Of a DNA stretch of 27,284 bases, positions 1 to 27,284 are shown one piece after another (position 1 is the first letter of the stretch; the number at the start of each line of letters is the position of its first letter). Both the position numbers and the translations under genes were made by a program. The stretch is taken from the IMG/VR virus record IMGVR_UViG_3300002144_000346, positions 1 to 27,284 of that record; one strand, written 5' to 3'. This stretch comes from a virus. The notes under the pieces were generated by a model, which worked only from the letters and a program-made list of their open reading frames with translations, ran no database searches and was not told the origin of the DNA.

Positions 1-1389
1 AAGTCTGATACTGCAGGTCCTGGTTCCAGTAACGTAGAAAGATTAATTAACTACAATAAAGTAGAAAAAGTACTAGAAGAAGGCGTTATATTAGGTTATG
101 CAGAAAAGTTTGGTACTCCTGAAAAAAGAACAATGCTTGGTACTTACAAAGAAAACTCAGTTGATTGGGTAGGAGAAGTAATATCCAAGAGTGATTTATT
201 CCTTTCTGGAAAAGAAGAAATGGAAAAAGTATTTAACTCTATTTCTGACCAAACTGGAAATGGACCTTTACTAGTAGATTTAGATTTAGGTAAGTCTATA
301 GAAGCAAACTTGTATTCTTTTATGATGTCAGGTACAGATTTATTTAAAGACATAAGAAACGAATGGGAGGATGTTACAGAAGGTACGGTTCAAGAAGTGT
401 TTGAAAGACAAACTGAAGGAACTGACAATGCATTCTTACAAGCACTAGGTATAGAGACAGCTAAAGATGGTACTCAATACATTAGCCTTGACAGTAAGAA
501 CAAAGCTACAGGATGGCAGAATGATATGTACAGAGCTTGGTCTAAGTTATATAACACCTACAACTATGTTGATGGCGTGCTTGACACTAAAACTGCTCAC
601 CCTGATAGAAAGCTAGCAATTAAATTGGCTAAGTATTCTTTTATGAACTCAGGTTTCCAAAACAACCTTGCTCAATTCTTTACTAGTTTGCCGCACCAAA
701 TAGTTAGTGACTACAATACTAGTAGTCAGGTAAGAGAAATGATGAATAATATTGGTGATATTCACCACTCTAGTTTTGTTGATCAATTTCAAAGACACTC
801 TTACGAGAACTCAGACGTTGTTAAAGGTATTAAACTAGACAACATGACTCACTACACAGTTAATAAGAATAGTGTAGGGTTTATATACAAGGTCCCTAAG
901 TATGGTAAAGGTTTAGGTACAGTTAGAAGAGTAGGTAAGAAAGAAGTTACTGTATATCCTAAGTTTGTTTCAGGCAGATGGCAAGGTAAGACAGAGCTTT
1001 TTGAGCAAGTAGGTACTGTTATTAGACCAGACTTAAATGCACCATTAAAAAATGATGGTACATATCCAAGAATTAAACTACCTGTTTATAAAAAAACATT
1101 TAAAATGGGTAAAAAAGTTGGAAAGCTTAGACAATTTGAGTATATTCGTGGAGAAAATCCAACGGAGTCTGTAATTGCAGAAAACAAATTATCTCCAACA
1201 GAATTAGAAAATGAAAGAACTTATATGACAGAATTGGCTCAAAGTGAATCAACCTTTGTGCCATCAGATGGTGTGCCAATAACGTCAGAAAGATTAGCAA
1301 AAATGGGAGAGTCAGTTATAGAGGATGCAAAAGTTATATTAGAAAACTTAGATGCAATAACTGAAGAATTAAATATAAAATGTAAATAA
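1..1389 (+). CDS. Large virion-associated protein, 3' part (5' end outside window)
   Basis: The reading frame is open from the first base, so the ATG at 133 is probably internal and the gene begins before the window; 462 residues are visible. No catalytic motif is recognised. The visible part is soluble, mixed charged and aromatic, with a Lys/Gly/Val-rich basic stretch about two thirds of the way along and an acidic helical C-terminus. It stops one base before the next gene, which has a similar style, so the two are probably co-transcribed and co-translated. By position next to a giant zincin-containing protein, it is most likely an internal virion or DNA-ejection protein, or an upstream piece of a split polyvalent protein. 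Function is inferred from context only. Confidence 0.7.
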   Translation, partial: KSDTAGPGSSNVERLINYNKVEKVLEEGVILGYAEKFGTPEKRTMLGTYKENSVDWVGEVISKSDLFLSGKEEMEKVFNSISDQTGNGPLLVDLDLGKSIEANLYSFMMSGTDLFKDIRNEWEDVTEGTVQEVFERQTEGTDNAFLQALGIETAKDGTQYISLDSKNKATGWQNDMYRAWSKLYNTYNYVDGVLDTKTAHPDRKLAIKLAKYSFMNSGFQNNLAQFFTSLPHQIVSDYNTSSQVREMMNNIGDIHHSSFVDQFQRHSYENSDVVKGIKLDNMTHYTVNKNSVGFIYKVPKYGKGLGTVRRVGKKEVTVYPKFVSGRWQGKTELFEQVGTVIRPDLNAPLKNDGTYPRIKLPVYKKTFKMGKKVGKLRQFEYIRGENPTESVIAENKLSPTELENERTYMTELAQSESTFVPSDGVPITSERLAKMGESVIEDAKVILENLDAITEELNIKCK

Positions 1390-1390
1390 G

Positions 1391-4300
1391 ATGAGCGATT
1401 GTAAAATATTTGTATATCAAGGTAAAGAGTACACAGAGACAGAACTTATAAGAACACTTTCTGCTGACACTGCTTTAGTAGAAAGGTTTAGACCACAAGA
1501 ACAAAGAGGTCAAGACTCTGATTATGCTCCAGAAGACATAGATACTTTTAAGAAAAAAGTAGAGGCTATGCAGAAAACTATGAATGTAGAAGTAATCTAT
1601 GACGATTCTATTCCTAGCTCTAGATTGCTAGGTAAAGGTGATCCTAGAACCATAGCTGCAGGTAGACCTGTTATTCTTATCAATCCTAATATGTTGTTTA
1701 AGACTACGGCAATTCACGAGTTTGGCCATGTATTCATCGATTCCTTTCCAGGAGGGCTGAGTAACCCAAGGTTAATCAAAGCATTAAAGGAACTTGAAGG
1801 AACTCAATTAGAAGCAGATGTTAAGGCAGCGTATCCAGATCTAACTCCTGACCAATTAAAAAAAGAAATTCTTGTTACTGCAATTGGTAGGGAAGGAAGT
1901 CAAATATTTGAGGACAGAGCAAAAGCAACATCTTTTGAAAAGTTTAAGACTTGGTTCTTTGACTTTTTAAGAAGAGCCTTTAATATGGAAAGGTCAGAAG
2001 TTACTGCATTATCTCAAGATTTATTGAGCAATAAAGTAAAAGAGATTGATGTATCAAAGACAGAAGATATTGCACAAGAAATGAGACCCTTGTTTATCAA
2101 AGACAAAACACAAGAGGAAATAGACAAAGAAGCAAATAAGACTGAAGCTGAGAAGAAGTTTGAAACTCTCGATAAGAGAATGGAAAAAACTTACAATGAC
2201 CTAGAAGGTACTGTGCAAAAAGTATTATCAAACCAAAGAAGAAGCCTAGACACAAAGGAGGCTAGAGCTCTAGAAAGAAAAAGAACAGAAGCTGGTCAAA
2301 CAACAAGACTGACTAGTATAGAAAATCTTAGTGAAAAGTTAGCTAAGTATGACGAAGCAAACAAAAAGTTTGGATTCGTAAGATATTTAAGCTGGGCTAA
2401 CAGTGAGCTCGGTCTTATGAGCAGTAAGCTTGACGATAGAATTGCAGCCAATGAGGCTAATGTAGATAACATGGCAGACGCTCACAACTGGTATGACTCT
2501 TTCTCTATTACAGAAGATATTCAAGATCTATTAGAGCAAATGAGAGCTGAAAATTTAATGGACGCTAAAGAGACTGCTATGGTAGACGGCATTATAGGTG
2601 AGATTGCTTTGAAAAAAAGACAAATTGCATCTAAAATGTTAGCTGCAGACAGAAAGTTGTATGCAGAACTTGTAGCTAATTACGATACTAGAACTGACGA
2701 GCAATACAAAGAAGGATTTAGACAACAATACAAAGGTCTTAAAGAAGCAGGTAAAACTGAAATGCAAGAGATGGAGTTTATTATGGATCAGATGGATAAA
2801 AATTCTGAAGAGATAAGACAGGCCAAAGTTGAAAAAGCAGAGCAAGAAGCTTTGCTTGCTAACAGCATATTAGGTAGAGTTTCTTTTGAGATATTATCTG
2901 AAAAAGACATGAACTCTATAGATATTGGTGTTGTATCTGATATAACAGATAGAGCAAATCATTTTGCAGAGCAGTTTGCTACATCAGAAGCTATCAAAGA
3001 TTATGATAGACACAAAGCCTGGAAAAGTTCAGGAATAGCAAATGCAAATAGTGCTGATAACAGAAAAAAATACGAAGGTATGTTTAGCTTTTCTAAAAGC
3101 GGACAAGGGTATTTTACTACCAAATATACTCCTCAGTTTATGGAAGATAGAAATGAGTTGGTAAGGGATGCAGCAAACAAGGAAGTATACGAAGAAAAAT
3201 TTAAGGACACTAAGTTCCAAATAAAGAAAAATAAAAATTCAACAACTTTTACGTATTCTTCTGAAGTTGTAGGTGCTGATGGAAAGAAAATTAATAGACC
3301 ACTTTCTATTAAGGGCTCTAAGCTTTTAGTAGTTGAAGGACTAGAAGATTTAAAGAAAGGAGAAAGGCCAACACACGTTACTTATACGGATAAGGCAGGA
3401 GATTCACATAGCATAACTTTCGAAGAGGCTATTGCTAGAAGTGAGTTATCTCACTGGACATCTATAAATACAACAACTAGACAGGTAACAACTGCATCTG
3501 GTATTGATATATCAGAACAAACTCCTATAGACAAGTATTTAGATAAAAACTTTGCTGACATGAAAAAGAATCAGCCTAAAAAGTTTGCTGAGCTTGAAGC
3601 ACTTAAAAGTGATATTCGTGCTGCAGATAAAGATCACAACGCTAAGGAATCTCTAATAAGATATCACGATGGTAACAGAGCTGTTGAGTTCATGAGGTTA
3701 CCTGGTATGATGAAAAGTCAAACAGCAAGAATACTTGAGGGTCAAAACCCAAATACAATTGGTAAGAGTTATATGAGCAGATTGTTTCAAACTCAAGCTG
3801 ATGATTACGATACTGGGTCTCAAGAAGACTTTGTTAATTACAGAGGTGGTGATGCGTTAGGTGTTCCTGTTAAGAACAGAGCTAGATTATCTCAGACTGA
3901 TCAGTCATTAGATTTGCACACTATGGTATTACAGGAAAAGATAGCAGCAAGATTCTATAAAGAAAGAAAGAAAGTTGAGTCTAGTGTAATTATCATTAGT
4001 GAAGTAATGAAAGAGAAAGAATACCCTGTTCTTGGTAAAGACGGAAGTGAAAGAAGAGATGCACAATCTAAATTAGCAAGAACTAAAAAAGGAGGAGAAT
4101 CTTCTCTTGAGTACAGAAAGGTAAGAAGTATTCTAGAAAATAAAGTATATGGTATCACCTCTAAAGAGACTAAGTCTTTTAAAGTAGGTAACTACCAAAT
4201 AGATTCACAGCAGTTAGTTAAAAATGGATTGAAGTATTTTGGATCAACAGCACTTGTATTTAACTTTGCCAACAGTATTGTAAACACAACCTCTGGTACT

Positions 4301-5536
4301 TTATCTCAATGGATGGATGCTATAGGTGGAGATGTATTTGGACTTAAAGATTTAGCAAAAGCAGGTAAGATTTATAGCCTTGACACAATTAATATTATGA
4401 AGGACTTTGGGTCTAACGTAGCTACATCTAAAACAAATATGCTACTTAACTTCTTTAACGTAATGGGTCCTGAGTACACTCAGTCTGACTTTGAAGAAGG
4501 TACTAGAGCTAGGTCACTTGCTGACATGAACAGCTTAAGACCATTAGCCAAGGCTGGTGAACACATGATGCAATCAAAAGCAATGTACGCTATACTAGAA
4601 AGTATAAAAGTAATGAATGAAAAAGGTCAGTTTATAGACAAAAATGGTAAGGTAGTAAAGAGCAAAAAAGAAGCTGCCAGTATGAACGACATGTTATCAT
4701 TTAAGAAAAAAGGTGGTAAAACAGAGATGGTTCTTAACTCTCATGTAAAAAATACTACATTTACACAAGGAGGTGGACAGTCACAGATATTGTTTGAGAC
4801 TAGAAACTTAATAAGAAGTAAGGTGGATGAGATGCATGGTCAGTATACATCAGATATACAAGCTCACATGCAAAGAAGTGCTCTTGGTAAAATGGCATTC
4901 TTCTTAAGAAAATGGACAATACCTTTGACTCTTCGTAGATACAGAGGTATTAAGAATGCATTTAAACCTGCAGACGCTGAGTTAGCTGAGGCTGATGAGT
5001 TCTATTCTAGAGCACAGAAGACAAACATAGAAGGGTATCATGTATCTGCTCTGAGATTTATGTCTCAGATAGTATCAGATGCTAGGAAAGATAAGATTAA
5101 CGTTGCTAAAAGCTGGAACAAACTAACTCCAAAGCAAAAAGCTGGTGTAAAGAAATCTATGGCAGATGTTGCATTAATGGTAATGGTATACACTGCAGCA
5201 GCATTCTTAAACGCAGAGGCAGATGATGATGATGATATGGTATTCTGGGCATATTTAATGAGAAGACAGCAGTCAGAATTAACTTTCTTTGTATCTCCTC
5301 CAGAGATGATAAAAATTGGTATGACTCCAACTGCAGCTTCAGGTAATTTCAAAAACATAACCAAATTTCTTAGTCAGTTAATTACAGACCCTATGGAAGA
5401 GTATCAAGTTGGTGATAGAAAAAATGAGTTAAAGCTTCCTAGAAGAGCAAAGAAACTATTTCCTGTTCTTGCTCAGCTTAAGGACTTACAGGATTTTAAA
5501 GATGCTAGAGATTATATTAACTCGGCAGGTTTCTAA
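1391..5536 (+). CDS. Giant virion-associated protein with N-terminal zincin (HExxH) motif
   Basis: A complete 1381-residue protein. A HEFGH zinc-metallopeptidase motif (His109, Glu110, His113) follows a beta-rich stretch; a possible third ligand is Glu159. Residues of about 230-530 are rich in Lys/Glu/Gln and look like long coiled helices. Near residue 1257 there is a hydrophobic Val/Met/Ala-rich segment followed by a run of five Asp, then a conserved-looking C-terminal region ending in a Gly-Phe. This architecture (small protease domain, long helical body, late hydrophobic segment) resembles large phage polyvalent or internal virion proteins that enter the cell with the DNA. The protease could act in capsid maturation or on host targets after ejection; neither can be decided here. 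It starts one base after the preceding stop. Confidence 0.8.
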   Translation: MSDCKIFVYQGKEYTETELIRTLSADTALVERFRPQEQRGQDSDYAPEDIDTFKKKVEAMQKTMNVEVIYDDSIPSSRLLGKGDPRTIAAGRPVILINPNMLFKTTAIHEFGHVFIDSFPGGLSNPRLIKALKELEGTQLEADVKAAYPDLTPDQLKKEILVTAIGREGSQIFEDRAKATSFEKFKTWFFDFLRRAFNMERSEVTALSQDLLSNKVKEIDVSKTEDIAQEMRPLFIKDKTQEEIDKEANKTEAEKKFETLDKRMEKTYNDLEGTVQKVLSNQRRSLDTKEARALERKRTEAGQTTRLTSIENLSEKLAKYDEANKKFGFVRYLSWANSELGLMSSKLDDRIAANEANVDNMADAHNWYDSFSITEDIQDLLEQMRAENLMDAKETAMVDGIIGEIALKKRQIASKMLAADRKLYAELVANYDTRTDEQYKEGFRQQYKGLKEAGKTEMQEMEFIMDQMDKNSEEIRQAKVEKAEQEALLANSILGRVSFEILSEKDMNSIDIGVVSDITDRANHFAEQFATSEAIKDYDRHKAWKSSGIANANSADNRKKYEGMFSFSKSGQGYFTTKYTPQFMEDRNELVRDAANKEVYEEKFKDTKFQIKKNKNSTTFTYSSEVVGADGKKINRPLSIKGSKLLVVEGLEDLKKGERPTHVTYTDKAGDSHSITFEEAIARSELSHWTSINTTTRQVTTASGIDISEQTPIDKYLDKNFADMKKNQPKKFAELEALKSDIRAADKDHNAKESLIRYHDGNRAVEFMRLPGMMKSQTARILEGQNPNTIGKSYMSRLFQTQADDYDTGSQEDFVNYRGGDALGVPVKNRARLSQTDQSLDLHTMVLQEKIAARFYKERKKVESSVIIISEVMKEKEYPVLGKDGSERRDAQSKLARTKKGGESSLEYRKVRSILENKVYGITSKETKSFKVGNYQIDSQQLVKNGLKYFGSTALVFNFANSIVNTTSGTLSQWMDAIGGDVFGLKDLAKAGKIYSLDTINIMKDFGSNVATSKTNMLLNFFNVMGPEYTQSDFEEGTRARSLADMNSLRPLAKAGEHMMQSKAMYAILESIKVMNEKGQFIDKNGKVVKSKKEAASMNDMLSFKKKGGKTEMVLNSHVKNTTFTQGGGQSQILFETRNLIRSKVDEMHGQYTSDIQAHMQRSALGKMAFFLRKWTIPLTLRRYRGIKNAFKPADAELAEADEFYSRAQKTNIEGYHVSALRFMSQIVSDARKDKINVAKSWNKLTPKQKAGVKKSMADVALMVMVYTAAAFLNAEADDDDDMVFWAYLMRRQQSELTFFVSPPEMIKIGMTPTAASGNFKNITKFLSQLITDPMEEYQVGDRKNELKLPRRAKKLFPVLAQLKDLQDFKDARDYINSAGF

Positions 5537-5576
5537 ACCTACGGACCTAAAAAAAAGTCTGCACGACTTATATAGA

Positions 5577-5607
5577 AAAGACCCCGACTGTTATAGCCGG
5601 GGTTTTC
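5577..5607 (+). terminator. Rho-independent terminator between converging operons
   Basis: The arms ACCCCG (5581-5586) and CGGGGT (5598-5603) form a GC-rich stem, with CT/AG pairs inside, followed by TTTT. It lies 44 bases after the stop of the plus-strand structural gene. Read on the minus strand the stem is followed by a weaker CTTTTCT tract, so it may also stop transcription arriving from the minus-strand block. The rest of the 5537-5664 gap shows no gene. Confidence 0.8.
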
Positions 5608-5664
5608 TCATTTCAACATCAACATTAATTCAAATCACCAAATTAATTTCTTTAAGAGGTTACT

Positions 5665-5970
5665 TTACTTGTTGACGTTGTCTCTATCCTTCATTTTTAA
5701 ATAGAGCCTCTCATATTCTTTATCAATTGCAGCTATGTAGGCATTAACCTCTGCTGACTTTGTTTGATCGTATTCAATACCATTAAGTGGTTTAAATATC
5801 TCTCCTTTCTGTACAAAGAGTTTTACTAGGCTAGAATTGTGAGCTTGAGCTGATGGGTATATCACCAGCTCATTCTCATTACAAAAGGTCATGGCCTTAA
5901 CATTCCTGTTAAAGACTCTTCTTTCTATCTCTAGTTCCTCTTCTCTTTGTTTCCTTCTGTTAATTCTCAT
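5665..5970 (-). CDS. Unknown small basic/helical phage protein
   Basis: 101 residues, not recognised. The N-terminus is very basic (several Arg/Lys within the first ten residues) and merges into a Glu/Arg helix; the C-terminus is again charged and helical. A nucleic-acid or virion-binding role is possible but unsupported. Its ATG overlaps the TGA of the upstream 168-residue gene as ATGA, which indicates translational coupling. It is the last gene of the minus-strand block before the convergent terminator. Confidence 0.65.
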   Translation of the reverse strand: MRINRRKQREEELEIERRVFNRNVKAMTFCNENELVIYPSAQAHNSSLVKLFVQKGEIFKPLNGIEYDQTKSAEVNAYIAAIDKEYERLYLKMKDRDNVNK

Positions 5971-6473
5971 TTGTTACGAATTAATTCTATAAACTCAGTT
6001 CTTGTCACTTCATCTATAATGCCTTTGTCGTAGTATAACTCTATAGCCCTTTCACATCTCCAAGTGCTATTTTCCTGTATTACTTGTTTTGCTTTATCTC
6101 TTGACAATATAACTAAATCTTCTTTATTTACAAAATAAGATTTGTTTCTTCTAGCAAAATCTTTAGCCGCACCTATCTGGTAGCCTTCTTCTTTAAACAT
6201 TACAGGAATAACTTCCGCTACATTTTTACTAAAAAATGAATCTCCTTTGTAATACAAAACTTCAGTATCTTCAAAGTTAATTCTATTGTTTTTTATTAAA
6301 TTTTGAGAAAAACTACTATTTCTTATATTAGTTGTTCTCCTGCCATCACTTCTGTGATAACTGAAGCTGGATTTTTTATATCCTTCATTGTTTACCATTA
6401 TTTCCACCTTGTTGGGTGACATCTGAACGTAGTCTCCTACGCTAGCTTTCTTTAATTCTTTTCTTTTAAACAT
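5967..6473 (-). CDS. Unknown phage protein, 168 residues
   Basis: Not recognised. The protein is basic in its N-terminal half, with Ser/Asn/Arg-rich stretches, and has a helical C-terminal third. There is no signal peptide or membrane segment. The start is preceded by an A/T/C-only leader ending in CACACAAATG, the same style as other leaders in this window, and no Shine-Dalgarno is present. The gene follows nrdA after a 66-base gap that holds a hairpin, and overlaps the next gene by four bases. Confidence 0.7.
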   Translation of the reverse strand: MFKRKELKKASVGDYVQMSPNKVEIMVNNEGYKKSSFSYHRSDGRRTTNIRNSSFSQNLIKNNRINFEDTEVLYYKGDSFFSKNVAEVIPVMFKEEGYQIGAAKDFARRNKSYFVNKEDLVILSRDKAKQVIQENSTWRCERAIELYYDKGIIDEVTRTEFIELIRNK

Positions 6474-6513
6474 TTGTGTGATTTTTAATTGTTAATATTA
6501 ATTTAAAATATAA

Positions 6514-6533
6514 TGGGGAGCGTTAACTCCCCA
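6514..6533 (-). terminator. GC-rich hairpin after nrdA
   Basis: A perfect 7-bp stem (TGGGGAG / CTCCCCA) with a 6-base loop lies 6 bases after the nrdA stop. On the minus strand it is followed by ATTATATTTT, which is only partly U-rich, so it may be an attenuator or RNA-stabilising hairpin rather than a full terminator. Confidence 0.55.
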
Positions 6534-6539
6534 CTATTA

Positions 6540-8915
6540 CTATCCTGAGCACATAATGCAGTCTTCATCATCTTCCGATGCATTTCTTCCTGCTTCTATC
6601 ATTGCTCTAAAATCGTTAGGGTCTACCTCCTGCACCTCAGGTTCAACCTTAACTTCTTCTTTTTGTACCGTAAACTTAACAGCATCTACTGCTGCTTTAG
6701 TTCTTAAATAGTATATACCAGTCTTAAGACCCATCTTCCATCCGTAAAAATGCATAGATGTAAGTTTTTGTATACTAGCATCTGGCATGAATAAATTCAT
6801 TGACTGTGCTTGGCATACAAATCTCTGTCTATCAGCTGCCATATTAATTACAGCTTTCATAGACATCTCATAAGCTGTCTTGTACCTCTGCTTAATCTCT
6901 GAAGGTATTGGTAGGTTTACTACAGATCCATTGTCACGCATTAATGCATTTCTAGTTTCTTCAGTCCACATTCCAATCTCTTCCAGGTCTTTTACCAAGT
7001 GTTTGTTACTTATAATGTATGTACCACTAAGTGTACCTCTAGTGTATAAGTTACTAGTAAATGGTTCAAAGCATTCGTTGTTACCAAGAATCTGAGAAGT
7101 AGATGCTGTTGGCATAAGAGCAATCATAAGACTGTTTCTTACTCCACCGTATATAACTTTCTTCTTTAAATCTTCCCAGTCTAGTTCCCCACATAATTCA
7201 ACTTCCTCTCCGTCATATAAATCAAACTGAAATTGTCCTTGACTTAGTGGTGAACCTTCAAATGTACTATAAGCCCCACGAGTAAGGGCTAATCTATTAG
7301 ATTCTTCTAAAGCGTAGTAATACATGTGCTCGAATATTTGTTTATTCAAAGCTCTTGCTTCTTCGCTATCAAAAGGCATCTTCATCATAGCAAAAACATC
7401 TGCTAGTCCTTGAACACCTAATCCAATTGGACGATGTTTCATATTACTAGTTTCAGTCTCTTTGGTAGGGTAGTAATTAGCATCTATGACATTATCAAGG
7501 TTTCTAACTACTTGCTGTACCACACTTCTAAATAATCTGAAATCAAACCTCATTCCTTTTCTACCCTCAAACACAAACTTGTTTAAGGCAACAGATGCTA
7601 AATTACATACTGCTTGCTCATTTTCATCTGAATACTCATTGATTTCTATACATAAATTACTAGATTGTATTACGCCTAGATTCTGTTGGTTAGAAGACTT
7701 GTTTACTCTGTCCTTGTATCCTATATATGGAGTACCTGTTTCTATTTGAGATTCTAAAATCTTTTCCCATAGTCCTCTTGCAGATACAACTTCTTCATAT
7801 AGCTCTTTCTCAACAGCTTCATTGTAAGCAGCTTTAAACTGATATCCAACACAATTTTGTAATACAATGTTATTCTTCTTAAGAACATTAGGACAGAATA
7901 AATGCCAATTTTGATTAGCCTCTACTCTTTCCATAAACTCATCATTCATCCAGATAGCATAGAATAAATCCCTAGCTCTCATCTCATCTTTCCCTGTATT
8001 CTTTCTTAAGTCTAACATAGTATATGTGTCAGCATGCCATGGTTCGTAATAGATAGCAAAGCTACCTTTACGCTTACCACCCTGGTTAATCCATCTTGCA
8101 ACTTCATTGTATGTCTTCATCATAGGTAATAACCCATCAGATGTACCATTAGTCCCTGCAATGTGACTACCTTTAGCTCTAACATTGTGTACATGTAATC
8201 CTATCCCACCGGCTAACTTAGATATCTTAGCAACATCTTTCATTGTGTCAAACAATCCATCTATGCTGTCACCCTTGTTTGCCAACAGAAAACAGCTGCT
8301 CAATTGAGACAATCTTGTTCCTGAATTAAATAATGTTGGTGTAGCATGAGTATAAAATCCTTGACTCATTAAATTATATGCACCAACTATCTGCTTCATG
8401 TCATAAGCACTGGTTTCAATTGCACATCTCATCCACATGTGTTGTGGACGCTCTATAACATTTCCTTCTTGATCTTTTAATAGATAAGACTTTTCTAAAG
8501 TTCTTAGCCCGAATATATCGTGGTCAAAATCTCTAGCACGAATCACCATATTGTCAAGCTCTTCTTTATTTTGCTCTACAAAAGCCATAAACTCATCTGC
8601 TAAAACATTTGTTGTTTCTTGTACCTTATTCATAGCCTCAGAGAAGCTCTCTGGTGTACTTTTCCACAATTGTGTTACAAATATACGTGCAGCAAATTTA
8701 CTGTAATCTGGGTGGTAGGAAACCATACTAGCAGCTATCTCAATACACAATGTATCAAGCTCTACAGTGGTAATACCGTCAGCCATTTGTGAAATTACTT
8801 TCACTGCCATCTTATCGGCATCCACTTTTAGTTCGTCAGATAAATTTCTTAACCTAGATGTAATCTTACTAGGGTTAAAATTCACTGATCTACCGCTCCT
8901 CTTTGTTACCTTCAT
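6540..8915 (-). CDS. nrdA: Class Ia ribonucleotide reductase, large (alpha) subunit
   Basis: 791 residues, full length. It reduces ribonucleoside diphosphates to deoxynucleotides for phage DNA synthesis. The N-terminal 85 or so residues form an ATP-cone allosteric domain (KRSGR...FNPSKIT). The catalytic barrel shows the redox pair Cys208 and Cys437, the NLCIE signature with Asn420, thiyl-radical Cys422 and Glu424, the PTASTSQILGNNE phosphate-binding motif, and a YYLR radical-transfer pair near the C-terminus. The tail ends CIMCSG, the redox-shuttle cysteines. The longer frame begins at TTG 8921; ATG 8915 is preferred because the ATP-cone starts there. It overlaps the upstream gene by 26 bases. 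No nrdB is in the window, although class Ia activity needs a beta subunit, so that gene should lie elsewhere or come from the host. Confidence 0.97.
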   Translation of the reverse strand: MKVTKRSGRSVNFNPSKITSRLRNLSDELKVDADKMAVKVISQMADGITTVELDTLCIEIAASMVSYHPDYSKFAARIFVTQLWKSTPESFSEAMNKVQETTNVLADEFMAFVEQNKEELDNMVIRARDFDHDIFGLRTLEKSYLLKDQEGNVIERPQHMWMRCAIETSAYDMKQIVGAYNLMSQGFYTHATPTLFNSGTRLSQLSSCFLLANKGDSIDGLFDTMKDVAKISKLAGGIGLHVHNVRAKGSHIAGTNGTSDGLLPMMKTYNEVARWINQGGKRKGSFAIYYEPWHADTYTMLDLRKNTGKDEMRARDLFYAIWMNDEFMERVEANQNWHLFCPNVLKKNNIVLQNCVGYQFKAAYNEAVEKELYEEVVSARGLWEKILESQIETGTPYIGYKDRVNKSSNQQNLGVIQSSNLCIEINEYSDENEQAVCNLASVALNKFVFEGRKGMRFDFRLFRSVVQQVVRNLDNVIDANYYPTKETETSNMKHRPIGLGVQGLADVFAMMKMPFDSEEARALNKQIFEHMYYYALEESNRLALTRGAYSTFEGSPLSQGQFQFDLYDGEEVELCGELDWEDLKKKVIYGGVRNSLMIALMPTASTSQILGNNECFEPFTSNLYTRGTLSGTYIISNKHLVKDLEEIGMWTEETRNALMRDNGSVVNLPIPSEIKQRYKTAYEMSMKAVINMAADRQRFVCQAQSMNLFMPDASIQKLTSMHFYGWKMGLKTGIYYLRTKAAVDAVKFTVQKEEVKVEPEVQEVDPNDFRAMIEAGRNASEDDEDCIMCSG

Positions 8916-9417
8916 ATTCAAAGTCTGGTTTTATTATTAATTGATTAATCTGTGTTTGTGATGTCTCAGAATTCATGTCAGGAGCTCCAGATATTAAATC
9001 TCCGTTTGTCTCTAAAATTCTTCTAATCCTATCTGCATTCCTAAATCCTCTGTCTTTAACATACTTTATAATAAGTTGTTTGTGTTCTTCAGAAATCTCT
9101 TCAAGTTTACCTTTTATAAAAAGATCTCTTGACTTTCTCATTTCGTGTGTTAACTGAAATTTATACAATACTTTATCTCCGTAATCTACATGTCCTATAT
9201 ACATAGGATGATCCATGATCGCACCTTCGTATGTTAAAAATGATTCTATGCTAGACCAATTGTACAGAATACAAAACATATCATCTTCCCCTTCAAATGA
9301 TAAATAAGTATTCTGTATATGGTTCTCAAATTCAATTTTAACATGTTTCATTAATAGAGGTAACATATATGTCTTACTCTTATTCGCTACTATGTTAAAC
9401 TTAAATATTGGCTTCAT
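8890..9417 (-). CDS. Unknown phage protein between exonuclease and nrdA
   Basis: 175 residues, no recognised motif. The first half is rich in beta-forming aromatic and hydrophobic residues, the middle is a charged helical section, and the C-terminus is polar. The start overlaps the upstream nuclease gene by 17 bases and the end overlaps nrdA by 26 bases, so it is coupled to both. A role linked to nucleotide supply or DNA processing is a guess from position only. Confidence 0.7.
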   Translation of the reverse strand: MKPIFKFNIVANKSKTYMLPLLMKHVKIEFENHIQNTYLSFEGEDDMFCILYNWSSIESFLTYEGAIMDHPMYIGHVDYGDKVLYKFQLTHEMRKSRDLFIKGKLEEISEEHKQLIIKYVKDRGFRNADRIRRILETNGDLISGAPDMNSETSQTQINQLIIKPDFEYEGNKEER

Positions 9418-10519
9418 CTTCTGTGTTGTTTAAATTATTATTCCCTGTTATAGTCTCAGCATCCATCAAAACTAATCCTTCGCAATCAATTTGATCTTGA
9501 GTGTAGTCTATATTATCATTCTCTTTACTATAATAGTATAAGTCAAGCAACTCGTATACTCCTTCGTATTTGACACCGTGTCTATCTGTAAATCCATTAA
9601 GAGCAAGTTGATGCATATCTTCTGACACCAAAAACCTCATAGGTCTATTTGGATTCAACTTAGATATGTAAACAAACTCGAATTCTTTTACAGTATAACC
9701 GTGAAGTTCAAAGTCATTGTCAACTATAGACTTCAGTGCTTCTCTGTAAAGAGCACCTTGTATATAGTATCTGTGCATTGTGTAAAGTATAGGAAATTCT
9801 TTACAGGGAGATTCCCCTGTTTTAAGATCTACTGGTATAATTAACTTGTATTTGTGGTTAACTACTAAGCAGTCAAGCATTCCTTTAACTCTACGTCCAT
9901 TTACTTTTGTGTCAAATTTGTACTGATAAAATATCTGTACATCTTTTAATCCTTTAGCAAAGAATTTAGCTGTAAATCTATGTGTTATTAAGGTGTTTGC
10001 TGTTATTGCAGCATGATCCCACATCTCATTTTTTATTAAAGTTTTTCCAAAAGATTCTATTTTGTCTTTAAAATAAGAGCTACCAGCTTTTACAACAGTA
10101 GTTATTATTCTTTGGTCATTATAGGATGTATAGATTTTTAAACTTCTTGCTGCAGCAATTATTTGTGCAGAGTAAGATGATAAAGTTACTACTTTTTTTC
10201 GAGCTTTCCCAACAAAAGGACCATTATTGCTTGGTGCGGCAGAAGGTTTGTTAATAACTTGCAATATTGCATCGCATATTACCCTAACATTCTGTGTTGG
10301 TGCTTTTGCATTAGAACCCCTAGTAAACAACTCGTCTACTCTTTCTGGCTCAAAGCACATGCAGTCAACTAGACTACCAAACTTAAGATTGAAAGACTGT
10401 TTAACTCCTCCAACAACATCTAGACCTTGCTTACTTATGCTCGAAAGCATAGAATAAGAAGGGATATCTAGATCTCTGTAATCCCCCTCCTTCATAGAGA
10501 GGTTGTGATCTTCAATCAT
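9401..10519 (-). CDS. PD-(D/E)XK exonuclease, RecB-like
   Basis: 372 residues. Probably a metal-dependent DNA exonuclease working with the Sak4-like recombinase of this block. The signature is GMLD (Asp216), then PVDLKTG (Asp231, Lys233), then YYIQGALYREA, the QxxxY helix of the RecB/YqaJ/Exo VIII type (Gln254). The N-terminal region contains the FGSLVD stretch usual before these cores. The first 15 or so residues are acidic and the last 30 are Asn/Asp-rich and probably disordered. The leader is a repeated AAAT-type stretch with no Shine-Dalgarno. It overlaps the next gene by 17 bases. An alternative is a Cas4-like nuclease, but no Cys cluster is seen. Confidence 0.85.
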   Translation of the reverse strand: MIEDHNLSMKEGDYRDLDIPSYSMLSSISKQGLDVVGGVKQSFNLKFGSLVDCMCFEPERVDELFTRGSNAKAPTQNVRVICDAILQVINKPSAAPSNNGPFVGKARKKVVTLSSYSAQIIAAARSLKIYTSYNDQRIITTVVKAGSSYFKDKIESFGKTLIKNEMWDHAAITANTLITHRFTAKFFAKGLKDVQIFYQYKFDTKVNGRRVKGMLDCLVVNHKYKLIIPVDLKTGESPCKEFPILYTMHRYYIQGALYREALKSIVDNDFELHGYTVKEFEFVYISKLNPNRPMRFLVSEDMHQLALNGFTDRHGVKYEGVYELLDLYYYSKENDNIDYTQDQIDCEGLVLMDAETITGNNNLNNTEDEANI

Positions 10520-10542
10520 ATTTATTTATTTATTTGTTAATA

Positions 10543-10758
10543 TTACATGAACATGTCAACCTGTGCAGGATCTTGACCAGGATAAACCCCATCAGAATCA
10601 CACTCGTTGCCATCTTCATCCTCATATCCTGTAATCATAAAATCACAGGAGCAAACCTCATCTTGTGTTGCAAAGAGCTCATCTCTTGACATAACTATGT
10701 CAGAAAATGATAACCTTACAAAGACTTTGTTTGCTGTCTTTAATTTACTTGTTCCCAT
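10543..10758 (-). CDS. Small acidic protein of unknown function
   Basis: 71 residues, not recognised. The N-terminal third is Lys-rich and beta-like; the rest is strongly acidic with three Cys and a PGQDP turn, ending in Met-Phe-Met. It starts two bases after the RusA-like gene stop, so the two are coupled. It could be a small DNA mimic or a regulator of the neighbouring nucleases; this is inference from charge and position. Confidence 0.6.
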   Translation of the reverse strand: MGTSKLKTANKVFVRLSFSDIVMSRDELFATQDEVCSCDFMITGYEDEDGNECDSDGVYPGQDPAQVDMFM

Positions 10759-10760
10759 TT

Positions 10761-11228
10761 TTAAAATAACTTTATGTACACTCCTGGATTTTCTTTATCC
10801 ACACTATATAGCGGAAAAGCCCGTGGGTTATATGCATCAATCAATTGACCGTCAATACTCATAGGTACAGGGAATACGTGTTTAACATTGTCATCTTCTA
10901 TAAAGTCATGTGCAGTCATCAAATCTTGTATGATTTCTACACTATTACTAAAGTCAAATAACCTTTTACTATTCCTCACTTGGTGATATCCAATAACTAT
11001 TGGGTCACTTGTGTGAGCTTTCATCTTCATAAACTCTTCTCGTAAAGCTTCAAACTGATTAGGTTTAGTTGGATCTACATATCCTTTAACTTCTTTTTTA
11101 CGAGAGTTAAATTTTTGTATGCCAATTGATCTAAGAAATTTATTAACGGTGGGGGAACTAAAGATTCCTCGAGCCGTCTTTACTTTAGAGTTTTTAAGAC
11201 TTGGTATATTGCCTGGTATAAAAATCAT
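10761..11228 (-). CDS. RusA-like Holliday junction resolvase
   Basis: 155 residues. Cuts branched recombination or replication intermediates. The N-terminal GNIPSLKNSK matches the RusA-type start, and the later FDFSNSVEIIQDLM followed by IEDDNV matches the active-site helix and loop, with acidic ligands Asp92, Asp102 and Asp112/113. The second Asp of the classical DxDN motif is Ser94 here, a variation I recall from phages of Bacteroidota. The start is ATG 11228, 15 bases after a hairpin. Downstream it nearly abuts the small acidic gene. Fold assignment is by motif only. Confidence 0.78.
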   Translation of the reverse strand: MIFIPGNIPSLKNSKVKTARGIFSSPTVNKFLRSIGIQKFNSRKKEVKGYVDPTKPNQFEALREEFMKMKAHTSDPIVIGYHQVRNSKRLFDFSNSVEIIQDLMTAHDFIEDDNVKHVFPVPMSIDGQLIDAYNPRAFPLYSVDKENPGVYIKLF

Positions 11229-11242
11229 AATTTAATTTTAAT

Positions 11243-11268
11243 ATAGCCCCGGAACTAACCGGGGCTAT
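11243..11268 (-). terminator. Perfect 10-bp GC-rich hairpin between VWA and RusA genes
   Basis: ATAGCCCCGG pairs with CCGGGGCTAT across a 6-base loop. It lies between the stop of the VWA gene and the start of the resolvase gene. On the minus strand it is followed by ATTAAAATTAAATT, not a clean U-tract, so partial termination or mRNA end protection is more likely than full termination. Confidence 0.6.
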
Positions 11269-11279
11269 TGTTACTAACT

Positions 11280-12755
11280 CTACTCTTGTGTACAATAATC
11301 AAACTTACTTGTCTGCGGATTATAAGCAACACATTGATTGTTTCTACGGAACATGTTAAAAGCGTTGCTTTCGTCTCTACCATATCCTTTAAACTGTGTG
11401 CCTCCAACTCCAATCCAGAAAGCTTTCTTGTCGTATATATTACAACCATTAAAACCATCTGTAAGAATAACAGAATTATTACCTTCTTCTTGTATTTTCT
11501 CCATTACTAAATTAAAATTAGTACCACCTGACTTAGAAAATCCAAGTATGGTAAGATCGTTTACATTATCTACTTTGTATAACTGTGATTCAAAGAAATA
11601 TAAATTTTCTATTAGTCCCATTTTATTTAGTGTAGATGCAATACCTTTTGCAAGATTCATCATTCTGATTCTTTTATTCTCAAAAGTTTCTTCAGACGAC
11701 ATAGATCCTGAACAGTCAACATATAAATCAAATTTACCTTTGTAAACTCTACTATTGTTACCCATGTTTAGTATCTCTGCGTTCTTAAAGATAGGATTAA
11801 GAAATTCTAAGCCAAACAAATCTTCACATTCTTCACACTCAAAGATATTCTCTTCTACTACAGTGTGCTTTGTGGAAAAATAGTTTTGTGACTCATTAAG
11901 TATCTTGTCTAGAACAGATCTAATGCTGTTCTTATTAAAATTAAGATCTTTAATAATTTCTCTAAGCTTGTCAACTTCATCTAAGAATTCAGGATTGCCA
12001 TTAGATAACGTTTTTAAGTCATCTTTACTCAATTGTGATTCTAACTCCTTAATTTTCTTGTCAGCTTCATCCTTGGCTTTTTCTATCTCCTTAGAGTTGT
12101 CTTCAAACACTTTGTCTACCATCTTTTCAAGATCATCATCTCTTCTAACACTATCTCCTCCAGCACTTTTACCTGCACCATTAGATTCAGCATCAGATTG
12201 TCCGCTAGCATCACTGCCATCTTTTCCTTCCTGTTCATCTCCTTCACCTTCTTGTTGCTGACCTTTTTCGTCCTGACCACTTTCTAAACCATTACCTGGC
12301 TTACCTTGTTTCTCTTGTTCTTTTCTAACTTCATCGTCAATCTTTTGTAGAACTAAGGCTAACTCTCTGGTAAGTATATTAGTAAATAGTGGTGAATCCA
12401 CTGTTACTACCTTGGTTAGGTAATCATAAACTTTATCTAAAACCTTATGTCTAATTGAATTAGAACCATCATTAGGCCTTCTTTTAACTTCTCCGTTTAC
12501 ATAAATGCTGTAAACATCGTTAATTAACTCTTGGCTTAATGTGCAAGGTTGATTAGTCTGCTCTTCTACATATTGTCTAACTCTATTTAATCTCATAGAT
12601 TCGTATGCAGTAACACCTGGCATAACCACGTGCTTGTCTTTTCTAAAACCAAATATTCCTGGCGTAGAATTCCTGTACTGTCCGTATGGATCATAGGATG
12701 GAGCTTTAAAACCCCACCCTGTATTTGATCCTTCTTTCCTGTTAAACAACTCCAT
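11280..12755 (-). CDS. VWA-domain protein, partner of the MoxR-like ATPase
   Basis: 491 residues. The C-terminal von Willebrand A domain has a complete metal site: DCSGS (Asp347, Ser349, Ser351), the later GGTNF threonine and LTDG aspartate. Residues 155-240 are low-complexity Gly/Glu/Gln/Asp, followed by a Lys/Glu coiled stretch and two CxxC-like cysteines before the VWA fold. The ATG shares a base with the stop of the AAA+ gene (TAATG), so the two are made together. MoxR/VWA pairs (RavA-ViaA, NorQ-NorD, CobS-CobT) remodel or insert metals into target proteins; the target here is unknown. The neighbouring NrdA is a metal-enzyme subunit, but a link is only speculation. Confidence 0.88.
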   Translation of the reverse strand: MELFNRKEGSNTGWGFKAPSYDPYGQYRNSTPGIFGFRKDKHVVMPGVTAYESMRLNRVRQYVEEQTNQPCTLSQELINDVYSIYVNGEVKRRPNDGSNSIRHKVLDKVYDYLTKVVTVDSPLFTNILTRELALVLQKIDDEVRKEQEKQGKPGNGLESGQDEKGQQQEGEGDEQEGKDGSDASGQSDAESNGAGKSAGGDSVRRDDDLEKMVDKVFEDNSKEIEKAKDEADKKIKELESQLSKDDLKTLSNGNPEFLDEVDKLREIIKDLNFNKNSIRSVLDKILNESQNYFSTKHTVVEENIFECEECEDLFGLEFLNPIFKNAEILNMGNNSRVYKGKFDLYVDCSGSMSSEETFENKRIRMMNLAKGIASTLNKMGLIENLYFFESQLYKVDNVNDLTILGFSKSGGTNFNLVMEKIQEEGNNSVILTDGFNGCNIYDKKAFWIGVGGTQFKGYGRDESNAFNMFRRNNQCVAYNPQTSKFDYCTQE

Positions 12756-13789
12756 TAAGAAAGTGCGTCTTCGTTAACAACATCTTCTTTAAGGAACTCT
12801 AACTTCGCTTCTTCCTCTTCCATACGTAATTTCATCTGCTCTTTGTCAGAATCTGTCAATAAACATAATTCTTCTGCTTTAGTGTATGCTTTCTCGAATT
12901 TGTCGTAAGCATCATTGTAGTCAGATGGTGATACACACATACCAACTGTGTCAATAGCATCATATACATCTCTAACTGGTGCAGGCACAAGATTCTTAGC
13001 AAGGTTTTTAGCAGCAGTTTTACCAACTAGTAATTCTGCAGTCTTAATCATACCTCTACTCTCGTCATATCCCCATACGCACATAACATTCTTAATAAGA
13101 ACAGGTAAAAATGATAACGCACGGTCTGATAAATCAGAGTAAGTTGCATCTAGAACTGTTTTTAGTTTATTAGGGTCAAGTGTTATCGCATCAATATCAG
13201 CTTGCTCCGGAATAGTAATGTTATGGTCTTGTCTGAAGTTTTTACCACCTTTGTTGTAATAATTCATCATATCCGCAGTACTTAGTCTTTTTACATCGTG
13301 TGTAATTAAGAATCTATCCCAGAATGGTGAATCTTTCTCGTCATCAGGTATTTCATTACAAGTAGCAATAAAGTTATTCCACTTACATGGTAACTTTTCT
13401 TTCCCGTTAAACAAAACTCTCTCGTTCATAACACCTAGCAAACTATTTCTTAGTGATGCTGATGCTTTGTCAATTTCGTTTACTACAACTACCTTAGCTC
13501 TTGTAACCGGTGAATCTACTTTGTATACATTTTCAGTAGTTAATGCTTGCAGGTCTACATTACCTTTAATAGCGTTACTTTTTGTACCTTCGTCTGTTTC
13601 TAAAAGAAACAAATCTTCTCCCTTAAGTTTACCTAAAGATGCTTTTGCAAAATCAATTACAGCAGCAGTCTTAGCCACACCTGGAGGTCCTATTAATAAT
13701 ATTGGCGTTTGAATTGCCTCTCCTAGAGCCATTACTTTGAATGTTTCTAGTTTTTTCATTAAGTTTGTGTTAATTTTTCTTGTAATCAT
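12755..13789 (-). CDS. MoxR-family AAA+ ATPase
   Basis: 344 residues. Walker A GPPGVAKT spans residues 34-41. Walker B reads VVVVNEID, with Asn104 where Asp is usual and the catalytic Glu105 kept. Then come LLGVMNER, sensor 1 FIATCNE and FWDRF (arginine-finger region), all MoxR/CobS-like. A helical lid and an acidic, Glu-rich C-terminus follow. It is translationally coupled to the VWA gene. Likely a ring-shaped chaperone acting with that protein on a phage or host complex. The alternative, a clamp- or helicase-loader, is less likely given the VWA partner. Confidence 0.88.
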   Translation of the reverse strand: MITRKINTNLMKKLETFKVMALGEAIQTPILLIGPPGVAKTAAVIDFAKASLGKLKGEDLFLLETDEGTKSNAIKGNVDLQALTTENVYKVDSPVTRAKVVVVNEIDKASASLRNSLLGVMNERVLFNGKEKLPCKWNNFIATCNEIPDDEKDSPFWDRFLITHDVKRLSTADMMNYYNKGGKNFRQDHNITIPEQADIDAITLDPNKLKTVLDATYSDLSDRALSFLPVLIKNVMCVWGYDESRGMIKTAELLVGKTAAKNLAKNLVPAPVRDVYDAIDTVGMCVSPSDYNDAYDKFEKAYTKAEELCLLTDSDKEQMKLRMEEEEAKLEFLKEDVVNEDALS

Positions 13790-13796
13790 GTGATTT

Positions 13797-14834
13797 TTAT
13801 TTAATTGTTAATTGTTGAATTAATTGTTTTAATTTTTGTTTGCCAAATTTTTCTATATAGTCAGATGGGTCTTTCACTTGAGCTTCGTCTGGAATCTCTA
13901 TTTGTGTAAAACCTGTCTGGGAAGCTAGCTTGGCTCCAGCTATCCTACCTCTATTTTTATCGCTATTAAAGTCGTTATCATACATAACATAAACCTTGTC
14001 AAATCTATTTCTAATATCGTTAACTACACTTTCTTTAGGATTAACTCCTTCGCTCTGTAATGAGCATGATGTAATAACGTTAGTTGGAAATAAACTTTTA
14101 ATTACTAAAGCATCTTTACGGCTACTAGTTATTATTAATATGCTTCCTGTATCTGGTAGCTGTGTCCACAATTCCCAGGTAGAATAATCGTTATTATTAA
14201 TCCATTTATTCTCTGCGTCATAAGGACGATAAATCTTAAATGTCTGAATACTATCTTTTTGTTCTACAAATGCATAAGCATGGTTATCAGTTTTAGTACA
14301 GTATCCATTAATAAAGAAATGCGATATTGGGTATATATTACAATACTCCAGTTGTTCTTTTGTCAATCCATATTTTCCATTCCAATATTCTCTATCCTTT
14401 ACAGACCAGTTTCTTGTTGTAACACTTATTCTAAGTCTGCCCTTATTGAGGGTCTTGCCTTTAGATTTAGTGTATGTCAAATTTACTGGACGGGAATGAA
14501 TAGAATTAGGAACATCAAATTGTGTAAGATGAAAGTCAGCTGCAACCTTGTTGATTGCTTCGACTTTGCTTTTTAAATTAAAGAGTCTCATAACAAATAC
14601 AAAGCAGTTACCTACTTCTCCTGTTGAAAAATCTTTGTATAATACACAATTGTGTTCCCTACTATGAAACAGACTGAATGATGGCGACACATCCTCACGA
14701 AGAGGACTACTTATCGGCTTAGTTGGTGTAACACCACCCAAGTAATAAGTAAATATATCTATTTCGCTCAAACACGATAATATCGCATCTGATGTAGGCA
14801 GATCTTTGTAATCTTTACTTTTACCAAAACTCAT
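13797..14834 (-). CDS. TOPRIM-domain DNA primase
   Basis: 345 residues. The N-terminal part follows the layout of the DnaG CHC2 zinc domain (SPLREDVSPSFSLF, then GNCFVFVM) but lacks the zinc cysteines and histidine. The C-terminal half is a TOPRIM fold: TSSRKDALV, with the usual Glu replaced, then MYDNDF with the DxD pair, then DPSDYIEKFG. Likely makes RNA primers for the SF4 helicase encoded downstream. The Glu replacement means catalysis should be tested. It is seven bases from the AAA+ gene and follows a strong terminator, so it may be expressed at a lower level than the genes before it. Confidence 0.85.
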   Translation of the reverse strand: MSFGKSKDYKDLPTSDAILSCLSEIDIFTYYLGGVTPTKPISSPLREDVSPSFSLFHSREHNCVLYKDFSTGEVGNCFVFVMRLFNLKSKVEAINKVAADFHLTQFDVPNSIHSRPVNLTYTKSKGKTLNKGRLRISVTTRNWSVKDREYWNGKYGLTKEQLEYCNIYPISHFFINGYCTKTDNHAYAFVEQKDSIQTFKIYRPYDAENKWINNNDYSTWELWTQLPDTGSILIITSSRKDALVIKSLFPTNVITSCSLQSEGVNPKESVVNDIRNRFDKVYVMYDNDFNSDKNRGRIAGAKLASQTGFTQIEIPDEAQVKDPSDYIEKFGKQKLKQLIQQLTIK

Positions 14835-14854
14835 GTTGTTTGTTTTTAAAGGTT

Positions 14855-14881
14855 AAAAAACCCCCACATTACTGTGAGGGT
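14855..14881 (-). terminator. Rho-independent terminator after the ssDNA-binding-type gene
   Basis: On the minus strand ACCCTCAC pairs with GTGGGGGT (one G-U) around a 6-base loop and is followed by TTTTTT. On the plus strand the same position is a C/A mismatch, so the element is oriented for the minus strand. It separates the highly charged DNA-binding genes from the primase. Confidence 0.85.
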
Positions 14882-14905
14882 CTATTAAATTAATTAAGCT
14901 ATATC

Positions 14906-15817
14906 TTATAGCCAGTCATCATCAGACATAGTTACTGCATCAGTTGCTGGTTCTGCCGTAGCAAAAGCATCAAACTGATTAGTATTGTCTGCAGAAATAG
15001 CCGTAGGAGTAATTTGGTGCTCACGGATACTTAAGTCTAAAGGACCAAAGTCTACGTTACCAAATGCACCTGCGTCTTGTGCTTCTTTCAAGTCTCTAAG
15101 AATGTAGCTAAACTTATCAGCTCTAGTACTTCCTATTACATACTGACGTAATGTATGACGGTTAAATGAAGTCTGAACTAGTTTACCATCTCCTTTGGTT
15201 TTAACACCTAATAAGATACCAATCTTGTTGTTCGTACTGTCAATTAGACCTTTCAATAAAGAAACATCACCTGTAAAGATTTTAGCCCACTCTTCTTCGT
15301 CGATACGTGCATAGCATTCTGAAACATCAGCTACTTTACTTGTATCCCAAGGTAGGTTTAATAAATTTACTAGGAAAGAAATTAACTCAACTTCTCCACG
15401 TTTAGCTTCTTTTAGGCCATCATTGTTGTACCATTGCATGTTGTCAGGAAGTGTTTTAGTCTTAATAGCATCTTCAGTCAGCCAAGTGTCTTTACCAAAT
15501 GAATTAATCACTTTGTATTTTCCACTTTGAGACTTGTGATGCGTATCTGCAACATAAAACTGAAGTTTCTCAGTTAAGTCTTGATCTTCATTATGTAAGT
15601 AAAAATCTAGTCTAATTTGACGAGCTTCTCTTTCTCCATCAGAGTCAGTTACTGTTGTTGTTCCCGTATATTCAGGATCAAAATTTAACTCACGTCCATA
15701 AATAGCTTCTAGCTCTTCTTTTGTAGGGTTAATTCCTACTACTTTGAAATTTGCGGCTCCTGTGTGTAATTTTTTTACTGAACCACCTGCACTTTGTTCT
15801 TTTCCGAATGCACTCAT
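14906..15817 (-). CDS. Putative single-stranded DNA-binding protein with acidic tail
   Basis: 303 residues. The N-terminus is Gly/Ser/Lys-rich, followed by a beta-rich core with many aromatic residues. The C-terminus is Ala/Thr-rich and ends MSDDDWL, the short acidic-aromatic tail by which phage and bacterial SSBs bind partners. It is flanked by a primase, another acidic-tailed protein and a Sak4-like recombinase, and framed by hairpins on both sides, consistent with an abundant replication protein. No OB fold can be proved by eye. The alternative is a structural or recombination accessory protein. Confidence 0.5.
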   Translation of the reverse strand: MSAFGKEQSAGGSVKKLHTGAANFKVVGINPTKEELEAIYGRELNFDPEYTGTTTVTDSDGEREARQIRLDFYLHNEDQDLTEKLQFYVADTHHKSQSGKYKVINSFGKDTWLTEDAIKTKTLPDNMQWYNNDGLKEAKRGEVELISFLVNLLNLPWDTSKVADVSECYARIDEEEWAKIFTGDVSLLKGLIDSTNNKIGILLGVKTKGDGKLVQTSFNRHTLRQYVIGSTRADKFSYILRDLKEAQDAGAFGNVDFGPLDLSIREHQITPTAISADNTNQFDAFATAEPATDAVTMSDDDWL

Positions 15818-15841
15818 AATATATATTCTTGTTTTAAATGT

Positions 15842-15864
15842 GGGAGTCTTTTAAGGCGACTCCC
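15842..15864 (-). terminator. Hairpin between the two acidic-tailed genes
   Basis: GGGAGTC (15842-15848) pairs with GACTCCC (15858-15864) over a 9-base loop. On the minus strand it is followed by ACATTTAAAAC, with no real U-tract, so it may be a processing or attenuating hairpin. Confidence 0.5.
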
Positions 15865-15887
15865 TTTACCTTTACTTATTTAGATAA

Positions 15888-16661
15888 TTAGTCCCACTCT
15901 GAGTCTGACTCGTCTTCTTGATGGTTATCAGGTGCTTCTGCTTCTTCATCAATATCCCAGTCACTACCTGAAGTTTCTTCTACTTGAGGCACTACAATTT
16001 CCTCTTCTACAACTTCCATATCCTCAACTTCTGCGTTAAAGTCTTCAACTGCTTCAGGCTCTACAGCTACATCCTCATTAAGGATATTATCTGCAGCTTC
16101 TTGCTTAGCAATTTCTGTTGTAACAGATTCTTGTACGTCAGACATAGTATGTGAACCTGAGTTTGTCTCAATTATTGGCTCCTGTCCTACAGGTACTAAA
16201 ACATAAGCTTCAATATCGTTGGCTGGGTAAGTATTTAAGTAAAATTCAGATGCACCATTATCTTCATCAAGACCTAAGAAAGAATAAACTTCTTTACAGA
16301 AAAAAGATGAGGTAATTGCTTTACTTTTCTCTCTCGTTTCTTCTCCGTTTGCTACTCTATTCTTAGATGTTTTGTAAGATACTATGTTCTCTTGGTCAGC
16401 TGCAGGCACTAAACTCTTGTTAACAACTAATACCTGACGGTTAATCCCTTCAACAGATGCAAATACTAATTCCTGTATTTCTCCATTGTCAAGGCTTAAT
16501 TTCTGTGCAGCCTTAGTGTTAAATAATAATCTACGGGATTTTTTAGCCCCTTTGTTACCTTCTACTGTTACAACAGCTCTATCTGGATACTTATCTCCTG
16601 ATGATACTGCTGCTAATTGTTGTCCTAATCTCTTAGAACCAAAAATGATTGTCGTTTGCAT
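15888..16661 (-). CDS. Unknown acidic-tailed replication/recombination protein
   Basis: 257 residues, not recognised. The first 160 or so residues are beta-rich and basic in places; the remaining 90 or so are strongly acidic (Glu/Asp/Val) and contain SGSDWDID, ending DSEWD. The tail resembles that of the neighbouring ssDNA-binding-type protein in having Asp-Trp groups. It lies between that gene and the Sak4-like ATPase, with hairpins on both sides, so an ssDNA-related or mediator role is plausible but inferred. The leader is G-free and ends ACACACACAAATG. Confidence 0.7.
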   Translation of the reverse strand: MQTTIIFGSKRLGQQLAAVSSGDKYPDRAVVTVEGNKGAKKSRRLLFNTKAAQKLSLDNGEIQELVFASVEGINRQVLVVNKSLVPAADQENIVSYKTSKNRVANGEETREKSKAITSSFFCKEVYSFLGLDEDNGASEFYLNTYPANDIEAYVLVPVGQEPIIETNSGSHTMSDVQESVTTEIAKQEAADNILNEDVAVEPEAVEDFNAEVEDMEVVEEEIVVPQVEETSGSDWDIDEEAEAPDNHQEDESDSEWD

Positions 16662-16680
16662 TTGTGTGTGTATTAATGTT

Positions 16681-16706
16681 AAAAAATGGGAGGAATTTCA
16701 CCTCCC
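16681..16706 (-). terminator. Rho-independent terminator after the Sak4-like gene
   Basis: GGGAGG pairs with CCTCCC over a 7-base loop, and on the minus strand the stem is followed by ATTTTTT. It sits just after the stop of the recombinase gene and before the next start. Confidence 0.8.
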
Positions 16707-16715
16707 TTATTATAT

Positions 16716-17414
16716 TTACTCTCCTTCTTCGAATTTACGAATAGACTCAAGAACTGCTCCCATATCATTTGGTATCACTTGTGAACCAAACATATCTGCA
16801 GGACTTTTTGCCATATTAGTGGTGTTGTTTTGGGTCATAAAACCATAACTGATTTTTTCACCTTTCTTCTCCACTACAGTTTCTAGTATGATACTAAACA
16901 TACCTTCTGGCTTAACTACGTCTTGTACTAGTTTACCACCTGGTACACCAAATACAGTACGGTCAACACCATTGAAACTTTTAACTTCTGTATGAGCCAT
17001 AACTATTACATTAAGCTCTTCTCTAAGTGTGTCAATAGACTTCAATGTTTTGTATACATTGTCACCCATCTCTGTAAACTTAGCAAAACCTACCGTCTTG
17101 GCTTTGTCCATAAACTCGCCAATCATAGCATAAGTAATAGTATCTATTACAATTGTTTTGATATCAGCTCTATTCTTACTTACAAAAGCCATTGCAGCTC
17201 TAATCTTCTCCCAGTTTGTAGTCTTTAAATAGTTACAAGTAGTAGGATTAAATTTACCTGACTCATCTGCCATAAGGTAGTTTTTCTTCCAACCCTTAAA
17301 TGGAGGTGCTTTTTCGTCAGGACATATAATAAATGTCTCTTTCGGATTAAGTGTTGCTAGGGAATAAGTCTTACCTGTTCCGCTGTAGCCTGTTACTAAA
17401 ATTTTGTTTGCCAT
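16716..17414 (-). CDS. Sak4-like RecA-fold ATPase (recombinase)
   Basis: 232 residues. Walker A GYSGTGKT is at residues 9-16, Walker B is TIVIDTIT, and VIVMAHTEV fits the following strand. The order and spacing match the AAA_24/Sak4 group, RecA-like core proteins of phages that promote annealing or strand exchange with an SSB. The SSB-type genes lie directly downstream. The C-terminus is short, acidic and helical. Start 17414 lies two bases after the upstream gene, so the pair is coupled. A packaging role is less likely because it is embedded in the replication block. Confidence 0.85.
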   Translation of the reverse strand: MANKILVTGYSGTGKTYSLATLNPKETFIICPDEKAPPFKGWKKNYLMADESGKFNPTTCNYLKTTNWEKIRAAMAFVSKNRADIKTIVIDTITYAMIGEFMDKAKTVGFAKFTEMGDNVYKTLKSIDTLREELNVIVMAHTEVKSFNGVDRTVFGVPGGKLVQDVVKPEGMFSIILETVVEKKGEKISYGFMTQNNTTNMAKSPADMFGSQVIPNDMGAVLESIRKFEEGE

Positions 17415-17416
17415 AA

Positions 17417-17710
17417 TTATTCTTCTTCTTGTGTTAATTGTTCTTTTGCTTGGTCCATTATTTCTGCTGTTATATCCTTAGCAACAACAAAAGCTAATTC
17501 TCTTGCTGTCATCCCATTATACAAAGCCTCTGTCAATGTAACCACAGGGTTTCTGTTTACAACGTCAATTTCAACACCTTCAAATACCTTTTCGTATTTT
17601 TCTTTGAAACCTTTTTGTACTAGTCCGCAAGCTACGAAATCATCATCGAAATTTTGATCGTCAAATCCTCCTTCTTGCACTTCTTTTCTTTTAAAAAAGT
17701 CTTTACTCAT
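17417..17710 (-). CDS. Small acidic protein upstream of the recombinase
   Basis: 97 residues, not recognised. It begins with a short basic segment, then an Asp/Phe-rich stretch, a beta-like middle, and a Glu/Gln helical end. It is first in a likely transcription unit: a candidate promoter lies at 17736-17772, and its leader contains only A, T and C. It is probably an accessory of the Sak4-like protein, two bases downstream. Confidence 0.65.
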   Translation of the reverse strand: MSKDFFKRKEVQEGGFDDQNFDDDFVACGLVQKGFKEKYEKVFEGVEIDVVNRNPVVTLTEALYNGMTARELAFVVAKDITAEIMDQAKEQLTQEEE

Positions 17711-17735
17711 TGTTTATTATTTATTATTAGTTATA

Positions 17736-17772
17736 CAAATATACAAAATATAATCGACATATCCTGAGATAG
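17736..17772 (-). promoter_or_regulatory. Candidate promoter for the recombinase/SSB unit
   Basis: The 62-base gap between the dNMP kinase stop and the 97-residue gene carries, on the minus strand, CTATCT, 4 bases, ATATGTC, 1 base, ATTATATTTTG, then TATATTTG, which fits the Bacteroidota -7 element TAnnTTTG. The -33 TTTG is not clearly present. Nearly the same arrangement occurs at 25639-25665, so a phage-specific activator site is possible. Confidence 0.5.
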
Positions 17773-18816
17773 TTATAAGATTCTTTTCACAATATTTAGT
17801 GATTTTACCTTGTCAATTAAGTCTTGTACTGTTCCGTCATTTTCTATTACATAGTCAAACCCATCGTAATCATCTAAAGCTGTTTCTGAAGCGTGTTCAT
17901 TAATAACATCTTCATCAAAAGACCATTTATTTAAAGATGTAGAATATTCAAAACCTTCATTAATAGCATCTTCTGAGTAATCTTCATTGTAAGAATACAC
18001 ATACCCCATACCCATTAACTTTTGTTTTACTTCAAAGTCTTTATATATATACTTACTTTTTGAATCTCTATTAACCCTAATAACAATACCACCTCTATCT
18101 TTAATAGCTTTAGCCTCATTAGGAAATCTAACATCTGTTATTATCCATTTTGATTCCTCTATTTCTCTAGTAAAAACTTCGGCTTCTGAACCACCCCCAT
18201 ATTGAATCAAAGATTCTTCTGTATTTGGATAATCCTTTCTATATGTAATATTATAATCATTTCCTTCTATAGGATCTGGGTCATTCCATACATGCTTATA
18301 ATCAGCAAACAAAGCATTTACCCATATATTAGGGTGAATGATATGTCTACCTGCTTCAGTTCCTAAGAGTTGTAAAAGCAGCCTTGGTGTCATTGATATT
18401 TTGTTAATAGAATAGTCTAATAACCCAGACATTCTGGCCATCCTCTCAGCATCATCTAGTGTGGTGTAATAACTCTTGTCATAATAACGTTCATTTAACT
18501 TTTGAGCTTTAGCAAAATCTCTTGATACTAATTCATATTTACCCCACTCTTCACCAAGTTCTTTCTCCTTAAACTCTATGTCTTCTAGTTGACGTATATC
18601 GCATCCTATTAAAACTGCTGTTATCCATTTAATAGGATAAGCAAACTTTTTGTTTTCGTATACTTCATCAACAGGTGTTGACTCGTGCATATAATGCTCA
18701 AAGCTATTCCAGTAATCCTCTGTAACGATATAATTAATTACATCAAACAAAAGATCTTTTCCGTTTCCTATCTTTCCAGATATTCCAATCAGGTTAGGTC
18801 TACCACCAGCTATCAT
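17773..18816 (-). CDS. Deoxynucleoside monophosphate kinase-like protein
   Basis: 347 residues. Phosphorylates dNMPs to dNDPs, recycling host nucleotides into the dNTP pool together with the NrdA product. The P-loop GISGKIGNGKD (around residues 11-21) begins the core; TPRLLLQLLGTEAGR, WIITDVRFPNEA and the late SETALDD...VIENDGT match T4 gp1-type kinases. It is longer than the usual 240 or so residues: extra sequence lies in the middle (around residues 85-125 and 175-215) and before the C-terminal helix, probably loops. The start overlaps the upstream gene by 17 bases. Moderately strong by motif order, not verified by alignment. Confidence 0.85.
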   Translation of the reverse strand: MIAGGRPNLIGISGKIGNGKDLLFDVINYIVTEDYWNSFEHYMHESTPVDEVYENKKFAYPIKWITAVLIGCDIRQLEDIEFKEKELGEEWGKYELVSRDFAKAQKLNERYYDKSYYTTLDDAERMARMSGLLDYSINKISMTPRLLLQLLGTEAGRHIIHPNIWVNALFADYKHVWNDPDPIEGNDYNITYRKDYPNTEESLIQYGGGSEAEVFTREIEESKWIITDVRFPNEAKAIKDRGGIVIRVNRDSKSKYIYKDFEVKQKLMGMGYVYSYNEDYSEDAINEGFEYSTSLNKWSFDEDVINEHASETALDDYDGFDYVIENDGTVQDLIDKVKSLNIVKRIL

Positions 18817-19177
18817 AGTACACTTTATCTCCTTGTTCGATAGCTGAATAAGCTGCCCAAAGGAATTTTACATCATCTTCCATATAATACTTAACATAGC
18901 CGTCATAAGAATCTTCTCCAAAGAAAAATCCTTCAGTTTCAGGAAAGTTATGATTAGCAATGTCTGTAGCCAATCTGTTAAGATCTTTCATCTTAAGTCT
19001 AAGTCTTACGCAATTAAAATCTCCTTTTACTGTTTTTCCAGAAGTTTCAACTTTTTCTATCCACAACTGCTCCATCCACCCGTGCAATCTATTGTGCTTA
19101 CGCCAATACATAAGTTGCTCAGGATCTTTCATAGATGCTCCTTTTTTGCGTCTGTACGCATACATATCTAATCCCAT
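18800..19177 (-). CDS. Conserved phage protein of the MGLDMY type
   Basis: 125 residues. The MGLDMYAYRRK start, YWRKHNRLHGWM, FNCVRLRL, FFFG and the DSWW end are features I recall from a widespread small phage family, sometimes mislabelled phosphoglycerate kinase. No enzyme motif supports that name. It is rich in Trp and Tyr and looks globular. It overlaps the dNMP kinase by 17 bases. Function unknown. Confidence 0.8.
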   Translation of the reverse strand: MGLDMYAYRRKKGASMKDPEQLMYWRKHNRLHGWMEQLWIEKVETSGKTVKGDFNCVRLRLKMKDLNRLATDIANHNFPETEGFFFGEDSYDGYVKYYMEDDVKFLWAAYSAIEQGDKVYYDSWW

Positions 19178-19200
19178 TTGTCTTATTTTTAAATTATTAA

Positions 19201-20400
19201 TTATTGTCCGAAATTCTTCTTTTCTTGTGACCTAGGTGCTGTTACACGACCTAGTAACCTGTCAGCTGTATTGTGAAATACACCCATAAGATGTGCTTCG
19301 CTAGCTTTAGGTAATTCTGCAAACCTATTGGTTGCACCATCGAACAGGTAGTGATAATACTTGTTCGGAGGACCAAATCTATTTTTCAATATTTTGATTG
19401 CTCTGAACGAATCTCTAAATCTTCTGATATCATAACCATGATAGTCTTCAAATCCATACCTATCCGGTGAATATACACCTACAACTATCTTAGCGTCACG
19501 CTGAATTTCTTTGTTGTTTGCAAATCCTGCTAGAGATGGCTCTGTCTTCTTCTGAATACTCTCACCTCTATTAGTAAATTGCTCCTTTTCGCCTGATTGC
19601 TCTTGCTGTATTACATTTACAACAGCCCAGTTCCAGTGTTTAGTAACCTGCTTTAACGCATAGTTAGTACTCCAATGAGCCATAGTCTGATGTTGATTCA
19701 TCATAGCTCCATCTTCTTTCCTCTTCTCAGGGGTAAGTAAGCTAATATGGTCAACAATAACAATAGTCATAGCATTTATATCGTTAGGAACATAATGAGA
19801 ATAAACCTTATTTACTACTTTCTGTGTAGTACCATCTGATTTCTTCTTAATAAATTCTCTATCTTCAAATACATGGGTACCGTTCTTGTCTGCGTAATCA
19901 CGACAATATTTATATATACCTGTAGGATTGTAGACTGAGTCTATAATTTCTACATTTTCTAGCAAATTCTCTATATCTTGTATGTGTTGATCTATCAAGT
20001 CCATCTTGTTTTGGCTAAGAGATTTTTCTCTAAAACCTTGTAAAGTCAATAAGTCCATAGATATACCACACCTAGAAGATATAAAATTACATATCATAGT
20101 GTCAATAAATTCTTGTTGTGATTCTTCTAGTGCAAAGTAAAATATCTTAAGCTTTATTCCGTGCTTAAGAGCATATTCTAAAGGCTCTCTAACATAGAGT
20201 GCTTTAGTAACCTGCGTTTTACCGACACCTGAAGATGCTGTAACCATTTGAATCATACCTGGCACAACGCCTGGTATAGATTCTGTCAATTTAGGATAAT
20301 TCTCAAAAGGAATACAAAATATTTGACCTGCATCTTTCTTGGCTTTAATATCCTTTAAGCCCTGTAATCTGTCTTTAACTTTGCTATTGCTCATTATCAT
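19201..20400 (-). CDS. Replicative DNA helicase, SF4 (DnaB-like)
   Basis: 399 residues. Unwinds the replication fork and works with the TOPRIM primase. Walker A ASSGVGKT lies near residues 55-62, the catalytic Glu is in YFALEES, Walker B is IVIVDHISLL, and a late KNRFGPP fits motif H4. There is no DnaB N-terminal primase-binding domain of usual size, only about 40 residues before the core, as in short phage gp41/T7-like cores. The C-terminus is basic. ATG at 20400 is followed by another at 20394; both overlap the upstream gene. An alternative name is RecA-like ATPase, but the context favours a helicase. Confidence 0.87.
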   Translation of the reverse strand: MIMSNSKVKDRLQGLKDIKAKKDAGQIFCIPFENYPKLTESIPGVVPGMIQMVTASSGVGKTQVTKALYVREPLEYALKHGIKLKIFYFALEESQQEFIDTMICNFISSRCGISMDLLTLQGFREKSLSQNKMDLIDQHIQDIENLLENVEIIDSVYNPTGIYKYCRDYADKNGTHVFEDREFIKKKSDGTTQKVVNKVYSHYVPNDINAMTIVIVDHISLLTPEKRKEDGAMMNQHQTMAHWSTNYALKQVTKHWNWAVVNVIQQEQSGEKEQFTNRGESIQKKTEPSLAGFANNKEIQRDAKIVVGVYSPDRYGFEDYHGYDIRRFRDSFRAIKILKNRFGPPNKYYHYLFDGATNRFAELPKASEAHLMGVFHNTADRLLGRVTAPRSQEKKNFGQ

Positions 20401-20524
20401 TAAATTTATGTTCTGCTTCTATCATCTCGCATCTATGTCCATCAGCCCATACAGGTGAAGGTGGAGCATCTTTTCCAGTAGTACTATATCCTGTTCCGCA
20501 TGTTTTACATTTATATTTTTTCAT
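20384..20524 (-). CDS. Small zinc-ribbon protein
   Basis: 46 residues from ATG 20524, which lies one base after the upstream stop; a longer frame would start at 20575 inside that gene. CKTCG and a later GHRC give the Cys/His set for one zinc site, with a Pro-rich turn between. Likely a small nucleic-acid- or protein-binding zinc protein. It overlaps the helicase start by 17 bases, so it is produced with the helicase. Confidence 0.65.
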   Translation of the reverse strand: MKKYKCKTCGTGYSTTGKDAPPSPVWADGHRCEMIEAEHKFNDNEQ

Positions 20525-20525
20525 A

Positions 20526-21077
20526 TTACATATAATCCTCGCTTTCATACTGGTTATTATTGGTATTACTTTCAAGAAGGTATGAATACTTCTCGTGATA
20601 CCCTTCGTTTAGCCACCTGGCTGCTTCGACCATATATTCTAGATCACCACTACGTTTCATGTCTTTGACCTGTAGTTCTAATACTTTAATAGCTTGTCTC
20701 TGCTTACCTGTGTCTTTATTAAATATTCTATCCCACTTAGCTCTTAACTTTTTACCTAGTATAGTACTAGCACCTGCTGGAGATAAGGCTCGCTTACCAC
20801 CGTGCTTTCTCATTACCATTGTTGGGTAAGTGTTAAGCCATTCAGTAAACAAGTCTTCATCGACAGAAAAGAACACATTGGCCTTACTTCTAAGGTATGT
20901 TTTACCGTCTGACATCTTGATAAAGCCTTTCTCTTCTAGTAAGATTAAGCATTTAACTGGATCTACTAGCAGTCTGGATATTGTATATCCATTAGCTATA
21001 TCGTAAAGCAGCAGATATTCTGTAATATTGAGACCATTTTTGACAACCTTGTCAACTGGTATTGTTATATTGTCCAT
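20526..21077 (-). CDS. Possible helicase loader / winged-helix replication protein
   Basis: 183 residues. The N-terminal 80 or so residues have the alternating helix and beta pattern of a winged helix; the middle is basic with a TYPTM...SPAGAS stretch; the C-terminal part has helices with Leu/Tyr/Trp repeats and an Asn/Glu-rich end. It is immediately upstream of the zinc-ribbon and SF4 helicase genes, a position often taken by origin-binding or loader proteins. This is inference from position and shape, not a family match. Confidence 0.5.
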   Translation of the reverse strand: MDNITIPVDKVVKNGLNITEYLLLYDIANGYTISRLLVDPVKCLILLEEKGFIKMSDGKTYLRSKANVFFSVDEDLFTEWLNTYPTMVMRKHGGKRALSPAGASTILGKKLRAKWDRIFNKDTGKQRQAIKVLELQVKDMKRSGDLEYMVEAARWLNEGYHEKYSYLLESNTNNNQYESEDYM

Positions 21078-21087
21078 CTTTATTGTT

Positions 21088-22329
21088 TTATCTCCATGTT
21101 ATGTAATTCTCGTTAAAGTCTTTCATGGATCTTTTAAAATATTTTACATCTTGAGTCCCTTGTAGCAATATTAAATGCATTTCTGGGAATTCGTTTCTTA
21201 GACATCTACCTAACATCTGATAAAAAGAGCCAATACCACTATCTAATTGTGTTATTATACCTCTTTCTATGTTTGTTAAGTTGACACCTTCTCTAAGCAT
21301 CTTTACAGCAAACAGTTCGTTACATTCTAATTTGTTAAAACAATCAATCAACTCTTGATTGTGATCGTTTGTATTTTTAGAATGTATAGCACTGTCAGAT
21401 CCAAGCTCCTTAACTTGTTTAATTGACCCTGTAAAGCATATAAACCTAGACTCGTCATTTCTAAATTCTTCTACAAGTTTTTTAACTGTAGAAGTCTTAA
21501 CTTCTGCAATAAATTTCTTACGGTTAGAAGCAATATTAAGGTATTTAAACCTACAACCTTTTCTAACTTCATAAGGAACACCCTGCTTGTTTGATAACTC
21601 TTCGTAGTATGCCATTTGGTTAGTAAGTGCACCGTAATGCTCACTTTCAGATCCTGTACATATTAATCCATATCCCTTAGGAAGTGTCTTAAGACTGCTG
21701 TACATGTCGCTGTGTGTGCATTTGATGTATTTATCTCCCCCACCCTTAGCTTTTTTAGCTACAAATTCCCAAACTTTGTCAGTTATCTCATTATTTAAGT
21801 GTATTGAGTGTATAATCAAGCTTGGTCTTGGTAGCAAACCTATTTCAAACGCTTTATTAAGAGAGATTTTGTTGTAATGTATCTTTTTACAGAGTGCATT
21901 CATTAAATCTTTCTTCTCGTCTGGTATGGTAGCTGACAAAAATATAATACGTGTACCTTTTTGCAATATTTGCCTAAGATATTGTATTCTTTTTGGTGTA
22001 AGTGCGTGACATTCGTCAAGTATTACAAAGTCTGCAGGTTTGTTCTGATTCTTTAGTGACGCATACAATATGGTCTTTAAAGAATCTTGAATAGTGTCCT
22101 TGCCATGCTTTTGCATGTCAGATATCCAATTCTTTTTGTGAGTACTCTCCTTACAAACTAAGTATCCTACTGAGTCTGGGTTGTTATCTAACAAATCTTG
22201 AGCAATATCCAGGGCAGCTTTTGTTTTACCTGCCCCGGTTGACCACTCTAAACAAAGAAATCTATGAATTCTAGAAAGTTTTAAAGCTTTCTTCTGAATT
22301 ATATCTCTTTGTTTATTTTGATTTGTCAT
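21088..22329 (-). CDS. SF2 DECH-box DNA helicase
   Basis: 413 residues. Walker A STGAGKT at residues 30-36, DECH at 105-108, motif III SAT at 132-134, and motif VI QMLGRCLR near the end, with FTGS and MLREGVN in the second RecA-like domain. Resembles phage helicases such as T4 UvsW in size class and order, and may process recombination forks or R-loops. A middle insert between the two domains includes a Lys/Gly-rich stretch. Overlap with the upstream gene is 17 bases. Confidence 0.9.
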   Translation of the reverse strand: MTNQNKQRDIIQKKALKLSRIHRFLCLEWSTGAGKTKAALDIAQDLLDNNPDSVGYLVCKESTHKKNWISDMQKHGKDTIQDSLKTILYASLKNQNKPADFVILDECHALTPKRIQYLRQILQKGTRIIFLSATIPDEKKDLMNALCKKIHYNKISLNKAFEIGLLPRPSLIIHSIHLNNEITDKVWEFVAKKAKGGGDKYIKCTHSDMYSSLKTLPKGYGLICTGSESEHYGALTNQMAYYEELSNKQGVPYEVRKGCRFKYLNIASNRKKFIAEVKTSTVKKLVEEFRNDESRFICFTGSIKQVKELGSDSAIHSKNTNDHNQELIDCFNKLECNELFAVKMLREGVNLTNIERGIITQLDSGIGSFYQMLGRCLRNEFPEMHLILLQGTQDVKYFKRSMKDFNENYITWR

Positions 22330-22828
22330 CTTTGCTTGGAAATTCTATACCTTTAGATTTAAGCATGTTTTCTACAATATCATCTATCTCTTCATCAGTC
22401 ATATCACCGATTCTGTCTATGTCAATTGCAAATCCTTCGTTACCATCTTCAGTCTCAAATTTAGATACACCATTTTTTTTTACCTCTTCTTCTATCTTTT
22501 CTTGAAGACTTTCTTTGATTAGTTTACCGAATTTTTCCATTTCTCCAGGGCCCATTTCGTCTTCCACAATTTGAGCTGCTACAGTTTTAATTAATGTTGC
22601 AAAATCTTCGTTTTCTTTAGCACTTTCTACCATTGCTTTTCTTAGATAGCCAAAACTACCATTAATAGCACAAAATGCAGCCTCCGTGTCTGCCATCATA
22701 ACAAGACTAGCAATTTTTGTCTTGTCATTAGATAGCTTTTCTACTTTAGCTTGTATTTTAAGGATCTTTTCCTTAGAACCATTTAATGTTATTTTCTTAC
22801 TCTCTTCTTCATTAAAATCTTTAAACAT
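22313..22828 (-). CDS. Unknown helical acidic phage protein
   Basis: 171 residues, no recognised motif. It is mostly Lys/Glu-rich helices with a Met/Ala-rich central part, an acidic Asp/Glu helix near the C-terminus and a Lys/Ser-rich end. It overlaps the SF2 helicase start by 17 bases, suggesting a partner or regulator of that enzyme; this is positional inference. Confidence 0.7.
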   Translation of the reverse strand: MFKDFNEEESKKITLNGSKEKILKIQAKVEKLSNDKTKIASLVMMADTEAAFCAINGSFGYLRKAMVESAKENEDFATLIKTVAAQIVEDEMGPGEMEKFGKLIKESLQEKIEEEVKKNGVSKFETEDGNEGFAIDIDRIGDMTDEEIDDIVENMLKSKGIEFPSKDDKSK

Positions 22829-22834
22829 AATATA

Positions 22835-23179
22835 TTATTTTAAGTAACTTAATTGATTTTCTTTTGTTCTAAATGTATTTAAAAAGTCTAAGACATCATC
22901 GTGTCTTGCTAGTTCTTCTTTAAATATTTTATCAAACTCTCTTGCTGCTTTTCTAACTAAACTTGCAATAAGCTTTTCTGCTAACTTAGGAGGCATATCA
23001 CCCGCTTCGTTAATCATCTTGTCTTTTGCCTTAGCCTCAAAGCCATCTCTTGCTTTTACAGCTTTTTCTAGTTTATCATATTCTTCTTGAGCTAGTTGCA
23101 TTAATGATTCAAATTGCCCTAATGTAAGGGACTTTTTGATGTCAGTAAACACTACATCGTCTTTTTCTATTTTTGCCAT
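22835..23179 (-). CDS. Unknown small helical protein
   Basis: 114 residues, predominantly Lys/Glu/Asp/Ala helices, likely a coiled coil. No motif, no membrane segment. It lies six bases before the 171-residue gene and three bases after the 99-residue gene, forming a coupled run leading into the SF2 helicase. Confidence 0.65.
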   Translation of the reverse strand: MAKIEKDDVVFTDIKKSLTLGQFESLMQLAQEEYDKLEKAVKARDGFEAKAKDKMINEAGDMPPKLAEKLIASLVRKAAREFDKIFKEELARHDDVLDFLNTFRTKENQLSYLK

Positions 23180-23182
23180 TTT

Positions 23183-23482
23183 TTAATAGTTTACATAGTT
23201 AATATTTGCTTTAGTTTTTGCTGCGTTTTTATGCCTTTTAGTATATAACCTGCCACGCAATTGAGGATTCTCCTCTTGTAATTTCTGCCTAGCCCTCCGA
23301 ATAGCTTCTGGTGACGACAATTTATGGTCACCAAACTCTATCAAGAACTCTATTAGTGACTTTGACTGTGTTTCAGAATGCCATATCTTGGCAATCAGCT
23401 TATTGTCATCATCTCTAAATATAGGTTTGTTACTAAGTAGGTATTCTACTTTATCTTTTACTTTAATTATTGACTCTAACAT
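23183..23482 (-). CDS. Small DNA-binding-type phage protein
   Basis: 99 residues. The central LSSPEAIRRARQKLQEENPQ followed by a basic LRGRLYTKR resembles the conserved core of a small phage family that I recall without a firm function; the helix pair could contact DNA. The C-terminal third is basic (Lys/Arg/Asn) and would suit nucleic-acid binding. It is preceded by a hairpin at 23499-23515 in a 39-base gap. Confidence 0.6.
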   Translation of the reverse strand: MLESIIKVKDKVEYLLSNKPIFRDDDNKLIAKIWHSETQSKSLIEFLIEFGDHKLSSPEAIRRARQKLQEENPQLRGRLYTKRHKNAAKTKANINYVNY

Positions 23483-23498
23483 AATTTAGTGTTTATGA

Positions 23499-23515
23499 CA
23501 CACCTTTATGGTGTG
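23499..23515 (-). terminator. CACACC/GGTGTG hairpin
   Basis: A 6-bp stem over a 5-base loop in the gap between two small genes. On the minus strand it is followed by TCATAAAC, with no U-tract, so full termination is unlikely. The same arms recur at 24661-24686. Confidence 0.45.
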
Positions 23516-23521
23516 CCATTA

Positions 23522-23755
23522 TTAAACTTTATATACTGACTCTTCTGGAAGTTTATACCATCTGGCAACATCTTCCGATTTTTTCTTACTCAATGTAGTG
23601 TATTGGCCGTCTCTGTAGAGAAAATATTCTCCGTGTACTTTCCTATAAACTTTTGTTACATTAAATAACCAATAGTTTATGATAACTGTCAATTCTACTA
23701 TTATTTCTGATCTTTCTAACTCAATATAGTTTTTATCTATTACTCTTACTTTCAT
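23522..23755 (-). CDS. Unknown small basic protein
   Basis: 77 residues, beta-rich with many Tyr, Lys and Val. No recognised motif. It begins 23 bases inside the DnaA-like gene in another frame, and ends just before a hairpin. It may be a small nucleic-acid-binding protein. Confidence 0.55.
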   Translation of the reverse strand: MKVRVIDKNYIELERSEIIVELTVIINYWLFNVTKVYRKVHGEYFLYRDGQYTTLSKKKSEDVARWYKLPEESVYKV

Positions 23756-24185
23756 ATCCCATTTCTGTAATCTCCTTTTCTAATTTTAATTCCTGAAGAA
23801 AAGGTTTCAGTTTGTTCTCATTGAACCTACGCAGTTCCTTTACTGATAGGGAAGACAACTCACTGACCATTGCTGAAATGTAATCACCATATATTAGCTG
23901 TGTTTTACTATTGATTGTATCAATTGGTAACTCCATGCTTTCTATAGCTCTATTGTATATCATTAAATCTAGTCCTTTAACATCACTAAATGTGTTGTTG
24001 TGATGTATTACTAAATCATGTGTCGTTCCGTATGCCTCCGCTATTGCTGAGGGGCCAAAACCCAACTCATTAGCTAGCTTGAAAAGTACTTTCCTTCCGT
24101 ACACGTACTTTTGCTTCCTAGTTTTTGTCATTATGTCAAAACCATAATATTGGTCTAACATAGTTTTTAAAATTGTTAACTGCAT
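23733..24185 (-). CDS. DnaA domain IV-like DNA-binding protein
   Basis: 150 residues. Residues of about 20-70 read KTRKQKYVYGRK...ANELGF...IAEAYGTTHDLVIHH, which fits the helix-turn-helix order of DnaA domain IV, including a counterpart of the GxRDHTTVxHA signature. The rest is helical and has a charged C-terminus. It may bind a phage replication origin or host dnaA boxes to redirect initiation. No AAA+ domain is present, so it is not a DnaA ATPase. Spacing to the upstream small gene is five bases. Confidence 0.7.
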   Translation of the reverse strand: MQLTILKTMLDQYYGFDIMTKTRKQKYVYGRKVLFKLANELGFGPSAIAEAYGTTHDLVIHHNNTFSDVKGLDLMIYNRAIESMELPIDTINSKTQLIYGDYISAMVSELSSLSVKELRRFNENKLKPFLQELKLEKEITEMGYESKSNR

Positions 24186-24190
24186 ATATA

Positions 24191-24304
24191 TTAATTTGTT
24201 ATTTGTTCTAGAACCATTTTGTCAAATGCATCATCATCCATGTCTATCATAACTAATTCAGAGTCATGAAAAGCTGGTGCTTTTTCGTTTATTAAGTATA
24301 ACAT
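24191..24304 (-). CDS. Tiny acidic protein, 37 residues
   Basis: Begins MLYLINEKAPAF and continues with an Asp/Met-rich acidic helix. The ATG is preceded by a G-free leader containing ACATTAACACACACAAA, the same style as the 257-residue gene, which argues that it is a real gene. It sits five bases upstream of the DnaA-like gene. Function unknown. Confidence 0.5.
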   Translation of the reverse strand: MLYLINEKAPAFHDSELVMIDMDDDAFDKMVLEQITN

Positions 24305-24336
24305 AATTTTGTGATTTGTGTGTGTTAATGTTTATT

Positions 24337-24414
24337 TTAGTTTCTTAGTGCGTAAGCTGCATACTTCCCCATCTTCTTAAGGGCTTCTTGTCTTGTAATT
24401 TTTTCTTCTTTCAT
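24337..24414 (-). CDS. Tiny basic protein, 25 residues
   Basis: Starts with the ATG of an ATGA overlap with the stop of the 75-residue gene, good evidence of a coupled gene. Contains TRQEALKKMGKYAAYA, resembling short basic helices I recall from Bacteroidota proteins. Function unknown. Confidence 0.45.
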   Translation of the reverse strand: MKEEKITRQEALKKMGKYAAYALRN

Positions 24415-24638
24415 AGTTTTTCTATTTCTTGTTTAACTTCTATCCAATAGTTCGTGTTAGTACCTGTATCTAATTCCCAATCTTTAGCACCTACATCATT
24501 AAGTATTACATCTACACAAATTAATGCACATTGTTTGGCCTCCTGCCAGTTGTAAGGTCTTGTTATAGCATTTGGGTTTATCTGCTTTACAGCTAAAAAC
24601 CTATCTACTAATTCCATTGCTTTATCTTTTGGTGTCAT
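24411..24638 (-). CDS. Conserved small phage protein, 75 residues
   Basis: The sequence runs MTPKDKAMELVDRFL, then AKQCALICVDVI, and ends with EVKQEIEKL. This layout is one I recall in small proteins of Bacteroidota phages, without a known function. It overlaps the next small gene through ATGA. Its upstream gap holds a hairpin at 24661-24686. Confidence 0.65.
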   Translation of the reverse strand: MTPKDKAMELVDRFLAVKQINPNAITRPYNWQEAKQCALICVDVILNDVGAKDWELDTGTNTNYWIEVKQEIEKL

Positions 24639-24660
24639 ATTATTTTTCTTGTTTTAGTTG

Positions 24661-24686
24661 ACACACCTCAATCTCTCAGGGTGTGT
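24661..24686 (-). terminator. ACACACC/GGTGTGT hairpin
   Basis: A 7-bp stem over a 12-base loop after the radical-SAM-like gene. It shares its CACACC/GGTGTG core with the hairpin at 23499. No U-tract follows on the minus strand, so it may be a processing or attenuating hairpin. Confidence 0.45.
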
Positions 24687-24701
24687 TTATTGTTTGTTTT
24701 A

Positions 24702-25076
24702 CTAGTCTGTAAACAAATGCTTAACCTCTGATTGTGGGTGTCCATCATACATCTCCAGGTACGTAAGCAAAGGAACTGTTAAGTGCTTTTGCATTAGTAC
24801 TAGATCTGAATTACAGGCTATGTCTACCATAGTATACACAGGATCCTGTTGATCAGGAACTTTATTGTATGTTTTCTCCCACTCTACAACAGAATTAAAG
24901 ACATCTTCAACGTTCTCGTTGATGAATACTCTCTTACCGTTGTATCTACCCATATAACAATAAGTGTTTATGCAACCACCAAAGCATCCGTAGATTACAT
25001 TTGGTGCTATGCAGTTCGCACTATTGTTATTTGTTTTTGTAACAAATGTTTTGGTCTTTTGATATTTAATTGCCAC
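24702..25076 (-). CDS. Short radical-SAM-like protein, probably truncated
   Basis: 124 residues from the GTG at 25076, which shares a base with the stop of the upstream gene (TAGTG); a longer frame from GTG 25100 is possible. The N-terminus holds a cysteine cluster, GCFGGCINTYCYMGRY, a CX3CX4C spacing near the radical SAM CX3CX2C, followed by VDIACNSDL, which I recall from spore-photoproduct-lyase-like proteins. The remainder of a radical SAM barrel is missing and the protein ends after a Pro/Gln-rich stretch, so it may be a truncated enzyme, a split protein, or a small iron-sulphur protein. Function is not assignable. Confidence 0.55.
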   Translation of the reverse strand: MAIKYQKTKTFVTKTNNNSANCIAPNVIYGCFGGCINTYCYMGRYNGKRVFINENVEDVFNSVVEWEKTYNKVPDQQDPVYTMVDIACNSDLVLMQKHLTVPLLTYLEMYDGHPQSEVKHLFTD

Positions 25077-25261
25077 TAGAATAGCCAATCTGTTAGACAC
25101 TCATAAACAAAGTCATAATTGTCGTTCATAATATCAAGTTCTTCTTCTGTAGCATCTCTACCTTTGTAGTCTGCTGATTCAATGTATGCATCAGCAAAAT
25201 CTGGGTAATCAGCCGTATCGACTCCTCCCATTACTACATTGTCTATTTTATCAAATTCCAT
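25076..25261 (-). CDS. Conserved small acidic phage protein, 61 residues
   Basis: Contains DYPDFADAYIESADYKGR and TEEELDIMN, a pattern I recall from a widespread small protein family in phages and bacteria, with no known function. It is highly acidic. It is five bases after the upstream gene, and its stop overlaps the start of the radical-SAM-like gene. Confidence 0.75.
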   Translation of the reverse strand: MEFDKIDNVVMGGVDTADYPDFADAYIESADYKGRDATEEELDIMNDNYDFVYECLTDWLF

Positions 25262-25266
25262 ATTTT

Positions 25267-25551
25267 TTATTTTGTTATCTCATCTTCTGAAATTGTTAAT
25301 CTAAATAATTCATCTAATACTTCACCGTCAGAATATTCATTTTTGTCAGCAGATTCTCCTATGTATCTACTAACAAATTCACAAGCAAATCTTACTCCTT
25401 CACCCATCAATTTCTGTTTTGATGAACCAAATTTTTGTAGATTAGCAGCTATCTGCAGTAAAGGCATATCTTTTTCTAACTTAAAACAAAGCATCTGCTC
25501 TCTAGGAGTCAGCATATTGTCGTCTTTTACTGTTTTTCTTTGAAAATCCAT
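25267..25551 (-). CDS. Unknown small protein, 94 residues
   Basis: Not recognised. The ATG at 25551 is preferred over a longer frame that starts with TTG at 25641, because the TTG lies in a candidate promoter (TATATTTG) and would be outside the transcript. The protein has a charged N-terminus, a helical middle with Gln/Ala/Leu, and an acidic C-terminal helix. It is followed five bases later by the small acidic gene. Confidence 0.6.
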   Translation of the reverse strand: MDFQRKTVKDDNMLTPREQMLCFKLEKDMPLLQIAANLQKFGSSKQKLMGEGVRFACEFVSRYIGESADKNEYSDGEVLDELFRLTISEDEITK

Positions 25552-25628
25552 ATTGTTTTTGTATTTATTCGATATAAACGAGTGAGTTCGTAATTTGCTA
25601 TTGATTTCTGTGTAAAGATTAGATTGCT

Positions 25629-25724
25629 TTAATGGCAACAAATATAATAGACATATACAAGATAGAAAATATAAACGATCTTCATGCCTATTATAAAATT
25701 TTTTTCTTCTTTACCTAATTTCAT
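25629..25724 (-). CDS. Tiny membrane peptide, 31 residues
   Basis: Begins with the ATG of an ATGA overlap with the upstream 63-residue gene. After a charged start (KLGKEEK) it is almost entirely hydrophobic (Ile, Val, Tyr, Phe), a single probable membrane segment ending in two Cys and a His. The 3' half overlaps the promoter-like motif at 25639-25665, so either the peptide or the motif could be the selected feature. Confidence 0.4.
   Translation of the reverse strand: MKLGKEEKNFIIGMKIVYIFYLVYVYYICCH
25639..25665 (-). promoter_or_regulatory. Candidate promoter, second copy of the phage motif
   Basis: On the minus strand CTATCT, 3 bases, ATATGTC, 1 base, ATTATATTTG, closely matching 17744-17772. 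TATATTTG fits the Bacteroidota -7 element. The next ATG downstream is at 25551, giving a leader of about 80 bases. The motif also lies inside a 31-codon frame, which lowers certainty. Confidence 0.4.
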
Positions 25725-25912
25725 ATCGTTTTTTCGTTTACGAAATGCTTCTTTATTATTGCCCGTGATACAATAAAAGATAACAAACCTACTAATGGTG
25801 GGAATGCATCTGCATCTGCTGTAATTAATACATAGACAATTGTTCCTACTGTTATTACAAGCAAGAGCATTGCACCGGTTAGATACAAAGCTAATTTATT
25901 CTCTAATTTCAT
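25721..25912 (-). CDS. Small membrane protein, 63 residues
   Basis: Two hydrophobic segments: a long Leu/Val/Ile stretch around residues 10-32 and a second around 38-53, ending in a basic tail. Could be a holin-like or superinfection-exclusion protein, but no family is recognised. It starts one base after the upstream 38-residue gene and overlaps the 31-residue gene through ATGA. Confidence 0.6.
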   Translation of the reverse strand: MKLENKLALYLTGAMLLLVITVGTIVYVLITADADAFPPLVGLLSFIVSRAIIKKHFVNEKTI

Positions 25913-25913
25913 A

Positions 25914-26030
25914 TTATTTAAGTTTTATTTTTATTATTCTACTCATTATCGCACTTCGTCTGTAACCTTTTGGCAGTTTATCTACTAATTGTTGTAAGGC
26001 TTGTATGATCATTTTATTAGTTCTTTTCAT
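25914..26030 (-). CDS. Tiny basic protein, 38 residues
   Basis: Starts MKRTNKMIIQALQQLVDKL and ends with a Lys/Ile-rich helix. Strongly basic, amphipathic. One base separates it from each neighbour, which supports a real gene in a packed operon. It may bind membrane or nucleic acid; unproved. Confidence 0.5.
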   Translation of the reverse strand: MKRTNKMIIQALQQLVDKLPKGYRRSAIMSRIIKIKLK

Positions 26031-26031
26031 G

Positions 26032-26211
26032 CTATTTAATTTTAGATTTTAGTAATGCTTTTTGTAGAACAATAGTTCTAATAGTCAATAATATTGTTAA
26101 TAATGGATGAATTATTACAAATATCCATATATTAGCTTCTTCGTATGTTATACCTACTACTTGTGCTATCCATTTAAGGATGTCTACACATATTTGAAAT
26201 AATTCTGCCAT
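26032..26211 (-). CDS. Small membrane protein, 59 residues
   Basis: A short N-terminal helix, then IWIFVIIHPLLTILLTI, a clear membrane segment, and a Lys-rich cytoplasmic tail. Its stop is one base before the next start, typical of this cluster. It is below common gene-length cut-offs. Possible holin, pinholin-like or exclusion protein. Confidence 0.55.
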   Translation of the reverse strand: MAELFQICVDILKWIAQVVGITYEEANIWIFVIIHPLLTILLTIRTIVLQKALLKSKIK

Positions 26212-26222
26212 TGTTTTTAGTT

Positions 26223-26303
26223 TTAGTCGTTAATTAATCCGTGTATTATTGTGGCTACACAACATACTGATATTAATATAAATATTATATCTATTACTCC
26301 CAT
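26223..26303 (-). CDS. Tiny membrane peptide, 26 residues
   Basis: MGVIDIIFILISVCCVATII plus a short polar end; almost entirely a single membrane segment. It lies three bases from the stop of the upstream gene and 11 bases before the next start. Real-gene status rests on spacing and hydrophobicity alone. Confidence 0.4.
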   Translation of the reverse strand: MGVIDIIFILISVCCVATIIHGLIND

Positions 26304-26306
26304 GAT

Positions 26307-26558
26307 TTATTTGATTTTGTCATCGTAATCTTCACGCAAATGTTTCATGCATAAAGAATAACCATATTGTTTTGCCATTTGCATTAGCAAGAAATCGTTT
26401 GATCCGTTGTTTGCTTTTGTAAATGCTTCTAATTGCTCTTCTGTTGGTGTTGCAACTATACCTTTACTAAGATTTGCAGTTCTTTCCGCTATAAAATCTT
26501 CCATAGTATATCTGTTGTCGTCCCACCTGTCTTTTTTCCCTTGATCGGTTATATTCAT
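26307..26558 (-). CDS. Unknown small soluble protein, 83 residues
   Basis: Charged, helical and soluble, with an N-terminal Lys/Arg/Asp region, a central Thr/Glu/Ala part and a C-terminal Leu/Met/Lys helix. No motif recognised. It is the first gene after the strong terminator at 26593-26637 and leads into the membrane-peptide cluster, so a promoter should lie in the 34-base gap, though none is clear there. Confidence 0.65.
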   Translation of the reverse strand: MNITDQGKKDRWDDNRYTMEDFIAERTANLSKGIVATPTEEQLEAFTKANNGSNDFLLMQMAKQYGYSLCMKHLREDYDDKIK

Positions 26559-26592
26559 TATATCGTATTTAAGTTAAATTGTTTGTAATAAT

Positions 26593-26637
26593 AAAAAAAA
26601 GCAACACAACAAACATTATTGTTTATCGTGTTGCTTT
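26593..26637 (-). terminator. Strong rho-independent terminator
   Basis: A 10-bp stem, AAAGCAACAC with GTGTTGCTTT, topped by an inner AAACA/TGTTT pair, and on the minus strand followed by TTTTTTTT. It ends the transcript coming from the right of the window and isolates the 26558 gene. Confidence 0.9.
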
Positions 26638-26661
26638 ATAAAATGTAAAGACTGCTTACCC

Positions 26662-26829
26662 TTACTGTACCGTCCAATAATTATTACCATTAACAGTGGT
26701 TTCGGTCATATAAAAATAACCATCAGAATATAATTCTAATTTTCTTTCTGCTGCTGACTCTGATGGAAAAACAGTTAATAATCTTGAAGTTATATTTATT
26801 TCAAGATCATCAAGACCACTAGTTATTAC
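26662..26829 (-). pseudogene. Coding-like stretch without a start codon
   Basis: A 55-codon open frame ending TAA at 26662. Its second half reads like real protein (TVFPSESAAERKLELYS, then DGYFYMTE, then NGNNYWTVQ), but between the upstream TAA at 26830-26832 and this region there is no ATG, GTG or TTG; the first ATG is 16 codons before the stop. It is followed by the strong terminator. It may be the remains of a gene cut at its 5' end, a 3' exon, or a frame opened by recoding or a rare start. Confidence 0.45.
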
Positions 26830-26925
26830 TTATTTCCCCTAGAACCAATGGGTTCGTATGTGGGGAAATAACTTAAGGTTTTGACAGCCCTCACACTCAT
26901 CGGCTGTCGGTGACATTTACAGTGA
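26830..26925. ncRNA. Structured RNA-like segment with possible pseudoknot
   Basis: A 10-bp stem (TTATTTCCCC at 26830-26839 with GGGGAAATAA at 26862-26871) holds an inner GAACC/GGTTC stem. Next to it a 7-bp stem (GACAGCC 26883-26889 with GGCTGTC 26902-26908) has a loop TCAC that can pair with GTGA at 26910-26913, an H-type pseudoknot. There is no U-tract, and the pairing works on either strand. The remainder of the 26641-26992 interval outside this and the coding-like stretch shows no gene. Confidence 0.4.
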
Positions 26926-26992
26926 AGCACAAAGGCCTGCCAACTTGGTATTATTATAATCTACTGATACTTTTAGTTAACGTTATACGGTG

Positions 26993-27256
26993 TTACCAAT
27001 AATTTTTACATAACCATCTATAGAATTCATTTAAAGAGTTGAGTAATATCGGTACATTGTTTTTTGTTTGCCATTTAGGTTTTGTTTTATCTTCCTCTTC
27101 CGTTTGTATCAAAAAGTCATTGACTAGTTTTTGGTAATCTAACTTAGATAAACTATTGGTAACACCAAATAAAAAACATAACTCAGTTTGTGCTTCTCTA
27201 TCAGTTATTTTGTTGTCTCTAAGTTTATCGCCTATTTGTATAATTTGTTCTCTCAT
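26993..27256 (-). CDS. Unknown small phage protein, 87 residues
   Basis: Helical, charged, ending LCKNYW, with a Trp/Lys-rich second half. No motif recognised. The frame is open back to the window edge, so an upstream start cannot be excluded; however, another frame ending in TGA at 27253 overlaps this ATG as ATGA, the style used elsewhere here, so ATG 27256 is preferred. The structured segment follows it. Confidence 0.55.
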   Translation of the reverse strand: MREQIIQIGDKLRDNKITDREAQTELCFLFGVTNSLSKLDYQKLVNDFLIQTEEEDKTKPKWQTKNNVPILLNSLNEFYRWLCKNYW

Positions 27257-27284
27257 ATCGTTACGTTTCTTATTCTTTCCGTTA
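27253..27284 (-). CDS. Possible 3' end of a gene beyond the window
   Basis: Only nine codons and a TGA are visible in the frame that overlaps the next ATG. Inferred from the ATGA coupling pattern; no function can be suggested. Confidence 0.2.
   Translation of the reverse strand, partial: TERIRNVTI

Follow-up and report, generated by a model that had tools for sequence, protein, structure and literature searches.

A packed cassette of five very small, mostly membrane-associated proteins in a marine Bacteroidota-type phage, and the family of its 59-residue member

Five consecutive minus-strand frames of 26, 59, 38, 63 and 31 codons form a packed cassette in the genome fragment of a phage, and the second of them encodes a member of a small membrane protein family, which is shared by phages and bacteria and matched none of the models tested from Pfam, NCBIfam and PHROGs. 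The cassette may perhaps be an early module for interference at the membrane, for which superinfection exclusion would appear to be the most likely role; this is a tentative reading, which is preferred here to three others. In kind, both small early genes in packed arrays and small membrane proteins of phages are already known.

Results and Discussion

The window, i.e., the whole stretch of DNA which was analysed (27,284 nucleotides), is an IMG/VR virus record (IMGVR_UViG_3300002144_000346). Two long plus-strand genes are located at one end (1–5536); a minus-strand block extends from 26558 to 5665 and includes genes for a DEAD-type helicase, DnaB, an AAA ATPase, a primase-like protein, a MoxR-type ATPase, a PD-(D/E)XK protein and a ribonucleotide reductase (RNR). 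The DnaB protein matched crAss-like phages at about 32% identity, and the RNR was closest to that of Cellulophaga phage phiST (60%). Neither a terminase nor a capsid gene was identified in the window, which is from a marine phage of Bacteroidota-type bacteria.

The features of the cassette and its surroundings are given in Table 1. One terminator-like hairpin was found, with 0.7 expected in shuffled sequences, and its location suggests that the cassette unit begins after it. The frames of the cassette are probably co-translated and, since they are near the head of a unit carrying replication genes, probably made early, as judged from their position.

Table 1. Positions of the cassette frames and neighbouring features in the window; identities refer to the related contig L001.
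Feature	Position	Strand	Remarks
Intrinsic-terminator-like hairpin	26598..26637	-	18 pairs, then T run; ends ~40 bases upstream of 83-aa gene
83-aa soluble protein	26307..26558	-	First gene of unit; 90% identical
Cassette frame 1, 26-aa peptide	26223..26303	-	Single membrane segment; equal length and place, 81% identical
Cassette frame 2, 59-aa protein	26032..26211	-	Conserved member; amphipathic helix 2–19, long helix 23–58 with membrane segment, basic C-terminus
Cassette frame 3, 38-aa peptide	25914..26030	-	Basic, soluble; 68% identical, dN/dS 0.27
Cassette frame 4, 63-aa protein	25721..25912	-	One clear membrane segment and second predicted helix; 76% identical
Cassette frame 5, 31-aa peptide	25629..25724	-	Single membrane segment; 43% identical; ATGA start overlap
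94-aa soluble protein	25267..25551	-	Downstream of cassette, fast-evolving; 32% identical
61-aa acidic protein	25076..25261	-	Common phage family; relatives in 310 matched IMG/VR stretches

According to the list of open reading frames of the window, the five frames are read from 26303 to 25629. Spacers of 11, 1 and 1 bases separate the first four, and the stop of frame 4 shares four bases (ATGA) with the start of frame 5. Hydrophobic segments, defined by a Kyte-Doolittle mean of ≥ 1.6 over 19 residues, were present in the 26-, 59-, 63- and 31-residue proteins; the same scan showed none in the basic 38-residue protein. The original prediction of a coupled set of tiny proteins, four of five with a membrane segment and several under the usual gene-calling cut-offs, was thus borne out, including spacing and overlap.

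A chain of five such frames was not reached by chance: when the 675-bp stretch was shuffled 2000 times with its dinucleotides preserved, chains reached three frames at most, and this length occurred once; three was also the maximum when the whole window was shuffled 100 times. The sequence upstream of all five starts is A-rich, as in other genes of the window, with A fractions of 0.50–0.69 (mean of reference genes, 0.56; mean of all minus-strand ATGs, 0.37). Antisense frames opposite the cassette were considered and rejected; they mirror the conservation of the sense frames, and one of them is interrupted by stops in L001.

Conservation in a related contig

The 19.9-kb IMG/VR contig L001 contains the cassette in the same order, with intact frames. 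It encodes, in sequence, the 83-residue protein, a 26-residue peptide, the homologue of the 59-residue protein (extended to 138 residues), the counterpart of the 38-residue peptide (inside a 50-residue frame), proteins of 64 and 30 residues, whose genes retain the ATGA overlap, and the counterparts of the 94-residue (94/101) and 61-residue proteins. Viral scans with pairs of the 63- and 83-residue proteins returned L001 again and no other occurrence of the whole cassette, and the cassette DNA and seven family or cassette proteins had no match in 50,697 phage records.

Codon comparison with L001 yielded a dN/dS of 0.26 for the 59-codon frame, 0.27 for the 38-codon frame and 0.18 for the 63-codon frame, which supports purifying selection on these three. 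The value for the 31-codon frame was 0.77, and the codon comparison backs it weakly; its overlap and its hydrophobic segment are kept. The 26-codon frame differs six times at a first or second codon position and never at a third one; since there are no synonymous differences, the comparison is uninformative here, and what supports this frame is its position and its length. The suggested check of synonymous sites hence spoke for the middle three frames (0.18–0.27), weakly for the fifth, and was silent on the first. Lack of conservation or broken frames, which would have argued against the prediction, was not found for the middle three, whose dN/dS is low and which are intact in L001. Altogether, the 59-, 38- and 63-codon frames are almost certainly real genes, the 31-codon frame is likely to be one, and the 26-codon frame is a probable one.

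Several observations were made in the vicinity of the cassette. The family of the neighbouring 61-residue protein is characterised by the motif DYPDFxDAYIxSAD; at all of its 79 other loci that were retained, the family of the 59-residue protein was absent. The gene at 24702–25100 is shortened after about 130 codons, the full length being 278 residues in L001 and 280 in G003, a 71.8-kb relative. A 25-residue frame, MKEEKITRQEALKKMGKYAAYALRN (window 24337–24414, compared with L173 5414–6522), has the appearance of a scar: it begins like the L001 gene MNKEKITRAEALKKMGKYA... and ends like a second L001 gene (...GNGAAYALRN), and small lipoprotein-like genes amounting to about 1 kb are missing from the window at this site. 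A non-coding stretch, CCGACAGCCGATGAGTGTGAGGGCTGTCAAAAC.TTAAGTTATTTCCCCACATACGAACCCATTGGTTCTAGGGG (window 26826–26930, minus strand; L173 ~650–750), hardly differs between the window and L001, although the DNA flanking it does. A search of Rfam with the region upstream of the cassette, including this stretch, gave nothing credible.

The 59-residue protein family

Alignment-guided searches detected the family in at least 93 confirmed viral-contig stretches (80 of the 93 were retrieved), and members are encoded also in genomes of Flavobacteriales and other Bacteroidota. Six residues (F5, C8, Y23, N27, V32 and P36) are invariant in 33 sequences. Comparisons with Pfam (12 members), NCBIfam and PHROGs (40 members) gave scattered weak matches only; similarly, the tiny proteins of the cassette showed sub-threshold matches only against PHROGs, Pfam, NCBIfam and PADLOC. 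No exclusion or defence protein already known matched the family in the libraries tested, and nothing was found in the literature on the family or on its sharing with host islands. One candidate identity, DUF6341 (PF19868), was rejected, since the only match was a faint one in a single member (E 0.57), below the curated cut-off. DUF6341 is likewise a family of small proteins with a single membrane segment and is common in Flavobacteriales; however, genome G008 holds its DUF6341 match as a separate gene elsewhere, apart from the 59-residue family.

The AlphaFold model of the 59-residue protein, calculated with 33 sequences, had a pLDDT of 92.6; in it, an amphipathic helix (moment 0.50) is followed by a hydrophobic one. 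Across the family the mean net charge changes from about -2 ahead of the membrane segment to about +4 behind it. By the positive-inside rule this asymmetry suggests an N-out, C-in orientation, in which the N-terminal helix would probably lie at the outer side of the membrane and the basic C-terminus at the cytoplasmic side. Foldseek searches of BFVD and PDB gave no significant structural match, as expected for two helices. The AlphaFold model of the 63-residue protein contained helices 3–34 and 38–62, at a lower confidence (pLDDT 72.5).

In phages the family gene is not bound to one module, and its neighbours vary. Integrase, DNA polymerase, the RNR small subunit, MazG and the terminase small subunit were the recurrent neighbours identified among 77 neighbour proteins from representative loci (best 25 of 112 families). 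Some phages carry the gene next to terminase or structural genes, not early genes.

The cellular copies occur as solo genes, as tandem duplications of about 120–132 residues, or as pairs, in which a family member of 60–72 residues is accompanied by a membrane protein of 111–143 residues; this partner itself scores weakly against the family. Solo and duplicated copies are mostly located beside housekeeping genes, and the phage copies are closer to the solo form than to the pair form. Several pairs were found near restriction genes or integrases. The distance to an N6_Mtase restriction gene was 0.7 kb in G367, 2.5 kb in G345 and 2.4 kb in G350:C150, and an integrase was present within 5 kb in G350:C150, G350:C78 and G375:C6; the probabilities under uniform placement, about 3 × 10^-6 and 4 × 10^-4, respectively, are indicative only, since several of the tested loci had been inspected beforehand. 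The pairs of G334, G431 and G582 are outside such islands. By visual inspection, MotA/MotB-like genes resembling components of Zorya were noticed upstream of the pair in G367; L265 (1278–10505) contains in a row a MotA/MotB-like (Zorya-like) pair, the family pair, and HsdM, DUF262 and HsdS-like genes, and could by this appearance be a defence island.

Possible functions

Four functions were weighed, and superinfection exclusion ranked first, followed by an auxiliary role on a host complex, counter-defence by mimicry and, last, lysis. An early module of membrane interference is a possible, though far from secure, interpretation of the cassette. The 59-residue protein, together with the 26-, 63- and 31-residue membrane peptides and the basic 38-residue peptide, would enter the inner membrane of the host early in infection and would there disturb a membrane process of the host or of a rival phage; the most likely target would be DNA entry of a competing phage. 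The three membrane peptides could be lineage-specific partners of the 59-residue protein. The position on the early strand, the specific membrane motif, the wide spread across unrelated phages and the mobile, restriction-linked form in some hosts together point to a membrane factor in conflicts between phage and host or between phages. Both superinfection exclusion and anti-defence, as named in the original prediction, receive weak support from the early-strand position and from the host homologues near restriction and integrase genes. Superinfection-exclusion membrane proteins of phages, for example Imm of T4, are small inner-membrane proteins which are made early. The 59-residue protein is also a small membrane protein, and its early expression would follow from the position of its gene; it differs from these proteins in that it has no sequence match to any annotated family and that exclusion is here a proposal. 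Against exclusion stand the many solo and duplicated host copies beside ordinary housekeeping genes, the phages in which the gene is next to terminase or structural genes, the failure of searches to match the family to a known exclusion or defence protein, and the fact that the whole cassette is known in one relative only.

The same housekeeping surroundings of solo and duplicated chromosomal copies would suit a different role, namely that of a small auxiliary or regulatory subunit on a conserved membrane enzyme or envelope complex of the host, without any part in exclusion, defence or lysis. The invariant residues C8, Y23 and N27 also suggest a specific partner; however, no conserved neighbour indicating such a partner was found among the loci examined. 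This role is considered rather unlikely and takes second place.

Doubtful is the proposal that a solo phage copy of the two-gene membrane module of the hosts acts as a decoy, i.e., that it poisons or mimics this module and thereby counters a defence. It would agree with the host pairs of G345, G367 and G375 and those at two loci of G350, all of which are close to a restriction gene or an integrase. The island module, however, has no family match among the PADLOC models, the phage copies resemble the other host form, as described above, and the pair loci of G334, G431 and G582 are not in islands.

A lysis module was among the roles suggested originally and is the least probable of the four; in it, the 59- and 63-residue proteins would be holin and antiholin (or a pinholin) and the tiny peptides would tune the timing of lysis. 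Small phage holins such as T7 gp17.5 and pinholin S21 have about 60–70 residues, one or two membrane helices and a basic C-terminus. The 59-residue protein is similarly short, with a membrane helix and a basic C-terminus, and the cassette shows the holin feature of small proteins with one to three membrane helices. In L064 (G790) the family gene lies directly after a PHROG holin (phrog_3427), adjacent and on the same strand; in L078 it converges with an adjoining endolysin-like gene. In two related chromosomes (L048 4510–6469, L049 4118–6133) a set of four genes, for the duplicated family protein, a membrane coiled-coil protein, a 189-residue protein and a GH19 hydrolase, resembles a lysis cassette. 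The GH19 neighbourhood was rejected as a general pattern, since it did not extend to the other host loci.

However, the cassette is on the replication strand, just downstream of the terminator-like hairpin, no lysis gene was recognised next to it, and no holin model matches the 59-residue protein. Where holins or endolysins could be recognised in relatives, they were, with few exceptions, far from the family gene or on the opposite strand: G003 has the family gene at 9891–10106 (plus strand) and two PHROG holins at 17996–18463 and 23543–23956 (minus strand), about 8 and 13 kb away; an Amidase_2 endolysin was located about 3 kb off on the opposite strand in nine of nine contigs, which are related to each other and count as few lineages; and the phrog_3427 holin is about 10–34 kb from the family gene in G789, G794 and G798, G790 being the only case of adjacency. 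A family gene with an endolysin or a spanin in a lysis or late cluster was not found, with the exceptions of L064 and L078. This separation from lysis genes, seen in almost every relative that was checked, together with the location near the head of the replication strand behind the terminator-like hairpin, disfavours lysis; a holin role would be conceivable in single lineages, not as a common theme.

Conclusions

As a broader and speculative picture, the 59-residue protein could be the phage arm of a membrane module which phages of Bacteroidota have in common with mobile or defence islands in the host genomes; early solo copies would block the module or exclude rivals, and the 26-, 63- and 31-residue peptides would be its fast-changing partners. 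A small membrane protein family is now defined by its six-residue motif and a confident two-helix model, and frames of only 31–38 codons can keep their position in a phage array such as this cassette. Because some host copies are near restriction genes and integrases, the family provides a concrete and cheap candidate for testing exclusion or counter-defence of phages at the level of the membrane, which would be suited to laboratory systems of Flavobacterium or Cellulophaga.
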